A DNA stretch of 64,000 nt, taken from contig NZ_JAOTIK010000001.1 in assembly GCF_030116705.1 (NCBI RefSeq), positions 4,430,501-4,494,500 of the forward strand. Direction: 5' to 3'. The position numbers were made by a program, and so were the translations under genes. The stretch is from Streptomyces sp. ML-6 (GTDB taxonomy: Bacteria; Actinomycetota; Actinomycetes; Streptomycetales; Streptomycetaceae). This document shows positions 1 to 64,000 of the stretch, in pieces. The notes under the pieces were generated by a model, which was given only the letters and a program-made list of their open reading frames with translations, was not told where the DNA came from and made no database searches. Position 1 is the first letter of the stretch, and every line of letters starts with the position of its first letter.

Positions 1-2
1 CC

Positions 3-212
3 CTGATGCCGGGCTGGCTGGGCACCCTCGCCGCCTGGAACCCGATCTCGTCGACGGTCACGGCGGCCCGTGAACTCTTCGGCAACCCGGTGGCGGGCGG
101 CGGGACCTGGGTGGAGGAACACGCCCTGCTGATGGCGGTGGTGTGGCCGCTGGTGCTGACCGCGGTGTTCCTGCCGCTGGCGGTGCGGCGGTTCCAACGA
201 CTGAGCCGCTGA
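3..212 (+). CDS. ABC-2 type transporter permease, C-terminal end (partial)
   Basis: Only the last ~69 codons are inside the window; the gene begins upstream. The visible part has a short conserved loop ([13 protein letters not shown]) and one long hydrophobic segment (about [20 protein letters not shown]) followed by a basic tail ending RRFQRLSR. This is the usual end of DrrB-like ABC-2 permeases, in which the 'NP(I/V)S' element precedes the last transmembrane helix. Such permeases pair with an ATPase for drug or lipid export across the membrane. The ATPase gene is expected upstream, outside the window. The family call is good; the substrate cannot be inferred. Confidence 0.75.
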
Positions 213-317
213 GCTGAAGAGTTGCCGAGTTGCCGGGCCGTCGTTGTCAGTGGCCCGTGCGAGCATGCGCTCCGTAAGGAAGCACGGGGGCACAGGAACA
301 GCGCTTACGGAGGATCC

Positions 318-725
318 ATGGGCACGTGGGACACCGGCCACTTCGACAACGACACCGCGGCGGACTTCTCCGGGACGGTCGACGACACGCCGGAGAACGA
401 ACGGGAAGCGGTGATCCGCGAGGCCCTGGAGGCGGTGATCGCCCCCTCGGACTACCTGGACAGTGACGACGGGGCGGTCGCGGTCGCGGCGGCGGCGCTG
501 GTCGCCGCCCAGTGCCCGGGAGGCGAACCGGTGACCACCGCGTACGGCCCCGACAAGCCGCTGCCGACCCTGTCGACGGACCTGCGTCCCCTCGCGGTGA
601 AGGCCCTCGACGCGGTGCTGGGCGAGGACTCGGAGCTGCGCGAGCTGTGGGACGAGGGGGGCGACGAGGAATGGGCCGCGGGCATCGCCCGGCTCCGGGA
701 GGTGCTGGTGGCGGCCTCCGGCTGA
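318..725 (+). CDS. DUF4259 domain protein
   Basis: A 135-aa soluble acidic protein opening with MGTWDTGHFDNDTAADF, the diagnostic start of DUF4259 proteins. The domain fills nearly the whole chain (roughly residues 1-130). The ATG at 318 is chosen because a clear Shine-Dalgarno (GGAGG at 309-313) lies just upstream; the frame is open further up, but that extension does not resemble the family. It is a stand-alone gene between the ABC permease and the convergent Uma2 gene. The biochemical function of DUF4259 is unknown, although it is often seen near toxin/immunity or accessory genes. Confidence 0.85.
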   Translation: MGTWDTGHFDNDTAADFSGTVDDTPENEREAVIREALEAVIAPSDYLDSDDGAVAVAAAALVAAQCPGGEPVTTAYGPDKPLPTLSTDLRPLAVKALDAVLGEDSELRELWDEGGDEEWAAGIARLREVLVAASG

Positions 726-765
726 TCAGGCGCCGGGCCGATCGGTCGCGGGGGCGGCCGGTCGA

Positions 766-1377
766 TCAGACGCGGGGGCGGCCGGCCCGGACGAGCTCGT
801 CGACGTCGAGGGTCACCGGGGCGCCGATCGACTCGGGCAGCGTGACCGTCTGCCCGGGGGCGTACACCTGGTGGCTGTCGTAACCGCCGCCGACGGGCTC
901 CGTCAGGACGTGCACCCGGCCGTGCCGGCGGTCGACGATCACGTACACCGGGATCTTGGCCTCGGCGTATGCGACGACCTTGTTGCGCAGGTCGTTGTTG
1001 TAGTTGCTGGAGGTGACCTCCAGCACGAGGCGGAAGACGGCGGGGTCGTAGCAGTTGTTCTCGATCAGGTGCTCGTCGAGATCGGCGTCGACGATCGCCA
1101 GGTCGGGAATGGCGTAGTCCTCGGGGCCGCCGGGGAGCCACAGGCCGATTCCCTGAATGACCTCCGTCTCGCCGTCGTCCAGACCGGCTGCGATGAAGGG
1201 GCGCATGATCTTGGTCAACGCTCGGCCGTGCGGTCCGTCCGGGGGTGGGGCCACGGTGATGACGCCTCCGATGATCTCGACGTGGTAACCCGGGTGCTGC
1301 TCCATGAGCTTGTTGGCCGTTTCGAGCAGCGATTCCGGGTCACCGTCACAGGGGTGCTCGACTGCTGCTGCAGACAT
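766..1377 (-). CDS. Uma2 family endonuclease-like protein (DUF820)
   Basis: A 203-aa protein with the Uma2/DUF820 restriction-endonuclease-like fold. Visible family features are EIIGGVITVAPPPDGPHG near the N-terminus, PDLAIVD in the centre, LVLEVTS and the K-x-x-x-Y-A-x-A-x-I-P-V-Y-V-I-VD segment. The D...E-V-x-x-x...K arrangement corresponds to the PD-(D/E)xK-like active site. These proteins are very common and multi-copy in Streptomyces and their substrates are unknown. The start ATG has an AGGAGG Shine-Dalgarno 7 nt upstream. It is monocistronic; a strong hairpin upstream separates it from serC. Confidence 0.85.
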   Translation of the reverse strand: MSAAAVEHPCDGDPESLLETANKLMEQHPGYHVEIIGGVITVAPPPDGPHGRALTKIMRPFIAAGLDDGETEVIQGIGLWLPGGPEDYAIPDLAIVDADLDEHLIENNCYDPAVFRLVLEVTSSNYNNDLRNKVVAYAEAKIPVYVIVDRRHGRVHVLTEPVGGGYDSHQVYAPGQTVTLPESIGAPVTLDVDELVRAGRPRV

Positions 1378-1474
1378 TGCGGGCCTCCTGAAGGGGTGAT
1401 GTCGAGGTCATCATCGTAGGACGGTCCGCGGTGAATCGCCCGAAAGGCGTTCCGCCACCCGACCGGATGAACGA

Positions 1475-1506
1475 GAAGTGCCCCGCGCTGACGCGCGGGG
1501 CACTTC
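1475..1506 (-). terminator. Intrinsic terminator after serC
   Basis: A perfect 14-bp inverted repeat (GAAGTGCCCCGCGC at 1475-1488 and its complement at 1493-1506) with a TGAC tetraloop. It lies 48 bp past the serC stop codon and before the Uma2 start. There is no long T-tract, as is usual in Streptomyces, so termination is inferred from stem strength and position. Confidence 0.75.
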
Positions 1507-1553
1507 CTCGTACGGGGTGTTGCGTACGGATCCTGCGTACGGGTACTACGCCG

Positions 1554-2724
<1,171 letters not shown>

Positions 2725-2862
2725 GAGATATGTACCCCGGTCCGTGGACAGCTCCGGGGGGCGCCGGGCGGCCCGGTGCGCGGCGCGCCCGGAAGAGCCC
2801 GGCAGCGCCGGTGCACGGCACACCGGCAGTGGTCGGTGCGCGGCGCGCCGGGAGGGGCCCGG

Positions 2863-4071
2863 TCAGCCCAGTCGTACCGGCAGCTCGTGCAGGTCGTTCT
2901 GGGTGACGATCGGCTTGTTCCGCAGCTCGGATGCGGGCACGGCGAGCTCCAGCTCGGGGAACCGCTCGTACAGCGCGGGCAGGGCCACCCCCGCCTCCAG
3001 CCGGGACAGCGCCGCACCCGGGCACACGTGCGGGCCGTGACCGAAGGCGATGTGGCGGTTGGGGGAGCGGGTGACGTCGAACTCACCGGCCGACGGACCG
3101 TGCTGCGTCTCGTCGCGGCCGAGCGCGCCGAAGGAGACGATCAGCGCCTCGCCCTTCGGCAGCACCTTGTCGCCCACCTGGATGTCCTCGGTGGCGAACC
3201 GGATCAGGACGTGCGACGTGGGCGTGTTCCAGCGCAGGGTCTCCTCGATCACGTTCTCCCACGGCACCTCGCCGTTCAGCACTTGCTTGCGCTGCTCGGG
3301 GTGGGTCTGGAGCGCGACGACCGCGTTCACGATCAGGCTGATCGTGGTCTCGTGACCGGCCGCGATGATCAGCTGGAGGGTGTTGACGATCTCCTCGTCG
3401 GTGAGGTGGTCGCCGTCCTCGGAGGCCGCGATCAGGGCGCTGGTGAGGTCGTCGCCCGGGTTCTCCCGCTTGCTGTCGACGATCTTCGTGAAGAGCGTGC
3501 CGAGGTCCGCCAGCACCTGCGGGACCTCCTCCGGCGGCGTCTGCGTCGAGAAGAACTTCTCGAAGAGCTCCTTCAGCCGCGGGTGGTCCGCGCTGTCCAC
3601 ACCCATCAGTTCGCTGATGACGTTCATCGGCAGCGGGTAGGCGAACTCCGCCTTCAGGTCGACCGGCTCGCCCTTCGGCAGCGCGGCCAGCCGGTCCAGG
3701 CTCGCCGTGGTCAGCGCCTCGATGCCGGTGCGCAGCCGTTCCACCCGCTTCACGGTCAGCGCCTGCGCCACCAGGGTGCGCAGCCGGCGGTGGTCCGCGC
3801 CGTCGACCGTGAGCATGGAGCGGCCCGGGTTGGCGAGCCCGATCAGTGGCCAGTCCAGCGGTATCTCGCCGCGCTGCCAGGCGTTCCAGACGTTGATGTC
3901 CTTCACGATCCGGCTGTCGGTGAGCAGCTGCCGTGCCTCGGCGTGGTGGGTGACCGCGTAGCAGTTCACCCCGCCGGGCAGTTCCACCTCGGCGAGCGGA
4001 CCGGCGGCCCGCAGCCGGGCGCTCTCGCCGTCGAGGTCGGTGACGAAGGGGTCGAGGGCGATCCGGGTCAT
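2863..4071 (-). CDS. Cytochrome P450, last gene of the conservon operon (CYP156-like)
   Basis: A 402-aa soluble bacterial P450 monooxygenase. All hallmarks are present: I-helix oxygen-activation motif AGHETT (residues 238-243), K-helix ETLR (277-280) and the heme loop FGHGPHVCPG with ligand Cys350. The ATG overlaps the stop of the preceding P450 (ATGA), so the two are translationally coupled. Paired P450s at the end of conservons are known in Streptomyces, where they are classed as CYP156/CYP157. The family assignment rests on this context and on its pairing with an ExxR-less partner, not on a search. The substrate is unknown; the conservon GTPase module may regulate expression or activity. 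Confidence 0.85.
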   Translation of the reverse strand: MTRIALDPFVTDLDGESARLRAAGPLAEVELPGGVNCYAVTHHAEARQLLTDSRIVKDINVWNAWQRGEIPLDWPLIGLANPGRSMLTVDGADHRRLRTLVAQALTVKRVERLRTGIEALTTASLDRLAALPKGEPVDLKAEFAYPLPMNVISELMGVDSADHPRLKELFEKFFSTQTPPEEVPQVLADLGTLFTKIVDSKRENPGDDLTSALIAASEDGDHLTDEEIVNTLQLIIAAGHETTISLIVNAVVALQTHPEQRKQVLNGEVPWENVIEETLRWNTPTSHVLIRFATEDIQVGDKVLPKGEALIVSFGALGRDETQHGPSAGEFDVTRSPNRHIAFGHGPHVCPGAALSRLEAGVALPALYERFPELELAVPASELRNKPIVTQNDLHELPVRLG

Positions 4072-5366
4072 CTCTGGTCTCCGGTGTCGGTGGCCGCGGT
4101 GGGGCCCGGGGCGGAGGCGGGGCCCAGGGCAGGGGTGGGCGTGAACGTCACCGGCAGGTCGGTCAGCCCCCGCAGCCACGGGGACGGCCGCCGGGTGAGC
4201 TGCTCGGCCGGGACGGCGAGGTCGATGTCCGGGAGCCGGTCGAGCAGGACCTCGATGCCGGTACGGGCGATGACCTCGGCGGTCTCCTGGGCCGGGAACG
4301 GGCAGCGGTGCTCGCCGTGGCCGAAGGAGAGGAAGGCGTTGTTGCCGCCGGTCAGCGCGGAACCGTCGGTGCGGACCTGCGGGTCGGCGTTGGCGGCGGC
4401 GATGCCCAGCAGCAGCAGGTCGCCCGCCTGGATGTGGCGCCCGCCGAGGCGGGTGTCGCGGGAGGCCCAGCGGCCCGCGACGTTCTGCGTCGGGGTGTCC
4501 TCCCACAGCACCTCGTTCATGGCCTCGGCGACGCTGTGCCGGCCGCCCGACAGGGAGGCGGCGAACCGGTCGTCGGTGAGCATGAGCCGCAGCGAGTTGC
4601 CGATCCAGTCGGCGGTCGGCTGGTGGCCCGCGGCCATCATGACCATGAGGTCCTGGGCGACCTCCTCGTCGGTGAAGCCGCCGCGGTCGGCGAGCATCCG
4701 CGAGGTGACGTCGTCGCCGGGCGCGGCGTGCTTGTCGGCCAGCAGCTGCACCATGGACGAGACGAGGTGCTGCTGTCCGGCCAGGGCCCGTTCCCGGCCG
4801 TCGATCATGTCGTTGAGCGAGCCGACGAGCGCGGCGCCGACGGTGTCGCTGAAGCCGTAGAGCTTCGCCAGGACGAGGGCGGGGAGCAGCATCGTGTACT
4901 CGGCGATGATCTCCGTGCCGCCGGTGGAGCAGAACCGGTCGATGAGGCCGTCGGCGAACTCCTCCGCGTACCGCTTGAGGGCGAACGGGTCGACGGCCTC
5001 CAGCGCGTTGCTGATCATCGCGGCGCGTTCGGTGTGCCGGGGGCCGACCGTGTACAGGATCGACGGCTGCTTGCGGCCGATCATCGGCAGCAGCGGCCAG
5101 TCGGCCGGGATGCGGTCCCACTGGTTCCACAGGTCGGAGTCGCGGCTGAACAGCACCGGGTCGGCGGTGACCTGGTGCAGTTCGCGGTAGCCGAGCACCA
5201 GCCAGGCGGGGACGTCGCCGTCGAGCACGACGGGCGCCACCGCACCGTGCTCGAGGCGCATCTCCCGGTACAGCCGGGCCGGTTCGGTCTGGAACCGGGG
5301 GCCGGAGAGCGGCACGCGGCCCTGGGAGAAGGGGCAGCCGGAGACCGGCGCCGGGGACTGGGTCAC
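4068..5366 (-). CDS. cvnE: Cytochrome P450 lacking ExxR (CYP157-like), conservon CvnE
   Basis: A 432-aa P450 with an I-helix AAGHQPT (245-251) and heme loop FGHGEHRCPFP with ligand Cys355. The otherwise near-invariant K-helix ExxR is replaced by EVLW (285-288), so the arginine that anchors the meander is missing. Loss of ExxR with a Trp in this position is described for the Streptomyces CYP157 family, which occurs in conservons. The GTG start overlaps the GTPase stop (GTGA) and the stop overlaps the next P450 start, giving tight coupling on both sides. The N-terminus contains a GCPFSQGR segment and the C-terminus is Ala/Pro rich. It may have an unusual catalytic or structural role. Confidence 0.88.
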   Translation of the reverse strand: MTQSPAPVSGCPFSQGRVPLSGPRFQTEPARLYREMRLEHGAVAPVVLDGDVPAWLVLGYRELHQVTADPVLFSRDSDLWNQWDRIPADWPLLPMIGRKQPSILYTVGPRHTERAAMISNALEAVDPFALKRYAEEFADGLIDRFCSTGGTEIIAEYTMLLPALVLAKLYGFSDTVGAALVGSLNDMIDGRERALAGQQHLVSSMVQLLADKHAAPGDDVTSRMLADRGGFTDEEVAQDLMVMMAAGHQPTADWIGNSLRLMLTDDRFAASLSGGRHSVAEAMNEVLWEDTPTQNVAGRWASRDTRLGGRHIQAGDLLLLGIAAANADPQVRTDGSALTGGNNAFLSFGHGEHRCPFPAQETAEVIARTGIEVLLDRLPDIDLAVPAEQLTRRPSPWLRGLTDLPVTFTPTPALGPASAPGPTAATDTGDQR

Positions 5367-6040
5367 GAGGTGGGCTCCGGGGTCATCGCCGGGGTGATCT
5401 CCGGGCGCGGGGCGGGGTCCGAGGCGGGGTCCGGGGTGCCGGACCGCTCGGCGAGCCTCTTCTGGGAGAGGGTGCGCAGGTACTCGACCAGCGTGATCAG
5501 TACGTACTTGCTGGACGAGCGGTCCCGGGCGTCGCACTCCACCAGGGGCACGTCGGCCGGGAGGTCGAGCGCCTCCCGTATCTGCTGCTCGCTGTGGAGC
5601 GGCCCGCCGAAGTCGTTGCACGCCACGATGAACGGCGTGCCGTGGTGCTCCAGGCGGTCGATGGCGTACCAGGAGTCGGCGAGCCTGCGGGTGTCGACGA
5701 GCACGACGGCGCCGAGGGTGCCGGAGAACAGCCGGTCCCACAGGAACCAGAAGCGCTCCTGGCCGGGTGCGCCGAAGAGGTACAGCACCGAGCGGGCGTC
5801 GAGCGAGATGCGGCCGAAGTCGAAGGCGACGGTCGTGGACGTCTTCGACTGCACGCCGTCGAGGTGGTCGACGGCCTCGCCCGCGCGGGTCATGGTCTCT
5901 TCCGTGTTCAGCGGACGGATCTCGCTGACGGAGCGGACCATGGTGGTCTTGCCGACCCCGAAGCCGCCGACGACGACGATCTTCAGTCCGTTGTCGGCCG
6001 TCGCCTGCAGGGCGGCACGGTCAGAGGTTGCGGAGTCCAA
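5363..6040 (-). CDS. cvnD: Conservon GTP-binding protein CvnD
   Basis: A Ras/MglA-like small GTPase of about 225 aa. The P-loop GGFGVGKTT lies near residues 25-33 and the switch II region reads LFGAPGQERFWFLWD, where GAPGQ replaces the classical DxxG. The base-recognition loop is degenerate (ACNDF). In Streptomyces conservons CvnD forms a membrane-associated, G-protein-like module with CvnA, B and C. The start is taken as TTG at 6040, which overlaps the end of cvnC; an in-frame ATG at 6088 would add a non-conserved extension inside cvnC. The C-terminus is Pro/Ala rich. Confidence 0.88.
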   Translation of the reverse strand: MDSATSDRAALQATADNGLKIVVVGGFGVGKTTMVRSVSEIRPLNTEETMTRAGEAVDHLDGVQSKTSTTVAFDFGRISLDARSVLYLFGAPGQERFWFLWDRLFSGTLGAVVLVDTRRLADSWYAIDRLEHHGTPFIVACNDFGGPLHSEQQIREALDLPADVPLVECDARDRSSSKYVLITLVEYLRTLSQKRLAERSGTPDPASDPAPRPEITPAMTPEPTS

Positions 6041-6392
6041 CGAGCACCTGTTCCAGGATGTCGGGGTCGGGGAGCCGGTCCGCGACACGGGCGGTACGGG
6101 GGTGGCGGGCGCTGATGCGGCCGGTGTCCAGCAGATCGGACAGCATGATCCGGACGATGCCGACGGGCAGGCCGAGGCCCGCCGCGATCTCCACGACCGC
6201 GGTGGGCCGTTGGCACATCCGCAGGATCGTGACGTGCTCCGACTGCATGCCGGGGGTCGGCTCGCACTCGGACACCACCAGCGTCACCAGGTCGAACGCG
6301 TCCGAGTCGGACCGGCTGCGGCCCCCGGTGAGGGTGTACAGCCGGTCCGGGTCGTCGTCCCGGCCGGGCCGGGGACGGGGGCGGGTGGTCAT
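6021..6392 (-). CDS. cvnC: Conservon DUF742 protein CvnC
   Basis: A 123-aa DUF742 protein, the third member of the conservon set. Typical elements are DRLYTLTGGR near residue 17, DLVTLVVS, the 'E(H)..IL.MC..P.AV.EIAA.LGLPVGIVRIMLSDLLDTG' helix-turn-helix-like core, and the terminal LEQVLVGLRNL. The ATG overlaps the cvnB stop (ATGA) and the 3' end overlaps the start of cvnD. CvnC is thought to interact with CvnA and B. No catalytic residues are expected. Confidence 0.9.
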   Translation of the reverse strand: MTTRPRPRPGRDDDPDRLYTLTGGRSRSDSDAFDLVTLVVSECEPTPGMQSEHVTILRMCQRPTAVVEIAAGLGLPVGIVRIMLSDLLDTGRISARHPRTARVADRLPDPDILEQVLVGLRNL

Positions 6393-6814
6393 ACGGCCGC
6401 GGTCGCGTCGACGGCGGGGGAGCGCGGCGGGGCGCTGAGGTGCTCGCCGAGCTGCTCGACGAGTTCGCTCATGTTGTGCCCGATGAGGCCGACGTCGGAG
6501 TCCTCGGAGGCGACGACCGCGAGGTGGGCGCCGTCGCCCGCCTCGACGATGAACAGCACCCCGCCGTAGAACTCGGCCATCGCGGACCGTACGCCGCCGG
6601 TGCCGTCACCGAACTCGACGGACGCGCCGTGCGACAGGCTCTGGATGCCGGCGGAGATCGCGGCCAGCTGGTCGGCCTGGTCGATGGAGAGCTCGGGGGT
6701 GCGGCACAGCTTGAGGCCGTCCCGGGACAGGACGAGGGCGTGACGGGCGCCGGGGGTGCGCTCCAGCAGCCCCTCCAGCAGCCAGTTGAGCTTCTCGTCG
6801 GTGGTCGCGGTCAT
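6389..6814 (-). CDS. cvnB: Conservon roadblock/LC7 protein CvnB
   Basis: A 141-aa roadblock/LC7-domain protein related to MglB-type GTPase regulators. The domain spans about residues 7-120, with LNWLLEGLLERTPGARHALVLSRDGL at the start and the conserved 'DQADQLAAISAGIQSLSHGAS' helix. In MglAB-like pairs the roadblock protein regulates the small GTPase, so CvnB probably acts on CvnD; this is inference from the family. Stop and start codons overlap with both neighbours. Confidence 0.92.
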   Translation of the reverse strand: MTATTDEKLNWLLEGLLERTPGARHALVLSRDGLKLCRTPELSIDQADQLAAISAGIQSLSHGASVEFGDGTGGVRSAMAEFYGGVLFIVEAGDGAHLAVVASEDSDVGLIGHNMSELVEQLGEHLSAPPRSPAVDATAAV

Positions 6815-8427
6815 CGGGTGTTGCCTTCTTCCGGGTGCGGGGAATTGGCCCGAACAGCCTGACGGAAGCTGCTGAAGCGGGCTGCCTGTTCCTTGGGGTC
6901 GGAGGTGCGGGGACGGGGGGTACTCGCCCCGTCCGGGTTGGCGTGGGCGTGGGCGCGGGCCTCGGCGGCGGCGAGGGTGTGGCCGCGGCGGCGCTTGGGC
7001 AGCCCGCTCTCGCCGAACCGGGGGAGGCTGCGGGTGGTCTCGGAGCCGTCCGCGGGGGTGTTCGTGGAGGTGTCCGCAGAGGCGTTCGCGGAGGTGTGCG
7101 CGGAAGCCTCCTCGGATACGGAGGTGGGCGCCGGGGTGCTCGCGGAGGTGTGCGCGGAGGTGTGCGCGGAAGCGTCCTCGGACACGGGGGCGGGTACGGC
7201 GGCGGGCGCGGCGGCCTGGTCCGGGACCCGGGTCGCGGCCGGGGTCGTGGTCGCGGCCGGGGTCGTGGTGGGTACGGGTTCGGCGGCTGCCGGGACCCGC
7301 GCGGGGGCGCGGGTGAGGAGCTCCTGGGGCAGCATCATCAGGGCGCCGGTGCCGCCGCGCGCGGACGGGCGGAACGACACGGTCAGCCCGTGCTTGCGGG
7401 CCAGCCGGCCGACGACGGCGAGGCCGAGCCGGGTGCCGGACAGCCCCGTCAGGTCCTGGACGTCGGCGGACACCGCGCGTTCGGCGCGGCGCAGCTGCAC
7501 CTCGCTCATGACCAGGCCGCTGTCCTCGACGGTCAGCACGATGCCGGCCGGGACCTCCTCGACGTACACGTGGACCTCCGCCGTGGGCGGCGAGAAGTTG
7601 GCGGCGTTGTCGAGGAGCTCGGCGAGCGCGTGCATGACGCCCTCCGCCGCGTGACCGGCGACGGCGACGTCGCTGGTCGAGTGGAGCCGCACCCGCTGGT
7701 AGCCGCTGATCCGGCCCATCGCGCCGCGCAGGATCGACTCCATCACGATCGGCTTCGCCCAGCGCCGCCCGGAGCGGGCGCCGGTCAGCACGGCGATGGA
7801 GTCGGCGAGCCGGCCCGCCTGGGCGGTGCGGTGGTCCAGGTGGAGCAGGTCGCCCAGGACGTCCTCGGCCGCGTGCCGGTGCTCCATCTCGCGCAGGTCG
7901 GCGAGCATGCTGGTGGCCAGGGCCTGCATCCGGCCGGCGGCGTTGGCGCAGGCGGCGAGGGCGGCGGAGCGCTCGGTCTCGCTGCGGGTGGCGCGGGCGG
8001 TGAGCCGCTCGATCTCGGCGGTGAACCGCTGGGTGTCGGCGGCGGCCTGGGCCGCGGCGCGGGCGGTCTCGGCCTCCGCGGCCGACCTGATCCGGGCGGT
8101 CTCGGCCGCGGCGGCGGACTTGATCCGGGCCGTCTCGGCGGTGAACCGCTGCCCCTCGGCCGCGGAGGCGGACACGAGGCGGCTGATCTCGCCGGTGAAC
8201 CGCTGGTTCTCCGAGGCGATACGGGCCCGCAGGCGGTTCGCGGTGCTGCGGGCGTGGACGGCGGTGGCCACGGCGGCGGACAGCACCACGGCGGCGGCGC
8301 CCGCACCCCAGGCCAGCGTGGTCCGCACCGAGTCGGGGGCGGCGACGACCGCCCACAGGCACAGGGCGCCGGTGACGGCCAGCGATATCAGCAGGGCCGC
8401 TGCGGTCGGCCGGGATGAGGGGCTCAA
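6811..8427 (-). CDS. cvnA: Conservon sensor histidine kinase-like protein CvnA
   Basis: A 538-aa membrane sensor and first gene of the conservon. Two transmembrane helices lie at about residues 8-30 and 37-58, followed by a long Ala/Glu/Arg coiled coil (about 65-170) in which the motif RFTAE recurs. Then comes an HATPase_c domain (N-box HALAELLDNAANFSPP, later SGTRLGLAVV). No canonical H-box histidine is obvious, as in other CvnA proteins. The C-terminal ~170 residues are low complexity with repeated AHTSA/SADTS-like units. The start is TTG with an AAGGA Shine-Dalgarno 7-8 nt upstream; this 10-bp SD segment is tandemly duplicated (8428-8450). Confidence 0.88.
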   Translation of the reverse strand: MSPSSRPTAAALLISLAVTGALCLWAVVAAPDSVRTTLAWGAGAAAVVLSAAVATAVHARSTANRLRARIASENQRFTGEISRLVSASAAEGQRFTAETARIKSAAAAETARIRSAAEAETARAAAQAAADTQRFTAEIERLTARATRSETERSAALAACANAAGRMQALATSMLADLREMEHRHAAEDVLGDLLHLDHRTAQAGRLADSIAVLTGARSGRRWAKPIVMESILRGAMGRISGYQRVRLHSTSDVAVAGHAAEGVMHALAELLDNAANFSPPTAEVHVYVEEVPAGIVLTVEDSGLVMSEVQLRRAERAVSADVQDLTGLSGTRLGLAVVGRLARKHGLTVSFRPSARGGTGALMMLPQELLTRAPARVPAAAEPVPTTTPAATTTPAATRVPDQAAAPAAVPAPVSEDASAHTSAHTSASTPAPTSVSEEASAHTSANASADTSTNTPADGSETTRSLPRFGESGLPKRRRGHTLAAAEARAHAHANPDGASTPRPRTSDPKEQAARFSSFRQAVRANSPHPEEGNTR

Positions 8428-8888
8428 TGGGAGTCCTTGGGAGTCCTTGGGGGCGGACGGGTGCGGACGTACGGGCGGGCGGGCGGATGGTCGTGCGGTC
8501 TTGCGGGTCGAGCAGGTGGATCAGGTCGTGCGGTCTTGCAGGTGAAGCGGGTGGAGCGGGTGGAGCGGGTGGAGCAGGTTGAGCGACCGATTATCGATCT
8601 CGGCCGAGATTGACCGAGTCCGACCGAGGTCGATCGGTGTGAACCGCTCGGATCCGGGTGGTTCCGGACGGTTCGTCACAGCAGGAGCAAAAGCGACAAC
8701 TGGAGCTGGTAATTCCAAGGTAAGTCGAGGTCACTATATGAGAATTGGCGCTCTCTTTGGGAAGCGCTTGTGGTGTTTTCTGTTGCGTATGTGATCAGGC
8801 GTCCGACGTATTCCGACGTAGCGGCGTATTCACGGGAAACACGCCGCCCGGAGCGGCCGGACGGTCCGGGCGGCGGCATCCTGGGGCC
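8428..8888. promoter_or_regulatory. Divergent intergenic region: 9-bp repeats and 14-bp palindrome
   Basis: A non-coding 461-bp stretch between cvnA (minus) and the dehydrogenase (plus). It holds five 9-bp tandem units (GCGGGTGGA and variants, 8538-8582), a perfect 14-bp palindrome ATCTCGGCCGAGAT (8597-8610) and several GACCGA boxes just beyond it (8585-8640). The middle (about 8690-8820) is noticeably AT-richer than its surroundings. Promoters for both divergent genes must lie here, but none is clear enough to place. The palindrome and GACCGA cluster are candidate operators. Confidence 0.5.
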
Positions 8889-11792
8889 ATGGCCGCACAC
8901 CGGAATCAAACGGAACACCCCGCACTCGAACGGGCCCTGCGCGCCGAGCTCCGCGGAGAGGTCGAATTCGACGCCGCCGCACGGGCGTTGACGACGATGG
9001 ACGCCTCCAACTACCGCCGCGTCCCGCTCGGCACCGTCGCCCCGCGCGACGCCGCCGACGTCTCCGCCGCCCTCGCCGTCTGCCGCGAGCACGGGGTCCC
9101 CGTGGTGCCGCGCGGCGGCGGAACCTCCATCGCGGGCCAGGCCACCGGCACCGGCGTCGTCCTCGACCTCACCCGCCACCTCCACCGGATCGTCGCGCTG
9201 GACGCCCCCTCCCGCACCGCGGTCGTCCAGCCCGGCGTGATCCTGGACGACCTGCGCACCGCCGCCGCCCCGCACGGCCTCACCTTCGGCCCCGACCCCT
9301 CCACGCACGGCCGCTGCACCCTCGGCGGCATGATCGGCAACAACTCCTGCGGCGCGCACTCGGTCGCCTGGGGCACCACGGCCGACAACGTGCACACCCT
9401 GACCGTGGCCCGCTACGGCGGCGACACCCTGCGCCTGGGCCGGGCCGCGACGACCGGCCTCCCCGACGCGTTGCGCGAACTCCCCGCGTTCGCCGCAGCG
9501 AACCTGGCCCTCCTGCGCACCGGCTTCCCCGACCTCCCGCGCCGCATCTCCGGATACGCCCTGGACGCGCTGCTGCCCGAGCGCGGCACCGACCTCGCCC
9601 GCGCCTTCTGCGGCAGCGAGGGCACGCTCGGCGTGGTGACGGAGGCGACCGTACGACTGGTCGAGGCACCGGCGGCCCGCGCGCTGGCCGTACTCGGCTA
9701 CGCCGACGAGTCCGCGGCGGCCGAGGCCGCCCCCGGCCTGCTCCCGCACCACCCGCTCACCGTCGAGGGCATGGCCGCCGACCTCGTCCGCGCACCGGCC
9801 GGGCTGCCGCGCGGCGGCGCCTGGCTCTTCGTCGAGACGGGCGGCGCCACCCCGGCCGAGGCCCGCGCGCACGCCGAACGCGTCCTGCGCGCCGCCGACG
9901 CCCTGGACGGCACCGTTGTGACCGACCCGGCCGGGCAGCGGGCCCTGTGGCGCATCCGCGAGGACGCGGCCGGCACCGCGACCCGCATGCCGGACGGCAC
10001 CGAGGCCTGGCCCGGCTGGGAGGACTGCGCCGTACCGCCCGCCCGCCTCGGCCCCTACCTCCGCGAGTTCCGCGCCCTGCTCGCCGGGCACGGCCTGCGC
10101 GGCACCCCGTACGGGCACTTCGGCGACGGCTGCATCCACGTCCGGATCGACTTCGACCTGCTGAGCACGGCGGGCGTGGCCCGCTTCCGCCGCTTCTCCG
10201 AGGACCTCGCCGACCTGGTCGTCGCCCACGGCGGATCGCTGAGCGGCGAGCACGGCGACGGCCAGGCCCGCGCCGAGCTGCTGCCCCGCATGTACGGGGA
10301 CGAGCTGGTCGCCCTCTTCTCCCGTTACAAGGACATCTGGGACCCGGACGGCGGCATGAACCCCGGCATCCTCGCCCGCCCCGCCCGGCTCGACGAGAAC
10401 CTCCGCTTCGAGGTGCTGCCGAAACGCCCCGTGGACGTCGCGTTCGGCTACCCGCACGACGGCGGCGACTTCTCCGCGGCTGTGCGCCGGTGCGTGGGCG
10501 TCGCCAAGTGCCGTACGCCCCGCACCACCGGCGCGGACGTGATGTGCCCGTCGTACCGGGCGACCGGCGAGGAGGCCCACTCCACCCGGGGCCGGGCCCG
10601 GCTGCTGCACGAGATGCTCGCGGGCGAGGTGATCACGGACGGCTGGCGGTCGGCGGAGGTGCGCGAGGCCCTCGACCTCTGCCTGTCCTGCAAGGGCTGC
10701 CGGAGCGACTGCCCGGTGGGCGTCGACATGGCCACGTACAAGGCGGAGTTCCTGCACCACCACTACCGGGGGCGGCTGCGCCCGGCCGCGCACTACTCGA
10801 TGGGCGGGCTGCCGGGGTGGCTGCGCCCGGCCGCCCCGTTCGCCCCCGTCCTGAACGCCCTGGCCCGGGTCCGCCCCCTGGCGGCCCTGGCCAAACGGCT
10901 GGCCGGAATCGCCCCGGAACGCACGCTTCCGGTCCTGCCCCGACGGCCGTTCACGCGGTGGCTCGCACGGCGCCGGGGCAAGGGCACGGCGGTCATCTCC
11001 CACGACCGGGTGGTCACCCTCTGGCCCGACACCTTCACCAACCACCTCTCGCCCGAGGTGGGCCGGGCGGCGGTCCGCGTCCTGGAGTCGACGGGCCGCA
11101 CCGTGCTCCTGCCGGGCCGGGGACTGGTCCCGGCGGGTCTGGGGCCGGAGTCGGCCGGCCGGGGACTGGGCCCGGGATCGGCGGGCCGGGGCCTGTGCTG
11201 CGGCCTGACCTACGTGTCCACGGGCCGGCTCGACAAGGCCCGCAAGGTCATGCGCCGCACCCTGGACCGGATGGGGCCGAGCCTCGGCGACCCGCTGGTC
11301 GTCCTCGAACCGAGCTGCGCCGCCACCCTCCGCACCGACCTGCCCGAACTCCTCCCCGACGACCCGCGCGCCGCCGAACTCGCCGCCTCCGTGCGGACCT
11401 TGGCCCAGTACCTGGAGGAGTACGCCCCGGACTGGCGGCCACCCCGCCTGGACCGCCCGGTCGCCGGCCAGACCCACTGCCACCAGCACGCGGTCCTGGG
11501 CGACGCGGCGGAACGCCGACTGCGCGAACGGGCCGGACTGACGGGCGAACTGAGCGGCGGCTGCTGCGGCCTCGCCGGAAACTTCGGCTTCGAACGCGGC
11601 CACTGGGACGTCTCGGTGGCCTGCGCGGAGGAGACCCTGCTGCCGTCGGTACGGGCGGCGGCCCCGGACACGGCCTTCCTCGCGGACGGCTTCTCCTGCC
11701 GTACGCAGCTGGACCAACTGGGCGGCGTACGGGCCCGGCACCTGGCGGAACTGCTGGCGGAGGGCCTGCCCCCGGAACCGGACGCTCCCTGA
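8889..11792 (+). CDS. FAD-linked 2-hydroxyacid dehydrogenase with Fe-S/CCG domain (YdiJ-like)
   Basis: A 967-aa fusion. The N-terminal half is an FAD-binding type-4 domain (GGGTSIAGQ near residues 75-83, GMIGNNSCG near 150) plus the FAD-oxidase C-terminal domain (GHFGDGCIHVRIDF, LSGEHGDGQ). The C-terminal part has ferredoxin-like cysteines (CLSCKGCRSDCP near residue 598, and an upstream CxxxxxCR...C set) and two CCG cysteine-rich domains (CCGLTY, GGCCGLAGNFGFE). This is the architecture of D-lactate/D-2-hydroxyglutarate dehydrogenases such as E. coli YdiJ, which pass electrons to quinone or an acceptor protein. The ATG at 8889 starts the conserved part; the reading frame is open upstream. It is monocistronic. 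Confidence 0.88.
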   Translation: MAAHRNQTEHPALERALRAELRGEVEFDAAARALTTMDASNYRRVPLGTVAPRDAADVSAALAVCREHGVPVVPRGGGTSIAGQATGTGVVLDLTRHLHRIVALDAPSRTAVVQPGVILDDLRTAAAPHGLTFGPDPSTHGRCTLGGMIGNNSCGAHSVAWGTTADNVHTLTVARYGGDTLRLGRAATTGLPDALRELPAFAAANLALLRTGFPDLPRRISGYALDALLPERGTDLARAFCGSEGTLGVVTEATVRLVEAPAARALAVLGYADESAAAEAAPGLLPHHPLTVEGMAADLVRAPAGLPRGGAWLFVETGGATPAEARAHAERVLRAADALDGTVVTDPAGQRALWRIREDAAGTATRMPDGTEAWPGWEDCAVPPARLGPYLREFRALLAGHGLRGTPYGHFGDGCIHVRIDFDLLSTAGVARFRRFSEDLADLVVAHGGSLSGEHGDGQARAELLPRMYGDELVALFSRYKDIWDPDGGMNPGILARPARLDENLRFEVLPKRPVDVAFGYPHDGGDFSAAVRRCVGVAKCRTPRTTGADVMCPSYRATGEEAHSTRGRARLLHEMLAGEVITDGWRSAEVREALDLCLSCKGCRSDCPVGVDMATYKAEFLHHHYRGRLRPAAHYSMGGLPGWLRPAAPFAPVLNALARVRPLAALAKRLAGIAPERTLPVLPRRPFTRWLARRRGKGTAVISHDRVVTLWPDTFTNHLSPEVGRAAVRVLESTGRTVLLPGRGLVPAGLGPESAGRGLGPGSAGRGLCCGLTYVSTGRLDKARKVMRRTLDRMGPSLGDPLVVLEPSCAATLRTDLPELLPDDPRAAELAASVRTLAQYLEEYAPDWRPPRLDRPVAGQTHCHQHAVLGDAAERRLRERAGLTGELSGGCCGLAGNFGFERGHWDVSVACAEETLLPSVRAAAPDTAFLADGFSCRTQLDQLGGVRARHLAELLAEGLPPEPDAP

Positions 11793-12191
11793 GCACGGGC
11801 CCGAGCCTCGGATCTCGGGTCTCGACCCCCGGACTTCGAGCCCCGGACTTCGAGCCCCGGGCTTCGGACTTCGGGCTTCGGGAGGGCTCGTTCACTCTCC
11901 AGGGTGTACGAAGGCGAGGCCGGCGCCGGGACTTGAGCTTCGGGATTCGGGAGCCGAAATTCGAGAGCCGGGATTCGAGCTGTGGTGTTCACGCGGTTGG
12001 TTTTACTGGGGGGTTGGGGAAACCCCCCTCCCCTCCCATACCCGTATCGGCCAGCAAGTATGACTAATCGTGACCGAGTTGCGGCGCAGAGTCGCGACTG
12101 TCTACCGTGCCAAAGGAACGACCCCGGACGCGGTGTTGACGCACCGGCCGGGGCCTGACCCCAAGATCGAACCACCTAGAAAGACGATCCC
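11793..12191. other. Intergenic region with CTTCGGGC-type repeats and a G/C hairpin
   Basis: A 399-bp non-coding stretch. Its first part (11810-11985) is a degenerate repeat of 'gacttcgagcccc/gggattcggg' units of about 12-15 bp, which may also fold into terminator-like stems for the dehydrogenase gene. A perfect 8-bp hairpin GGGGGGTT/AACCCCCC lies at 12008-12028. The last ~100 bp before the next GTG is non-repetitive and probably carries its promoter. No convincing ORF is seen. Confidence 0.4.
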
Positions 12192-13181
12192 GTGGCTGCT
12201 TCAGACCTTAGCTCCGCCCCCTGCGCGCCCGCATCCTCGCGCGCCCCCCGGAAGGCCCGTCCGGGCTACGGAAAGCGTTCCGTTCCGGTGCAACGCCCCC
12301 CGCTCGAAAGCGATTTCGCCTTCCTGCCCGACCGCGAACGGCACATCGCCGGCTTCATCGACGCACTGCCCGACGGCGCGGTGATGGACATCAAGTCCCT
12401 GGCCAAGGTCCTGCCCCTGTACGGCCAGATGGCCGTCAGCAGCGCGTTACGCGCCCTCGGCGTGGCCGGCCACCTGCGGCGCGTCCGGGAACGCAGCGAC
12501 AAGGGCGACCAGGGACGCCCGGTCCGTTGGGTCACCCGCACCTACTGGTCACGCATCGCCCGCGACAACGAGTGGTGGAACGCCTTCCTCAACGACGAAA
12601 CCGAGCCCGCCCCCGAGCCCGTCCCCGTACCGGCGCCGGTCCCGCAACAGCGCACCGAAGAGCCGCAGCCGGCACGGGAGTTGGAGCCAGAATCCCAGCC
12701 GGAGCCCCAGCCCCAGCCAGAACCCCAGCCCCAGCCAGAACCCCAGCCGCAGCCGGAACCAGAACCAGAACCGGAGCCGGAAGCGGGGAGCGAGGAGCAG
12801 CGGCCTTCGAAGGCATACATGGCCCTGGCCCGCCTGGGCCGCGCGGATTCCCGGCTGGCGCTCTCCGCGGCGGACTGTGCGGAGCTGGAGCCGTTGGCGG
12901 CCGAGTGGTTTGAACGGGGCGTGGGTGCCGAGTACCTGACGAGCGCCCTGGCCGCCGGACTCCCCGATGCCATCGGCTCACCCTTCGGCTTCGTACGCCG
13001 CCGCCTGCGCGACAAGCTCCCGCCCCGCATGCCCGCCTTCAGCACCCGGCCCACACAGACAGCCCCCCTGCGCCGCAGGATGGTCGAGTGCACCGAATGC
13101 CGCACCCCCGGCCGCCCCGAAGCGTTCCGCGACGGCCTGTGCAAACCCTGTCGCCGGCCCGACCCCGACCCCGTTTTCTGA
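12192..13181 (+). CDS. Winged-helix (MarR-like) DNA-binding protein with Pro/Gln/Glu linker
   Basis: A 329-aa protein starting at GTG. Residues about 35-120 look like a winged helix ([55 protein letters not shown]). A low-complexity linker of (PQPE)n-type repeats follows (about 140-200), then a second folded region ([20 protein letters not shown]..., containing a '[14 protein letters not shown]' helix). The C-terminus has two CxxC pairs ([12 protein letters not shown]), probably binding zinc. Similar proteins in Streptomyces are annotated as MarR or helix-turn-helix proteins; targets are unknown. The terminator hairpin overlaps the stop codon. Confidence 0.7.
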
Positions 13182-13214
13182 CCGCCACCGCCACCGGCGG
13201 TTGACGGCGGTCAG
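13178..13214. terminator. Bidirectional terminator between convergent genes
   Basis: A nested hairpin: outer 9-bp stem CTGACCGCC/GGCGGTCAG (13178-13186 and 13206-13214) enclosing a 6-bp stem ACCGCC/GGCGGT with an ACC loop. It overlaps both stop codons of the convergent genes ending at 13181 and 13211, so it probably serves both strands. Confidence 0.7.
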
Positions 13215-13582
13215 TCCGCGTACACGAAGAGCAGACACAGGACGGCGAAGAGCACCATGGACCCGCCGAGCAGCGTCAGCGCGGCCGGGACCGCCGCCGT
13301 CAGCCGCCTCTTGCCCTTGCGCAGGCCCGAGCGGAACACCCGGCAGGCCAGGACGAGCGGCAGCACCGTGAGGGCGAGGAAGACCACCGGCACCAGGAAC
13401 TGACCGGCCGCGGTGGTTCCGGTCTCGGTGGACGACTGCCAGACCGTCGTACCGAAGACCATGACGGGTCCGGCCAGCAGGAAGGACGAGAGGCCCAGCA
13501 CCACGGCGACGATGACTCCTTCAGTCAGCCGCTCGGCCCACCCGTGCTCCTGGTGCACTTCCGCCATGCCTCTGCTCCCCAT
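13211..13582 (-). CDS. Small membrane protein of unknown function
   Basis: A 123-aa protein with three predicted transmembrane helices (about residues 20-42, 57-78 and 95-120) separated by a short basic loop (RSGLRKGKRR). The ATG at 13582 is preferred because a GGGAGGA Shine-Dalgarno lies 7-8 nt upstream; a longer in-frame start (13624) has no such signal. No domain is recognised. It is convergent with the winged-helix gene and shares its terminator. Confidence 0.65.
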   Translation of the reverse strand: MGSRGMAEVHQEHGWAERLTEGVIVAVVLGLSSFLLAGPVMVFGTTVWQSSTETGTTAAGQFLVPVVFLALTVLPLVLACRVFRSGLRKGKRRLTAAVPAALTLLGGSMVLFAVLCLLFVYAD

Positions 13583-13681
13583 GTCCGTTCCTCCCGTCCC
13601 CGGCGTCGAAGAACTCGCACGCAAGTGAGCCGGTCTCCACGGGACATTTCACAGGATCCGGTGACCGGAGCCGACACCGGC

Positions 13682-14557
13682 CTACGAGGCCCCGTCGAGG
13701 ACCTCGCGCAGCCGCTGTGCGAACTCGTCCGGCTTCCCCGGGTATCCGAACTCCCCGTCGCAGAAGCCGCCGTGGTGGCTCGGGAACACGGTCACCCGCC
13801 GGCCGAGCAGTTCGGCGGTCGCGACGGAGGTACGCCCGGTCTGCACGTCCACGGACTCCTCGCCCATGGCGATCACGACCCGGGTCGGGGCGGCGGCGAT
13901 CGCGTCGGCGTCCGGCCGGTAGCCGCTGACCGCCCATGACCGGTCGGACAGCAGCGGATCATCGCGTGAGCCGTCGTCCTCCGTGGGCATCCCGAACGCG
14001 GCGGGATCGGCCTCCGGCTGGGCGAAGTACGCGTCGGTGAACTCTCCCTCCCACGAGGTCATGGCCACGAACGCGGCCATCCCGGCCCCCCATCCGCGCT
14101 TCTCGTAGGCATCCCGGACCCCCGCCCGCGCCCGCACGGCCGCCGGGCCGTCCGGGGTGAGGGTGATGAGCGGCGGCTCGTGCGCGACCAGGGTGATCAC
14201 GTCCGCGGGGTACTGCGCCACGACCGCGAGCGCGGTGACCGCTCCGCCACTGCTGGCGAACATCTCGACCGGCCCGGCCCCGAGCGCCTCGATGACGGCG
14301 TGCACGTCGTCGGCCTGGGTCTGCGGCGTGTGGTCGGTCCGGCCGTCCTTGCGAGTGCTGCGACCGAGCCCGCGCGGGTCGTAGGTGGCAACGGTCCGCT
14401 CGGGGAAGCGCGCGGCGAGCGCGGCAAAACCGGCGGCGTCCATGGGCTGCCCGATCATCAGCAACGGCGGACGCCCGTCCGCGGTCGGCAACGGCCCGCG
14501 AACGTCGTAGACGAGGTCCGCACCGGCCGTTTCGAGTGTGTAGGTCTTCATGCCCAT
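13682..14557 (-). CDS. Alpha/beta hydrolase
   Basis: A 291-aa alpha/beta-hydrolase. The nucleophile elbow is modified from G-x-S-x-G to FASSGG (M-F-A-S-S-G-G, about residues 97-103), with oxyanion-region LLMIGQPMDAAGF, DPRGLGRS before it, and a C-terminal PSHHGGFCDG containing the probable catalytic His. Close Streptomyces relatives are annotated as alpha/beta hydrolases of unspecified substrate. Two adjacent starts (14557 and 14551) are possible and neither has a strong Shine-Dalgarno. It is a single gene; the preceding minus-strand gene ends 100 bp upstream. Confidence 0.8.
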   Translation of the reverse strand: MGMKTYTLETAGADLVYDVRGPLPTADGRPPLLMIGQPMDAAGFAALAARFPERTVATYDPRGLGRSTRKDGRTDHTPQTQADDVHAVIEALGAGPVEMFASSGGAVTALAVVAQYPADVITLVAHEPPLITLTPDGPAAVRARAGVRDAYEKRGWGAGMAAFVAMTSWEGEFTDAYFAQPEADPAAFGMPTEDDGSRDDPLLSDRSWAVSGYRPDADAIAAAPTRVVIAMGEESVDVQTGRTSVATAELLGRRVTVFPSHHGGFCDGEFGYPGKPDEFAQRLREVLDGAS

Positions 14558-14660
14558 ACAGACCGGCCCCGCCCCCAGAACTCATCGGTCCGGCGGACAC
14601 CGCTTCGAACAGAGCCGAACCGGCTCGGCCCGCCGGCCGGGCAAGGGCCACTGCCCGCCG

Positions 14661-14975
14661 TCACCAGCGGGCGACGAGCTTCTCCTCCGTACCCCGGTTG
14701 CGGTACAGCCAGGTGGTCCCCGGCGCGACGGCCCCGGTCAGATAGCCGACGATGGGCTCCCGCTGCGTTGCGCTGTCCAGCTCGCCGATCAGCTCCAGGG
14801 CCTCGGGCAGGGGGAAGAAGGCGGCCTGCTCGATGTCGTCGTCCTGCGGCGCGAGCTCCCCCGCCCACTCGTCGACCTCGAAGGCAGCGGCCAACGCCGA
14901 AGGGTGCCGCTCGGAGTCGACGTGCACGAGGAACGCGGTCCGCACGGGGTCGCCCACGGCAGCCACCACGAACAT
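14661..14975 (-). CDS. Small protein resembling the C-terminal half of a NUDIX hydrolase (possibly truncated)
   Basis: A 104-aa protein whose body (AFLVHVDSERHPS..., DDDIEQAAFFPLPEALELIGEL..., TTWLYRNRG) resembles the second half of NUDIX hydrolases, where acidic residues precede a 'FFPLPEAL' helix. The NUDIX box (GX5EX7REUXEEXGU) is not present in the chain. The reading frame is open for more than 100 bp upstream of the ATG but shows no NUDIX box there either. It may be a decayed gene or an unrelated small protein. Function unknown. Confidence 0.4.
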   Translation of the reverse strand: MFVVAAVGDPVRTAFLVHVDSERHPSALAAAFEVDEWAGELAPQDDDIEQAAFFPLPEALELIGELDSATQREPIVGYLTGAVAPGTTWLYRNRGTEEKLVARW

Positions 14976-15135
14976 TCCGCCCCACCCCTGGAAACGGCTG
15001 CCCGCCGGGGGCTCATGACCGGGGCTCCATCGAGCAGATGCGGGGTAATTCCTGCTCGGATCAAGGCTGTTGTCGGCTAACCTCCCCTGGAACCTCTTCG
15101 AGACCGGTCATCCCATGTAGAGAAAGAGGAGAGTC

Positions 15136-15468
15136 ATGGCAGTGGGTGACGAAAATCTTGTCTCGGTTGTTCGTGGGCTGGCTTCCTCGGACCTCGATGT
15201 CAGGGAGGAGGCATCCGAAACGGTCTGCGACTGGCTGAAATCCTTTGATCGTCGGGAGGTGAGACTGCTCTCTGCGCTGCTGTCCTCCCTCGTGGTTCTG
15301 GAAACCGAGCCGGACTGCCGCGAAAGCGAACTGAATGCTTTGGGCGGGCTCACCGAGACGGGCTTCGTCGAGGCCGAGGACCTCGCGCCGCTGAGGCAGA
15401 TCCGGCGCGATGCACTGGACAGGGCGACGGTGGATCACTTCGACTACCTTGCGGAAGAGTATTTCTGA
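15136..15468 (+). CDS. Hypothetical acidic protein, possible orphan immunity protein
   Basis: A 110-aa all-alpha acidic protein (ENLVSVVRGLASSDLDVREEASETVCDWLKSF...) with a good GAGGAGA Shine-Dalgarno 5-6 nt upstream. It has HEAT-like helix spacing and looks like the small acidic immunity proteins of polymorphic toxin systems. No toxin gene is adjacent. The following gene (15512) is similar in size and AT content, suggesting both were acquired together. The immunity role is inferred from size, charge and composition only. Confidence 0.55.
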   Translation: MAVGDENLVSVVRGLASSDLDVREEASETVCDWLKSFDRREVRLLSALLSSLVVLETEPDCRESELNALGGLTETGFVEAEDLAPLRQIRRDALDRATVDHFDYLAEEYF

Positions 15469-15511
15469 CCCGGGTTCGCAGTTGTTACGGAAAGCGTGAA
15501 ATGGACTGCAA

Positions 15512-15931
15512 ATGACTTCGCGGGGCACTCGGTGCATGGAGATCCTGGTCGGATTCGGTGAGTTGGCATGGTTCAAGCTCGTCTCGGGGCCGGACTCCCT
15601 CCGCGGCCATCAGCAGGTTCCTTACCTGGCGTGGCGGTATGACTCTCCGGGAGAGGGGATCGTGGAAGTGTTCGAGCGTGCGGTAAATTGCAACTCGCTG
15701 CAGTTTGGGTGGGTATTTGATTCATCCATGAAAAACTGGCTTATAACTCCCTCTCGTGTCGTTCGGGAGCTGGAGGAGCGTGGCAATTTCAAGTCTCAGG
15801 AGATCATGTGTGAAATAAAAGATGAAGACCAAGAGTTTTGTGTTGCGGCCCTGCGCGATTTCGATCGGATCATTGATTTCTTGGGGGATGTCTCATCTTC
15901 CAGCAGGCGAAGAAGGCGTCATGACCCATGA
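15512..15931 (+). CDS. Hypothetical protein of atypical composition, possible immunity protein
   Basis: A protein of 131-139 aa. The ATG at 15536 (MEILVGFGELAWFKLVSG) is also possible, and neither start has a clear Shine-Dalgarno. The DNA is markedly less GC-rich than the surroundings, with many A/T third positions (for example 15690-15880), a sign of horizontal transfer. Sequence features include several aromatic residues, VFDSSMKNW, and an acidic stretch EIKDEDQEF. The size and composition resemble immunity proteins of polymorphic toxins, but no family is recognised. Confidence 0.5.
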   Translation: MTSRGTRCMEILVGFGELAWFKLVSGPDSLRGHQQVPYLAWRYDSPGEGIVEVFERAVNCNSLQFGWVFDSSMKNWLITPSRVVRELEERGNFKSQEIMCEIKDEDQEFCVAALRDFDRIIDFLGDVSSSSRRRRRHDP

Positions 15932-16048
15932 GTCGGGTTCCCGGGCCGGCCTGGACACCACAACGTACGGTTCGTCGGGCATCAGAGGTGAGCCCGGTGC
16001 GGCGACGCCGGATTGCAGGCCTCCGAATCGATTGAGGCAGTACTGACC

Positions 16049-16801
16049 GTGAGACTGGCCTTCGAAGACGACTGGTATGCGACGGTGACACCCGATCCGC
16101 TGCCCGTCGTCCCCCGCTTTTCGGGCAATTCCGTGGCCATTGCGCACCACACGAACCGGGAAGAGCGTGAGCGCTTCCTCCTGGACACCTTCGGCAGCCA
16201 GGAGTGGCTGTGGGACACCCCGGACACGCTTGGGTTCGACCGGGGCACCCGGGAACTGATCGGCGCCGAGTTCGAGCTGCCCGGTGAGTCCGCCTCCGCC
16301 GAGGACTGCGCCCGCCTCCCTTCCACGCCTCCCGTCCGCCCGGGCGGGCTGCGCGCGGACGAAGAGCGGAACTGCCGCCTTGAGGTGACCTCGGTGCTGT
16401 GCCGTGCGCCCGGGGACGCCGTTCTGACCTGCCTGCGCGACCTCGCCGTCCTCGATGAACCGCTGGAGGCCCGCATCGGCATTGCTCCGGACGTGGCGCT
16501 CCTGGTCCAGCACGGCTCCGTCGTCGGCTGGAGCCTGACTGATCCCGCACGCTATCTGACCACCGGTTACGCCGCCCCCGACCCCACCCCGCCTTCCCCG
16601 TCCACCCGCCGACTGCTCAGCGCGTGCCTGGACCTGATCACCGAGCCGGTGATCGACGGCGTGATGGACGGCGAGCCGGCTGCTCTGGCCCGGCTCCGGA
16701 CAGCCCACCAGGCCCTGCAGGACCAGCACGAGGACCGGCACCGGGTCGACGCACTGCTCGCGCTCACCGCCAACTTGGTGGAGGACTACGGGAACTGGTG
16801 A
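16049..16801 (+). CDS. Hypothetical protein
   Basis: A 250-aa soluble protein beginning (GTG) MRLAFEDDWYATVTPDP. A GAGG motif lies 11-12 nt upstream; an in-frame ATG at 16013 would extend it by 12 residues. The N-terminal part (FSGNSVAIAHHTNREERERFLLDTFGSQEWLWDTPDT) and the C-terminal helical part (LSACLDLITEPVIDGVMDGEPAALARLRTAHQAL) look folded. A disordered stretch PDPTPPSPS separates them. No domain is recognised. Position next to the two immunity-like genes suggests the same accessory island. Confidence 0.55.
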   Translation: MRLAFEDDWYATVTPDPLPVVPRFSGNSVAIAHHTNREERERFLLDTFGSQEWLWDTPDTLGFDRGTRELIGAEFELPGESASAEDCARLPSTPPVRPGGLRADEERNCRLEVTSVLCRAPGDAVLTCLRDLAVLDEPLEARIGIAPDVALLVQHGSVVGWSLTDPARYLTTGYAAPDPTPPSPSTRRLLSACLDLITEPVIDGVMDGEPAALARLRTAHQALQDQHEDRHRVDALLALTANLVEDYGNW

Positions 16802-16882
16802 CGGTCGGCCGAAGAAGTCGAGCCGAACCTGACGAACGGCCCCCGCTGCACGGCGAGGGCCGTCCGGTCGGGTATCAGCGGA

Positions 16883-17095
16883 TCACCCGTGGTGCTTGGC
16901 GAACTCCACGAGGCCGGTGAACGCCTCATTCGTCAGGGTCAGGTGCGGGCCGCTCGGATTCTTGCTGTCGCGGATCAGGAACTCACCGGTTGTGCGTGCG
17001 TGGTCGGGCGCCCACTCGACGCACTGCCCCCCGTCACCGCCGCTGTAGGTGCTCTTGACCCACCGTATGGACCGAGGGTCGGGCGCGCTGCTCAT
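16883..17095 (-). CDS. DUF397 domain protein
   Basis: A 70-aa DUF397 protein with the family pattern W-x-K-S-T-Y-S-G-G-x-G-G-Q-C-V-E-W and a terminal FTGLVEFAKHH. The ATG overlaps the stop of the upstream XRE regulator gene (ATGA), the standard Streptomyces arrangement. DUF397 proteins pair with XRE-DUF5753 regulators (WhiJ-like systems) and are believed to modulate them, possibly by binding. Function is known only genetically for the family. Confidence 0.9.
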   Translation of the reverse strand: MSSAPDPRSIRWVKSTYSGGDGGQCVEWAPDHARTTGEFLIRDSKNPSGPHLTLTNEAFTGLVEFAKHHG

Positions 17096-17922
17096 GTGGC
17101 GTGATCCTCCATGATCTTGCGAATCAGGGTCAGTGAATCTTCCTCGGACAGCGCCGCCATGCGAAGCCGGTCGAACATGCCGACGGCTGCCGCCACCACG
17201 CTAGGGGAGTTGTCCACCTGACCACCATGGGTGGGGGTCTCGGTGTAGACCGCGTGAGGTGCGTTGTTCGACGAGAGCAGCGTAAACGGCAGATGGCTGG
17301 GTGCGGCACCTGCCCTGTACGGCAGCACCTGGACCGTGACGTGGGGCGATGCCATCTGCGCGATCAGGTGCTCAAGCTGCCCGATCATGACGTCCCGACC
17401 ACCGACGCATGCGCGCAGGACGGCTTCGTGAATCACCACCCACAGGAGCGGTGGCGCGTCGCGCTCTATGACGGCCTGCCGTCTGATGCGCAGCCCCACG
17501 CGTTCCTTGAGTCGTTCCTCCGCCTCGCGCGGGTGGGCGGCGCGGAAGACAGCAGTCGCGTACTCCGTGGTCTGCAACAGGCCCATGAGGAACGTGCACG
17601 AGTAGTCCGTGATCCCGCTCGCGGATTCCTCAAGGGTGATGTACGGCACGAACCATTCGGGATGCCCCTGCTTGCCCAGCTTGGCGCGCAGGCGGGCGTA
17701 CACGCCAGGCGTTCCGGCCACGCGATCCATGGCGTCCGCGAAGGCTTCCGACGCGAGCACGGAGCCGTTCTCGACCTTGCTGACCTGCGCCTGCCGGTAG
17801 TGCAGTTTGTCCGCGAACTGTTCCTGCGACAGCCGCAGGGCTGCACGCAGCGCCTTGGTCTCCTCGCCGAAGTACACGGCGCCGTTCGCCGGCTCCTGTG
17901 CCTGGTCGGCCCCTTCGATCAC
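17092..17922 (-). CDS. XRE-family regulator with DUF5753 domain
   Basis: A 276-aa WhiJ-type regulator. The N-terminal Xre helix-turn-helix covers residues about 20-75 (LRAALRLSQEQFADKLHYRQAQVSKVENG), followed by the DUF5753 domain (FVPYITLEESASGITDYSCTFLMGLLQTTEYA ... VQVLPYRAGAAPSHLPFTLL). The GTG at 17922 is selected because a GGGGAG Shine-Dalgarno lies about 8 nt upstream; the frame is open much further up. It forms an operon with the DUF397 gene downstream and is divergent from the small-gene operon at 18041. Such modules influence development and secondary metabolism. Confidence 0.9.
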   Translation of the reverse strand: MIEGADQAQEPANGAVYFGEETKALRAALRLSQEQFADKLHYRQAQVSKVENGSVLASEAFADAMDRVAGTPGVYARLRAKLGKQGHPEWFVPYITLEESASGITDYSCTFLMGLLQTTEYATAVFRAAHPREAEERLKERVGLRIRRQAVIERDAPPLLWVVIHEAVLRACVGGRDVMIGQLEHLIAQMASPHVTVQVLPYRAGAAPSHLPFTLLSSNNAPHAVYTETPTHGGQVDNSPSVVAAAVGMFDRLRMAALSEEDSLTLIRKIMEDHAT

Positions 17923-18040
17923 CTGTTCAACTCCCCAGTATTCCGCTTGCGTTGGAATGGCTCCAGGTCTATCGAGCGTACGCGCCCCGAAGCCATGGTG
18001 TGAGCAAGAAGTTACACAGAGCAGCGGGAGTGAACAGCCA

Positions 18041-18298
18041 ATGGCACACGGAGCGGCGGACATGACGACGGCAGGTGGCGAACTGCAGCCGACGGAGGAA
18101 GGCATCGAGGACGCCGAGCGGGCGCGCGACGAGTTGAGGGATGCGCTGAGGGTGGCGGGGGTGAAGCTGCCGTCCCTGTCCCTCGATGCCGTTTCCTGTG
18201 CGGGGACCGCCCCGGGTGTGCTGGTCGACCTGGGGCGGTGCAATGTGGAGACGGCCCGTGCGCTCGCTGTCGCGCTCCGGCGGGAGGCGGGGCGGTGA
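18041..18298 (+). CDS. Small hypothetical protein next to XRE module
   Basis: An 85-aa acidic protein (start MAHGAADMTTAGGE; ATG preceded by GCGGGAG). The core ERARDELRDALRVAGVKLPS...CAGTAPGVLVDLGRCNVETARALAVALRR is recurrent in Streptomyces near XRE-DUF5753 genes. It overlaps the next gene by GTGA and is divergent from the XRE gene. Function unknown; a role as a partner of the regulator module is a contextual guess. Confidence 0.65.
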   Translation: MAHGAADMTTAGGELQPTEEGIEDAERARDELRDALRVAGVKLPSLSLDAVSCAGTAPGVLVDLGRCNVETARALAVALRREAGR

Positions 18299-18573
18299 CC
18301 CGGCGGGTGTTCCGTTACGTTCCGTTCTCCGTCGAGCAGGACGTGACGGCGGAACCGGAGTACGGGGCGCGTTGTGTGTCCGGTGACAAAACCGAGTGCG
18401 GTGCGGAGTTCGGTACGTACGGCGGTCCCGGGCCGGTGGAGGAGTGGCAGCGCGGGCACACGCAGGAGACGGGCCACCGGCGCTACCGCCGGAACTTCGG
18501 CGACTACGCGGTGCTGCGGCCGTTGACCGACGAACCGGCCCGGCTCGCGCGGACGCACGGAGGAACGGCGTGA
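18295..18573 (+). CDS. DUF7848-like small protein
   Basis: A 92-aa protein starting at a GTG that overlaps the upstream stop. Sequence features RYVPFSVEQD...YGARCVSGDKTECGAEFG...VEEWQRGHTQETGHRRYRR show two cysteines and a terminal 'H-x-x-T-x-H' that may bind metal. I recognise it as the small Streptomyces family now labelled DUF7848. It is the second gene of a three-gene operon with overlaps at both ends. Confidence 0.65.
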   Translation: MTRRVFRYVPFSVEQDVTAEPEYGARCVSGDKTECGAEFGTYGGPGPVEEWQRGHTQETGHRRYRRNFGDYAVLRPLTDEPARLARTHGGTA

Positions 18574-19004
18574 GGTTCGCCCCCGCCGCCGGGCGGCCGT
18601 GGCGCGATGCGTGGCCGCCGGTCGCGCGGGCGGATGACGGCAACGCGTGGGTGGAGGGGGCCTGTTGGCTGTACTGCCGACGCGAGGGCGTGCGCGTGCT
18701 GTGGATCGGTTCCGTGCATACCCCCGGCGCGACGGGCGACGTGTACGCGTGCGGTCCGTGCCTGATGGAGATCGACCGCATAGTGCGAGCCCAGACCCAC
18801 CACCGCGACACAACCGACAGCCGCGACACAACCGACAGCCGCGCCGTACGCCCCGCACGGACCGTGCGGCCCGCGAGACTCGCCCTGCCCGCCCACACAC
18901 CACCGGCGGGCGGGCCCGGGACGACGGCGTGCGAGCACCGGCAGACCGAGAACCGCGCCGGCAAGACCTTCTGCCGGGCCTGCGAGCGGCAGCTCTACCT
19001 GTGA
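18570..19004 (+). CDS. Hypothetical protein with CxxC motifs
   Basis: A 144-aa protein (GTG start overlapping the preceding stop). The N-terminal half has a folded segment (WVEGACWLYCRREGVRVLWIG...DVYACGPCLMEIDR) with CxxxxC/CxxC pairs. A linker with the tandem repeat DTTDSR follows (24-bp DNA repeat near 18806-18845), and a C-terminal mini zinc-ribbon (CEHRQTENRAGKTFCRACERQ). Similar short zinc-ribbon tails occur in many Streptomyces accessory proteins. Function unknown. Confidence 0.55.
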   Translation: MRFAPAAGRPWRDAWPPVARADDGNAWVEGACWLYCRREGVRVLWIGSVHTPGATGDVYACGPCLMEIDRIVRAQTHHRDTTDSRDTTDSRAVRPARTVRPARLALPAHTPPAGGPGTTACEHRQTENRAGKTFCRACERQLYL

Positions 19005-19166
19005 GGAGATCGCTTCCTCTCTCGGGGAGCGATCGGGGCTGTGTCGCACCCGATTGCGCGCAATCGAGCCGCTTCCAGGGAAAACCACAACTCGCCGCAA
19101 TTCTTGCTCGCTCGGGCCATGTCTCGCTCATCCTGGATCTCCGACTGCACAGCCCTGGAGGGCGAT

Positions 19167-19886
19167 GTGACGCTCAGGCTCATCGGTACGACCAGCGACG
19201 AAGGCGACTGCCCCACTTTGTACGAGATCGAGGGAACGGACGAAATCCTCGTCCAGGGCGATCGTGAGACCGACCCGGAACACCTGGTGCAACTGCGGGA
19301 CGTGAAACCGCACGAGGCGTTCATCCGCGTCCCGCGCAGCTTGCTCACCCGGTTCGCGCCGAGGTCCGAGGCACCGGAGTTGCAACCGTTCTCCTCGATC
19401 TCCCATCTGTTCCGCGAATTCCGGCACACGGCGTGGCGGCTGGAGACCCGCCGCGGGTACGCCTCCGATCGGCGCAGTCCGAAGTGGACGCGCTGGCAGG
19501 CCGGCGAGAACGTCGCCGGGGACGCGAGCGGCTGGCTGGAGAACGTCGCCGGACAGACAGCGGCCGGCAAACGGTTCGAGCGCGTCCGCCTGGTCGACGA
19601 GCCGCTCACCGAGGGACAACAATTCCTCCTCGCGAGTGCACCCGGCAACGTGGGTGCCGGCGAGGACATCCGCACTCTCTCCCGTGCACGGGCCGAGCAG
19701 CTGCGCCTGCCCGACTACGATTTCTGGCTGTTCGATTCCAGGGCCGTGGCCCGGTTCGCGTTCGACGAGAACGACACCACTCTCGGTGTGTACGTCACGG
19801 AGGACCCTGCTGAGGTACTCGCTGCCTGCCAGGCACGTGATGCCGCCTGGCATCACGCCGTGCCCACGCAACAATTCGCGAGGTAG
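19167..19886 (+). CDS. Fusion of a small XRE-satellite domain with a DUF6879 domain
   Basis: A 239-aa protein. Residues 1-75 (VTLRLIGTTSDEGDCPTLYEIEGTDEILVQG...FIRVPRSLL) correspond to a small protein that usually stands alone beside XRE-DUF5753 genes. Residues about 85-235 are DUF6879 (FREFRHTAWRLETRRGYASD ... YDFWLFDSRAVARFAFDE). The GTG at 19167 has a GGAGG 5-6 nt upstream and matches the usual start of the small protein. Fusion of the two is unusual. The following XRE-DUF5753 gene starts 10 bp downstream, so the pair is probably a regulator plus modulator. Confidence 0.75.
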   Translation: MTLRLIGTTSDEGDCPTLYEIEGTDEILVQGDRETDPEHLVQLRDVKPHEAFIRVPRSLLTRFAPRSEAPELQPFSSISHLFREFRHTAWRLETRRGYASDRRSPKWTRWQAGENVAGDASGWLENVAGQTAAGKRFERVRLVDEPLTEGQQFLLASAPGNVGAGEDIRTLSRARAEQLRLPDYDFWLFDSRAVARFAFDENDTTLGVYVTEDPAEVLAACQARDAAWHHAVPTQQFAR

Positions 19887-19896
19887 CTTCGGCAGT

Positions 19897-20745
19897 GTGA
19901 CAACCGACTTCCAGACCGCTCGTGAAGCCCTCGGCGCACGCCTGCGGGAGCTGCGCACCGAAGCCGGACTGGAAGGAAAGGACCTCGCTGCTCGGCTCGG
20001 CTGGCAGGCCTCGAAGGTCTCGCGGCTCCAGAACGGCAAGCAGACCCCTACTCGTGCCGATCTCACCGCGTGGGCGCACTCTGTCGAACAGCCGGATGCG
20101 GAGCCCGAGTTGCATGGCCTGTTGGCCGGGTTGGACATGAAGCAGCGCAACCGGTCATGGCGCAAGCAGTTGGCCAGCGGCATCGGCAACAGGCAGGAAA
20201 TCGCGGTCAGGCTCACCGAGAACACAACACAGATCCGCGGTATCGAGGTCTCGCGGGTTCCCGGCCTGTTCCAGACTCCGGAGTACGCACGCACTGTCTT
20301 CGACTCCCTCGCCGAGTTCCGGGGCATTCCTGCGACGACCGAGGCGGCCGTCGAGAAACGGATGCGCAGGCAAGAGGCCCTGTACGACCCGGAGAAGACG
20401 TTTCGGTTCCTGATCTGCGAGGCAGCTCTGTACCACCGGCCGTGCCCGGCCCAGGTGATGGCCGAGCAACTCGATCGCCTCTACAACCTCGTCGGTCGGC
20501 AGCGCGTCGAGCTGGGCATCATCCCGTTCGGCGCACAGCTGCGCCGTACCGCTCCTCACGCGTTCTGGATCTACGACACCCGGTTGGTGATTGTCGAGAC
20601 GATCACCGAGGAGCTGTGGCTCACCGACAACGAGGACGTACAGCTGTATGAGCGAGCGTGGGAGTGGCTGGCCGACTCTGCCGAGTACGGGGCACCGGCT
20701 CGACGTCTGATCGGCCGTGCACGTGCGTCGCTGGACCTCGGGTGA
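19897..20745 (+). CDS. XRE-family regulator with DUF5753 domain
   Basis: A 282-aa regulator with an N-terminal Xre HTH (LGARLRELRTEAGLEGKDLAARLGWQASKVSRLQNGK, residues 12-50) and a DUF5753 domain (GIEVSRVPGLFQTPEYARTVF ... LGIIPFGAQLRRTAPHAFWIYD). The GTG start is 7 nt after a TAGCTT box (TANNNT-N7-start), so a leaderless transcript from inside the end of the previous gene is possible besides read-through. It probably works with the DUF6879 protein encoded just upstream. Confidence 0.9.
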   Translation: MTTDFQTAREALGARLRELRTEAGLEGKDLAARLGWQASKVSRLQNGKQTPTRADLTAWAHSVEQPDAEPELHGLLAGLDMKQRNRSWRKQLASGIGNRQEIAVRLTENTTQIRGIEVSRVPGLFQTPEYARTVFDSLAEFRGIPATTEAAVEKRMRRQEALYDPEKTFRFLICEAALYHRPCPAQVMAEQLDRLYNLVGRQRVELGIIPFGAQLRRTAPHAFWIYDTRLVIVETITEELWLTDNEDVQLYERAWEWLADSAEYGAPARRLIGRARASLDLG

Positions 20746-20822
20746 GCAATCTCTGCACCCGTATTCGCAATCCTGGGCAATCGGACCGCAAGTAGGCATC
20801 CGACGCCTCTACTGTCCTGGTC

Positions 20823-21170
20823 ATGGCCTTACGGACACACAGCCCGTGCCTGGACCGACCGGCTTCCGACCTCTCGGGCTGCACGCTGATTCACCGCACA
20901 CGGGAGGCGGGCGCGCCCTCGCCCGGTCCCCGCTGGGAGCGGCCCCGGAAGTCCGGCAGAGGTGTTCCGCCGACCGCCGTGGACGCCCCTCGGGAGCCGC
21001 ACCCGGTCGCATCGCTGTCGAATGCCCAGCAGCGTGGCGTGTGCTGCGTGTTCTGCGGCATCACCCTGTCCGCCGACAACGCGGTCGGCCTGGGGCCTGG
21101 GGCGATCGATGTGCTCGGGTCCATCGTTCGCTGGTTCCCCCGATCCTGTCGGAAGGACGCGTCGACGTGA
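20823..21170 (+). CDS. Small hypothetical protein with a CxxC motif
   Basis: A 115-aa protein. The conserved portion is the C-terminal half (QQRGVCCVFCGITLSADNAVGLG...SIVRWFPRSCRKDA), which resembles small zinc-binding proteins found beside graspetide and XRE loci. The first ~65 residues are low-complexity, so the true start could be internal. The ATG at 20823 is supported by TACTGT-N7-ATG, a leaderless-type arrangement. It overlaps the next gene by GTGA. Confidence 0.5.
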   Translation: MALRTHSPCLDRPASDLSGCTLIHRTREAGAPSPGPRWERPRKSGRGVPPTAVDAPREPHPVASLSNAQQRGVCCVFCGITLSADNAVGLGPGAIDVLGSIVRWFPRSCRKDAST

Positions 21171-21343
21171 TCTTCCTGACGAAGCCGGTCCGCTCGCGCG
21201 GCGACAAGGCGTACCGCACGCTCCTCGACCACACCTGCTGCTGTGCTGCCTGCCGGTGTGCGCCGTGTCCGGTCGCGGGCCGGCTCACCCGCGTGTGGCA
21301 GCAGGCCCGCGGGCGAGGTGCGATCGCTGCCGACAGTCAGTGA
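21167..21343 (+). CDS. Very small Cys-rich hypothetical protein
   Basis: A 58-aa protein starting at a GTG overlapping the upstream stop (GTGA). It contains RSRGDKAYRTLLDHTCCCAACRCAPCPVAGRLTRVWQQAR. The A-Y-R-x-L-L-D-H...C-x-x-C pattern recurs in small proteins that precede XRE/graspetide loci in Streptomyces. Function unknown. Confidence 0.5.
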   Translation: MIFLTKPVRSRGDKAYRTLLDHTCCCAACRCAPCPVAGRLTRVWQQARGRGAIAADSQ

Positions 21344-21488
21344 ATTACGAGGAGTCGAGAGCGTACGACGCCTCCGGCGCGACCGGTCCCGGCGGCACGG
21401 TCCGTGTCCACGCGCGATCGTGCCCACTGCCCGTTTCGACGCGGCCGGCACCACCCCACCCACTGCACGAAACGACCGAGGAGGAGAC

Positions 21489-21761
21489 TTGCAAACACAC
21501 ACCTCAGCCACCGGCACGACGGTACGGGCCCCGTGGGGGCTGCGCCGGATGACTCCGCTGCGCAACGGTTCCCCCTCGCCGTGGCGGTACGTGGGTGTCG
21601 ACCCGGCCACGCAGACCGGCCGGTGGGTCGGGGAGGACGGAACGATGACACCGGCCGAGCTCGGGAGGCACGGCACGTCCGTCAACACCTATCCGCCCAC
21701 GCAGGTCGGCAAGGACGGCAAGATGGACGCCGACTCCGGCCACGACGCGACGCAGGACTAG
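21489..21761 (+). CDS. tgmA: Putative ATP-grasp-modified RiPP precursor (graspetide) TgmA
   Basis: A 90-aa precursor peptide starting at TTG with an ideal GAGGAGGAG Shine-Dalgarno. The leader has PWGLRRMTP (residues 15-23), the recognition-like motif of ATP-grasp-targeted RiPPs, followed by a conserved middle (YVGVDPATQTGRWVGEDG). The Thr/Ser/Asp-rich core spans about residues 62-90, with T63, S64, T67, T71 as candidate donors and D76, D80, D82, D86, D90 as acceptors. tgmB follows 11 bp downstream. The modification expected is side-chain ester (omega-ester) macrocyclisation; D76-G77 is a candidate aspartimide site given the linked PIMT-like methyltransferase. Confidence 0.88.
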   Translation: MQTHTSATGTTVRAPWGLRRMTPLRNGSPSPWRYVGVDPATQTGRWVGEDGTMTPAELGRHGTSVNTYPPTQVGKDGKMDADSGHDATQD

Positions 21762-21772
21762 GGGACAGCGCC

Positions 21773-22735
21773 GTGGACGGACGCCCTGTGCTGGTCTGTA
21801 CGCAGTACGAGGACGCGACCGCCGATCTGGTCATCGCGGAGTTGAACCGGCGCCGGGTACCCGTCCTCCGGTTCGACCCCGGACGGGACTTCCCCGCCCC
21901 CGCCACGCTTGCCGCACGCATCGCGCCGGGTGGATGGGGCGGACGGCTCACGGTCGGGGAGCGCACGGTCGACTTGTCCGCCGTGCGTGCCCTGTACCAC
22001 CGTCGCCCGAACCCCTGCCCGACGGACAGCGGCGAGCAGGGGGCCCGGTTTGCCGCGCGGGAGAACCGACGTGGCCTGGGTGGTGTGCTCGGTGCGCTGC
22101 CGGGGTGTCTGTACCTGAGCCATCCGCAGGCCATCGCACGGGCGGAGTACAAGCCCGCGCAGCTGGCTGCGGCGGCCCGAGGCGGCCTCATGGTCCCCGC
22201 CACATTGATCACGAACGACCCGGCGGAGGCCAAGGCGTTCTGCGATGAACAGCCGGTCATCTACAAGCCCCTGCATGCCGGTGCGTACGACGTCGAGGGC
22301 GAGCCCGCCGGAATCTGGGCCGCCCCGGTCGAGGCGGGCGAGATCGACGACGCGGTGAGCCACAGCGCGCACCTGTTCCAGGCGCGGGTGCTCAAGGTGG
22401 CGGACGTGCGCGCGGTCGTCGTCGGCGAGCGGGTGTTCAGCGCCCGGATCACCGCGCCGCCCGGGGTCGTGGACTGGAGAGCCGAGTACCAGAGCCTCGC
22501 CTACGAGCCGATCGACTGCCCGGAGGAGGTACGTGGGGTTCTGGTGCGGTTCCTCGCGGACTTCGGGCTGAACTTCGGTGCCTTCGACTTCGCCGTGACC
22601 GGGGACGGCGTGTGGTGGTTCCTGGAGTGCAATCCCAACGGGCAATGGGCGTGGCTCGAAGGGGTGGCCGGACTGCCGATCACCGCCGCGATCACGGACC
22701 TGTTGGAGACCGGAGAACGGAGCGAGCTGTCATGA
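21773..22735 (+). CDS. tgmB: ATP-grasp ribosomal peptide maturase TgmB
   Basis: A 320-aa ATP-grasp ligase of the SAV_5884 (MvdD-like) group. The N-terminal pre-ATP-grasp part has [19 protein letters not shown] and RALYHRRP. The ATP-binding lysine is in [10 protein letters not shown] and the Mg-binding signature is [14 protein letters not shown] near the C-terminus. The enzyme would activate Asp carboxylates of TgmA and couple them to Thr/Ser hydroxyls. The GTG start has GGGGA upstream; the stop overlaps tgmC (ATGA). Regulation is probably shared with the upstream XRE module. Confidence 0.92.
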
Positions 22736-23862
22736 CCAGCCCCTCGGCCTCGGAACGCCTGCGGGCCGACCTCGTGCGGCGGCTGTCCGGGGCCGGCACT
22801 CTGCGCAGCCCCGAATGGGAGGCGGCCGTCATGTCGGTGCCCCGGGAGGCGTTCCTCTCGCGGGGCTGGTTCGAGTACGAGGAGGGCGGCTGGTACCGCC
22901 CGGCGTCCGGGGACTCCTCGGAGGGGCTCGCGCGGATCTACGAGGACGACACCCTCGTGACGCAGGTCGCCGGAGGAGTCTTCCCCGACCAGGTAGAGGG
23001 GCGTGTCGCCGCAGCCCCCTCGTCGTCGTCCACCTTGCCGGGGCTGGTCGTGCGGATGCTCGAAGAGTTGCGGGTGACCGAGGGGATGCGCGTTCTTGAG
23101 ATCGGCACGGGCACGGGGTACTCGACCGCGTTGTTGTGCCATGCCGTCGGTGAGGACGGCGTGACCACGGTCGAGGTCGACGCCGAGGTGTCCGCCCGTG
23201 CCGGGATCGCGCTCGCCGGGGTCGGGCACCGGCCTGTTCGTGTGGTCGGCGACGGCCTGGTGGGCTTCGAGGGGAACGGCCCGTACGACCGGGTGATCGC
23301 GACATGCGGTGTGCACACGGTGCCCGCCCGCTGGCTCGCGCAGACCCGGCCCGGCGGCGAGGTCCTGGTCACGGTCGCGGGATGGATGAACGCGTCCGAA
23401 CTCGTACGCCTCACGGTCCGCGACGACGGAACGGCCGACGGCCCGGTTCTCGGGGGGCAGGTCTCGTTCATGTTGGCCCGCCCCCAACTCCCGCCACCGC
23501 TCGGTATGTTGCCGGATATCGACGTAGGTGAGGCCGTGTGGACCGGACTCGGTGCGGACGTGCTCGACGACTGGACGGCCCGATTCGTCGCGCAGTCCGC
23601 CGCTCCGTACGCACAGCGGCTGACGCTGAGACGCGGCGGCCGGACGGAACACCTCGTGATCGACGTGAGCACCGGATCGTGGGCAGCCGTCTTCCAGGAC
23701 GTACGGGGCGGAGCACGGTGGCTGGTCCGGCAGGGCGGCCCGGGGCGTTTGTGGGACGAGATCACCGAGCGCGTCACGCGGTGGCGGGCGGACGGGCGCC
23801 CGTCCGCCGACCGCATGCGGCTGCATGTCGGACCCGACGGGCAACGCCTCACCTGGGCTTGA
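22732..23862 (+). CDS. tgmC: PIMT-like methyltransferase of the graspetide system TgmC
   Basis: A 376-aa protein-L-isoaspartate O-methyltransferase homologue. The SAM motif I is [12 protein letters not shown] (121-132) and the substrate-entry region has [10 protein letters not shown] (96-104), consistent with PIMT. The extra ~150-residue C-terminal domain is typical of the graspetide-associated methyltransferases. In fuscimiditide biosynthesis a homologue methylates one Asp of the graspetide, which then closes to an aspartimide; the same is inferred here. Translationally coupled to tgmB. Confidence 0.9.
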
Positions 23863-23938
23863 TCGCAGGCCGACACGACTGTGGTCGCGTTGTTACAGTG
23901 CCCGAAGATCTGAAGATCTCACGGGAGAAGGCGCAACG

Positions 23939-24322
23939 ATGGTGGAAAAACCGGTACTTGCCGTCTCGTCGGGCGATCTCACGCGACTTGCGGGCGACTT
24001 GAGCGAGATGCAGGACCACCTGGACAAGCAGGTCAGGCGGATGGACGCCATCGTGGACCGGATCGAATCCGGCTGGCGCGGCGAGGCGGCCAAGGGCTAT
24101 CGGGCCCTCCACAGGGGAGCTGCCGAGGACGCTGTACGCATCAGGGAGATCCTCAAGGTTCTGGAGGAGGCCGTGCGAATGGGGCGGGACGGCTTCACGG
24201 AGCAGGACCTGGACGTGCTCCGATCCATGCGATCGGTCCAGGCCGAAGTCGATGTGGTGGCCGAGGCACGTGAGCTCTCCGAGGGCACTGCCCCGCCGTA
24301 CAGCAAGATCAACGACCTCTGA
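23939..24322 (+). CDS. WXG100-family protein 1
   Basis: A 127-aa helical hairpin protein with the W-x-G motif in the turn (SGWRGEAAKGY, near residue 44). The first helix is SSGDLTRLAGDLSEMQDHLDKQVRRM. WXG100 proteins are partners or substrates of type VII (ESX) secretion. It has a GGGAGA Shine-Dalgarno 10 nt upstream and lies in one operon with a second WXG100 gene and the toxin gene, indicating T7SS-dependent export of the toxin. No T7SS core genes lie in the window. Confidence 0.82.
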   Translation: MVEKPVLAVSSGDLTRLAGDLSEMQDHLDKQVRRMDAIVDRIESGWRGEAAKGYRALHRGAAEDAVRIREILKVLEEAVRMGRDGFTEQDLDVLRSMRSVQAEVDVVAEARELSEGTAPPYSKINDL

Positions 24323-24346
24323 ACGAAGACCCCGGGGGAGCCCCAC

Positions 24347-24646
24347 GTGTCCAACGACCACATAGGTGTCACCTTTTCCACCCTGCGAGAACTGGCCGGC
24401 GACCTCGAGGACATACTCAAACAGCTCAACGAGAGGCTCGAAACGCTTTACGGAAGAACCGAGAAGGTGGTTCTCACGTGGGAAGGGGAAGCCCGGGACG
24501 CGTTCGTGGACGAGCTCGACAAGTGGGACCGTCAGATGCAGGACCTGCAGGCGGCCCAGGCATGGCTGCACGAGGTCGTCACCACCGGTCACAGCAACTA
24601 CGCGGAAGCCCACCGGGCCGTTCTGCGCGGTTGGGGGGCTGCCTGA
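24347..24646 (+). CDS. WXG100-family protein 2
   Basis: A 99-aa WXG100 protein with the turn motif TWEGEARDAF (near residue 44) and FSTLRELAGDLEDILKQLNERL as helix 1. It starts at GTG after a GGGGGAG Shine-Dalgarno and its stop overlaps the toxin gene start (TGATG). It presumably forms a heterodimer with the first WXG100 protein or docks onto the N-terminal domain of the toxin for export. Confidence 0.85.
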   Translation: MSNDHIGVTFSTLRELAGDLEDILKQLNERLETLYGRTEKVVLTWEGEARDAFVDELDKWDRQMQDLQAAQAWLHEVVTTGHSNYAEAHRAVLRGWGAA

Positions 24647-26613
24647 TGGCCGAACCGTCCTCCAGCCCTTCCCCCTCGGCCATGCCCTCGGCCGGCAGCG
24701 GCTCACCGAAGGGGCCCTCGGACAGTGGTTCCGAGCCGGCTCCGGAACCCTCGCCCGGTTCGCTCAAGGACCCCCAGGGGCGGGACATATCGCGTCATGA
24801 CACCGGTTCCGCCGAGCGGGAGCGCAAGAGGAACGTCGAGGCGCTCAAGCCCGCGACTCCTCCGGACGGCAATGGCGGGTTCGATATCTCGCCGGGGCAC
24901 GTCTACTACGCCTCAGGTCTCGTCAGTAACGAGCAGTTCGAGTTCGACAAGTCCGCGAGACGGTTGGTCGATGCGGTCGGAGGGTGGAGCCAGACCCAGG
25001 TGGCAGGGCGGGGGCACGGCGCTGACGCCTTCGCCGCGGCCTACGCGGATGTAGCCGAAAGTTTTCTCCAGCTGTGGGCCAAGAGCATCATGAGCATCGA
25101 AGGGGTCATCGTCGGCCTCACGGTGACGGCCAACAACTACCAGCGGGCGGACTGGGCCTCGCGGGATGCCGGCCGCCGGAACCGATGGGAGGAACCTCCG
25201 TCCAGGAACCCGCCGGTCAGCGTGGGCAGGACGACGTACAAGCCGGTGTCGTCGATCAAGTGGACGGGGACGGGCGACGACTCCGGCCCGATCCTCGCGT
25301 GGGCCGGAGACGGCCCGGACTGGCTCTCCCGACAGATCGACGAGGCCATCGAGCACGTCCTCAGGCTCGGAAAAACCGTGGAGATCACCCCCGGTGCCAA
25401 GACGGAGCATTTACGGGCCATCGGTGACGCATGGCTCGCGGCCTCGAAGGCGGCGAAAGCCTCCGCCACCAACTTCACTTCGTGCATCGCCTACCTCACC
25501 GACGGCGGCAACAGTGAGTGGCAAGGAGCGATGAACTCCTTCTGCCAGTCGATCTGGGGCACGACGGCCTGGGGCGGCAGCCGAAGGATCTCCGACGCGA
25601 AACCGGCACCCCGCGGTGCTGCGGACGCCCGGGAGTGGAGAACCAACCCTTCCGAGTCGCCAGCCGGCAGACGACCCATCATTGAGGTTCTCGCGCGAAC
25701 CGGCGAAACGTTGCACCGGGCCTTCCACGACGCGGCGGACGCGGCGGACAAGTCTCGGGAGACCACCTCGCGGCTCGCGGCGGAGGCGGCAAACGCCACG
25801 GTCAAGGACCTGACGGTGGACATCGACTTCGGCGAGCTGACCAGGCTCGGTGCCACGCTGGCGTTCGGGGAGATCACGGCCACCTTCGCCAAGCACATGG
25901 ACAAGGAAGGTGCGGACGCGGCGGTGGAAGCCTGCCATGCCGCCTTCCACGAAGCAGCGAAGACAGTGAGAGGACTCGAACCCGAACTGAAGGAAGCCTC
26001 GTTGAGCGCTCCGACGTTCGCGGCGGAAGAGGCGCGTGCCCGCGCGTTCGGCGCTCGGGCGCTCGACGAGTTCAAGCCGCGCCATCGCTGGTCCCGGCCG
26101 GGCAACGCGGATATCGGTGTCTACGAAATCGATCTGGCCTCGACCGAGTGGCTGGAGAACTCGCACACCGTGAACAAACATGTCGGCCTGACGGACGAAC
26201 AACTCGCCCAACGCCTGCGGGACGACCTGAAGAAGGGGCCCCGGCCCGGAACCGAATGGGAGTACGGGCAGCCAATGGTTGCCAGAGCCTCTGCCTTCAA
26301 GGACATCGATTCGGCTCAGCGAATGACCCAGTACACCATCGACGCGAACCAAGATTCCATCGATCGTTGGATCGAGAGGCAACCCAAAAAAGGTGAACGA
26401 CTGGATATCCGGGTGGCTCACACCGCTGATCCGGATGAGTACAGCGGCCGGAGCATCGACAAGGCCGAGATGAAGGGTTCTCCGTTTCCTGTAGACAAGG
26501 CGATTAACGTGAAGGGGGTTGAAACGCGCCTCGTGTACAATCCCGATCTGGATCCGCCGTTCACTGTGCTGTCGTCCATGCCTGCCGATCCCAAGAATTT
26601 GAAGGATAAATGA
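24646..26613 (+). CDS. Polymorphic toxin with WXG-like N-terminus and C-terminal RNase A-like (CdiA-type) domain
   Basis: A 655-aa protein. Residues 1-60 are Pro/Ser-rich. Residues about 85-170 are helical with WXG-like features (FEFDKSARRLVDAVGGWSQTQVAGRG...). The central region (about 200-500) is helical and variable. The C-terminal ~145 residues (from about 505) match the bacterial RNase A-like toxin fold of CdiA-CT type: ENSHTVNKHVGLTDEQLAQRL, then ASAFKDIDSAQRMTQYTI, SIDRWIERQPKKGERL and VETRLVYNPDLDPPFTVL. The H-T-x-x-K-H motif is the likely catalytic centre. The immunity gene follows directly. DNA of the C-terminal end becomes AT-richer, as expected for exchanged toxin tips. Confidence 0.82.
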   Translation: MAEPSSSPSPSAMPSAGSGSPKGPSDSGSEPAPEPSPGSLKDPQGRDISRHDTGSAERERKRNVEALKPATPPDGNGGFDISPGHVYYASGLVSNEQFEFDKSARRLVDAVGGWSQTQVAGRGHGADAFAAAYADVAESFLQLWAKSIMSIEGVIVGLTVTANNYQRADWASRDAGRRNRWEEPPSRNPPVSVGRTTYKPVSSIKWTGTGDDSGPILAWAGDGPDWLSRQIDEAIEHVLRLGKTVEITPGAKTEHLRAIGDAWLAASKAAKASATNFTSCIAYLTDGGNSEWQGAMNSFCQSIWGTTAWGGSRRISDAKPAPRGAADAREWRTNPSESPAGRRPIIEVLARTGETLHRAFHDAADAADKSRETTSRLAAEAANATVKDLTVDIDFGELTRLGATLAFGEITATFAKHMDKEGADAAVEACHAAFHEAAKTVRGLEPELKEASLSAPTFAAEEARARAFGARALDEFKPRHRWSRPGNADIGVYEIDLASTEWLENSHTVNKHVGLTDEQLAQRLRDDLKKGPRPGTEWEYGQPMVARASAFKDIDSAQRMTQYTIDANQDSIDRWIERQPKKGERLDIRVAHTADPDEYSGRSIDKAEMKGSPFPVDKAINVKGVETRLVYNPDLDPPFTVLSSMPADPKNLKDK

Positions 26614-26638
26614 CGTCGAATTTGGAGGTGAGTTTCAA

Positions 26639-27355
26639 ATGCGGCAGAATTTGATGGATTATTTCAGCCTCCAGGGTGCGCGCAGTGCGCTTTCCTTGTT
26701 CTCTTACGGCGGTTTGCCCAGTGATCCAGGTGAGTGGAAGAGGAAGCTGGCGCCCACTGTGCGTGGCTTGCGCTACGCCGAGGATGGGGGTGGGAGGAGC
26801 TGCTACGAAGTCTCCTACCAGTTGCTCAGGGCTGCTGATATTTTCAGCGTCGATCCTGATGCGCGCGCGCTGAAGAATATCCCGACGGCGGTTCCTCGCG
26901 ACCGGACTCCCGAAATTTATCGAGATATCGCTGCATATATTCTTGATCAGAATGATTTGCTGCTTGACGATGAGTATCGTCAGGGTCGGATGACTGCCCA
27001 TGAGATCTCGCTCAGATTTCCACGATTCAGTCAGTTCTTGCCCATTTACTTCGGGCAGGACGGGGTGGCGATCTCCGATGACATGCAGTTCTCGACCATC
27101 GAGGAGGGTATTGCCTTGGTCATCGAGGAAGCTCACCCTCATTGCATGTGGAGGCTTCCTGGCTTGGCTGCCGAAAGCTATGAGGCCCTGGCGCTGTTCC
27201 AGAACGACGAAGACGCGATGGACCGATTCTTCTCCTCCGTTTTCGGTGGGGGATCGGGTAGAGCCGACTTCGTCGACTTCTTTCCTCTGCTCGCCCGCTC
27301 GATCATCGACCACCTTGCCGCCGAACACCCCCCTGTGTGGCCGGAAAGGGACTGA
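26639..27355 (+). CDS. Probable immunity protein for the RNase A-like toxin
   Basis: A 238-aa protein 25 bp after the toxin, with a strong GGAGGTGAG Shine-Dalgarno. Its DNA is clearly AT-richer than the chromosome average here, like the toxin tip, supporting co-acquisition. Features: MDYFSLQGARSALSLFSYGG, an acidic C-terminal half (TIEEGIALVIEE, FQNDEDAMDRFF) and no membrane segment. No family is recognised; the immunity role is inferred from position immediately after a toxin gene and from composition. Confidence 0.65.
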   Translation: MRQNLMDYFSLQGARSALSLFSYGGLPSDPGEWKRKLAPTVRGLRYAEDGGGRSCYEVSYQLLRAADIFSVDPDARALKNIPTAVPRDRTPEIYRDIAAYILDQNDLLLDDEYRQGRMTAHEISLRFPRFSQFLPIYFGQDGVAISDDMQFSTIEEGIALVIEEAHPHCMWRLPGLAAESYEALALFQNDEDAMDRFFSSVFGGGSGRADFVDFFPLLARSIIDHLAAEHPPVWPERD

Positions 27356-27365
27356 CGTACACATC

Positions 27366-27665
27366 ATGCGGACCCGCAGTGCGACGTACACCGATCGTGA
27401 GACCGCCCAATGGGCCACTCAGCAGGTCGTGACCGCCAATGAGCAGACCATCCACCACTGGCTGGCCCAGTCGACGCGGCAGCGTCTCACCATCGAGGCG
27501 GCGTGGCCGTCCCGTCCCGAGCCGGTCGGGCGTGTGCTGCTGCAGGCGATGATGCTGGCCGGGCGCCCCGCCGTCGATGTGCGCGCCGCACGGGTTGTCC
27601 TCAGGCGCGACCCCACACGGCCCCACGGCTTTGTCGTCCACTCCACCGTTCCGATCTACCTCTAG
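27366..27665 (+). CDS. Displaced toxin tip: C-terminal half of an RNase A-like toxin domain
   Basis: A 99-aa ORF homologous to the last part of actinobacterial RNase A-like toxin domains (SATYTDRETAQWATQQVV, NEQTIHHWLA, AWPSRPEPVGRVLLQAMMLAG, RVVLRRDPTRPHGFVVHSTVPIYL). The N-terminal part of the domain, with the catalytic His and Lys-His residues seen in the full-length toxin upstream, is missing. On its own it should be inactive. It looks like an orphan cassette left by recombinational replacement of a toxin C-terminus, and could also serve as a donor for a new tip. Its own immunity gene follows 8 bp later. Confidence 0.72.
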   Translation: MRTRSATYTDRETAQWATQQVVTANEQTIHHWLAQSTRQRLTIEAAWPSRPEPVGRVLLQAMMLAGRPAVDVRAARVVLRRDPTRPHGFVVHSTVPIYL

Positions 27666-27673
27666 AGGCGCCC

Positions 27674-28315
27674 GTGTCCCTCAAGCCGCTCGAACACGAC
27701 CGCAAGTACGGCGAGTTGGACCAAGTCATTCGTGCCTATCTGGGGCGGGCCGCCGGTGACGAGGAGGCCATCACCGGCTATCTGCGCCACACCTGGCGCA
27801 CGCGTCCCTGGGCCATCGCCACCGCCGAGTTCCAGCTTCGCGAGTACGCACACAACCCTCCGGGGCGGCTGCGGCTGCGTCTGGGCGAGTTCTACCCCGT
27901 GCCCGATGTGGGGTTGCCGGACACGGAGATCCAGGCATGGCTGTTGATGCTTGCGGACCGGCTCAAGGAGAGCATCGAGACCGGACAGGCCCCACCGCCC
28001 GCACCGCCACAGACCCACTGGGAGTGGCGCGCCCGTTTTCCGGAACTCGCGCAATTGCTGGGTGGTTGGTATTCGCAGGACATGCCGGACGAGTTCGCGA
28101 GCCACGAGGCCGCGTTCCAGGACTATCTGGACGGTACCGACGCCGGGCTGGTGGCCCAGCTCGCCGGTGAGCTTCGCGATCTGCTCGCGCTTCCCGTCGA
28201 GGAAATCGACTACGTCACGGGGCTGGCCGAACTCGGTCTGGAGGTCGAGCCGCCCGCCCCGCTCAGCGCGGTCGGGTGGCTCGTCGAACTTGCTCGGGAG
28301 GTCGACCGGTACTGA
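27674..28315 (+). CDS. CdiI_2-family contact-dependent growth inhibition immunity protein
   Basis: A 213-aa protein whose C-terminal ~85 residues match CdiI_2 immunity proteins (WRARFPELAQLLGGWYSQDMPDEF, HEAAFQDYLDGTD, ELRDLLALPVEE). The N-terminal half (VSLKPLEHDRKYGELDQVIRAYLG...) is a separate helical domain of unknown role. The GTG start is just downstream of the orphan toxin tip. CdiI_2 proteins neutralise CDI-type toxins by direct binding; this one is predicted to match the displaced RNase A-like tip at 27366. Confidence 0.82.
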   Translation: MSLKPLEHDRKYGELDQVIRAYLGRAAGDEEAITGYLRHTWRTRPWAIATAEFQLREYAHNPPGRLRLRLGEFYPVPDVGLPDTEIQAWLLMLADRLKESIETGQAPPPAPPQTHWEWRARFPELAQLLGGWYSQDMPDEFASHEAAFQDYLDGTDAGLVAQLAGELRDLLALPVEEIDYVTGLAELGLEVEPPAPLSAVGWLVELAREVDRY

Positions 28316-28459
28316 CCTTGCGGGCCGGGCCCTGGATGTGGCCGGTTCCGTTCCCTCGCGTTCCTCCCGGCCCGAACCTCTCGGTGGCCGACGGCCGGCG
28401 ACCGCAGCTCGAAGTCACCCCCGGAGCCGGGCCATTGGGCCCGGTACTACGCTGGGGCC

Positions 28460-28858
28460 GTGATGAGCAAAAGGGCAGGTGGGTGGTTGCTCGGCGCTGT
28501 TCTGGCCGCTTCCGTGGCAGTCGTCTCGGGGTGTACGGCCCCGGTGGATGTCGGCAAGTTGCCCGGTGTGTACCGCGACGAAGAGACGGGCAGCGAGGTC
28601 CGGCTCGATTCCGAGGGGACTTTCTCCGCCACCGACGTATCGATGGGTGAGGGCTCCGGGCCGGCCGACTTCAGCGGTCGATGGGAGTTCCACGACAGCC
28701 AGACGTCCAGCGATTTCGTCTATCTGTCGGTCGAGGACGGTGGACTCGGCAAGATCGGCGGCGTCCAGCTCTACACGAAGGGCGAGGGGACGGTGTACTT
28801 CCAGTTCGATCCGGACGGGCCGCCGACCCTGGAGCTCGACAGGGCGGACGCACCGTAA
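28460..28858 (+). CDS. Putative lipoprotein
   Basis: A 132-aa secreted protein with a lipoprotein signal peptide: basic start MSKRAGGW, hydrophobic core LLGAVLAASVAVV and lipobox SGC. The mature part is a small beta-rich domain (LPGVYRDEETGSEVRLDSEGTFSATD...GRWEFHD). GTG at 28460 follows TACGCT by 6 nt (leaderless arrangement); ATG 28463 is the alternative. It is a single gene downstream of the toxin locus and probably unrelated to it. Confidence 0.75.
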   Translation: MMSKRAGGWLLGAVLAASVAVVSGCTAPVDVGKLPGVYRDEETGSEVRLDSEGTFSATDVSMGEGSGPADFSGRWEFHDSQTSSDFVYLSVEDGGLGKIGGVQLYTKGEGTVYFQFDPDGPPTLELDRADAP

Positions 28859-28918
28859 ATCCCGCGCGCCGGGGCGGGGGCGTGGTGCCGCCGCCTCCGT
28901 AGCTCCGGCGCGGGTTGG

Positions 28919-29884
28919 TCAGCCGGCAGCAGTGTTCCGGCGCACGATCTCGTGGGCGAGGGCGGCGAGGGCCGGCAGGGCCGGGTGGCCGGGGGCGTCG
29001 CGGCGGGCGAGGAGTACGGGGACGGGCGGGGCGTCGACCAGGGGGCGGTAGGCGACCCCGGGGTGCGGGTGCATGGCGGCGGTGGACGCGGCCGAGACCC
29101 CGATGCCCCGGCCCGCCGCGATGGCGGCCAGCCAGTCGTCGGTGTTGGCGACGGTGAGGCTCGCGGCGGGTCTGGCGTGCGGCGGCCACAGGTCCATGGT
29201 GGTGGTGCCGGACACGGTGTTGAGGACGACGGTGTCGTCCACCAGGTCGGCGAGCCGGAGCGTGGTGCGGGCGGCGAGCGGGCCGTCCGCGGCGACCGCC
29301 GCCATCCGGTCCTCGTCGAACAGCACCTCCGTGACGAGCCCCGGAGCCTCCACGGGCCCCCGCAGCAGCGCGGCATCGACCTCGCCGCGGGTCAGCCCGG
29401 CGGTGCGGTCGTCGATCCGCAGCAGTTCGAGCGGCGTCCGCGGGTACCGCTCCTGCCAGCGGCGCAGCAACGGCGTGGTGTACGGGCCGAACGCCGACCA
29501 GGCGTGCCCGAGCCGCAGGGGCCAGTGCCCCGGCCCGCCGGGGGCGAGCGCCTCGTCGAACGCGGCGACCGCGACGGCGGCCTTGTCCCGGAAGGCGATG
29601 CCCTCGGGGGTGAGGGTCAGGTGATGGGTGGACCGGTCGACGAGCCGGATGCCGAGGTGCTGTTCCAGGGCGGCGAGTGTACGGGAGACCGCGGGCTGGG
29701 TGAGGCGGAGACGGGCGGCGGCGCGGGTGACGTTGCCCGCGTCGGCGATGGCCAGGAAGGCGCGCAGATGGCGGATCTCGATGCCCCGGCCGGGGTCGCG
29801 GCCCGGCCGTCCCCCGCCGTGGTGGTTGTCGTCCTGTCCCGGCCGTCCCCCGCCGTGGTCGTCGTCATCGCGTCCCGGGCTCAT
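28919..29884 (-). CDS. LysR-family transcriptional regulator
   Basis: A 321-aa LysR-type regulator. After a 30-residue low-complexity extension with the repeated unit HGGGRPG, the winged HTH is IEIRHLRAFLAIADAGNVTRAAARLRLTQPAVSRTL. The substrate domain follows (LRLGHAWSAFG ... GRGIGVSAAST). The start at 29884 is the ATG closest to the domain; the repeat-rich extension derives from a duplicated 30-bp DNA segment (29800-29870). It is divergent from the EamA exporter gene, which it most likely regulates. Confidence 0.85.
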   Translation of the reverse strand: MSPGRDDDDHGGGRPGQDDNHHGGGRPGRDPGRGIEIRHLRAFLAIADAGNVTRAAARLRLTQPAVSRTLAALEQHLGIRLVDRSTHHLTLTPEGIAFRDKAAVAVAAFDEALAPGGPGHWPLRLGHAWSAFGPYTTPLLRRWQERYPRTPLELLRIDDRTAGLTRGEVDAALLRGPVEAPGLVTEVLFDEDRMAAVAADGPLAARTTLRLADLVDDTVVLNTVSGTTTMDLWPPHARPAASLTVANTDDWLAAIAAGRGIGVSAASTAAMHPHPGVAYRPLVDAPPVPVLLARRDAPGHPALPALAALAHEIVRRNTAAG

Positions 29885-30069
29885 GCGTGGGGAGCATAAC
29901 GGGAGCCCAGTAGGCATTTCACGTGCCACGCGGAGACACCTACCGTAAGAGGGACATACGTGACGGGAGCCCGGCGCGTGCGCCTCGGACGACACGTGGG
30001 ACAACGCGTCGGACCGTACTCCCGAACCCGCTCCCGGCCCGGCTTCCGGACCCAGAAGGAACACCGCAG

Positions 30070-31071
30070 GTGAACGACCGACGTAGAGCAGCAGGGGTGG
30101 CAGCCGCGGAGCGGGCCGCCGTCGTGGCCGTACCCGAGGCGGTCGCCGCCCCGGGCGGGCGGCCGGGGCCGGACCGCCCCGGCGGCCGGGCGGCGGCGCT
30201 CGCCCCGGTCGCGCTGGTCGTCGCGGGCGGCCTCTCCGTGCAGTTCGGCTCCGCCGTCGCGGTCCTGCTGATGCCCCGCGCCGGTGCGCTCGGCGTCGTC
30301 ACCCTCCGCCTGGCCGTGGCCGCCCTCGTGATGATGCTCGTCTGCCGCCCGAAGCTGCGCGGCCACTCGCGCGCCGACTGGGGCACCGTCCTCGCCTTCG
30401 GGGTTGCCATGGGCGGCATGAACACGCTCTTCTACCAGGCCGTCGACCGCATTCCGCTGGGCGCGGCGGTCACCCTGGAGGTGCTGGGCCCGCTCGTCCT
30501 CTCGGTGGTGGCCTCCCGCCGCCTGGTCAACCTGGTGTGGGCGGGCCTCGCGCTGGGCGGGGTCGTGCTGCTGAGCGGGGGCGGCTTCGACCGCCTCGAC
30601 CCGGCCGGTGCCGCCTACGCGCTCGGCGCGGGCGCCATGTGGGCGGCGTACATCGTCTTCAGCGCCCGCACCGGCCGCCGCTTCCCCCAGGCGGACGGCC
30701 TGGCCCTGGCCCTGGTCGTCGCCGCGGCCTTCTCGCTGCCCCTGGGCGTCATGGAGGCGGGCTCGAAACTGCTGGTCCCGTCCACGCTGGGGCTGGGCGC
30801 GCTGGTGGCGCTGCTGAGTTCGGTACTCCCGTACACCCTCGAACTCATGGCGCTGCGCCGCCTGCCCGCCCCCACCTTCGCGATCCTGATGAGCCTGGAA
30901 CCGGCCATCGCGGCCACGGCCGGCTTCCTGGTCCTCGACCAGGCCCTGTCGACCACCGACGCGCTGGCGATCGCCCTCGTCATCGGGGCGAGCATGGGCG
31001 CGGTGCGCAGCCAGGCGCGGCGCGTGAAGGCCCGCGAGACGCGGCGCGTGAAGGCCCGCGAGCACGGCTGA
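30070..31071 (+). CDS. EamA/RhtA-type drug-metabolite transporter
   Basis: A 333-aa inner-membrane exporter with ten predicted helices in two EamA repeats (first starting LAPVALVVAGGLSVQFGSAVAVLL, second AAYALGAGAMWAAYIVFSA). VDRIPLGAAVTLEVLGPL and SLEPAIAATAGFLVLDQ are typical of RhtA-like threonine/homoserine exporters. GTG start with GAAGGAA Shine-Dalgarno. The C-terminus carries a short duplicated basic tail RRVKARE. Divergent from the LysR regulator; substrate unknown. Confidence 0.87.
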   Translation: MNDRRRAAGVAAAERAAVVAVPEAVAAPGGRPGPDRPGGRAAALAPVALVVAGGLSVQFGSAVAVLLMPRAGALGVVTLRLAVAALVMMLVCRPKLRGHSRADWGTVLAFGVAMGGMNTLFYQAVDRIPLGAAVTLEVLGPLVLSVVASRRLVNLVWAGLALGGVVLLSGGGFDRLDPAGAAYALGAGAMWAAYIVFSARTGRRFPQADGLALALVVAAAFSLPLGVMEAGSKLLVPSTLGLGALVALLSSVLPYTLELMALRRLPAPTFAILMSLEPAIAATAGFLVLDQALSTTDALAIALVIGASMGAVRSQARRVKARETRRVKAREHG

Positions 31072-31187
31072 CGCGTACCGGGCCGGCATACATCGATCGG
31101 AGTACGTGACTGCTCCGATGGCGCAGGTCCGGGTGACGCGGTGGGGACGATGCCCCGGCAGGGGGCGAAAACCTACCGTCGAGCCTC

Positions 31188-31871
31188 ATGACGAAGACAA
31201 TTTCCACGAAGACGAGTTCTCTGGCCGGCTTCGCGATCGCCGCCCTCGCCCTCACCGTGTCCGACGTGGTCAACGAGGGGTACGACCCGTTGGCCGAGAC
31301 GGTCAGCAGATACGTCAACCTGCCGCACGGCTGGCTGGTGACCGTCGGCCTCCTGGGGTTCGCCCTCGGCTCGGCGGCCCTGGCCGTACGGACCGTCCGG
31401 GCCGGAGGCGGCGGACGGGCCGAGGGCGGTGGACGGAGCGGGTGGCTGCTGGGCTTCTGGGCGGGGTGCGTACTGGTCGCCGCGGTCTTCCCGGCCGACC
31501 CGCCGGGCGGCTGGGACCGTCCCTCGACCGCCGACACCGTGCACGGGGTCGCGGCCTGGGCGGGGTTCCTCGCGCTGGCGGTGGCGATCGTACGGTTGAC
31601 CGTGAGGTGGCGGCGCGAGCCGGCGCGGGCGTCCGGGGCGCGTGGGCTGACCATGCTCGCGTGGGCGTCGTCGGTGGCGTTCGTACTGTTCGCCGCGGCG
31701 ATGGTGGACCGGGCCGCCCTCACCCACACCGCCCCGCTGGGGCTGGCCGAGCGCGTCGTCATCGCGGTGGACCTGGCCTGGCTCGCGCTGGCCGCCGCCA
31801 CCACCTCGGCCGCTCCCCGGCCCGCCGCGTCGGGCACCATGAGCCGCATGACGCCGGGCCTCACCAAGTGA
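31188..31871 (+). CDS. DUF998 membrane protein
   Basis: A 227-aa integral membrane protein with six predicted helices and DUF998 signature features: YDPLAETVSRYVNLPHGWLVTVGLLGFALGSAALA, VFPADPPGGW and the DTVHGVAAWAGFLAL segment. It has no Shine-Dalgarno; TACCGT lies 8 nt before the ATG. It overlaps the sensor kinase gene by GTGA, so it may be an accessory sensor or simply co-transcribed. Confidence 0.82.
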   Translation: MTKTISTKTSSLAGFAIAALALTVSDVVNEGYDPLAETVSRYVNLPHGWLVTVGLLGFALGSAALAVRTVRAGGGGRAEGGGRSGWLLGFWAGCVLVAAVFPADPPGGWDRPSTADTVHGVAAWAGFLALAVAIVRLTVRWRREPARASGARGLTMLAWASSVAFVLFAAAMVDRAALTHTAPLGLAERVVIAVDLAWLALAAATTSAAPRPAASGTMSRMTPGLTK

Positions 31872-33121
31872 GTTCACGCAGGAGTGCACGGACGCGTACA
31901 CGGGCGAGCGCATGGGCGGGGGCATGGATGAGTGCAGGGGCGGGCGGGCGGACGGCCTCGCGCGTGAGCGCACGCGCGAGTGCGTACGCGAGCGCATGCG
32001 TGGCTTCGCTTTCGTGGAGCAGTGGCAGCAGTCGGCGGGCGCGGCTGGTGGACGTGACGCTGGCGCTGCTGACCGCCGTGGCCGTCGGCGCGGGCCCCGC
32101 CGCGATGGGCGCGCCGCTGTCGTGGAACGGCACGTTCAATCTCGGGGCGGCCCTGGGCGGACTGCTGTTGGCCCGCAGGCGTCACCCCCTGCTCGTGCTC
32201 GTCCTGTCCGCCGCCGTGCTCATCGGCTGGCAGAGTGCCGGTCTGTTTGAGGGCGGGTGGATCTGGCCGCTGACCGCCGCCCTGTTCACCGCCGCGATCG
32301 GCCACCCCGGCCGGTCCGCCGGTGTCGGGGCCCTCGTCCTGACGTACGGCCTGACCCCGCAGGGGCCGGGCGGTCCGGAGACCCTCGCCCGGGGCGGCGT
32401 CGAACTGCTCTGGCTGGCCCTGGTGCTGGCCGCGGCGAACGCCTGGCGCCAGTACGGTCGTTGGCGTGCCGAGCACCGGGCCCGTCTCGTGCAGCTGGAG
32501 CAGACCCGGCTGGCCGAGCAGCGCCTGCGCATCTCCCGGGAGGTGCACGACGTGGTCGCCCACACCCTGGCCGTCGTAGGTGTCCACCTGAACGTCGCCG
32601 TCGAGGCCCTGGACGATTCGCCGGAGGAGGCGCGCGCCGCGCTGCGCACCGCGATTGCCGCGCGCACGCAGGCCATGAGTGAGCTGAAGGCGTTCGTCGG
32701 TGAGCTCCGGGAGGCGCCGCACCAGGGCCTGGAGTCCGTCGTCGATCTGGTCGAGCAGGCCCGGACCGCCGGGCTGGAGGTGCGCCACGACCTGGAGGGC
32801 GACAGCGGCGCGGTCCCCGCGGCCCAGGCGCTCACCGCCTACCGCGTCGTCCAGGAGGCCGTGGTCAACACCCTGCGCCACTCCGAGGCGGGACGCCTCA
32901 CCATTCGAGTACGGGTCCGTTCACGGGAGTTGGAGGTGACGGTCACCGACGACGGGCGGGCAGTGACGTTCTCCGAGGGGCACGGCCTGACCGGGATGCG
33001 CGAGCGCGTCACGGTGCTGGGGGGAACGCTGCGCATCGGCGTCGGCGCCAACGCCGATGCGGAAGCCGGTACCGACGCGGGTTTCGTCGTGAAGGCCGTT
33101 CTGCCCCTGACGACTGCATGA
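31868..33121 (+). CDS. NarL-type sensor histidine kinase
   Basis: A 417-aa kinase. After an Arg/Ala/Ser-rich leader of about 60 residues, which may be mis-started, there are four to five hydrophobic helices (about 60-185). A HisKA_3 dimerisation domain follows with the phospho-acceptor His in SREVHDVVAH (near 226), and an HATPase_c domain (AYRVVQEAVVNTLRHSEAG, GHGLTGMRERV). The GTG at 31868 overlaps the DUF998 stop; an internal ATG (31928) is an alternative start. Partner of the response regulator encoded 13 bp downstream. Confidence 0.88.
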   Translation: MSSRRSARTRTRASAWAGAWMSAGAGGRTASRVSARASAYASACVASLSWSSGSSRRARLVDVTLALLTAVAVGAGPAAMGAPLSWNGTFNLGAALGGLLLARRRHPLLVLVLSAAVLIGWQSAGLFEGGWIWPLTAALFTAAIGHPGRSAGVGALVLTYGLTPQGPGGPETLARGGVELLWLALVLAAANAWRQYGRWRAEHRARLVQLEQTRLAEQRLRISREVHDVVAHTLAVVGVHLNVAVEALDDSPEEARAALRTAIAARTQAMSELKAFVGELREAPHQGLESVVDLVEQARTAGLEVRHDLEGDSGAVPAAQALTAYRVVQEAVVNTLRHSEAGRLTIRVRVRSRELEVTVTDDGRAVTFSEGHGLTGMRERVTVLGGTLRIGVGANADAEAGTDAGFVVKAVLPLTTA

Positions 33122-33134
33122 CAGGCTGGCCCCC

Positions 33135-33797
33135 ATGACCACAAAAGTGCTGCTCGTCGACGACCAGGCGCTGGTACGGGCGGGATTCCGCAGCCTGCTC
33201 GGCCGGGCCAGGACACTGGCCGTCGTGGCGGAGGCCGCCTCGGGGGAGGAGGCGGTACGGCAGGCGGCCCTGCACCGGCCGGACGTCGTGCTGATGGACA
33301 TCAGGATGCCGGGAACGGACGGCATCGAGGCCACCCGCCGCATCCTGGCCGAGCTGCCGGCGACCCGGGTGATCATCCTGACGACGTTCGACACCGACGA
33401 GCACGTCTTCGAGGCGCTGCGGGCGGGCGCGAGCGGGTTCCTCACCAAGGAGGTCGAACCGGCCGAACTGCGGCGGGCGGTCGAGGTCGTCGCGGCGGGC
33501 GACTCCCTGCTGTCGCCGGGCGTCACCCGCCGCGTCGTCGAACGCTTCGCGCACCGCCCCCGCGCCGCCGCGACCCTGGCCGCGCTGACACCGCGCGAGA
33601 GCGATGTGGTCCGGCTGGTGGCGGAGGGGCTGTCCAACGACGAGATCGCCGCCGCGCTGGTGATCAGTCCGCTGACCGTGAAGACCCACATCTCCCGGGC
33701 GATCACCAAGCTGGGCGTGCGCGATCGTGTGCAACTCGTCATCCTCGCCTACGAGGAGGGCCTGGTCGGCGGCGTCGCCCCGCGCGGGAACGGGTGA
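33135..33797 (+). CDS. NarL/LuxR-type response regulator
   Basis: A 220-aa response regulator: receiver domain with phospho-acceptor D55 (VVLMDIRMPGTDG), acidic pocket DD (9-10), switch K near 105, and a C-terminal LuxR HTH (LTPRESDVVRLVAEGLSNDEIAAALVISPLTVKTHISRAITKLGV). Forms a two-component system with the kinase just upstream, in one operon with the DUF998 gene. Target genes are unknown. Confidence 0.93.
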   Translation: MTTKVLLVDDQALVRAGFRSLLGRARTLAVVAEAASGEEAVRQAALHRPDVVLMDIRMPGTDGIEATRRILAELPATRVIILTTFDTDEHVFEALRAGASGFLTKEVEPAELRRAVEVVAAGDSLLSPGVTRRVVERFAHRPRAAATLAALTPRESDVVRLVAEGLSNDEIAAALVISPLTVKTHISRAITKLGVRDRVQLVILAYEEGLVGGVAPRGNG

Positions 33798-33995
33798 TCC
33801 CCGAGGCCCGTTCCCCCTCGGCGGGGGATCGGGCCCGCGGCCGACGCCAGCCCTTGTCGACCGGCCGCGCGCGGGGGATCATGGCAGGTCGTACGCATCC
33901 GGGCACAAGGGCATCCGAGCGTGCGGACATACGGGAGTTCGGCCGCCGGGGACCGTGGTGACCGGAGCCGAGCAGGGATCACACCGGGGGAGTCC

Positions 33996-34430
33996 ATGGC
34001 CGTCCTCGCCGCCGTCTACTTCGTCCTCGCCGTGGGCGCGGCCGTGATGTTCGGAAAGAGCACGGACCGTCTCCTCCAGGGCCCCCGGCTCCGGGCCCTC
34101 TGGGCCGAGGGGCTCACCGCCGAGGCCCGCTGCACCGCCGTGCGCGCCGAGGAGGCCCAGGACGCCGAGGGCGGCTTCGTCGTGCACAAGTACCCCACCC
34201 TGGAGTTCCGCACGGCTGACGGGCGCACCGTCGTCTTCGAGGAGCGTCAGTCACGTATCGAACCGGCCGTGGGCGAGTTCGTGACCGTCCACTACGGCGC
34301 AGCCGACCCGGAGGGGAACGCGACCACCCGGACCCCGTCCTTCTTCGTGCTCCACGCCAGGGCCGTGATCACCGGGGTGGGCAGTGTCTTCGCCCTGATC
34401 ACGGCGGTCGTCCTGGCCCTGGTCCTCTGA
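33996..34430 (+). CDS. DUF3592-like membrane protein
   Basis: A 144-aa protein with an N-terminal transmembrane helix (LAAVYFVLAVGAAVMFG), an extracytoplasmic beta-rich domain (LTAEARCTAVRAEEA...YPTLEFRTADGRTVVFEE...VGEFVTVHYGAADPEG) and a C-terminal helix (VFALITAVVLALVL). This is the DUF3592 layout. The ATG has a GGGGGAG Shine-Dalgarno. Single gene, function unknown. Confidence 0.78.
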   Translation: MAVLAAVYFVLAVGAAVMFGKSTDRLLQGPRLRALWAEGLTAEARCTAVRAEEAQDAEGGFVVHKYPTLEFRTADGRTVVFEERQSRIEPAVGEFVTVHYGAADPEGNATTRTPSFFVLHARAVITGVGSVFALITAVVLALVL

Positions 34431-34500
34431 CTTCTCGAAGCCCCTGATCCGCCGCCTGGACCGGGGCCGGCCCCGGTCCTGGTCCAGGCCCCGGTCGCCC

Positions 34501-35028
34501 TCACTCCGGGTTGACGGTGTCGAAGTACAGGGTGTCCGTCGCCGCGTCGAGGAAGAACCGCCCCCGCGTCACGCCGTCCACCGGGCCGGGCCCCAGGAGC
34601 AGCGCGTCGTAGGAGGCGCTGGTCAGCCACCGGGCGTGCGCGGGCAGGAACGCGGCCAGCACCTCCGGCACCCCGGTCGGCCCGGCCGGTCCGAAGGCGT
34701 GCGCCGGGTCCGCCGCGGTCCGGGCCGCGGCCCCGGCGGGCAGCCGGGCCACGCCCACCACCCGGTAGCGGGGGTCCGGGCTCGGCAGGTACGAACGGCC
34801 CTCCGCGTCCTGGTCGTACGCAAGCCAGTGCGCCCCGCGCAGCCGCCCCGCCTCGCCGAACCTGCGTTGCAGCGGGGCGAGATCCGTCCGTACCCGCTCG
34901 CGGTCCGGCACGGGTTCGTCGTCGGTCGACGCGTACACCGCCACCGTCCCCCCGACCGCTGCTGCCGCCGCGACGCCGATGCCCAGCGCCAGCCAGGCGC
35001 GACGGCTCGGCCCCCTCGAACGCTCCAT
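34501..35028 (-). CDS. Membrane-anchored hypothetical protein
   Basis: A 175-aa protein with a basic N-terminus (MERSRGPSRRAW), a signal-anchor helix (LALGIGVAAAAAVGGTVAVYA) and an exported domain (LAPLQRRFGEAGRLRGAHWLAYDQDAEGRSYLPSPDPRY ... FLDAATDTLYFDTVNP). The ATG is preceded by a GGGGGAC motif. No family recognised. It is divergent from the catabolic operon and shares the intergenic region that carries the operator. Confidence 0.65.
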   Translation of the reverse strand: MERSRGPSRRAWLALGIGVAAAAAVGGTVAVYASTDDEPVPDRERVRTDLAPLQRRFGEAGRLRGAHWLAYDQDAEGRSYLPSPDPRYRVVGVARLPAGAAARTAADPAHAFGPAGPTGVPEVLAAFLPAHARWLTSASYDALLLGPGPVDGVTRGRFFLDAATDTLYFDTVNPE

Positions 35029-35145
35029 GCCCGTGTCCCCCGCCGTGCGATGTGCTGTCGGTTCCGTCGTCGGCCGCGAGCGTAACCCCGGCGAGGGCGC
35101 TGGAGTCCGGAGAGGGCCGAACCGTCGGAGGAAGAACCGGTCCGG

Positions 35146-35196
35146 CGGAAAATAATGCAAGCATGCTTGATTGTTTATTGGTCCGCTGCCATGCTC
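35146..35196 (+). promoter_or_regulatory. Operator/promoter of the acyl-CoA catabolic operon (CAAGCATGCTTG)
   Basis: A perfect 12-bp palindrome CAAGCATGCTTG (35158-35169) overlaps a -35-like TTGATT (35167-35172), which is followed by 17 nt and CATGCT as a -10 candidate. The palindrome, its flanks and the downstream CCGCTGCCA block recur almost identically before the enoyl-CoA hydratase gene (57268-57320). Binding by the TetR-family protein encoded at 58098 is inferred; the palindromic overlap with -35 suggests repression relieved by an acyl-CoA-type ligand. Confidence 0.72.
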
Positions 35197-35230
35197 CTGG
35201 GCACACCGCCACGCCCCGAGGGAGTGCACC

Positions 35231-36058
35231 GTGTCCGACGCATCGGCCGTGACCGCCGCCGTACTCGACGACCTGCGCCAGGAGAGCGAGGAACTCGGCC
35301 TGCTGGTCGCCGGGGCGGACGCGGCCCGCTGGGCGGCGCCGACCCCGGCCGAGGGCTGGACCGTCGCCCACCAGATCGCGCACCTGCACTGGACCGACCG
35401 GGTCGCCCTGATCGCCGTCACCGAGCCGGACGCCTTCGCCGCCGAGGTCGAGAAGGCGCTCGCGAACCCCGGGACGTTCGTCGACGAGGCCGCCGGGGAA
35501 CTCGTCGCGCTGCTGCCGCCCGAGGAACTGCTCACCCGGTGGCGCGAGGGCCGGGACCGGCTGGGCGCGGCCCTGGGCGCGGCCCCGCCGGGCGTGAAGT
35601 TCCCCTGGTACGGGCCGCCGATGAGCGTCGCGTCGATGGCGACCGCACGGCTCATGGAGACCTGGGCGCACGGCCAGGACGTCGCCGACGCCCTCGGCGT
35701 CACCAGGACCCCCACCGCCCGGCTGCGGCACGTCGCCCGGATCGGGGTGCGGGCCCGCGGCTACGCCTACCTGGTACGGGGGATGCGGGCGCCCGAGGAG
35801 GAGTTCCGGGTCGAGCTCGACACCCCCGACGGCGGGACGGTCGCCTTCGGACCCGAGGACGCGCCGCAACGCGTCACCGGGCCGCTCCTCGACTTCTGCC
35901 TGCTCGTCACGCAGCGCGCGCACCGCGACGACCTCGCCGTCCGGGCGGTCGGCCCCGACGCCGACCGCTGGCTCGACATTGCCCAGGCGTTCGCCGGACC
36001 CGCCGGACCGGGCCGCGCGCCGAAGCGGGGGGACGGCGAACGGGGGGACGCCAAGTGA
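35231..36058 (+). CDS. TIGR03084 family (DinB/maleylpyruvate isomerase-like) metal-binding protein
   Basis: A 275-aa protein of the TIGR03084 group. The N-terminal DinB-like four-helix bundle has metal-ligand histidines in [13 protein letters not shown] and later [15 protein letters not shown], followed by the wHTH_MDMPI-like C-terminal domain. Such proteins may catalyse thiol-dependent (mycothiol) reactions. The GTG start has GAGGGAG upstream. First gene of the operon; its stop overlaps the next GTG. The role in the pathway is unknown, but the pairing with AtuA-like proteins is recurrent. Confidence 0.85.
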
Positions 36059-37890
36059 CCGACGCACAAGGGCGGCACGCGCCCGACGCGCAGGGGCGGC
36101 ACGCGCCCGACGCACAAGGACGGTACGCGCCCGACGCACAGGGACGGCACGCGCCCGACGCACGGGGACAGCACCCCACCGACGTACTGCGCATCGGCAA
36201 CGCCTCCGGGTTCTACGGCGACCGCTTCGACGCCATGCGCGAGATGCTCACCGGCGGCCCCCTCGACGTCCTCACCGGCGACTACCTGGCCGAGCTGACC
36301 ATGCTCATCCTCGGCCGGAGCATGCTCAAGGACCCCGCACGCGGCTACGCCACCACCTTCCTGCGCCAGCTGGAGGAGGGCCTCGGGCTCGCCCACGAGC
36401 GCGGGGTGAGGATCGTCGCCAACGCGGGCGGCCTCAACCCCGCCGGACTGGCCGACGCCGTACGGGAGTTGGCGGACAAGGTCGGCGTCCCGGTGCGGGT
36501 CGCCCATGTGGAGGGCGACAGCCTGCCCGTGCCCGAGGGGTTCCTCACCGCCAACGCCTACCTCGGCGGCGCCGGGATCGCCGCCTGCCTCACCGCCGGC
36601 GCGGACGTCGTCGTCACCGGACGGGTCACCGACGCCGCCCTCGTCACCGGCCCCGCCGCCGCCCGCTTCGGCTGGGGGCCCGACGACCTGGACGCCCTCG
36701 CCGGGGCCGTCGTCGCCGGGCACGTCCTGGAGTGCGGCACCCAGGCCACCGGCGGCAACTACGCCTTCTTCCGCGGCCACGACCTGCGCCGCCCCGGCTT
36801 CCCCGTCGCCGAGATCCACGCCGACGGCTCGTCCGTCATCACCAAGCACGACGGCACCGGCGGCGTCGTCGACCTCGGCACCGTCACCGCCCAACTGCTG
36901 TACGAGACGGGCGGCGCCCGGTACGCCGGACCGGACGTCACCGCCCGGCTCGACACCGTACGACTGACCCAGGACGGCCCCGACCGGGTCCGGATCTCCG
37001 GGGTGCGCGGCGAGGCCCCGCCGCCCGCCCTCAAGGTCGGGCTGAACCGGCTCGGCGGCTGGCGCAACGAGGTCGTCTTCGTGCTCACCGGCCTCGACAT
37101 CGAGGCCAAGGCGGAGCTGGTGCGGGAACAGTTCGCCGACGCCCTCGCCCGCTCCGGCACCGCCCCGGACGAGGTGCGGTGGGAGCTGGCCCGCACCGAC
37201 CGGGCCGACGCCGCCACCGAGGAGACCGCGAGCGCGCTGCTGCGGCTCGTCGTGCGCGACCGGGACCAGGAGATCGTCGGGCGCGCGGTCTCCGGCGCCG
37301 CGATCGAGCTGGCGCTCGGCAGCTACCCCGGCTTCCACGTCACCGCCCCGCCCGGGAAGGGCGCCCCGTACGGGGTGTTCGAGGCCCGGTACGTACCGGC
37401 CGGCGAGGTCGCGCACGTCGCCGTACTGCCCGACGGGCGGCGCGAGGTGCTGGAGCCGCCCGCCCGGACCCGGGCCCTGGAGGACGCCGAACCGCCGTCC
37501 CTGCCGCGGCCGTTGGAATCCGGGCCCACCCGTCGCGCGCCCCTCGGGCTCGTGGCCGGAGCCCGCAGCGGCGACAAGGGCGGGGACGCCAACGTCGGGG
37601 TCTGGGTCCGCGACGACGCGGCCTGGCGGTGGCTGGCCCACGAACTGACCGTCGAGCGGTTCCGGGAACTCCTCCCGGAGACCGCCGGCCTCACCGTCGT
37701 ACGCCACGTCCTGCCGAACCTGCGCGCCCTGAACTTCATCGTCCACGGACTGCTCGGCGAGGGCGTCGCCGCCCAGCACCGGTTCGACCCGCAGGCCAAG
37801 GCGGTGGGGGAGTGGCTGCGCTCCCGCCACCTGCCCATCCCCGTATCCCTGCTGGAGACCGCCCCCGTACCACCGGAGGCGACCGCATGA
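36055..37890 (+). CDS. AtuA-like protein (acyclic terpene utilisation, DUF1446)
   Basis: A 611-aa protein with an N-terminal AtuA/DUF1446 domain ([65 protein letters not shown]) and a C-terminal AtuA-like domain ([21 protein letters not shown]). AtuA is needed for citronellol/geraniol catabolism in Pseudomonas; the exact reaction is not established. Before the domain lies a 40-residue tail made of five DAQGRHAP repeats. The GTG overlaps the preceding stop. The adjoining carboxylase genes fit the Atu/Liu type of branched acyl-CoA degradation. Confidence 0.87.
36061..36180 (+). repeat. Five 24-bp tandem repeats in the AtuA-like gene
   Basis: Five consecutive 24-bp units, each encoding DAQGRHAP or a variant (last copy DARGQHPT), between the start codon and the conserved domain. 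The units differ by a few bases, so the array is not brand new. It makes a flexible N-terminal tail and could vary in copy number between strains. Confidence 0.85.
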
Positions 37891-37955
37891 CCGGCCCCGT
37901 AGCAGCCCGAGGCGACCGCATGACCGCCCACGTACCACCGGAGGCGCACGCATGA
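37887..37955 (+). CDS. Possible 22-codon linker ORF coupling AtuA-like and carboxylase genes
   Basis: A tiny ORF whose ATG overlaps the stop of the AtuA-like gene (ATGA) and whose own stop overlaps the carboxylase ATG (ATGA). It arose because a ~33-bp segment containing GAGGCGACCGC and ATGACC is repeated three times (ATGs at 37887, 37920 and 37952). It may let ribosomes relay from one gene to the next; the peptide itself is probably non-functional. Speculative. Confidence 0.35.
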   Translation: MTGPVAARGDRMTAHVPPEAHA

Positions 37956-39550
37956 CCGTCCTGCCCACCGCGCTCGACACCGCGGCGCCCGAGTACGCCG
38001 CGAACCGCGCGGCCATGCTCGCGAAACTCGACGAACTGGCCGCCGAACACACCAGGGCGCAGGCCGGCGGCGGCGAGAAGTACGTGGCCCGGCACCGCGC
38101 CCGCGGCAAGCTCCTGGCCCGGGAACGGATCGAGCTGCTGATCGACGAGGACACCCCGTTCCTCGAACTGTCGCCGCTCGCCGCCTGGGGCAGCGAGTAC
38201 ACCGTCGGCGCCTCGCTCGTCACCGGCATCGGGGTGATCGAGGGCGTGGAGTGCCTGATCACCGCCAACGACCCGACCGTGCGCGGCGGCGCTTCCAACC
38301 CCTGGACGCTGAAGAAGGCCCTGCGGGCCAACGAGATCGCCTTCGCCAACCGGCTGCCCTGCGTCAGCCTCGTCGAGTCCGGCGGCGCCGACCTCCCCTC
38401 CCAGAAGGAGATCTTCATCCCGGGCGGGGCCCTCTTCCGCGACCTCACCCGGCTCTCCGCCGCCGGCATCCCCACCGTCGCCGTCGTCTTCGGCAACTCC
38501 ACCGCCGGCGGCGCGTACGTCCCCGGCATGTCCGACCACACCGTCATGATCAAGGAACGGTCCAAGGTCTTCCTCGGCGGACCGCCCCTGGTGAAGATGG
38601 CGACCGGCGAGGAGAGCGACGACGAATCGCTCGGCGGCGCCGAGATGCACGCCCGCACCTCCGGCCTCGCCGACCACTTCGCCGTGGACGAGCAGGACGC
38701 GCTGCGGCAGGCCCGCCGGATCGTCGCCCGCCTCAACTGGCGCAAGGCGCACGCCGATCCGGGCCCCGCCGAGCCGCCCAAGTACGACGAGGACGAGCTG
38801 ATCGGCATCGTCCCCGGCGACCTCAAGGTGCCCTTCGACCCGCGCGAGGTCATCGCCCGGCTCGTCGACGGCTCCGACTTCGACGCGTTCAAACCGCTCT
38901 ACGGGACCAGCCTGGTCACCGGCTGGGCCACTCTGCACGGCTACCCCGTCGGCATCCTCGCCAACGCGCAGGGCGTGCTGTTCAGCGAGGAGTCGCAGAA
39001 GGCCGCGCAGTTCATCCAGCTCGCCAACCAGCGCGACATCCCCCTGGTGTTCCTGCACAACACCACCGGCTACATGGTCGGCAAGGAGTACGAGCAGGGC
39101 GGCATCATCAAGCACGGCGCCATGATGATCAACGCGGTGTCGAACTCGAAGGTCCCCCACCTGTCCGTCCTGATGGGCGCCTCGTACGGGGCCGGGCACT
39201 ACGGCATGTGCGGCCGGGCGTACGACCCGCGCTTCCTCTTCGCCTGGCCGAGCAGCAAGTCCGCCGTCATGGGACCGCAGCAGCTCGCCGGGGTGCTGTC
39301 CATCGTCGCCCGCGCCTCCGCCGCCGCCAAGGGCCGGCCCTACGACGACGAGGCCGACGCCGGACTGCGCGCCATGGTCGAGCAACAGATCGAGTCCGAG
39401 TCGCTGCCCATGTTCCTGTCCGGGCGGCTGTACGACGACGGGGTCATCGACCCGCGCGACACCAGGACCGTCCTCGGGATGTGCCTGTCCGCGATCCACA
39501 CCGCCCCGGTCGAAGGCGCCCGCGGCGGCTTCGGAATCTTCCGGATGTGA
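37952..39550 (+). CDS. Acyl-CoA carboxylase beta subunit (carboxyltransferase)
   Basis: A 532-aa biotin-dependent carboxyltransferase of the methylcrotonyl/geranyl-CoA carboxylase beta type. N-terminal part: KYVARHRARGKLLARERIELLID; oxyanion-hole glycine stretches: VESGGADLP and GNSTAGGAYVPGMSD; C-terminal: LMGASYGAGHYGMCGRAYDPRFLFAWP. Length and order match MccB/AtuC-like proteins. It transfers carboxyl from the biotin of the alpha subunit encoded next. Substrate is probably a branched or unsaturated acyl-CoA, judged from the operon. GAGGCG Shine-Dalgarno. Confidence 0.92.
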   Translation: MTVLPTALDTAAPEYAANRAAMLAKLDELAAEHTRAQAGGGEKYVARHRARGKLLARERIELLIDEDTPFLELSPLAAWGSEYTVGASLVTGIGVIEGVECLITANDPTVRGGASNPWTLKKALRANEIAFANRLPCVSLVESGGADLPSQKEIFIPGGALFRDLTRLSAAGIPTVAVVFGNSTAGGAYVPGMSDHTVMIKERSKVFLGGPPLVKMATGEESDDESLGGAEMHARTSGLADHFAVDEQDALRQARRIVARLNWRKAHADPGPAEPPKYDEDELIGIVPGDLKVPFDPREVIARLVDGSDFDAFKPLYGTSLVTGWATLHGYPVGILANAQGVLFSEESQKAAQFIQLANQRDIPLVFLHNTTGYMVGKEYEQGGIIKHGAMMINAVSNSKVPHLSVLMGASYGAGHYGMCGRAYDPRFLFAWPSSKSAVMGPQQLAGVLSIVARASAAAKGRPYDDEADAGLRAMVEQQIESESLPMFLSGRLYDDGVIDPRDTRTVLGMCLSAIHTAPVEGARGGFGIFRM

Positions 39551-39558
39551 GGCGAGGG

Positions 39559-41637
39559 ATGACCGAGATGATCTCCACACTGCTCGTGGCCAACCGGGGC
39601 GAGATCGCCTGCCGGATCTTCCGGACCTGCCGGGCCCTCGGCATCGCCACCGTCGCCGTGTACTCCGACGCGGACGCCGACGCCCTCCACGTGCGGGAGG
39701 CCGACACCGCCGTACGGCTGCCGGGCGCCGCCCCCGCCGACACCTACCTGCGCGGCGACCTCGTCGTCGCCGCCGCGCTCGCGGCCGGCGCCGACGCCGT
39801 CCACCCCGGCTACGGCTTCCTCTCCGAGAACGCCGGCTTCGCCCGCGCCGTCCAGGACGCCGGACTCGTCTGGGTGGGGCCGCCGGTCAAGGCCATCGAG
39901 CTGATGGCGTCCAAGACCCGCGCCAAGGGACTGATGGCCGCCGCCGGGGTGCCGCTGCTCGCCCCCGTCGACCCGGCCCGGGCCACCGCCGACGACCTGC
40001 CGCTGCTCCTCAAGGCCGCGGCGGGCGGCGGCGGACGCGGCATGCGCGTCGTGCGCGAACTCGCTTCTCTGGAATCCGAGTTGACGGCCGCGGGCGCCGA
40101 GGCCGCCGCCGCGTTCGGGGACGGCGAGGTCTTCGCCGAGCCCTACGTGGAACGCGGCCGGCACGTCGAGGTCCAGATCATGGCCGACGCGCACGGCGGG
40201 GTCTGGGCGCTCGGCACCCGCGACTGCTCGCTCCAGCGCCGCCACCAGAAGGTCGTCGAGGAGGCCCCCGCACCCGGTCTCGACGACGCGCTGCGCACCC
40301 GGCTGCACGACGCCGCCACGGCCGCCGCACACGCGGTCGGCTACCGGGGCGCGGGCACCGTCGAATTCCTCCTCTCCGCCGACGGACGGCCGTACTTCCT
40401 GGAGATGAACACCCGCCTCCAGGTCGAACACCCCGTCACCGAAGCGGTCTTCGGACTCGACCTCGTCGCCCTGCAACTGCGCATCGCCGAGGGCGAACCA
40501 CTGCCCGCCCCCGCACCCCCGAAGCCGCACGGCCACGCCGTCGAGGCCCGCCTCTACGCCGAGGACCCCGCCCACGACTGGCAGCCGCAGACCGGCACCC
40601 TGCACACCCTGGACGTGCCCGCCGCCCCCGGAATCCGCCTCGACACCGGCTACACCGACGACGACACCATCGGCGTGCACTACGACCCGATGCTCGCCAA
40701 GGTCATCGCCCACGCCCCCACCCGCGCCGAAGCCGTACGCCTGCTCGCCCGCACCCTGGAACGCGCCCGGATCCACGGCCCCGTCACCAACCGCGACCTG
40801 CTCGTACGGTCCCTGCGCCACCCCGACTTCCGCGCCGCCCGCCTCGACACCGGCTTCTACGACCGCCACCTCACCTCCCTCACCCCCGGCCCGGACGGGG
40901 CGGATGGGCCGGATGGGGCGGATGGGCCGGGCGGGCCGGGCGGGGCGGACCGGCACCTCGCCGTCCTGGCCGCCGCCCTCGCCGACGCCGCCGCCCGCCG
41001 GCAGGCCCCCGGCCCCGTACCGGCCCGCCTCGGCGCCTGGCGCAACCTCCCCTCGCAGCCCCGGACCAAGCGCTACCGCGCCGAACCCGACGGCACCGAG
41101 TACGAGGCCGCCTACCGCACCACCCGCACCGGCCCCGTCCCCGAAACCGGCGAACGCGTCGTCGCCACCGCCCCCGACCACGTCACCCTCGAAACCCCCG
41201 ACGGCCTCACCCGCCACTTCCGCATCGCCGTCCACGGCGACCGGACGTACGTGGACACCGCCACCGGTTCGCACACCCTCACCGCCCTGCCCCGCTTCAC
41301 CGACCCCACCGACCGCACCGAACCCGGCTCGCTGCTCGCCCCCATGCCCGGCACCGTCGTCCGGGTCGCGGACGGCCTCGCCACCGGGGCCGCCGTCACC
41401 GCCGGACAGCCGCTGATCTGGCTGGAGGCGATGAAGATGGAACACCGCATCCTCGCCCCCGCCTCCGGCACCCTCACCGCACTCCACGCCGCACCCGGCC
41501 GCCAGGTGGAGGTCGGCGCCCTGCTCGCCGTGCTCGCCGAGACCGCGCACGCCGAATCCGTAGATGTAGACGCAGATGCAGACATAGACACAGACGTAGA
41601 CACAGACGTAGACGTAGACGCCGAGGAGAAAGCATGA
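39559..41637 (+). CDS. Acyl-CoA carboxylase alpha subunit (biotin carboxylase plus BCCP)
   Basis: A 692-aa protein: biotin carboxylase domain (about 5-445; VANRGEIACRIFRTCRALGI, HPGYGFLSENAGFA, KAAAGGGGRGMR, FLEMNTRLQVEHPVTE), a linker with repeated DGADGP, and a C-terminal biotin carboxyl carrier domain with the biotinylated lysine in EAMKMEH. The final ~25 residues are an acidic VDVDAD(I/V)DTD repeat encoded by hexanucleotide repeats. Forms the carboxylase with the beta subunit. Its stop overlaps the dehydrogenase start. Confidence 0.93.
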   Translation: MTEMISTLLVANRGEIACRIFRTCRALGIATVAVYSDADADALHVREADTAVRLPGAAPADTYLRGDLVVAAALAAGADAVHPGYGFLSENAGFARAVQDAGLVWVGPPVKAIELMASKTRAKGLMAAAGVPLLAPVDPARATADDLPLLLKAAAGGGGRGMRVVRELASLESELTAAGAEAAAAFGDGEVFAEPYVERGRHVEVQIMADAHGGVWALGTRDCSLQRRHQKVVEEAPAPGLDDALRTRLHDAATAAAHAVGYRGAGTVEFLLSADGRPYFLEMNTRLQVEHPVTEAVFGLDLVALQLRIAEGEPLPAPAPPKPHGHAVEARLYAEDPAHDWQPQTGTLHTLDVPAAPGIRLDTGYTDDDTIGVHYDPMLAKVIAHAPTRAEAVRLLARTLERARIHGPVTNRDLLVRSLRHPDFRAARLDTGFYDRHLTSLTPGPDGADGPDGADGPGGPGGADRHLAVLAAALADAAARRQAPGPVPARLGAWRNLPSQPRTKRYRAEPDGTEYEAAYRTTRTGPVPETGERVVATAPDHVTLETPDGLTRHFRIAVHGDRTYVDTATGSHTLTALPRFTDPTDRTEPGSLLAPMPGTVVRVADGLATGAAVTAGQPLIWLEAMKMEHRILAPASGTLTALHAAPGRQVEVGALLAVLAETAHAESVDVDADADIDTDVDTDVDVDAEEKA
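41560..41622 (+). repeat. Hexanucleotide repeats coding an acidic tail
   Basis: Roughly ten degenerate 6-bp units of the type GTAGAC/GCAGAT/ACAGAC encode an alternating V/A/I/T-D tail at the end of the biotin carboxylase alpha subunit. The tail is outside the biotinyl domain and is probably disordered. Copy number is likely variable. Confidence 0.75.
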
Positions 41638-42824
41638 GCACCGTCAGCACCGCCGGCACCGTCCTCGAAACCGAGGAGCACCAGGCCCTGCGCGCCGCCG
41701 TCGCCGCCCTGGGAAGGCGCTACGGGCGGGACTACATGACCTCCGTGATCCGCGACGGGGCCCACCCGCGCGAACTGTGGGCCGAGGCCGCCAAGCTCGG
41801 CTACCTCGGCGTGAACCTCCCCGAGGAGTACGGCGGCGGGGGCGGCGGAATGGCCGAACTCTCCATCGTCCTGGAAGAGTTGGGTGCGGCCGGCAGTCCG
41901 CTGCTGATGATGGTCGTCTCCCCGGCGATCTGCGGCACCGTCATCGCCCGCTTCGGCACCGAGGAACAGAAGCGCACCTGGCTGCCCGGCCTCGCCGACG
42001 GCAGCCTCACCATGGCCTTCGGCATCACCGAACCCGACGCCGGCTCCAACTCCCACCGCATCACCACCACCGCCCGCAGGGACGGCTCCGGGCCGGACGC
42101 CGACTGGCTGCTCACCGGCCGCAAGGTCTTCGTCTCCGGCGTCGACATCGCCGACGCCACCCTCGTCGTCGGCCGCACCGAGGACGCCAGGACCGGCAAG
42201 CTCAAGCCCTGCCTCTTCATCGTCCCGCGCGACGCCCCCGGCTTCGGCCGCTCGCAGATCGACATGGAACTCCAGGCCCCGGAGAAGCAGTTCGAACTCG
42301 TCCTGGACGACGTACGGCTGCCCGCCGACGCCCTGGTCGGCGAGGAGGACGCCGGACTCCTCCAACTCTTCGCCGGACTCAACCCCGAACGCATCATGAC
42401 CGCCGCCTTCGGCATCGGCATGGGCCGTTACGCACTCGACCGCGCCGTCGACTACGCGAAGACCCGGCAGGTCTGGAAGGAACCCATCGGCTCCCACCAG
42501 GCCATCGCCCACCCCCTCGCCCAGGCCCACATCGAACTGGAACTGGCCCGGCTGATGATGCAGAAGGCCGCCAGGCTCTACGACATCGGCGACGACATCG
42601 GCGCGGGCGAGGCCGCCAACATGGCGAAGTACGCGGCCGGCGAGGCCTGCGTCCGGGCCGTCGACCAGGCCGTGCACACCCTCGGCGGCAACGGCCTCAC
42701 CCGCGAGTACGGCCTCGCGTCCCTGATCACCGCGGCCCGCGTCGCCCGGATCGCCCCCGTCAGCCGGGAAATGATCCTCAACTACGTGTCCCACCAGTCC
42801 CTGGGTCTCCCCAAGTCCTACTGA
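41634..42824 (+). CDS. Acyl-CoA dehydrogenase
   Basis: A 396-aa FAD-dependent acyl-CoA dehydrogenase with the three usual domains: N-terminal helical (LGYLGVNLPEEYGGGG), middle beta (MAFGITEPDAGSNSHRI, RKVFVSGVD) and C-terminal helical (AFGIGMGRYALDRAVDYAKTR, VHTLGGNGLTREYGLASLI). It introduces an alpha-beta double bond in an acyl-CoA, feeding the carboxylase or hydration steps. The ATG overlaps the upstream stop (ATGA). Specific substrate is unknown. Confidence 0.92.
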   Translation: MSTVSTAGTVLETEEHQALRAAVAALGRRYGRDYMTSVIRDGAHPRELWAEAAKLGYLGVNLPEEYGGGGGGMAELSIVLEELGAAGSPLLMMVVSPAICGTVIARFGTEEQKRTWLPGLADGSLTMAFGITEPDAGSNSHRITTTARRDGSGPDADWLLTGRKVFVSGVDIADATLVVGRTEDARTGKLKPCLFIVPRDAPGFGRSQIDMELQAPEKQFELVLDDVRLPADALVGEEDAGLLQLFAGLNPERIMTAAFGIGMGRYALDRAVDYAKTRQVWKEPIGSHQAIAHPLAQAHIELELARLMMQKAARLYDIGDDIGAGEAANMAKYAAGEACVRAVDQAVHTLGGNGLTREYGLASLITAARVARIAPVSREMILNYVSHQSLGLPKSY

Positions 42825-42941
42825 CAGGGCCCATCCTGTCCCTCCACACCGTGGACGCGGCGGTGGCGCGGCCCCCGGCACCGCCGCACCACCGCCCTTC
42901 CACGGCTCGCCGCACCCGTTGCTCCGAAGGGACCCGCCAGG

Positions 42942-44510
42942 ATGCACGTGTTCCACAGCGACCACCCCGCCGTACCGATCCTCGACACACCAATCCACGA
43001 CGCGGTCCTCGGCGACGCCGCCGCGTACGGCGACACGGTCGCGCTGATCGACGGCACGGACGACACCTCCGTCCTCACCTACCGGCAGCTCGACACCTTC
43101 CACCGCCGCATCGCCGCCGGACTCGCCGAGGCCGGACTCCGCAAGGGCGACGTCCTGGCCCTGCACAGCCCCAACACCCTCGCCTACCCGGCGGTGTTCT
43201 TCGGCGCGACCCGGGCCGGTGCCACCGTCACCACCGTCCATCCCCTCGCCACGGCGGAGGAGTTCGCCAAGCAGCTCCGCGACTCCGCCGCCCGCTGGAT
43301 CGTCACCGTCTCCCCGCTCCTGCCCACCGCACTCGCCGCCGCGGAACTCGCCGGAGGCATCGAGCGGATTTACGTCTGCGACCGGGCCGAGGGACACCCC
43401 TCCGTACTCGACCTGCTCGCCACCACCGCCCCCGAACCCCGCGTCACCATCGACCCCGCCGAGGACGTCGCCGCCCTCCCGTACTCCTCCGGCACCACCG
43501 GAACCCCCAAGGGCGTCATGCTCACCCACCGCTCCATGGGCACCAACCTGGAGCAGCTGCGCCCCTTCATCCCCATGGGCCCCGGCGCCCGCATCCTGGC
43601 CGTCCTCCCCTTCTTCCACATCTACGGCCTCACCGCCCTGATGAACGCCCCGCTGCGCCTGGGCGCCACCGTCGTCGTACTGCCCCGCTTCGACCTCGAC
43701 CAGTTCCTCGCCGCGATCGAGAAGCACCGCATCACCGGCCTGTACGTGGCCCCGCCGATCGTCCTCGCCCTCGCCAAGCACCCCGCGGTCGACCACTACG
43801 ACCTCTCCTCCCTGGAGTACGTCGTCAGCGCCGCCGCCCCGCTCGACGCCGAACTCGCCGCCGCCTGCTCGAAACGGCTCGGCCTGCCGCCGGTGCGCCA
43901 GGCGTACGGCATGACGGAACTCTCCCCGGGCACCCACGTCGTCCCGCTCGACGCCGAGAACCCGCCGCCCGGCACGGTCGGCAAGCTGCTGCCCGGCACC
44001 GAGATGCGCATCGAGCCGCTCTCCGACTCCTCGTCCGGGCACGGCGAGATCCTCATCCGCGGCCCGCAGGTGATGAAGGGCTACCTCGGCCGCCCCGAGG
44101 CCACCGCCGACATGATCGACGCCGACGGCTGGGTGCACACCGGCGACATCGGACACGTCGACGAGGACGGCTGGCTGTTCGTCGTCGACCGGGTGAAGGA
44201 ACTCATCAAGTACAAGGGCTACCAGGTCGCCCCCGCCGAACTCGAAGCCCTCCTCCTGACCCACCCCTCCGTCGCCGACGCCGCCGTCATCGGCGTGACC
44301 GACGACGAGGGCAACGAGGTCCCCAAGGCATACGTCGTCCGCCGGCCCTCCGCCCCCGACCTCACGACGGACGACGTCATGGCATACGCCGCCGAGCGCG
44401 TCGCCCCGTACAAGAAGATCCGGCGGGCCGAGTTCATCGACGCGATACCACGCGCCACCTCGGGCAAGATCCTCCGCCGCGAACTCCGCGACCGGGAACG
44501 GAAGCATTGA
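42942..44510 (+). CDS. AMP-forming acyl-CoA/4-coumarate-CoA-like ligase
   Basis: A 522-aa ANL-family enzyme: AMP-binding loop YSSGTTGTPKG (near 181-191), YGMTE (near 324), GWVHTGDIGHVDEDG and a C-terminal catalytic lysine in TSGKILRRE. Its length and the YQVAPAELEALLL segment resemble 4-coumarate-CoA ligases. It would activate the acid entering the pathway. A 117-bp gap to the dehydrogenase with GAAGGGA Shine-Dalgarno makes it the last gene of the same operon, though a separate promoter cannot be excluded. Confidence 0.9.
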   Translation: MHVFHSDHPAVPILDTPIHDAVLGDAAAYGDTVALIDGTDDTSVLTYRQLDTFHRRIAAGLAEAGLRKGDVLALHSPNTLAYPAVFFGATRAGATVTTVHPLATAEEFAKQLRDSAARWIVTVSPLLPTALAAAELAGGIERIYVCDRAEGHPSVLDLLATTAPEPRVTIDPAEDVAALPYSSGTTGTPKGVMLTHRSMGTNLEQLRPFIPMGPGARILAVLPFFHIYGLTALMNAPLRLGATVVVLPRFDLDQFLAAIEKHRITGLYVAPPIVLALAKHPAVDHYDLSSLEYVVSAAAPLDAELAAACSKRLGLPPVRQAYGMTELSPGTHVVPLDAENPPPGTVGKLLPGTEMRIEPLSDSSSGHGEILIRGPQVMKGYLGRPEATADMIDADGWVHTGDIGHVDEDGWLFVVDRVKELIKYKGYQVAPAELEALLLTHPSVADAAVIGVTDDEGNEVPKAYVVRRPSAPDLTTDDVMAYAAERVAPYKKIRRAEFIDAIPRATSGKILRRELRDRERKH

Positions 44511-44550
44511 CCGGACGCCCCGGTGGGCGGGTGCGGGGGCGGGTTCCGGC

Positions 44551-45090
44551 CTACTCGAACCGCAGGTCGGCGATGCTTTCGAGGTCGATGCCGTACAAGC
44601 CGTAGACCTTCGTGGTGTTGATCGAGGTGAGCTCGTCCCGGGCGAGACCGAGGGCGGCGGCCGATTCCCACACCTGTGCTTCGTCGTCGGCCTCGATCTC
44701 CAGATAGGGCGGGATGCGCGGCCACTCGTCGACCTCCAGGCGGACCGCCCCGAGCTTGTAGGAGGTCCGACGGTTCTCCTGGTAGCCGCGCGGGATCAGA
44801 CCGGCGAGGCGGAGCAGGGCGGCGGCCTCGGTGAAGTCGTCGACCGCGACCTCGGTCTCGCGGGTTCCGTCGACGGCGTCGGTGCTGATCTCCTTGACGC
44901 ACAGGGTGACCGCGTCTCCCGTGTCGCGCAGGCGCACCCACCGGCCGGGAACGGGCGGCACGGTGTCGTACACGTACCGTCGCATGACGCGCGCCGGGGC
45001 CGCCTCGGCCCCTCCGGCGGCGAGGATCCGTCGGGCGATGTCCGCGGGGTCGATGCCGAGGACCTTCGCCTCGTACTCGATGTCTGTCAC
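44551..45090 (-). CDS. CYTH-domain (class IV adenylate cyclase/thiamine-triphosphatase-like) protein
   Basis: A 179-aa CYTH protein. The signature ExExK is present (E5-Y-E7-A-K9). Further basic/acidic tunnel residues are R in VMRRYVYDT, RLRDTGDAVTLCVKE, ETEV, RRTSYKL, RLEVDEWP and YLEIEADD. CYTH enzymes act on triphosphates (cyclic AMP formation, thiamine triphosphate or inorganic triphosphate hydrolysis); which one cannot be told. GTG start with AAGGAG about 8 nt upstream. Single gene, convergent with the catabolic operon. Confidence 0.85.
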   Translation of the reverse strand: MTDIEYEAKVLGIDPADIARRILAAGGAEAAPARVMRRYVYDTVPPVPGRWVRLRDTGDAVTLCVKEISTDAVDGTRETEVAVDDFTEAAALLRLAGLIPRGYQENRRTSYKLGAVRLEVDEWPRIPPYLEIEADDEAQVWESAAALGLARDELTSINTTKVYGLYGIDLESIADLRFE

Positions 45091-45612
45091 AGGGCTGACT
45101 CCTTGTGCCGGGGTGCCCGGCCGCCACGGCCGGCCCGTGCCGCGCCCGGCCGGGGTCGGGACCCACGGCACCTTTTTCAGCCGGGGTACCAGGGTGAAGC
45201 GGCGGGCGCGGTAGGCGGAGGCGACCGCACCGCCGCGCGAGCGGCAGGGCGAGGCGGGCTGTGCGTCACACTTCGGACAGGCGTGCTGTTCGACATCGTC
45301 CGTGTCCGACCGGTCGGACGGTCGGGGAAGGCTGCCGAGGGACCGTCATGGGCCCGGATTTTCGCACAACGCAAGTCACAGAAGAGGGTTCGTTCCGCTT
45401 TTGGGTGAGAACGGGTTCTGCGAACGAATCCGGGTCCGACGGGGCCCGGTGGCCCGTGATTGATCTTGCTCGCGCAAAGGAACGTTTGTGAGAGTAACCG
45501 TGCGCGAACCTCCGGTCCTCACTTCCTTCGGTGAAAATCGCCAGCGTGCGGCAGGTGTGTTGGTGGCCCGTCTGTTCGAGCTTCGTAAGCAGGGGCGGCC
45601 GGTGACAGGGTT
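45091..45612. other. Intergenic region, possible gene remnant
   Basis: A 522-bp stretch with no confident gene. It is less GC-rich around 45355-45560. A TTCGTTC/GAACGAA inverted repeat (45389-45395 and 45422-45428) is present. From GTG 45488, preceded by AAAGGA at a good distance, a short ORF runs (MRVTVREPPVLTS...ARLFELRKQGRPVTG) but soon becomes antisense to the XRE gene. It may be the remnant of a larger gene lost when the cluster region was rearranged. Confidence 0.35.
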
Positions 45613-46932
45613 TCAGCCGACGGACCGGAGCCGTTCGAGGAGTTCGCTGACGTCGGCCGTGTGTGCGTATCGCGACAGTTCCGGTTCGAGGTCGCGCACC
45701 ATCGTCATGCACCTGGGCGCGTTGATCCGACCGGCCAGGTCGAGGGAACGGGTGGCGGTCGCTGCGGCGATTTCCGGTTCGCCGTCCCGGAGGTAGGTCT
45801 CGGCCTGGTAGGTCAGGAACACGGATTTGGTTTTGGAACGGGTGGCGGCGAGCAGAGCGATGCCTTCGTCCATCAACTGGTGGGCCTGGTGCCGCTGGCC
45901 GAGATCCGCGAGACAACGGCCGCCGTCTGCTGCGAGGTCCGCCGTGGACATCCACGAACACCAGGCGGGGGCCGGATCGTACGACGGAGTATCCAGAGCT
46001 TTCTCCGCGGCAGTGAGGGCCCGACGGCACAGGCCGCCCTCATCGAGGGCGGCAAGAGCGCGGCCGTGTCGCAGGTGGAGGAGCGACCGCGCGGTGGGGT
46101 GCTGGGCGCGGGGGATGGCGTGTTCGAGGATGTCGGCTGCGGCGCGGGCGTCCTTGAGCCACAGCAGTTGGTACGCGAGGTCGGAGAGGATGCCGGCGCC
46201 GAGGTCGCGCTGGTGGGCGGTGTGGGCGTTGTGGAGGGCGGCGTGCCAGAAGCGTCCGGCGGAGGCGTGGCGGCGTTCGTCGAAGTGCTGCCAGGCGATG
46301 GCTTGGGAGAGGGAGGCGGCCAGGGCGTGCAGCCTCTGGCCGGCGGCGGGGGTGTAGCGGGATTCGCCGATGAATTCGGTGACGGTGGTGAGGTGTGCGT
46401 CGAGCAGATGGCGGGTGCGGTGTCTGCGTTCGGTGGCGAGGCTGATCAGCTCTGCCCCGGTGGTCTCGAGCCAGTCGAGCATCTCGGCGTCGACTTCGCC
46501 GGGTGGGGCGATCCGTGCGAACCGGCCGGGCTCGGTGACGGCCCACTGATGGGCGAGGAGGGCCAGTGAGCCGCTGGTGTAGGCGATGAACGACCGGCGG
46601 TCCAGGGAGGTCATCAAGGCATCTCGAAGTGAGGGGACGGCGCTGAGCGGGCCCAGCGGCAGCGGTCTGTCCTGGCCCGGGAGCCAGTGGGGCCAGCCGA
46701 GATGGGCGACGGCCGTGTAGTCGATGCCGAGGACCTCGGCGATGAGCGGCTGGGACTCGTCTTCGTCGGGGTCGGCGCGGCCGGTCTCCCACTTGGAGAC
46801 CCGTGACCCCCGGGTACCCGAGCGCAGTCCACGACGCGCTGCGGCCTGCCGGATACGGCGGGCCAGCTCCTCCTGCGACCACCCGCGCTCGGTCCTGGCG
46901 TGCGCGAGGGGGTGGCGGATTTCGTCGTTCAC
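45613..46932 (-). CDS. XRE-family regulator with TPR-like C-terminal region, divergent from peptide cluster
   Basis: A 439-aa regulator. The HTH lies at residues about 8-70 (HARTERGWSQEELARRIRQAA ... SRVSKWETGRADPD). The rest is helical with TPR-like repeats (LHALAASLSQAIAWQHF, AGRFWHAALHNAHTAHQRDLGAGILSDLAYQLLW, HLRHGRALAALDEGG). GTG start. It is transcribed away from the MSYDH pentapeptide operon across a 282-bp shared region, so it is the likely cluster-situated regulator. The TPR domain may bind a peptide signal, as in other XRE-TPR proteins; this is inference. Confidence 0.82.
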   Translation of the reverse strand: MNDEIRHPLAHARTERGWSQEELARRIRQAAARRGLRSGTRGSRVSKWETGRADPDEDESQPLIAEVLGIDYTAVAHLGWPHWLPGQDRPLPLGPLSAVPSLRDALMTSLDRRSFIAYTSGSLALLAHQWAVTEPGRFARIAPPGEVDAEMLDWLETTGAELISLATERRHRTRHLLDAHLTTVTEFIGESRYTPAAGQRLHALAASLSQAIAWQHFDERRHASAGRFWHAALHNAHTAHQRDLGAGILSDLAYQLLWLKDARAAADILEHAIPRAQHPTARSLLHLRHGRALAALDEGGLCRRALTAAEKALDTPSYDPAPAWCSWMSTADLAADGGRCLADLGQRHQAHQLMDEGIALLAATRSKTKSVFLTYQAETYLRDGEPEIAAATATRSLDLAGRINAPRCMTMVRDLEPELSRYAHTADVSELLERLRSVG

Positions 46933-47214
46933 CCGCCCATTGCATCACCCACTCCCCGGCCGAGGGAGCTGTTCGAGGAGACCGGGGATAGGGCGGGGAT
47001 AGAGATTTCCTCTGTGCACCGCGGCCGGGGGCCGCTGTACTCGTCGTGTTCTGCCCGGCACCCCGTGTGACCGGGTGGAGTGCGGCAACGACTGTCCCCT
47101 CTGGCCTTGTCCGCCCGCCGGACTGTGTCTGTCCCGTCCATCGGGCGAGGGCCGGCCGGAGGCCTTCGCCGTCGCCGTACGCCCGCCGTCACCGACGCAC
47201 AGGGAGGGGCTGCC
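46933..47214 (+). promoter_or_regulatory. Regulatory region of the pentapeptide cluster
   Basis: Between the divergent regulator and the minigene. It contains two GGGGATAG direct repeats 11 bp apart (46984-46991 and 46995-47002), suited to an HTH dimer, and a 6-bp hairpin GCGGCC/GGCCGC (47021-47035). The rest could be a long leader of the operon. A GTG at 47075 opens a Cys-rich frame (VECGNDCPLWPCPPAG...) that runs across the minigene. It has no Shine-Dalgarno and is probably chance, although a small protein cannot be excluded. Confidence 0.45.
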
Positions 47215-47232
47215 ATGTCGTACGACCACTGA
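47215..47232 (+). CDS. Minigene for pentapeptide MSYDH (biarylitide-like RiPP precursor)
   Basis: Five codons plus stop (ATG TCG TAC GAC CAC TGA), preceded at 5-6 nt by a very strong Shine-Dalgarno (AGGGAGGGG, 47201-47209). It fits the MxYxH pattern of biarylitide precursors, which are the smallest known peptide genes and are always followed by a P450 that joins Tyr3 to residue 5 (His). Here a P450 gene begins 70 bp downstream. Ser2 and Asp4 are the variable positions. The downstream hydroxylase, amidinotransferase and ligase genes suggest further processing. No leader peptide exists. The call rests on pattern, ribosome-binding site and neighbours. Confidence 0.8.
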   Translation: MSYDH

Positions 47233-47246
47233 GCCCGAGAAGTCCG

Positions 47247-47281
47247 GGGCGGGCCCGCTCGATGAGGCGGGCCCGCCCTTT
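47247..47281 (+). terminator. Hairpin between minigene and P450 (attenuator-like)
   Basis: A 12-bp perfect stem GGGCGGGCCCGC/GCGGGCCCGCCC (47247-47258 and 47267-47278) with an 8-nt loop, followed by TTT. It could stop most transcripts after the minigene so that precursor mRNA exceeds enzyme mRNA, or stabilise the short message. It lies between two genes of one apparent operon, so read-through must occur. Confidence 0.65.
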
Positions 47282-47301
47282 CCACCCCGGAAGGACCCGT
47301 G

Positions 47302-48471
47302 ATGCAGTCTGTGACCGACCGCTACGACCCTTTGGACGCGGAGATCCTGCACGACCCCTACCCGGTACTGGCCGAACTGCGTGAGCGTGAGCCGGTGTTC
47401 TGGCACGTGGGCATGGATTCGTGGGTGCTGACCCGGTACGCGGACAGCGTGCGGGTGCTGCGCGACCATGAGACGTTCGCCCGTGACCCGCGGCGTACCG
47501 GGGGCGGGGTGCCGGAGCCGTCCTTGAGCGTGCAGACGCTCGATCCTCCCCAGCAGAACGCGGTGCGCTCCCTGTTCATGACCGCGCTGCGCGCCCAGGA
47601 CCTGACCGGGGTCGAGGACCGTGCCCGCTTCCTGGTGGGCGAGCGGCTCGACCGGCTGGCCGGCGGTGGCCCGTTCGACGTGATGGCCGAGATCGCGGTG
47701 CCGCTGTCCGTGGCGGTTGTCACGGATCTGCTGGGCGTCGAACCCCCGTCGTACGGGGAGTTCGCCGCGATGTCGGACGCGATCATGCGGAGCATGGACG
47801 GCGGCCTCAACCCTGCGCTCGTCGAGCCGGGCCGAGTTGCCCGCCAGCGGCTGAGCGACCTGGTTGACTCATGGTTCGAAGCCTCGGCCCGCCCCGGCCT
47901 CTTGGCCCGGGTACGGCAGGCCACGGCGCCCGACTCCGACGTGTCGACCCGGCTGTACGTGAAGAACACGGCGCGGGTGATGTTCCAGGGTGGCTACAGC
48001 ACGATGGCGGCTGCCATCGGCAACGCCGTCCACACCCTGCTCACTCACCTGGGAACCCTTGACCGGATGCGGGACGGGGCGCTGCTGGCCACGGGTGTGG
48101 ATGAGCTGGTGCGCTTCGACGGGCCGGTGCAGGGCACCACGCGCACGGCGGTGCGCTCCTGCCGGATCGGCGGCGTCGACATCGCGCCGGAGCAGAAGGT
48201 TGTTCCGCTGTTCGCGGCGGCCAACCATGATCCGTCCGCCTTCACGCGGGCGGACGAGCTGATGCTGGAGCGCACCCCGAACCGCCACCTCGGCTACGGA
48301 TGGGGACCGCACTCCTGCATCGGGACGACCGTCGCCCAAGCCGGGCTGCGCGCCCTGGTCGCGGCCCTGAGCAACCACCCGGCCCGACTGGCCGCCGCAG
48401 GCGACGGCGTACGGCGCCGGACGGCGACCATGCGGGCCTTCGACACGCTGCCCGCTGCTCTCCTCCTCTGA
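47302..48471 (+). CDS. Cytochrome P450, predicted Tyr-His cross-linking enzyme of the pentapeptide
   Basis: A 389-aa P450. K-helix ExxR is ELVR (268-271); heme loop is GYGWGPHSCIG with Cys339. The I-helix reads QGGYST (229-234), lacking the usual acidic residue of (A/G)GxE/DT. A modified I-helix is often seen in P450s that couple aryl groups rather than hydroxylate. Overall length and adjacency to MSYDH match biarylitide P450s, which make a C-N or C-C bond between Tyr3 and His5. ATG at 47302 has GGAAGGA 6 nt upstream; a GTG one codon earlier is too close to it. Confidence 0.85.
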   Translation: MQSVTDRYDPLDAEILHDPYPVLAELREREPVFWHVGMDSWVLTRYADSVRVLRDHETFARDPRRTGGGVPEPSLSVQTLDPPQQNAVRSLFMTALRAQDLTGVEDRARFLVGERLDRLAGGGPFDVMAEIAVPLSVAVVTDLLGVEPPSYGEFAAMSDAIMRSMDGGLNPALVEPGRVARQRLSDLVDSWFEASARPGLLARVRQATAPDSDVSTRLYVKNTARVMFQGGYSTMAAAIGNAVHTLLTHLGTLDRMRDGALLATGVDELVRFDGPVQGTTRTAVRSCRIGGVDIAPEQKVVPLFAAANHDPSAFTRADELMLERTPNRHLGYGWGPHSCIGTTVAQAGLRALVAALSNHPARLAAAGDGVRRRTATMRAFDTLPAALLL

Positions 48472-48536
48472 GCACGCCCCCACACCGCGACGATCGGCAC
48501 GCGCTGCTCGTCCGCTCATGTCTTCAGGAGTCCGCT

Positions 48537-49943
48537 ATGCGCATCCTCATCGGCAATCACATCGATCCGTCCATCCGCGAACGCGGCGACATGCGGGCCT
48601 GGGCGCAGCGCCTGCTGTGGTTCGCCCGCCCCGGTGACCTGCTCATCCTGTGCTGCGAGCCGGACCCGGCATTCGTCGACTACGCCCTGGCCCACACCGG
48701 CGTGAAGCGCGAGGAGCTGACCGTGCTGGCCGCACCGGTCGGAGCGTGGGGCGAGAGGCTGCTCGATCCCGCCTCCCTGACGGTGCCCGCGTTCGTGGAG
48801 CAGGTGCGGGCCGAGCTCGGTCCGGCCGGGGCCGGCGCGGTGAGCGAGGTGTTCGCGCTGTGGCCGTCGGCCGCCGTGGCGCGGCTCGCCGAGGGTCTGG
48901 GTGTGGCCGACCGCTTCCCGGGCGCGGCCTTCTTCGGGCAAGGCGGCGGGGAGATCGGGAACAACAAGGCGAACTTCCGGGCCCTGGCGGCGGCGGCCGG
49001 GGTGCCGATCCTGCCGGGCCGGGTCTGCCGCAGCCGTGCCGAAGCGACCGAAGCGACCGGCGTGCTGCTGGAACGCTCCGCGTCGGGTGCCGTCGTGGTC
49101 AAACAGGCCCACAACGGCGCCGGGGTCGGCAACCAGCTGCTCGTACGCGACCCGGGGATGGCGGTGGACCACGTCGGGGCCCGGCATCTGCACCATCTGG
49201 TCCCAGGCCCGGACGGCATCGCCGAGTACTGGGCCGAGCGGTGGCCGTGGGCGAGCGGGAACGACCGGTGGCCGGTCGTCGTCGAGGAGTTCGCGCCCGG
49301 CGCCGACGCGGTGTACTCCGAGCACTACGCCGCGGACGAGGGCACGCGGGCCACCGAGACGGGCCGCCTGCTGTATGTCGGGCGGCGCCTGAGCCACCAG
49401 GTCGTGCCGCTGGACGGCGTCACCGAGCCGGTACGGGTGGCGTTGCTGGACGGCGGCACCCGGCTGGCCGAGGCGTACCGGGCGTTCGGCTACCGCGGGC
49501 ACCTGAGCGCGGACGCCCTGGTCCTGCCCGGCGGGTCTGTGGTGTTCACCGAGGTGAACGCGCAGGTCTCCGGGTCGTTGCACATCTACCAGTCGATCGC
49601 CCACGGCATCGTCGACGTCGCCGCTGAACCGGCCCGGCAGGTGGTCGAGTACCACGTCCCGCCCACCTGGGCGGTGCCCTCCTTCTCCTCGTTCCTGGTC
49701 GCGCTCGACGAGCTGGGCCTGGCGTACGACCCGGCCACCCGGACCGGGGTGATCGTGTCGATGCCCGCCATCCCCCTCGCCGCCGGGGAGCCGGTGCAGT
49801 TCGTGTTCTGTCTCGCCTACGACCCCGCCGAAGGCCACACGGCCGCGTTCGACCGGCTCGACGCACGGTTCGCGGCCGTGCCCGCCGGCACCTACGACGC
49901 CAGCCAGCACATCGGCACCGGCGCCGTGTCCTTCTCCTCCTGA
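48537..49943 (+). CDS. PGM1-like pre-ATP-grasp/ATP-grasp peptide ligase
   Basis: A 468-aa ligase. The first ~150 residues form the pre-ATP-grasp domain (RILIGNHIDPSIRERGDMRAWAQRLLWFARPGD...), GQGGGEIGNNKANFRALAAAAGVPILPG starts the ATP-grasp fold, the ATP lysine is in VVVKQAHNGAGVGNQ (near 188), and the Mg ligands are in TEVNAQVSGSLH (near 338-340). The C-terminal extension resembles PGM1. PGM1 of pheganomycin biosynthesis joins a guanidino amino acid to ribosomally made peptides, so this enzyme probably attaches a cap residue to the cross-linked MSYDH-derived peptide. CAGGAG Shine-Dalgarno; 65 bp after the P450. Confidence 0.82.
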   Translation: MRILIGNHIDPSIRERGDMRAWAQRLLWFARPGDLLILCCEPDPAFVDYALAHTGVKREELTVLAAPVGAWGERLLDPASLTVPAFVEQVRAELGPAGAGAVSEVFALWPSAAVARLAEGLGVADRFPGAAFFGQGGGEIGNNKANFRALAAAAGVPILPGRVCRSRAEATEATGVLLERSASGAVVVKQAHNGAGVGNQLLVRDPGMAVDHVGARHLHHLVPGPDGIAEYWAERWPWASGNDRWPVVVEEFAPGADAVYSEHYAADEGTRATETGRLLYVGRRLSHQVVPLDGVTEPVRVALLDGGTRLAEAYRAFGYRGHLSADALVLPGGSVVFTEVNAQVSGSLHIYQSIAHGIVDVAAEPARQVVEYHVPPTWAVPSFSSFLVALDELGLAYDPATRTGVIVSMPAIPLAAGEPVQFVFCLAYDPAEGHTAAFDRLDARFAAVPAGTYDASQHIGTGAVSFSS

Positions 49944-49958
49944 CCGGGAGCCTCGCCC

Positions 49959-50933
49959 ATGACCACCACCTCGCTCACCGCGGCCACAGAGGCTGTCCGG
50001 CTCTCCCCCGTCTTCGACTCCGACCGACTGGCCGCCGAGCTCAAGGCCGTTACCGCCCACACCTGGAACGTGCAGCGCACCCACACCTACGGCGGGCAGG
50101 TCGGCCGGCCTGCCGCGATCGACTGGCGGGTCCTGCCCCTGCGCAGTCTCGGCGGCGATCCGGAACGCACCGGCCCGGGTGGCCCCGGGCCACAGCCATT
50201 CGCACCCACGCACTGGCTCGACCAACTGCCCTACCTCGCACAGATCCTGGACTCGGTACCGGCCCCGCTGAACGCGGTACGGCTGATGGCGCTGGGGCCC
50301 GGAGCCGTCTCGGACCCGCACCGCGACCCCAAGTACCGGCTGGACCGGGGCATCGTGCGCCTGCACATCCCCGTCGTCACCGACCCGGGCGCCGTGCTCG
50401 TCCTGGACGGCATCGAACACTGTTGGCAGCCAGGCACCCTCTGGTACGGCGACTTCTCCCGCGAGCACCTGGTGCGCAACACCAGCCAGGCGGTGACCCG
50501 GGTCCACGCCGTGATCGATGCCCTCCTCACCGCTGATCTCGCAGCCTGGTTCCCGGACGCCTGGCAGCACCTCCTCGCCCACGGCGAGGTCCTGCTCAAC
50601 CGCACCGGCCCGGCCGAGGTTCCCGCCTGGCCCGACGGGCTGCCCTACGAGGCGCTGCTGCCGTCCGGGTTCGCGGACTTTGACTCACCCGCCCCGCTGG
50701 ACGGCTCCCTCATCCCCGCCCGCATCGACCGTGACGCCGACGACGTCCTCGCCCTGACGGTCGCCGGGCGCACCTTCGCACTCGTCCCGGCCGACGGCGC
50801 CGGAGAGTTCCGCTTCTCCGGCTGGAGCGAGCAGCGCACCCTCCAGCCGGACAGCGGCGGTCTGACCCTGCGGATCCGTCGTGGCCACGCGCTTGCCGAC
50901 CGGCACGTGACCGCCGCGTCCCGCGCCTCCTGA
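49959..50933 (+). CDS. Aspartyl/asparaginyl beta-hydroxylase-like Fe(II)/2-oxoglutarate dioxygenase
   Basis: A 324-aa protein. Residues about 60-195 contain the Asp/Asn beta-hydroxylase core: LMALGPGAVSDPHRDPKYRLD with the H-x-D pair (near 121 and 123), RLHIPVVTDPG and the distal His in FSREHLVRNTSQAVTRVHAVID (near 170). These match the iron and 2-oxoglutarate binding residues of the family. The C-terminal ~120 residues are a separate domain of unknown role. It may hydroxylate Asp4 of MSYDH or an amino acid used in the cap. Lies 15 bp after the ligase gene. Confidence 0.78.
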   Translation: MTTTSLTAATEAVRLSPVFDSDRLAAELKAVTAHTWNVQRTHTYGGQVGRPAAIDWRVLPLRSLGGDPERTGPGGPGPQPFAPTHWLDQLPYLAQILDSVPAPLNAVRLMALGPGAVSDPHRDPKYRLDRGIVRLHIPVVTDPGAVLVLDGIEHCWQPGTLWYGDFSREHLVRNTSQAVTRVHAVIDALLTADLAAWFPDAWQHLLAHGEVLLNRTGPAEVPAWPDGLPYEALLPSGFADFDSPAPLDGSLIPARIDRDADDVLALTVAGRTFALVPADGAGEFRFSGWSEQRTLQPDSGGLTLRIRRGHALADRHVTAASRAS

Positions 50934-50964
50934 CCCCGCACACCCCGAGAGAAGAGGAATGCCC

Positions 50965-52116
50965 ATGACCCCCCTGAACAGTCACGACGACTTCACCCCG
51001 CTCAAGGAGGTCATCGTCGGGTCCGCCGCCAACTACGTGGGACACGACCGCGACGTCTCGTTCGAGCTGTTCCACCACGAGAACCTGAAAGGCTTCCGGT
51101 CGGACTGGGCCTATCCGCGCCTGACCCGGACGACGGCCGGCCACCGGGAGAGCTGGGCCATCAAGAAGCGGTACGCCGAGGAACTGCACGAGGACGTGGA
51201 GGCCCTGGCCGCCGTGCTCGCCGGACTCGGGGTCGCCGTGCACCGTCCGCTGCCCCTGCCTTCCGACGCGAAGGTCATCGCGGGCCTGGGCTGGGAGGCC
51301 GCCCCGACCCCGGCCCTGAACATCCGCGACAACACGCTGATCCTCGGAAGCGAGATCATCGAGACGCCGCCCGCGATCCGCTCCCGCTACCTGGAGACCC
51401 GCCTGCTCGCCCCCGTCTTCACCCGCTACTGGGAGGCCGGCGCGCGGTGGACGACGATGCCCCGCCCCACCCTCACCGACAACAGCTTCGACCTGTCCTA
51501 CGCGCGGGACACCACGACCACCCTGGGCGGGCCGACCGAGGCCATCGACGACCCCCGGCCGAGCCCGTACGACGTCGGCGTGGAGATGATGCTGGACGGC
51601 GCGCAGGTGCTGAGGCTGGGCCGGGACCTGGTCGTCAACGTCGCCCAGGAGAACCACGCCCGGGGCGCCGAGTGGCTTCAGAGGCACCTCGGCCACGAGT
51701 ATCGCGTCCACCGGGTGTGGAGGATGGCGGACAACCACATCGACAGCATGATCCTCGCCCTGAAGCCGGGGGTGTTCCTGGCCCGGCACGAGGGCATCCG
51801 GGACCTGATGCCCGAGCCGCTGCGCTCGTGGCGCTACATCGTGCCTCCGGAACCGGATGAGGGCGCGTTCCCGGTCTACGACGACTACGAGGACCTGGTC
51901 CTCACCAGCCCCTACATCGATCTCAACGTGCTCTCCGTCGACGAGCGCACGGTGCTGGTCAACCAGGAGTGCACCGGTCTGGCCAAGCTGCTGGAGGTCG
52001 AGGGTTTCGACGTGGTGCCCGTACGGCACCGGCATCGGCGGTTGTTCGGGGGTGGGTTCCACTGCTTCACTCTGGACACCCATCGCACTGGCGGCTTCGA
52101 GGACTACCTGTCGTGA
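50965..52116 (+). CDS. Amidinotransferase (glycine amidinotransferase-like)
   Basis: A 383-aa member of the amidinotransferase family. The catalytic triad is visible: Asp in NSFDLSYARDTT region, His in DNHIDSMILALKPG (near 258) and Cys367 in GGFHCFTLDTHR. The N-terminus has LKEVIVGSA, a typical start. It transfers an amidino group from arginine to an amine, giving a guanidino compound. A homologue with PGM1 makes the guanidinoacetic acid cap of pheganomycin, supporting a guanidino-capped peptide product. ATG 50965 has AGAGGA 6 nt upstream; the stop overlaps the next GTG. Confidence 0.88.
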   Translation: MTPLNSHDDFTPLKEVIVGSAANYVGHDRDVSFELFHHENLKGFRSDWAYPRLTRTTAGHRESWAIKKRYAEELHEDVEALAAVLAGLGVAVHRPLPLPSDAKVIAGLGWEAAPTPALNIRDNTLILGSEIIETPPAIRSRYLETRLLAPVFTRYWEAGARWTTMPRPTLTDNSFDLSYARDTTTTLGGPTEAIDDPRPSPYDVGVEMMLDGAQVLRLGRDLVVNVAQENHARGAEWLQRHLGHEYRVHRVWRMADNHIDSMILALKPGVFLARHEGIRDLMPEPLRSWRYIVPPEPDEGAFPVYDDYEDLVLTSPYIDLNVLSVDERTVLVNQECTGLAKLLEVEGFDVVPVRHRHRRLFGGGFHCFTLDTHRTGGFEDYLS

Positions 52117-53405
52117 CCCTCCCGGGCGTGCTGTTACTGGACGCGGCCGGCCCCGAGGCAGGTTTCCTCGCCACGGCGGCCGCCGTCCGCGGGCACCAGG
52201 TCCACGCCGCGACCACCGCCGCGGCGTACGCGGGCTACGGGCCGGAGCTGAGGGGTCTTCTGGCCGGGCGGGTCGTCACCGACTTCGCCCGGCCCGGCCG
52301 GGCCCTCGACGAGATCGCCGTGTACGCCCGCCGCCACGGTGTCGGCGCCGTGCTCACCGTCAACGAATACCTGACCAGTCTCGCCGCGCACCTCTGCGCC
52401 GAACTGGGGGTGCCCGGCAACGACCCCGCCGCCTCGCGGGCGGCCCGGGACAAGGCCGTCATGGCCGAGGTGTTCGCAGCGGCCGGGGTGCGCACCCCGT
52501 ACACGGTCCTCGTCCAAGACGGCGCCGGGCTGCGGGCCGCGCTGGCAGACCCACGGGTCGGCTTCCCGTGCGTCATCAAGCCGCTGTCCGCGGCGGGCTC
52601 CGCCGGCGTCACGGTGGTGAGCGGCCCGGGCGGCGCGGTCGAGGCCGCCGACACCGCCCGCGCGGCGGTCGGCATGCACAAAAGCGGTGGCGACCCGCCC
52701 ATCCTGGTCCAGGCATACGCCGCGGGGACGGAGTACAGCATCGAGTCCCTTACACAAGACAGCACCACGACACACCTCGCCGTGACCCGGAAGTGGGTGA
52801 CCGGCGACCCGAAGAGGGTCGAGACGGGGCACAGCCTTCCCGTCCGCCTGCCCCCGGCCGTCGAGGCGGCCGTGTACCGGGAGGTGGAGGCGGCCCTCCG
52901 GGCGTCCGGTATCCGGCATGGTGCCTCGCACACCGAGGTCATCGTCGGCGAGGACGGGCGGTGCACGGTCATTGAGATCGGCGCCCGCCTCGCCGCCGGG
53001 CAGATCGGCGTCCTGATCCAGCACGCCCTGGGCATCGACGTGTGGGCGGCTCTGCTCGACGTCGCCCTCGGCCGCCCGGCCGCGCTCGCCCCCACCGCCC
53101 GCGGGTATGCGACTGTGCGGTTCGTGACCAGCCCGCGCGCCGGACGGCTGACCTCGCTCTCCGGATTCCCGACGACGGGGCCGGGCGTGCCGTTCGCCCG
53201 CCTGCGGGCGGCGATCGGGAGCACCGTCCACGAACCGGGAGCCAACGGCCACCGGCTCGGATCGTTCGTGGTCACCGGCCTGGACGCTGCCGAGGTCGAG
53301 GAGCGGGCCGACGCGCAACTGCGGAGGATCCGCATCGAAGTCGAACCACACCACCACGGCGAACCGGGACCGGCCCCCGACCGCTCGGCCAGGACCGACC
53401 GATGA
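52113..53405 (+). CDS. Second ATP-grasp ligase (carboxylate-amine ligase-like)
   Basis: A 430-aa ATP-grasp enzyme. The N-terminal Rossmann-like part (GVLLLDAAGPEAGFLATAAAVRGHQVHAATT, GVGAVLTVNEYLTSLAAHLCAELGVPGNDPAASRAARDK) leads to the central ATP-grasp fold. There the ATP lysine is in FPCVIKPLSAAGSAGV and the metal ligands are in HTEVIVGEDGRCTVIEIGARLAAGQ. The last 100 residues form the C-terminal domain common to BL00235/L-amino acid ligase-like proteins. It would make an additional amide bond, adding another amino acid to the peptide or building the cap dipeptide. GTG overlaps the amidinotransferase stop. Confidence 0.85.
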   Translation: MTLPGVLLLDAAGPEAGFLATAAAVRGHQVHAATTAAAYAGYGPELRGLLAGRVVTDFARPGRALDEIAVYARRHGVGAVLTVNEYLTSLAAHLCAELGVPGNDPAASRAARDKAVMAEVFAAAGVRTPYTVLVQDGAGLRAALADPRVGFPCVIKPLSAAGSAGVTVVSGPGGAVEAADTARAAVGMHKSGGDPPILVQAYAAGTEYSIESLTQDSTTTHLAVTRKWVTGDPKRVETGHSLPVRLPPAVEAAVYREVEAALRASGIRHGASHTEVIVGEDGRCTVIEIGARLAAGQIGVLIQHALGIDVWAALLDVALGRPAALAPTARGYATVRFVTSPRAGRLTSLSGFPTTGPGVPFARLRAAIGSTVHEPGANGHRLGSFVVTGLDAAEVEERADAQLRRIRIEVEPHHHGEPGPAPDRSARTDR

Positions 53406-54406
53406 GCGGGCCCGTCACACGGGAGGCTCACGAATCCGGGTCCGATGCGGCGATCACAGCGGCCTGCTTCCCCGCCCCTGCCCTTCTCCTGCGCACCAAC
53501 GATCCGGTCGCCCAGCGGACGGTCCGGGCCTTCGCCGGCCAGCAGGCCGAGGCGGCGCGCTTTCTGGCCCGGTCCCTGGCCGCAGCTCTCCGCTCGGCCC
53601 CCGACATGCGGGCCCGGGTCGCGGTATTCATCGCCGCGTTCGAGGCGACGGAGAACTGGCGGTACAGGGCAGCGGCCTCCAGCCCTCACAGCACCGGCCG
53701 ATACAGCCCCATCTGGGCAGACCGGTTCCGGACTCCCATCACTGACGACAACCCCAACCTCTTCCGCATCGGCGACCACACCCGCTTCCGGGATGGCGCA
53801 ACATGGGATCCAGCGACCCGCACCTACCAGGGCGGCACCGACACCCCGGCCAGCCGGACGATGCGACGGTTCGAGGCGCTCGCAGCCGCCAGATTTCCCC
53901 CGTCGCCACGCGTTGACGTCGTGTGCAACAGCGTCTCCCTGCCCGACGGCTGCAGCGCGGACGGGACGCGGCTCCTGCGCGGCGCCGCCGCCCACCAGGC
54001 CGCAGCCGAAATGACCGCCCGGATCTCGGTGCGAGGCGGGGACACGTCCCGCATCACCACCAGCGGACATCTGATCTATACCGCCAGCGCACCAGAAGCA
54101 GAACGCCACGCGGTCTTCCACCACGCCATGACCCTGCTCGCCCGCGACCACACCACCCCGGCCGACGTGCTGACCGCATGGCTTCAGGCGGCCTACCTCC
54201 TCTACCAGGCCCCCCGCAGAAAGCGAGGGGCCGACGCGACGATCCGCACCTTCCTCGTCGCAGCGGGCACCCTCCTGCTGTCCAGACCGCCCGTGCTACC
54301 GCACGACATCGACCTGCGCGCCTACGCCCAGACACACGATCTGTTCACCACCGAACTACGGGCCGCCCAGGGCATCGACACAACCTCCGTCGGATGGTGG
54401 ATCTGA
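53402..54406 (+). CDS. Unknown protein of the pentapeptide cluster
   Basis: A 334-aa protein whose ATG overlaps the ligase stop (ATGA), so it is part of the operon. No family is recognised. It is helix-rich (AQRTVRAFAGQQAEAARFLARSLAAAL, ADVLTAWLQAAYLLYQAPRRKRG) with a His-rich stretch ERHAVFHHAMTLLARDH and a terminal TTSVGWWI. It has no membrane segment. It could be a new tailoring enzyme, a peptidase removing Met-Ser, or a chaperone. Last gene before the convergent phosphotransferase. Confidence 0.7.
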   Translation: MSGPVTREAHESGSDAAITAACFPAPALLLRTNDPVAQRTVRAFAGQQAEAARFLARSLAAALRSAPDMRARVAVFIAAFEATENWRYRAAASSPHSTGRYSPIWADRFRTPITDDNPNLFRIGDHTRFRDGATWDPATRTYQGGTDTPASRTMRRFEALAAARFPPSPRVDVVCNSVSLPDGCSADGTRLLRGAAAHQAAAEMTARISVRGGDTSRITTSGHLIYTASAPEAERHAVFHHAMTLLARDHTTPADVLTAWLQAAYLLYQAPRRKRGADATIRTFLVAAGTLLLSRPPVLPHDIDLRAYAQTHDLFTTELRAAQGIDTTSVGWWI

Positions 54407-54422
54407 TCTGCCCACCGGCCAG

Positions 54423-55409
54423 TCAGGCCAGACCGGCAAGCACTCCTGCCAGCGTGTCGTAACTCTCGCGGACCGCGTCCGCCCTGCCCAGCCGGTGCCG
54501 TTCAAGCCGGATCGCGCCCAGGTGCCGGGCCTCGTAGATTCTCGCGCGCCACACAGCGGCGGACGAGCGGTCCAAGGCACCATAGGACTCCCAGAACGCG
54601 GTCCGCTCGTCCTCCTTGGCCGTCGCCATGCGGATGGTCCAGTCGGCCGCCGGGTCACCGAACCACGCACGGTCGAAGTCCAGCACCCCGGTGATCACCG
54701 GCTTGGGGGCCTTCGGGTCCAACAGGGCGTTGACGGTCCATAGATCTCCGGTCAGCAGCCTCGGCCCGGTGACCTCGTCGAGGGCGGCCCGGCCGTGCGT
54801 GGCCACCGCCGCAACTTTTCGTACGTCGCCCGCGTCCAGACCGGCACCGTCCAGGTCCGCAGCGATCTCCTCCAGCGAAGCGATCACCGCCTCGCTCCAC
54901 GTCCCGTGCCCCGGACCGCCGACGGGCCCGAAGTGCGGACCGCGTACATCGTGCACGGAACGGGCGATGGCACCCATCTGCCCGAAGAACGCCGACCACT
55001 GCGCACGCGGATACGCCCCCAACCGCTCCGGGGCCGGGACGCCGTCCAGGCAGGTCTGGATCATCCAGTCCCGGCCGATCACCTCGTGCGACCAGTCCGC
55101 GGCGAGCACCCGCGGCATCAGCGGCGCGATCACCGCCAGCCAGGGCTGGGCCGCGTACTCGTTCCGCATCAGGTGGCGCTCGCTGCGGAACTGGCGGCTC
55201 TCCTCCGGTGCTACCCGCAGGATCACCGGTTCCGCCCGCCCGGCCAGGCTCACACGGTAGACGTTGTTGTACATCCCCGTGCCCAGCTCGATCGCGGAGG
55301 CAGGCACAGCCGCAGTGCCGAAGGCACGGCGGCAGATCTCCGCAATCTCCTGGGCGGTCAGTGACTGCTGGAACGCATCCGAGGCGCGCTCAACCGGCTG
55401 AAAATCCAC
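54423..55409 (-). CDS. Aminoglycoside phosphotransferase-family protein
   Basis: A 328-aa kinase-fold protein (APH/choline kinase-like). It has a nucleotide-binding loop IELGTGMYNNVYRV, the ATP lysine replaced in VILRVAP, the catalytic loop LLTGDLWTVNALLD (usual HGD replaced by TGD) and the metal Asp in LDFDRAWFGDP. It faces the peptide operon tail to tail. It may phosphorylate the peptide product as self-resistance or be unrelated; distance is only 17 bp. The catalytic base Asp is kept although the His before it is Thr. Confidence 0.8.
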   Translation of the reverse strand: MDFQPVERASDAFQQSLTAQEIAEICRRAFGTAAVPASAIELGTGMYNNVYRVSLAGRAEPVILRVAPEESRQFRSERHLMRNEYAAQPWLAVIAPLMPRVLAADWSHEVIGRDWMIQTCLDGVPAPERLGAYPRAQWSAFFGQMGAIARSVHDVRGPHFGPVGGPGHGTWSEAVIASLEEIAADLDGAGLDAGDVRKVAAVATHGRAALDEVTGPRLLTGDLWTVNALLDPKAPKPVITGVLDFDRAWFGDPAADWTIRMATAKEDERTAFWESYGALDRSSAAVWRARIYEARHLGAIRLERHRLGRADAVRESYDTLAGVLAGLA

Positions 55410-55470
55410 ATCGCTCAGGATGCCCCGCTCGACAGCCGCTCGTCACATCCACCGCGTACAGCTTCCCCGG

Positions 55471-55740
55471 ATGCGCATGGAGCTGCCGCCCGACGCGGTC
55501 GAGCACGTCGCCAAGCAGGTCGGTGTGGCCGCGTCCGAACTGGGGTTCTGCGACTTCACCTCGCGTGCCGCGAAACGGCACCGCAGCGAGCTGCGGGATC
55601 TGACGGGCTGGCACGAGTGCACGAAGACCGATCTGGTCAAGCTTGTCTCGCACCTGGTGGACGTGGGCTGGCCCGACGAGCGCCGTGAGGAGCAGGTGCG
55701 GGCCGAGCTGCTTCGGAAGCGTGGCCGAGGGCGTGTTGTA
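55471..55740 (+). pseudogene. Remnant of Tn3-family transposase N-terminal domain (DUF4158)
   Basis: About 90 residues (MRMELPPDAVEHVAKQVGVA..., ELGFCDFTSRAAKRHRSELRDLTGWHE, DLVKLVSHLVDVGWPDERREEQVRAELLRKR) match the DUF4158 N-terminal domain of Tn3-type transposases. That domain recognises the element ends. The catalytic DDE domain is absent, and after RGRVV the frame turns into unrelated Arg/Pro-rich sequence. A dead fragment left at the boundary of the pentapeptide cluster. Confidence 0.78.
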
Positions 55741-55792
55741 AGACCTGCCCGTGGCGATGAGGACGGGGCAACGGCTTCGCGAAACGCAAGCG

Positions 55793-55829
55793 CGCCTCCG
55801 TACAGCCGAAGTACGGCCGTGCGGAGGCG
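55793..55829. terminator. Nested hairpin beyond the transposase remnant
   Basis: Outer stem CGCCTCCG/CGGAGGCG (55793-55800 and 55822-55829), extended by G-U pairing, enclosing GCCG/CGGC with an AAGTA loop. It lies 40 bp from the end of the convergent methyltransferase gene and could terminate it from the minus strand, or mark the end of the former element. Confidence 0.55.
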
Positions 55830-55867
55830 TACCCCAGAGCCGCCCGGATCTCATGGCCGCCCGGGTC

Positions 55868-56527
55868 TCAAGGCCGCTCGGGCTTGCGGGCGAGGAAGGT
55901 GGCGAAGGTTCTCTCGGCCCCCTCGGCGGGTTCCTCCACCAGCCGGGCGGTGAGGGCGAGCCCGGCCTGCTTCAGGAGCTCGGCGAGCCGGTCGGGCGGC
56001 AGCAGGTAGGACTCGTAGGACACCGGGAGGCCGCCGTACGCCTGCGTGGGACGCAGATGTTGGCCGTCCCCCACGTGCCCGGCCAGCATCAGGCAGCCCC
56101 CGGGCGCGAGGGTCCGGTGGAACTCGCCGAACACCACCGGCAGCAGCTCCGGCGGCGTGTGGTGGGTGGAGTAGTACGCGAGGACGCCTCCGAGGGCGTC
56201 GTCCGCGAGCGGGAGCGCGGTCATCGAGCCGACGGCGAAGAGCAGGCCGGGGTGGGTGTCGCGGGCCAGCTCGATCATGGCGGGCGACAGGTCCATGCCG
56301 AACACGGGCACGTTCCGTTCGGCGAGGTGGGCCGTGACCTTGCCCGGCCCGCACCCCAGGTCGGCGACGGGCCCGAGGCCGGACGTCCGCACCGTCTCCG
56401 CGAAGACGTCCAGCATCCCCCGCGACAGCGGGTCCAGCTCCGCCGGGGACCTGACCCGCTCGAAGTAGGCGGAGGCGACGATGTCGTACGACTTCCGGAC
56501 GGCGGCGAGGTGGGAGACGTCAGGCAT
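55868..56527 (-). CDS. Class I SAM-dependent methyltransferase
   Basis: A 219-aa methyltransferase with SAM motif I VADLGCGPGKVTAHLA, motif II VFGMDLSPAMIELAR, and the conserved post-motifs AVGSMTALPLADDALGGVLAYYS and LAPGGCLMLAGHVGD. This is the ubiquinone/menaquinone-like methyltransferase-11 group. The ATG at 56527 begins MPDVSHLAAVRKSYDIVASAY, as usual. Single gene; substrate unknown. It could serve the nearby peptide cluster, but the transposase remnant separates them. Confidence 0.87.
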   Translation of the reverse strand: MPDVSHLAAVRKSYDIVASAYFERVRSPAELDPLSRGMLDVFAETVRTSGLGPVADLGCGPGKVTAHLAERNVPVFGMDLSPAMIELARDTHPGLLFAVGSMTALPLADDALGGVLAYYSTHHTPPELLPVVFGEFHRTLAPGGCLMLAGHVGDGQHLRPTQAYGGLPVSYESYLLPPDRLAELLKQAGLALTARLVEEPAEGAERTFATFLARKPERP

Positions 56528-56602
56528 GCGGGCGACTGTAACGAAGGCCCCCAGCAACCGACTTCGGGGCGCCGGCCGGGGCCGTCCCGCGACCGCCGGC
56601 CG

Positions 56603-57130
56603 TCACTGCGGAGCGTCGCGCAGGTCCCGTACGTACCAGTCGAACCGGGTGTCGTCGTTGCCGGGCGGCTGCTCGCCGGGGCTGAACCCCGCCCGCCGCG
56701 CGACCGCGACGGATGCGCGATTCTCCGGGTCGACCTGGATCACCGCCTCCTCGCCGCCCTCGGTGGCCGCGTAGTGCGACGCCAGCAGGACCGCGCGGGT
56801 GGCCAGGCCCCGCCCCCGCCAGGCGGGGTAGAGGCCGTAGGCGACGTTCACCTGGCCGGGGGCCAGGCCCTCCTCCGCGAACCGCAGGTCGACCGTCCCC
56901 GCGAGCGTCTCGTCGGAGCCCACCCGGATGCCGAAGGCGCGGAGCGGCCCGCCGGTGTCCCACTGCTCCCGGCAGTGCCGGAAGTACGCTTCGACGCCCT
57001 CCCGCGTGCCGGGGCCGCCGTTGAGCCAGCGGACCAGCAGTTCGTCCTCCCCCGCGAGATGCGCCGCCGCATCCTCCGGGCGCAGCGGCGACAGAGTGAT
57101 GGTCCCGTCGGACAGTCTCACCTCGTGCAT
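56603..57130 (-). CDS. GNAT-family N-acetyltransferase
   Basis: A 175-aa GNAT (RimJ/RimL-like) enzyme: VRLSDGTITLSPLRPEDAAAHLA start, acetyl-CoA binding AYGLYPAWRGRGLATRAVLLA with the Q/RxxGxG/A loop, and VDPENRASVAVARRAGF at the end. Substrate unknown. Single gene divergent from the enoyl-CoA hydratase operon; the repeat array and operator lie between. Confidence 0.88.
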   Translation of the reverse strand: MHEVRLSDGTITLSPLRPEDAAAHLAGEDELLVRWLNGGPGTREGVEAYFRHCREQWDTGGPLRAFGIRVGSDETLAGTVDLRFAEEGLAPGQVNVAYGLYPAWRGRGLATRAVLLASHYAATEGGEEAVIQVDPENRASVAVARRAGFSPGEQPPGNDDTRFDWYVRDLRDAPQ

Positions 57131-57191
57131 CCGGCAATCCTCGACGCCGAAGCCGCTTCGCACCATCAAATTCCGGCGGCGCGGCCGAGAA

Positions 57192-57277
57192 GCGCCGGAA
57201 GCGTGGCGTCGGAAGTGTGGCGCCGGAAGCTTGGCAGAGGAAAGCGCGCCAGCGGAAAGCGTGGCGCCGGAAATCAT
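57192..57277. repeat. Six imperfect 14-16 bp tandem repeats before the echA operator
   Basis: Six head-to-tail copies of GCGCCGGAAGCGTG and variants end exactly at the CAAGC palindrome of the enoyl-CoA hydratase promoter. The repeats have the shared core GGAA. They do not encode anything on either strand. They could be multiple binding sites or a decayed array created by slippage. Confidence 0.7.
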
Positions 57278-57320
57278 GCAAGCGTGCTTGATTGTTCCTG
57301 CTCCCGCTGCCACGCTCGAC
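57268..57320 (+). promoter_or_regulatory. Operator/promoter of echA-TetR (CAAGCGTGCTTG)
   Basis: A near-perfect palindrome CAAGCGTGCTTG (57279-57290) overlaps TTGATT as a -35, followed by 17 nt and CACGCT as a -10 candidate. The segment matches the catabolic operon promoter at 35146-35196 in the palindrome, the GGAAAT upstream block, ATTGTT downstream and CCGCTGCCA. Autoregulation by the TetR protein of the same operon is inferred. Confidence 0.72.
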
Positions 57321-57351
57321 GCGACGTCCCCGCAGCAATGGAGAGTGCCCG

Positions 57352-58098
57352 ATGAGCCGGCTCGCCGCCCCCGTCCACGACCGGGGCATCACCACCCTCG
57401 CCCTCGACTCACCGGCCAACCGCAACGCGCTCTCCGCGGCCCTGGTCGACGAGCTCGGCACCGCCCTGGACGCGTGCGCGGCCGACGACGCCGTACGGGC
57501 CGTCGTCCTCACCCACACCGGCAACACCTTCTGCGCCGGCGCCGACCTCACCGCACCGCCCGACCCGCACGCCCTCGTCGCCCTGATGCGGCGGATCGTC
57601 GCCCTGCCCAAACCCGTCGTCGCCCGGGTCACCGGACACGTCCGGGCGGGCGGCCTCGGGCTGCTCGGGGCCTGCGACGTCTCGGCGGCCGGACCCGGCG
57701 CCTCGTTCGCCCTCACCGAGTCCCGGCTCGGCCTCGCCCCCGCCGTCATCTCCCTGCCGCTGCTGCCCCGTACCGACCCGCGCGCCGCCACCCGCTACTA
57801 CCTCACCGGCGAACGCTTCGACGCGGCCGAGGCCGCCCGCATCGGCCTGATCACGCTCGCCGTCGGACCGGGCGAGGACATCGACCAGGCACTCGCCCCC
57901 GTGCTGGACGGCCTGCGCAAAGCCTCCCCGCAGGGGCTGAGGGCATCGAAGGAGCTGGTCACGGCTACTGTGCTGGAAAGCTTCGACCAGCACGCCGAAG
58001 ACCTCATCGCCCGCTCGGCGGCACTCTTCGCCTCCGCCGAAGCCCGGGAAGGAATGACGGCTTTCCTCGAACGACGGGACCCCGCATGGGCGTTGTGA
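57352..58098 (+). CDS. Enoyl-CoA hydratase/isomerase-family protein
   Basis: A 248-aa crotonase-fold protein: SPANRNALSAALVDELGTAL, the first oxyanion-hole segment TFCAGADL, and the second GHVRAGGLGLLGACDVSAA. The usual catalytic acidic residue is replaced by small residues in part of the second region, as in some isomerases. It follows a GAGAG Shine-Dalgarno and overlaps the TetR start. Probably acts in the same acyl-CoA pathway as the 35-44 kb operon because the promoters are nearly the same. Confidence 0.88.
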   Translation: MSRLAAPVHDRGITTLALDSPANRNALSAALVDELGTALDACAADDAVRAVVLTHTGNTFCAGADLTAPPDPHALVALMRRIVALPKPVVARVTGHVRAGGLGLLGACDVSAAGPGASFALTESRLGLAPAVISLPLLPRTDPRAATRYYLTGERFDAAEAARIGLITLAVGPGEDIDQALAPVLDGLRKASPQGLRASKELVTATVLESFDQHAEDLIARSAALFASAEAREGMTAFLERRDPAWAL

Positions 58099-58679
58099 TG
58101 CCCCCCACCGACCGGACCCCCAAGCAGGACCGCAGCCGCGCCACCCGCCGCAGGCTCCTCGAAGCCGCCGTCTCCTGCCTGGCCGAACACGGCTGGGCGG
58201 GCTCCACGGTCTCCGCCGTCGCCGAACGCGCGGGCGTCTCGCGGGGCGCGGCCCAGCACCACTTCCCGACCCGCGAGGACCTGTTCACCGCGGCCGTCGA
58301 GTACGTCGCCGAGGAACGCTCCGCCGCCCTGCGCGCCCTGCCCGTCCAGGGCCGCACGGAGGTCGTCGCCGCACTCGTCGACCTGTACACCGGGCCGCTC
58401 TTCCGCGCCGCGCTCCAGCTCTGGGTCGCCGCGTCCAACGAACCGCAGCTCCGCCCCCGCGTCACCGAACTCGAAGCCCGCGTCGGCCGCGAGACCCACC
58501 GCATCGCCGTCGAACTCCTCGCCGCCGACGAGACGAGGCCCGGCGTGCGCGAAACCGTCCAGGGCCTCCTCGACATGGCCCGCGGCCTGGGCCTGGCCAA
58601 CGTCCTCACCGACGACACGGCCCGCCGCCGGGGAGTCGTGGCGCAGTGGACGGTCCTGCTGGAACGGGCACTGGACTGA
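58098..58679 (+). CDS. TetR-family regulator, probable regulator of the acyl-CoA regulon
   Basis: A 193-aa TetR protein. HTH: RRLLEAAVSCLAEHGWAGSTVSAVAERAGVSRGAAQHHFPTREDLF (residues about 15-62), followed by a helical ligand domain (LYTGPLFRAALQLWVAASNEPQLRPRVTELE). The ATG overlaps the hydratase stop (TGATG); an in-frame ATG 12 nt earlier is an alternative. The palindrome CAAGCRTGCTTG upstream of this operon and of the 35-44 kb operon is the likely binding site, with an acyl-CoA intermediate as ligand. Confidence 0.85.
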   Translation: MPPTDRTPKQDRSRATRRRLLEAAVSCLAEHGWAGSTVSAVAERAGVSRGAAQHHFPTREDLFTAAVEYVAEERSAALRALPVQGRTEVVAALVDLYTGPLFRAALQLWVAASNEPQLRPRVTELEARVGRETHRIAVELLAADETRPGVRETVQGLLDMARGLGLANVLTDDTARRRGVVAQWTVLLERALD

Positions 58680-58995
58680 GCCGCGGCAAGTAGGGCTGGC
58701 ACCAGGGGCGTTGGGGGGAAAGCCGCAGTGATCCCCGGGGTGCCGCGCGACTAGCGTCGATCCGCGTGAGACACGGACAGAGCAGGCGGAGCGAACAGCC
58801 CTTCCGCCCGCCCGGTCGTCCCGGCCGCGGTCCCGGTACTGCCGGCCGCCGCCCCCGTACACCGGCAAGCGCATCCCGAACGCCACGCCTGTCACCGGGC
58901 TGTTCGGCAGGCGCCCGGTGGCCGCACACGGGCTCGCCGACCCCGAAATGCCGTGTCTCTCCCATGAGCAGCACCGACCAGCCCAGGGAGACAGA
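58680..58995. other. Intergenic region before the aminopeptidase gene
   Basis: A non-coding stretch of 316 bp. No convincing promoter, repeat or RNA was found. A GGGAGACAGA Shine-Dalgarno region ends it just before the GTG at 58996. Confidence 0.4.
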
Positions 58996-60648
58996 GTGAC
59001 CGCCCCGAACAGCCGCTTGACCGGCTCGACCAGCTCGACGAGTTCGACCAGGGCCATGCGCCGGGCCTCCGCCGCCGGCCTCGCCCTGGCCGCCTGCGCC
59101 ACCGCGTTCTCCGTGCCGGCCACGGCCGCCGCGTCCCCGACCACCGGCCGCGGGACGAACTCCGCCCCCGCGACCACGGCCACCGTCACCAGTACCGCCA
59201 CCAGCGCCGCCCTCGACCGTTACTACCGGCAGAACCTCGCCTGGGGAAGCTGTGTCACCGGCCCGGACGACACGGCGGGCCGTGAGCTGGACAAGGCCGG
59301 GGCCCAGTGCACGGACGTGACCGTACCGCTCGACTACGCCGAGCCCACCGGCCGCACGATCACCGTGGCCATGTCCCGGCTGAAGGCCACCGACACCCGC
59401 CACCGCATAGGCACGATGCTGCTCAACTTCGGCGGCCCCGGCGGCCCGGCCGTCGATGCCCCGCCGCTCGTCCGGAAGGCGCTGAAGAACGTCGGCGCAC
59501 GCTACGACATCATCGGCTTCGACCCGCGCTTCATCGGCCGCAGCACCCCGCTCGACTGCGGTTGGCCCACCGGCGTCCTCTTCCGCTCGGCCGGGCCCGA
59601 CCGGGCGGGCTTCGACCGCCAGGTCGCCTTCCAGAAAAGCCTCGCCGACAAGTGCCGGGCCACCAACGCCTCCGTGCTGCCGCACGTCACCACCCGCAAC
59701 ACCGCCCGCGACATGGACGTCATCCGGGGCGCGCTCGGCGAACGGAAGATCTCCTACCTGGGCTACTCGTACGGCACCTACCTGGGCGCCGTCTACGGCC
59801 AGATGTTCCCCGGCCGCTACGACCGGACGGTGCTCGACGGGGCGATCTCCCCCCAGGACTACGGCCCCGGGCTGCTGCGCGACGCGGTGGCCGAGAACGA
59901 GAAGGCGCTCGCGGACTGGGCCGCCTGGGCCGCCTCCCGGAACTCCACCTACCACTTCGGCCGCACCCGCGACCAGGTCCTCGCCACCGTCGACCGCGTC
60001 ATCGAGGCGGCCTCCCGCCGGCCGCTGACCCTCGGCACCGGCAGCGACACGTACCGGGTCGACGCCTCCCACGTACCGCTTCTCCTCTTCATGATGCTCT
60101 CGGACGACGGCGACGCCTCGCGGGCCGAACTCGCCACGACGGTCTCCGTGCTGTCCGAGGCGGCGAAGGGGAAGCCCACCCGGCCGTCCCCGGCACTCAC
60201 CGCGAACCTGCGGCACGCCCTGACCGGCGACAACTCGCCGACCGGCAGCGTGCAGGCCGCGATCCTCTGCGGGGACCGGGCCGCACCCCGCAACCCCGAG
60301 AGCTACTGGCGGAACATCGAACGCAGCCGCGCCGCCCACCCGCGGTTCGGCCCCCTGACGGAGAACATCACACCCTGCGCCTTCTGGGACCGGCCCCGTG
60401 AGAAGCCCACCCAGGTGCGCCACGACATACCGGCGCTGATCGTGGCCGCCACCGGCGACCCGCGCACCACGTACCGCAGCTCCCTCAAGCTGCACGGCGA
60501 GCTGCCGAGCTCCAGGCTGATCACCCTCGAGGGCGCCAACCGGCACGGCATCTTCGGCGACTACGGCAACACCTGCGTCGACAACCGGGTCATCCGCTAC
60601 CTGGCCACCGGGAAGCTGCCCACCAAGGACCTGACCTGCGCCAAGTGA
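58996..60648 (+). CDS. Secreted tripeptidyl aminopeptidase (alpha/beta hydrolase, SCO-TAP type)
   Basis: A 550-aa exported peptidase. The signal peptide has RAMRRASAAGLALAACATAFSVPATAAA; an AXA-like cleavage site follows. The catalytic domain shows LLNFGGPGGPAV (oxyanion region), FDPRFIGRSTPL, nucleophile GYSYGT (Ser near 257), and a C-terminal TAP domain with Asp in ATGDPRTTY and His in GANRHGIFG. It cleaves N-terminal tripeptides from extracellular substrates in Streptomyces. GTG start with AGGGAG Shine-Dalgarno. A strong terminator follows. Confidence 0.88.
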   Translation: MTAPNSRLTGSTSSTSSTRAMRRASAAGLALAACATAFSVPATAAASPTTGRGTNSAPATTATVTSTATSAALDRYYRQNLAWGSCVTGPDDTAGRELDKAGAQCTDVTVPLDYAEPTGRTITVAMSRLKATDTRHRIGTMLLNFGGPGGPAVDAPPLVRKALKNVGARYDIIGFDPRFIGRSTPLDCGWPTGVLFRSAGPDRAGFDRQVAFQKSLADKCRATNASVLPHVTTRNTARDMDVIRGALGERKISYLGYSYGTYLGAVYGQMFPGRYDRTVLDGAISPQDYGPGLLRDAVAENEKALADWAAWAASRNSTYHFGRTRDQVLATVDRVIEAASRRPLTLGTGSDTYRVDASHVPLLLFMMLSDDGDASRAELATTVSVLSEAAKGKPTRPSPALTANLRHALTGDNSPTGSVQAAILCGDRAAPRNPESYWRNIERSRAAHPRFGPLTENITPCAFWDRPREKPTQVRHDIPALIVAATGDPRTTYRSSLKLHGELPSSRLITLEGANRHGIFGDYGNTCVDNRVIRYLATGKLPTKDLTCAK

Positions 60649-60655
60649 CAGGAAC

Positions 60656-60701
60656 GGACGGGCGTCCGGCCCCGGGACACCCCGGGACCGGACGCCCGTC
60701 C
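60656..60701. terminator. Strong bidirectional terminator
   Basis: Outer 14-bp perfect stem GGACGGGCGTCCGG/CCGGACGCCCGTCC (60656-60669 and 60688-60701) enclosing CCCGGG/CCCGGG. It lies between the convergent aminopeptidase and citrate synthase genes, 8 bp past the first stop. One of the longest stems in the window. Confidence 0.85.
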
Positions 60702-60761
60702 TCCCGCAGTCCCCCAGTTCGCTGGTTCCCCGGTTCCTCGGCTCCCCGGCTCCTCAGGTCC

Positions 60762-61871
60762 TCAGTTCCCCAGGTTCGCGAGCTGGTCGTAGCCCGGGAT
60801 CTCCCGGGGGTCGCGCGAGCCCGGACCGACGTACCGCGCCGAGGGCCGCACCAGCCGCCCCGTCCGCTTCTGTTCCAGGATGTGCGCCGACCAGCCCGCC
60901 GTCCGCGCACACGTGAACATCGACGTGAACATGTGCGCCGGAACCTCCGCGAAGTCCAGCATGATCGCCGCCCAGAACTCCACGTTCGTCGCCAGCACCC
61001 GGTCCGGGCGCCGCGCGTGCAGCTCCTCCAGCGCGGCCTTCTCCAGCGCCTGCGCCACCTCGAACCGCGGCGCGCCCAGCTCCTCGGCGGTGCGCCGCAG
61101 CACCCGCGCCCGCGGGTCCTCCGCCCGGTACACCCGGTGCCCGAAGCCCATCAGCCGCTCGCCCCTGTCCAGGGCCTTCCTCACGTACGCGGTGGCGTCG
61201 CCGGTCCGCTCGATCTCCTCGATCATGCCGAGCACCCGGGACGGCGCACCGCCGTGCAACGGCCCCGACATCGCGCCCACCGCACCCGACAGCGCGGCCG
61301 CCACGTCGGCGCCGGTCGACGCGATGACCCGGGCGGTGAACGTGGAGGCGTTCATGCCGTGCTCGGCGGCCGAGGTCCAGTACGCGTCGACGGCCTTCAC
61401 GTGCTTGGGGTCCGGCTCGCCGCGCCAGCGGATCATGAACCGCTCGACCACGGAACCGGCCTTGTCGATCTCGCTCTGCGGAACCATCGGCCGCCCCTGC
61501 CCGCGCGCCGACTGGGCGACGTACGACAGCGCCATCACGGCGGCCCGCGCCAGGTCGTTGCGCGCGGTCTCCTCGTCGATGTCGAGCAGCGGCCGCAGCC
61601 CCCACACCGGGGCCAGCATCGCCAGCGCGGACTGCACGTCGACCCGGATGTCACCGGAGTGCACCGGGATCGGGAACGGCTCGGCCGGCGGCAGCCCGGG
61701 GTTGAACGCCCCGTCGACCAGCAGGCCCCAGACGTTCCCGAACGACACGTGGCCGACGAGATCCTCGATGTCGACGCCCCGGTAACGGAGCGAGCCGCCT
61801 TCCTTGTCCGGTTCGGCGATCTCCGTCTCGAACGCGACGACTCCCTCTAGTCCCGGTACGAAGTCGGACAT
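60762..61871 (-). CDS. Citrate synthase (type 2-like)
   Basis: A 369-aa citrate/2-methylcitrate synthase-family protein. Catalytic residues are seen in HGMNAST (His near 185), MGFGHRVYR (His) and the Asp-containing [12 protein letters not shown] region; [12 protein letters not shown] is the usual N-terminal element. It condenses oxaloacetate with acetyl-CoA (or propionyl-CoA). The ATG at 61871 starts [22 protein letters not shown], as in the Streptomyces citrate synthase 2 type. It is divergent from pdxH. Single gene. Confidence 0.9.
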
Positions 61872-62070
61872 GGCGGCTCCCTCGGTCGACGGCTCTGCGG
61901 CGGCCCTGCGGCGGCCTGCCCCAAGATATTGGCGGCTTTCCCCGACCCGGGGGAAGCGTGACATCCGGCACAGGAGGAGCCCCTCCCCGCAGGGGGCGGC
62001 TCCTCGTTCCTGTCCACCTGCATACCCCTCCGGTGCCGGGCGGGAACGGGCGCTGCGGCAGGATGATCCC

Positions 62071-62745
62071 GTGCCCACCGCAGACTCTTCCTCCGATTCC
62101 ACCACCGATCCGGCCGCGATGCGCGAGCAATACCGCTCCGAGGCCTTCACCGAGGACATGCTGGCCGACGACCCGATGCGGCAGTTCGCCCACTGGTTCC
62201 GGCAGGTGGCCGTGGGCGGGATGCTCCACGAGCCCAACGCCATGGTCGTCTCCACCGCCACCCCCCAGGGCCGGCCGTCCTCCCGCACGGTGCTGCTGAA
62301 GAAGTACGACGAGCGCGGCTTTGTCTTCTTCACCAACTACGAATCCCGCAAGGGCCGCGAACTGGCCGCCAACCCGTACGTCTCGCTGCTCTTCCCCTGG
62401 CACCCGATGGCCCGCCAGGTCATCGTCAACGGCAGGGCGGAACGCGTCGGCCGCGAGGAGACGGTCGCCTACTTCCGCACCCGCCCGCACGGCTCCCAGC
62501 TCGGCGCCTGGGCGAGCGCCCAGTCGACGGTGATCGGCACCCGCGAGGAGCTCATCGCCCGCTACGAGGAACTGGCCGCCCGCTACCCGGAGGGCGAGCA
62601 CGTCCCCGTGCCCCCGCACTGGGGCGGCTACCGCGTCGTCCCCGACACGATCGAGTTCTGGCAGGGCCACCCGAACCGGCTCCACGACCGGCTGCGGTAC
62701 GTGCGCGAGGGCAAGGACTGGCGCGTCGAGCGCCTGTGCCCGTAA
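62071..62745 (+). CDS. pdxH: Pyridoxamine 5'-phosphate oxidase PdxH
   Basis: A 224-aa FMN enzyme that oxidises PNP/PMP to PLP in vitamin B6 biosynthesis. FMN/substrate motifs: [55 protein letters not shown] and the C-terminal W-x-x-x-RL(C)P (DWRVERLCP). The GTG start follows GGATGA; an internal ATG at 62119 (MREQYRSE) would give the core enzyme. It has its own promoter between citrate synthase and itself. Confidence 0.95.
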
Positions 62746-62882
62746 GAGCCCCGGCCCGCCGGAAAACCCTGGCCTGTCGGGAACCCTGGCCCGCCGGGAA
62801 CCGCTCGGCTCGCCGGAAACCGCTCGGCCACGCAACCATCGGCCACGCAATGCGGGCCGCAAAAGGCCCCGGACACGCAGAA

Positions 62883-62945
62883 ACCCGCAGGCTCTGGTCC
62901 CTCCTTGCGGAGGAGCCGGCCGGACTTACCGGCGAGCCTGCGGGT
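62883..62945 (-). terminator. Branched RNA fold/terminator of minus-strand small transcript
   Basis: A 63-nt element with a closing 12-bp stem ACCCGCAGGCTC/GAGCCTGCGGGT and two internal hairpins (CCTCC-loop-GGAGG and GCCGG-loop-CCGGC), a three-way junction. On the minus strand it ends in GGGTTTC, so it can terminate transcripts from the minus promoter at 63077-63105. It could also act as a regulatory fold responding to translation of the 12-codon ORF. Confidence 0.55.
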
Positions 62946-63006
62946 CGGTGACTGCTTGGGATTGGCCGACGACCGGCCTGCACTGCGAAGAGCGCGACAA
63001 CGGGCG

Positions 63007-63045
63007 TCAGCCCGCAGCCACCTCACGAGTCCGAGAAGAAATCAC
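63007..63045 (-). CDS. 12-codon leader-type ORF (MISSRTREVAAG)
   Basis: GTG at 63045, preceded at 10 nt by a perfect GAAAGGAGG Shine-Dalgarno (63064-63056). It encodes MISSRTREVAAG and stops at 63007. It sits between a strong minus-strand promoter and a terminator-like fold. It looks like a leader peptide of an attenuator, but no protein gene follows on this strand. Not supported by homology. Confidence 0.4.
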   Translation of the reverse strand: MISSRTREVAAG

Positions 63046-63076
63046 TTCCGGAACACCTCCTTTCACGTGTGGCAGC

Positions 63077-63105
63077 AGCCTAGGAACGCCTTCGGCACTG
63101 CACAA
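63077..63105 (-). promoter_or_regulatory. Minus-strand promoter TTGTGC-N17-TAGGCT
   Basis: -35 TTGTGC (63105-63100) and -10 TAGGCT (63082-63077) with an ideal 17-bp spacer, very close to the Streptomyces vegetative sigma consensus. The predicted start point, around 63070, lies just ahead of the Shine-Dalgarno of the 12-codon ORF. Confidence 0.6.
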
Positions 63106-63215
63106 CCGAATTAATGACGGGGTTGTTTTCCGGGAAGTCGGTGTGCACCGGTTCACCTTCGAGTTCAATGGTCTGACGTGCGGAAATGCCGAATGCGTCC
63201 TGCGGGGGGTACGGG

Positions 63216-64000
63216 GTGAGTGCGTCCACGAGCAGTGGAACGGCCGAGGCGCTGGGGCCTGACGAGGGGCCGGGGGGCGAACCCGGCGCCGAGTTGCTCG
63301 CGGCGTTGCTGGACGGGATGGACGCCGCGCTCTGCGCGTTCGACGCGGACGGCACCATCACCCACTGGAACCGCGAGGCCGAGCGGATTCTCGGCTGGTC
63401 CGCGGCGGAGGCCGTGGGGCGTCCCGGGTTTGCCGGATGGGCGGTGCGGCGGGCGGACGCGGCGGAGGTGCAGGGGCGGCTGATGGCGGCCATGCACGGG
63501 CCGGGCCGCCGGGTCCACGAGTTCGCGCTGTTGCGCAAGGGCGGCGGCCGGGTGCTCGTGCGGACCCAGTCGGCCGGGGTGCGGGGCGCCGACGGACGGC
63601 CGGCCGGGGTGTACTGCGCGTTCAGCGAGGTGCACGCGCAGATCGATCTGGAGCGGTCGATCGCGCTGAGCGAGGCGCTGCTGGAGGACGCGTCCTGGGG
63701 CGTGGTCCTCGTCGACGCCGACCTGCGTCCCGCGGTCGTCAACGCGCACGCGGCGCGGGCCCTGGGCGTCGGCCGTACGGCGCTGCTGGGGCGTCCGCTC
63801 GGGGAGGTCGTGGTGCGGGGCGTGGAGGAGGTGGAGGGCGCGTTGCAGCACGTGCTGGCCGAAGGCGCACCACCGGCGCCCGCCGAGTTGTGGGTGACGC
63901 TGCGGACGGCGGAGGGGGAGCGGCGGCGCTGCTGGCGCAGTGGTTTCCTCCGGCTGACGTCGCCGCTGGCCGAGGAGCCGGTCCCGCTGGGGGTCGGCTG
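63216..64000 (+). CDS. PAS-domain signalling protein, probably SpoIIE-type (partial)
   Basis: The first 261 codons of a gene running off the window. GTG at 63216 follows a G-rich Shine-Dalgarno region. A PAS domain is visible at residues about 25-130 (LLDGMDAALCAFDADGTITHWNREAERILGWSAAEAVGRP), and a second PAS-like segment starts near 155 (LLEDASWGVVLVDADLRPAVVNAHAARALGVGRTALLGRPLGE). Streptomyces proteins with this arrangement often carry GAF and SpoIIE/PP2C phosphatase domains downstream and regulate anti-sigma networks; that part is not in view. Confidence 0.75.
   Translation, partial: MSASTSSGTAEALGPDEGPGGEPGAELLAALLDGMDAALCAFDADGTITHWNREAERILGWSAAEAVGRPGFAGWAVRRADAAEVQGRLMAAMHGPGRRVHEFALLRKGGGRVLVRTQSAGVRGADGRPAGVYCAFSEVHAQIDLERSIALSEALLEDASWGVVLVDADLRPAVVNAHAARALGVGRTALLGRPLGEVVVRGVEEVEGALQHVLAEGAPPAPAELWVTLRTAEGERRRCWRSGFLRLTSPLAEEPVPLGVG

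Follow-up and report, generated by a model that had tools for sequence, protein, structure and literature searches.

Gene content of the locus

The window, a stretch of 64,000 nucleotides from Streptomyces sp. ML-6, carries a gene cluster headed by an 18-bp minigene encoding the pentapeptide MSYDH. The features are as follows.

45613..46932, minus strand: NsdA-family HTH/TPR regulator, divergent from the minigene (NCBIfam NF053720, E 5e-91)
47201..47209, plus strand: Shine-Dalgarno of the minigene, AGGGAGGGG (sequence)
47215..47232, plus strand: precursor minigene of the bytA type, 18 bp, MSYDH, ATGTCGTACGACCACTGA (sequence)
47247..47278, plus strand: GC-rich hairpin with a 12-bp stem and an 8-nt loop, then TTT; attenuator- or terminator-like (sequence, folding z-scores)
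47302..48471, plus strand: cytochrome P450 of the biarylitide clade, I-helix FQGGYST (structure matches, alignment, tree)
48537..49943, plus strand: PGM1-like ATP-grasp peptide ligase (PF18604 and PF18105 above cut-off; PDB 3wvq PGM1, E 4.8e-73)
49959..50933, plus strand: aspartyl/asparaginyl beta-hydroxylase-like Fe/2-oxoglutarate enzyme (PF05118, E 2e-13)
50959..52116, plus strand: amidinotransferase, StrB/AGAT family (PDB 1bwd StrB, E 1.4e-49)
52113..53405, plus strand: L-amino-acid-ligase-type (LAL) ATP-grasp protein, LAL_C2 (PF13535, PF18603; PDB 30vh, E 1.4e-19)
53402..54406, plus strand: gene 6, AvrB-like Fido-fold protein, an optional tailoring gene (predicted model)
54423..55409, minus strand: APH-family phosphotransferase closing the cluster (PF01636, E 3e-16)

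A preliminary description of this DNA had reported the MSYDH gene with its strong Shine-Dalgarno and six genes after it on the same strand, and the sequence and gene coordinates confirm this. The stop-start overlaps it gave for the later genes are found between the amidinotransferase and LAL genes and between the LAL gene and gene 6, and by coordinates at no other pair. Residues 3 and 5 of MSYDH are aromatic, as in biarylitide precursors, and its gene adjoins that of a biarylitide-clade P450, as in biarylitide clusters; the cluster also holds the PGM1-family ligase and the amidinotransferase that mark pheganomycin-type pathways. The gene families thus support the earlier view that the locus merges the two gene sets. 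Searches with Pfam and NCBIfam recognised no phenylglycine (DpgA-type) genes, protease or transporter among the genes at 45613-55409.

Minigene, hairpin and P450 across related loci

The degenerate pattern ATGNNNTAYGAYCAYTGA matched the 9.13-Mb genome once on the forward strand and not on the reverse strand, and its reversed control matched neither. Because the pattern is unique in the genome, a chance match bearing a Shine-Dalgarno about 70 bp 5' of the P450 gene is very unlikely. Loss of the minigene from homologous clusters, named earlier as a refuting outcome, was not encountered: with any residue allowed at position 4, [M/V][S/F]YDH lies just 5' of the P450 gene in 19/19 named loci collected via the PGM1 protein. 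The minigene was not found in L059 and L060, both with only fragments of P450 and PGM1. A wider set of 32 loci was compiled with a pattern that required Asp-4 and His-5 and a script that retained only matches preceded by a Shine-Dalgarno; each locus gave exactly one match, 3' of a purine-rich, Shine-Dalgarno-like stretch. Position 2 in this set is S (22), F (4), R (3), T (2) or G (1), the start codon is GTG once, and the stops are TGA (27), TAA (3) and TAG (2). Since synonymous variation is small (Tyr is TAT once, Ser is TCG, TCC or AGC, and GAC and CAC are invariant in the 32 loci), the case for conservation rests mainly on Y-D-H being kept amid diverged surroundings. Relatives' minigenes include MRYDHCL and MRYND.

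The hairpin between the minigene and the P450 gene, absent from the preliminary description, has a perfect stem (arms 47247-47258 and 47267-47278). Over 24 loci its folding gave a mean z of -2.99 (range -4.53 to -0.45), with values above -1 in two (L033, -0.82; L045, -0.45), and two control stretches gave means of 0.32 (23 loci) and -0.39 (24 loci). Some single controls also fold well (before PGM1 in L032, -2.40; upstream in L034, L049 and L052, -3.04, -2.83 and -3.35), and the arm sequences diverge among distant loci. For myxarylin, a supplementary legend likewise places a predicted structure of the precursor-P450 spacer next to a known terminator (PMC8708641).

The structure matches of the P450 are led by RufO (262.6 bits) and P450Blt (235), followed by two chains named 'putative cytochrome P450' (217 and 216) and a next match at 129. 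A tree of 40 rows sets 31 minigene-labelled rows, L119, RufO and 22yx apart from six other P450s (100/97); grouping with non-peptide P450s, the outcome that would have spoken against the earlier assignment, was thus not obtained. Within the tree the 18 Y-D-H P450s group together (97/88) and RufO falls in another branch. No His was found at the position of P450Blt His234, mapped through RufO, in 25/25 main-clade P450s examined, where the motif is FQGGYST; in the P450 of the window the His234 and Glu238 positions are occupied by Gln and Ser. The same pair is missing from other minigene-linked P450s (L074, L079, L114, L116), and its loss is compatible with biarylitide membership because these residues are described for C-N-forming P450s. 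The Tyr3-His5 cross-link proposed earlier is likely, although the bond type may differ from that made by P450Blt. Tyr-His coupling is not assured for this P450 clade: the minigene next to the sister P450 in L119 reads MRYND and lacks an aromatic fifth residue.

Tailoring genes and their association with Asp-4

The LAL gene accompanies Asp-4 in 32/32 loci, five of them by weak profile matches of 25 to 73 bits (in L156, 25 bits plus Pfam LAL_C2 at cut-off), and PGM1 is present in 30/32, most of these loci having been chosen by PGM1 similarity. The LAL gene was found in 0/31 other loci with related P450s, which cover about 6 to 7 kb per side, so that a more distant LAL gene would escape. This comparison set comprises 20 loci plus L119 (with MRYND) and L121 from P450 searches and nine from a hydroxylase search; a minigene was found in 29 of them and none in L168 and L172. 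The tree unites its Asp-4 P450s in one clade, so a single evolutionary event may underlie the LAL association. PGM1 as an obligatory partner of Asp-4 was rejected as an absolute rule: L155 and L156 carry MSYDH and a related P450 and give no PGM1 or amidinotransferase match within 18 kb. P450, PGM1, amidinotransferase and LAL co-occur in 27/27 main-clade loci (PGM1 was the query for most), which span Streptomyces to Kineosporia, Saccharothrix, Actinokineospora and Catelliglobosispora, and the conserved set occurs on plasmids too. The amidinotransferase motif DNHIDS is kept in 27/27 of these loci and GGGFHC in 26/27. An amidinotransferase also accompanies PGM1 in 7/12 loci that lack a biarylitide P450; PGM1 lies beside DpgA/DpgB in one of them (L058).

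The hydroxylase gene is missing in 7/32 Asp-4 loci. Residues H121, D123, H170 and R181 are invariant in 26 sequences, and their roles are presumed from sequence. The protein has 26 matches in 250 genomes of another family; of the 17 strongest, which were fetched, nine (39-44% for the hydroxylase) have a biarylitide-type P450 and a minigene that lacks Asp-4 (MRYLH, MRYIH or MRYRH), and the rest comprise a full Asp-4 cluster (L102), a locus with an unrelated P450 (L118) and six without a P450 match. The nine loci weaken the idea that this enzyme targets Asp-4; its substrate residue need not be Asp.

Gene 6, called unknown in the preliminary description, is indeed present and unannotated, but a fold can be assigned: the predicted model is AvrB-like Fido. 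The Fic motif HPFx[D/E]GN[G/K]R is missing, and the consensus of 34 sequences contains the conserved stretch YQAPRxKRGSDA. The APH gene, which that description did not list, is a candidate for self-resistance or for a tailoring kinase; APH profile matches occur in 25/27 main-clade loci, the remaining two having partial tblastn matches (L037 and L120, the latter clipped at the fetched end), and in none of the five second-group loci. The NsdA-family gene lies beside the minigene at 76-92% identity in 11 loci (L032, L033, L036, L037, L039-L043, L063, L064), is 55-60% identical in L050 and about 25% in L034 and L035, and gave no tblastn match in L038 (contig edge), L044-L049 and L051. It is probably a cluster-linked regulator in the Streptomyces relatives.

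Proposed pathway and relation to known systems

On balance we favour a RiPP pathway of the biarylitide type with tailoring by ligases, in which a cross-linked Tyr-Asp-His would be trimmed, capped with a guanidino acid and otherwise decorated; its chemistry is read from sequence, conservation, P450 clade, gene families and folds. The minigene would likely be translated to MSYDH, with the 3' hairpin holding precursor output above enzyme output. We expect with good confidence that the P450 joins Tyr3 to His5, and a C-C bond seems somewhat better supported than C-N, as the I-helix residue that steers P450Blt towards C-N bonding (His234; PMC10929621) is missing. A host peptidase would probably remove Met-Ser to leave cyclic Tyr-Asp-His. 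It is reasonably probable that the amidinotransferase makes a guanidino acid from an amino acid of primary metabolism and that PGM1 couples it to the freed N-terminus. The hydroxylase could, with nearly even chances, oxidise the shared Tyr/His portion. More tentatively, the Fido protein in this cluster, and a methyltransferase in sister clusters, might decorate the product last, and the APH kinase might phosphorylate it for self-protection or tailoring. It is doubtful, if conceivable, that the LAL ligase attaches a second residue or an amide, perhaps at the Asp-4 side chain. We regard as rather unlikely the fuller reading of Asp-4 as a chemical handle, with LAL joining a second block at its side chain or the C-terminus, PGM1 adding the guanidino N-cap and the Fido protein a sugar or nucleotide. 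If true, an 18-bp gene would give rise to a branched tripeptide ligated at two points, and a Fido-fold protein would act as a tailoring enzyme in the making of a peptide natural product, a role for which a literature search found no example.

The product might instead be simply a cross-linked Tyr-Asp-His, with the ligases, amidinotransferase and hydroxylase making a separate small molecule from the same operon. LAL ligases usually use free amino acids as substrates, which would suit such a division of labour. The sav cluster, which has an amidinotransferase and a hydroxylase, yielded only cross-linked YVH (PMC13417212), and the extra enzymes may therefore do nothing detectable. However, the joint presence of P450, PGM1, amidinotransferase and LAL throughout the main clade (PGM1 again being the query for most) and the coupling of nonproteinogenic acids to ribosomal peptides by Pgm1 in pheganomycin (PMC13417212) argue against this arrangement, and we consider it improbable. 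We give a smaller chance to a building-block route, in which the P450 alters Tyr alone, like RufO, and the peptide is hydrolysed to supply the ligases with an unusual amino acid. The higher score of RufO over P450Blt, the Gln and Ser in the I-helix and MRYND in the sister cluster L119 agree with it, but the identified genes at 45613-55409 include no nitric oxide synthase, RufO belongs to another branch, and Asp-4 and His-5, needless for a tyrosine-only pathway, are kept in all the loci collected (the 32-locus pattern required both). That minigene and hairpin are a translation-coupled attenuator of the P450 operon is very improbable: a strong Shine-Dalgarno and a terminator-like hairpin do precede the first enzyme gene, but the minigene is not bound to the operon start (it is 3' of PGM1 in L052 and of P450 in L155 and L156), its sequence follows the P450 clade, and in other biarylitide clusters such pentapeptides have been proven to serve as precursors (PMC12951456).

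For the favoured ligase-tailored pathway, the conserved two ligases, amidinotransferase and kinase gene suggest that the ring is no more than an intermediate in the Asp-4 branch; this might account for the inactivity of plain biarylitides in tests. According to PMC13417212 (section 12) and PMC8708641, what biarylitides do biologically is unknown; the introduction of the former raises possible effects on plants for related peptides. The cluster offers concrete masses, deletions and P450 residues as well as candidate hydroxylase and ligase targets, and its 18-base MSYDH gene is among the smallest known.

The preliminary description knew of no product with this gene set. The kind of cluster is in print: Padva et al. 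(July 2026, PMC13417212) describe Pgm1 ligases paired with Asp-4 precursors in 47 biarylitide clusters, which share with the window a five-residue Asp-4 precursor, a biarylitide P450 and a Pgm1 homologue. No relevant product of MSYDH or MxYDH was found in the openly accessible literature. The cluster of the window is most likely of the same kind, and the 47 perhaps include its strain or a sister strain. The main text of that paper links them to Pgm1 only, with no match for amino acid ligase, Fido, AvrB, kinase, phosphotransferase, hairpin or terminator, and its Table S1 and figures may list more. Our additions are the LAL/Asp-4 link, the I-helix change, the hydroxylase without Asp-4 and the MRYDHCL and MRYND relatives, and the gene set seems unusual in part.

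The sav cluster of Saccharothrix variisporea (MRYVH) shares the biarylitide minigene, P450, amidinotransferase and Asp/Asn hydroxylase but has Val at position 4, and the paper names only these two tailoring enzymes and no ligase; the product found was undecorated YVH with a C-C cross-link (PMC13417212). The P450 of the window has its family and a probable pentapeptide substrate in common with RufO and P450Blt, and differs in the I-helix, FQGGYST against FHAGFEV in RufO. Gene 6 shares the AvrB-type Fido fold in the predicted model with AvrB, a Fido superfamily rhamnosyltransferase, but is 12% identical, lacks the Fic motif and is encoded in an actinomycete peptide gene cluster. Resorcinomycin, with pheganomycin, comes from a PGM1-type pathway. 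The locus differs from both in having no recognised DpgA-type genes at 45613-55409 and a pentapeptide precursor next to a biarylitide P450, and shares with pheganomycin-type pathways, which place a guanidino acid on a ribosomal peptide, the PGM1-family ligase and the amidinotransferase (PMC8939145).

The Tyr-Asp-His minigene and its surroundings

The precursor gene of the window encodes five residues and is preceded by a ribosome-binding stretch of its own:

47215-47232, + strand, minigene ATGTCGTACGACCACTGA encoding MSYDH, preceded by AGGGAGGGG

A degenerate pattern for MxYDH followed by TGA found a single match in the entire 9.13-Mb genome, and its reversed control found 0. Downstream of the minigene are genes encoding a P450, a PGM1-like ligase, an Asp/Asn-hydroxylase-like enzyme, an amidinotransferase, an ATP-grasp ligase of the L-amino-acid-ligase type (LAL) and a protein of 334 residues that had zero matches in Pfam and NCBIfam. 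The cluster ends at an APH-family (phosphotransferase) gene on the opposite strand, and a divergent gene upstream of the minigene encodes an NsdA-family regulator.

Scanning genome contigs with the PGM1 protein, and permitting any residue at precursor positions 2 and 4, we found MSYDH, MFYDH or VFYDH (GTG start) immediately 5' of the P450 gene in 19/19 loci. Among 392 Streptomyces genomes, themselves a subset of a larger group, 11 (the window genome counted) carry a near full-length PGM1 homologue of at least 47% identity, and in a further two the gene is represented by a fragment alone. Copies of the set are also plasmid-borne, for example on the 119-kb conjugative NZ_CP108495.1 and on the 289-kb NZ_CP013744.1. 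At locus L059 (genome G308) the P450 and PGM1 genes match as adjoining fragments only, which looks like a remnant; at L060 (G123) P450 and PGM1 fragments lie side by side near a contig end and may merely be cut.

Loci with a Y-D-H minigene (Asp-4 loci) numbered 32: the window, the 19 from the PGM1 contig scan, 10 from other genomes and 2 plasmid records, a non-random sample recruited via PGM1, P450 or hydroxylase similarity. Precursor position 2 is S in 22 of them, F in 4, R in 3, T in 2 and G in 1; the pattern behind this count held Y-D-H fixed and is informative for position 2 only. Because position 2 varies, these sequences fit a precursor with Met and one free residue as leader and Tyr-Asp-His as core. 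A prolyl aminopeptidase gene (TIGR01249, above cut-off) adjoins the Asp-4 minigene clusters of L156 (7682-8641, - strand) and L052 (7926-8960, + strand), encoding a candidate leader peptidase.

Folding of the 60 nt 3' of the minigene is stronger than that of shuffled versions, with a mean z of -2.99 over 24 loci. Mean z was 0.32 for the 60 nt before PGM1 (23 loci) and -0.39 upstream of the minigene (24 loci), with individual control stretches reaching down to -3.35. At L052, where the minigene is located 3' of PGM1, the hairpin still comes after the minigene. Many non-Asp-4 minigenes are also trailed by hairpins, as judged by visual inspection and by folding energies that were not compared with shuffles. 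The hairpin fits a partial terminator that would lift the level of the precursor transcript over that of the enzymes.

Ligases and amidinotransferase

Profile searches detected LAL in 32/32 Asp-4 loci (5 weak), PGM1 in 30, the amidinotransferase in 30 (2 weak) and the hydroxylase in 25. The same searches of 31 non-Asp-4 loci with a related P450 detected LAL, PGM1 and the amidinotransferase in 0/31 each, and the hydroxylase in 11/31. LAL accompanies Asp-4 no less closely than does PGM1, whose link with biarylitide clusters was reported by Padva et al. (PMC13417212). Since the Asp-4 P450s form a single clade, the LAL association may reflect one historical event.

The amidinotransferase motifs DNHIDS and GGGFHC are present in 27/27 and 26/27 loci, respectively, of the main clade, to which the window belongs. 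This enzyme also accompanies PGM1 in 7/12 PGM1 loci that have no biarylitide P450, a count that excludes the fragments L059 and L060. No phenylglycine genes were seen in the window cluster, hence the acid to be ligated probably derives from a primary amino acid.

P450 and hydroxylase

The top PDB matches of the P450 are 9m47, whose aligned stretch resembles RufO, the rufomycin P450, and the RufO structures (8SPP, 9DUJ, 9EBY; PMC12186263), at 262.6 to 262.9 bits. These are followed by 22yx (260.6), the biarylitide enzyme P450Blt (8U2M, 235) and two "putative cytochrome P450" chains (217 and 216); the next match scores 129 bits. A midpoint-rooted tree of 40 P450s, which carries a long-branch warning for the outgroup rows, separated 31 minigene-labelled rows, L119, RufO and 22yx from six other P450s (100/97). 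The 18 Y-D-H rows form one subgroup (97/88), with L119 and an MRYAY row as closest sisters.

The I-helix reads FQGGYST in 25/25 main-clade P450s inspected, L102 and L120 among them, and FNASYGT or FNASYST in L052 to L054. His234 and Glu238 of P450Blt map to this I-helix site via RufO His235 and Glu239, and His234 directs the C-N bond (PMC12186263, PMC10929621). Since the I-helix of the window-type P450 is devoid of this His, we predict from sequence that the enzyme performs C-C coupling. The His is also absent from some other minigene-linked P450s, for example L079 (MRYYH). An altered reaction instead of C-C coupling is possible, because the P450 of L119 (FQSGYSS) adjoins MRYND, which has no aromatic residue 5. 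At this one locus the minigene is 5' of the P450 gene (6962-8167, - strand) and may signify a different P450 chemistry; its neighbours are an MFS transporter gene and a peptide deformylase gene, whose product could serve in maturation or be a resistance copy.

The hydroxylase residues H121, D123, H170 and R181, which putatively bind the metal and the cosubstrate, are invariant (n=26 sequences). Of the 17 loci matched most strongly by the hydroxylase protein in another family, 9 are biarylitide-type loci whose minigenes encode MRYLH, MRYIH or MRYRH, and the relatives there have 39 to 44% identity; hydroxylases were also found in 2/22 further comparison loci recruited by P450, L157 (MRYAY) and L170 (MRYLH). 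The biarylitide cluster of Saccharothrix variisporea (sav) likewise has such a hydroxylase alongside MRYVH (PMC13417212). As these relatives occur beside minigenes without Asp-4, a target common to all, Tyr or residue 5, would be simpler than Asp-4. L113, which has a hydroxylase homologue nearby, carries two tandem MRYIH minigenes (5321 and 5390, + strand) 3' of one biarylitide-type P450.

Related loci and known systems

Loci L053 (14519, - strand) and L054 (14531, - strand) carry a heptapeptide minigene, MRYDHCL, with a strong Shine-Dalgarno sequence and a hairpin, together with a related P450 (FNASYST) and PGM1 at ~40%; this is an extended, Cys-containing relative. L053 additionally encodes an arginine-deiminase-family protein, an ATP-grasp enzyme, an MFS transporter, a PLP enzyme and a hexapeptide transferase. 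At L155 MSYDH (9292, + strand) is 3' of the P450, next to genes for a carbamoyltransferase, an FAD-oxidoreductase-like enzyme, a Na/H exchanger, an LAL-type ligase and an MFS transporter. Searches of L155 for PGM1 and amidinotransferase gave no match, and the locus would represent a different way of decorating the Tyr-Asp-His core. L173-L176 have minigenes MRHAH and MRHVH, with His at 3 and 5, beside profile-matching P450s (366-382 bits).

The literature searched yielded no product of any Asp-4 cluster. The combination of biarylitide logic with that of Pgm1 is already in print (PMC13417212); several details of the window cluster were not found in the available portion of that paper. At L058 DpgA and DpgB are encoded next to PGM1 and the amidinotransferase, a set-up that resembles the pheganomycin type (compare PMC8939145). 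Ketomemicin clusters combine an ATP-grasp peptide ligase with an amidinotransferase (PMC11943689), a pairing that they have in common with the window cluster.
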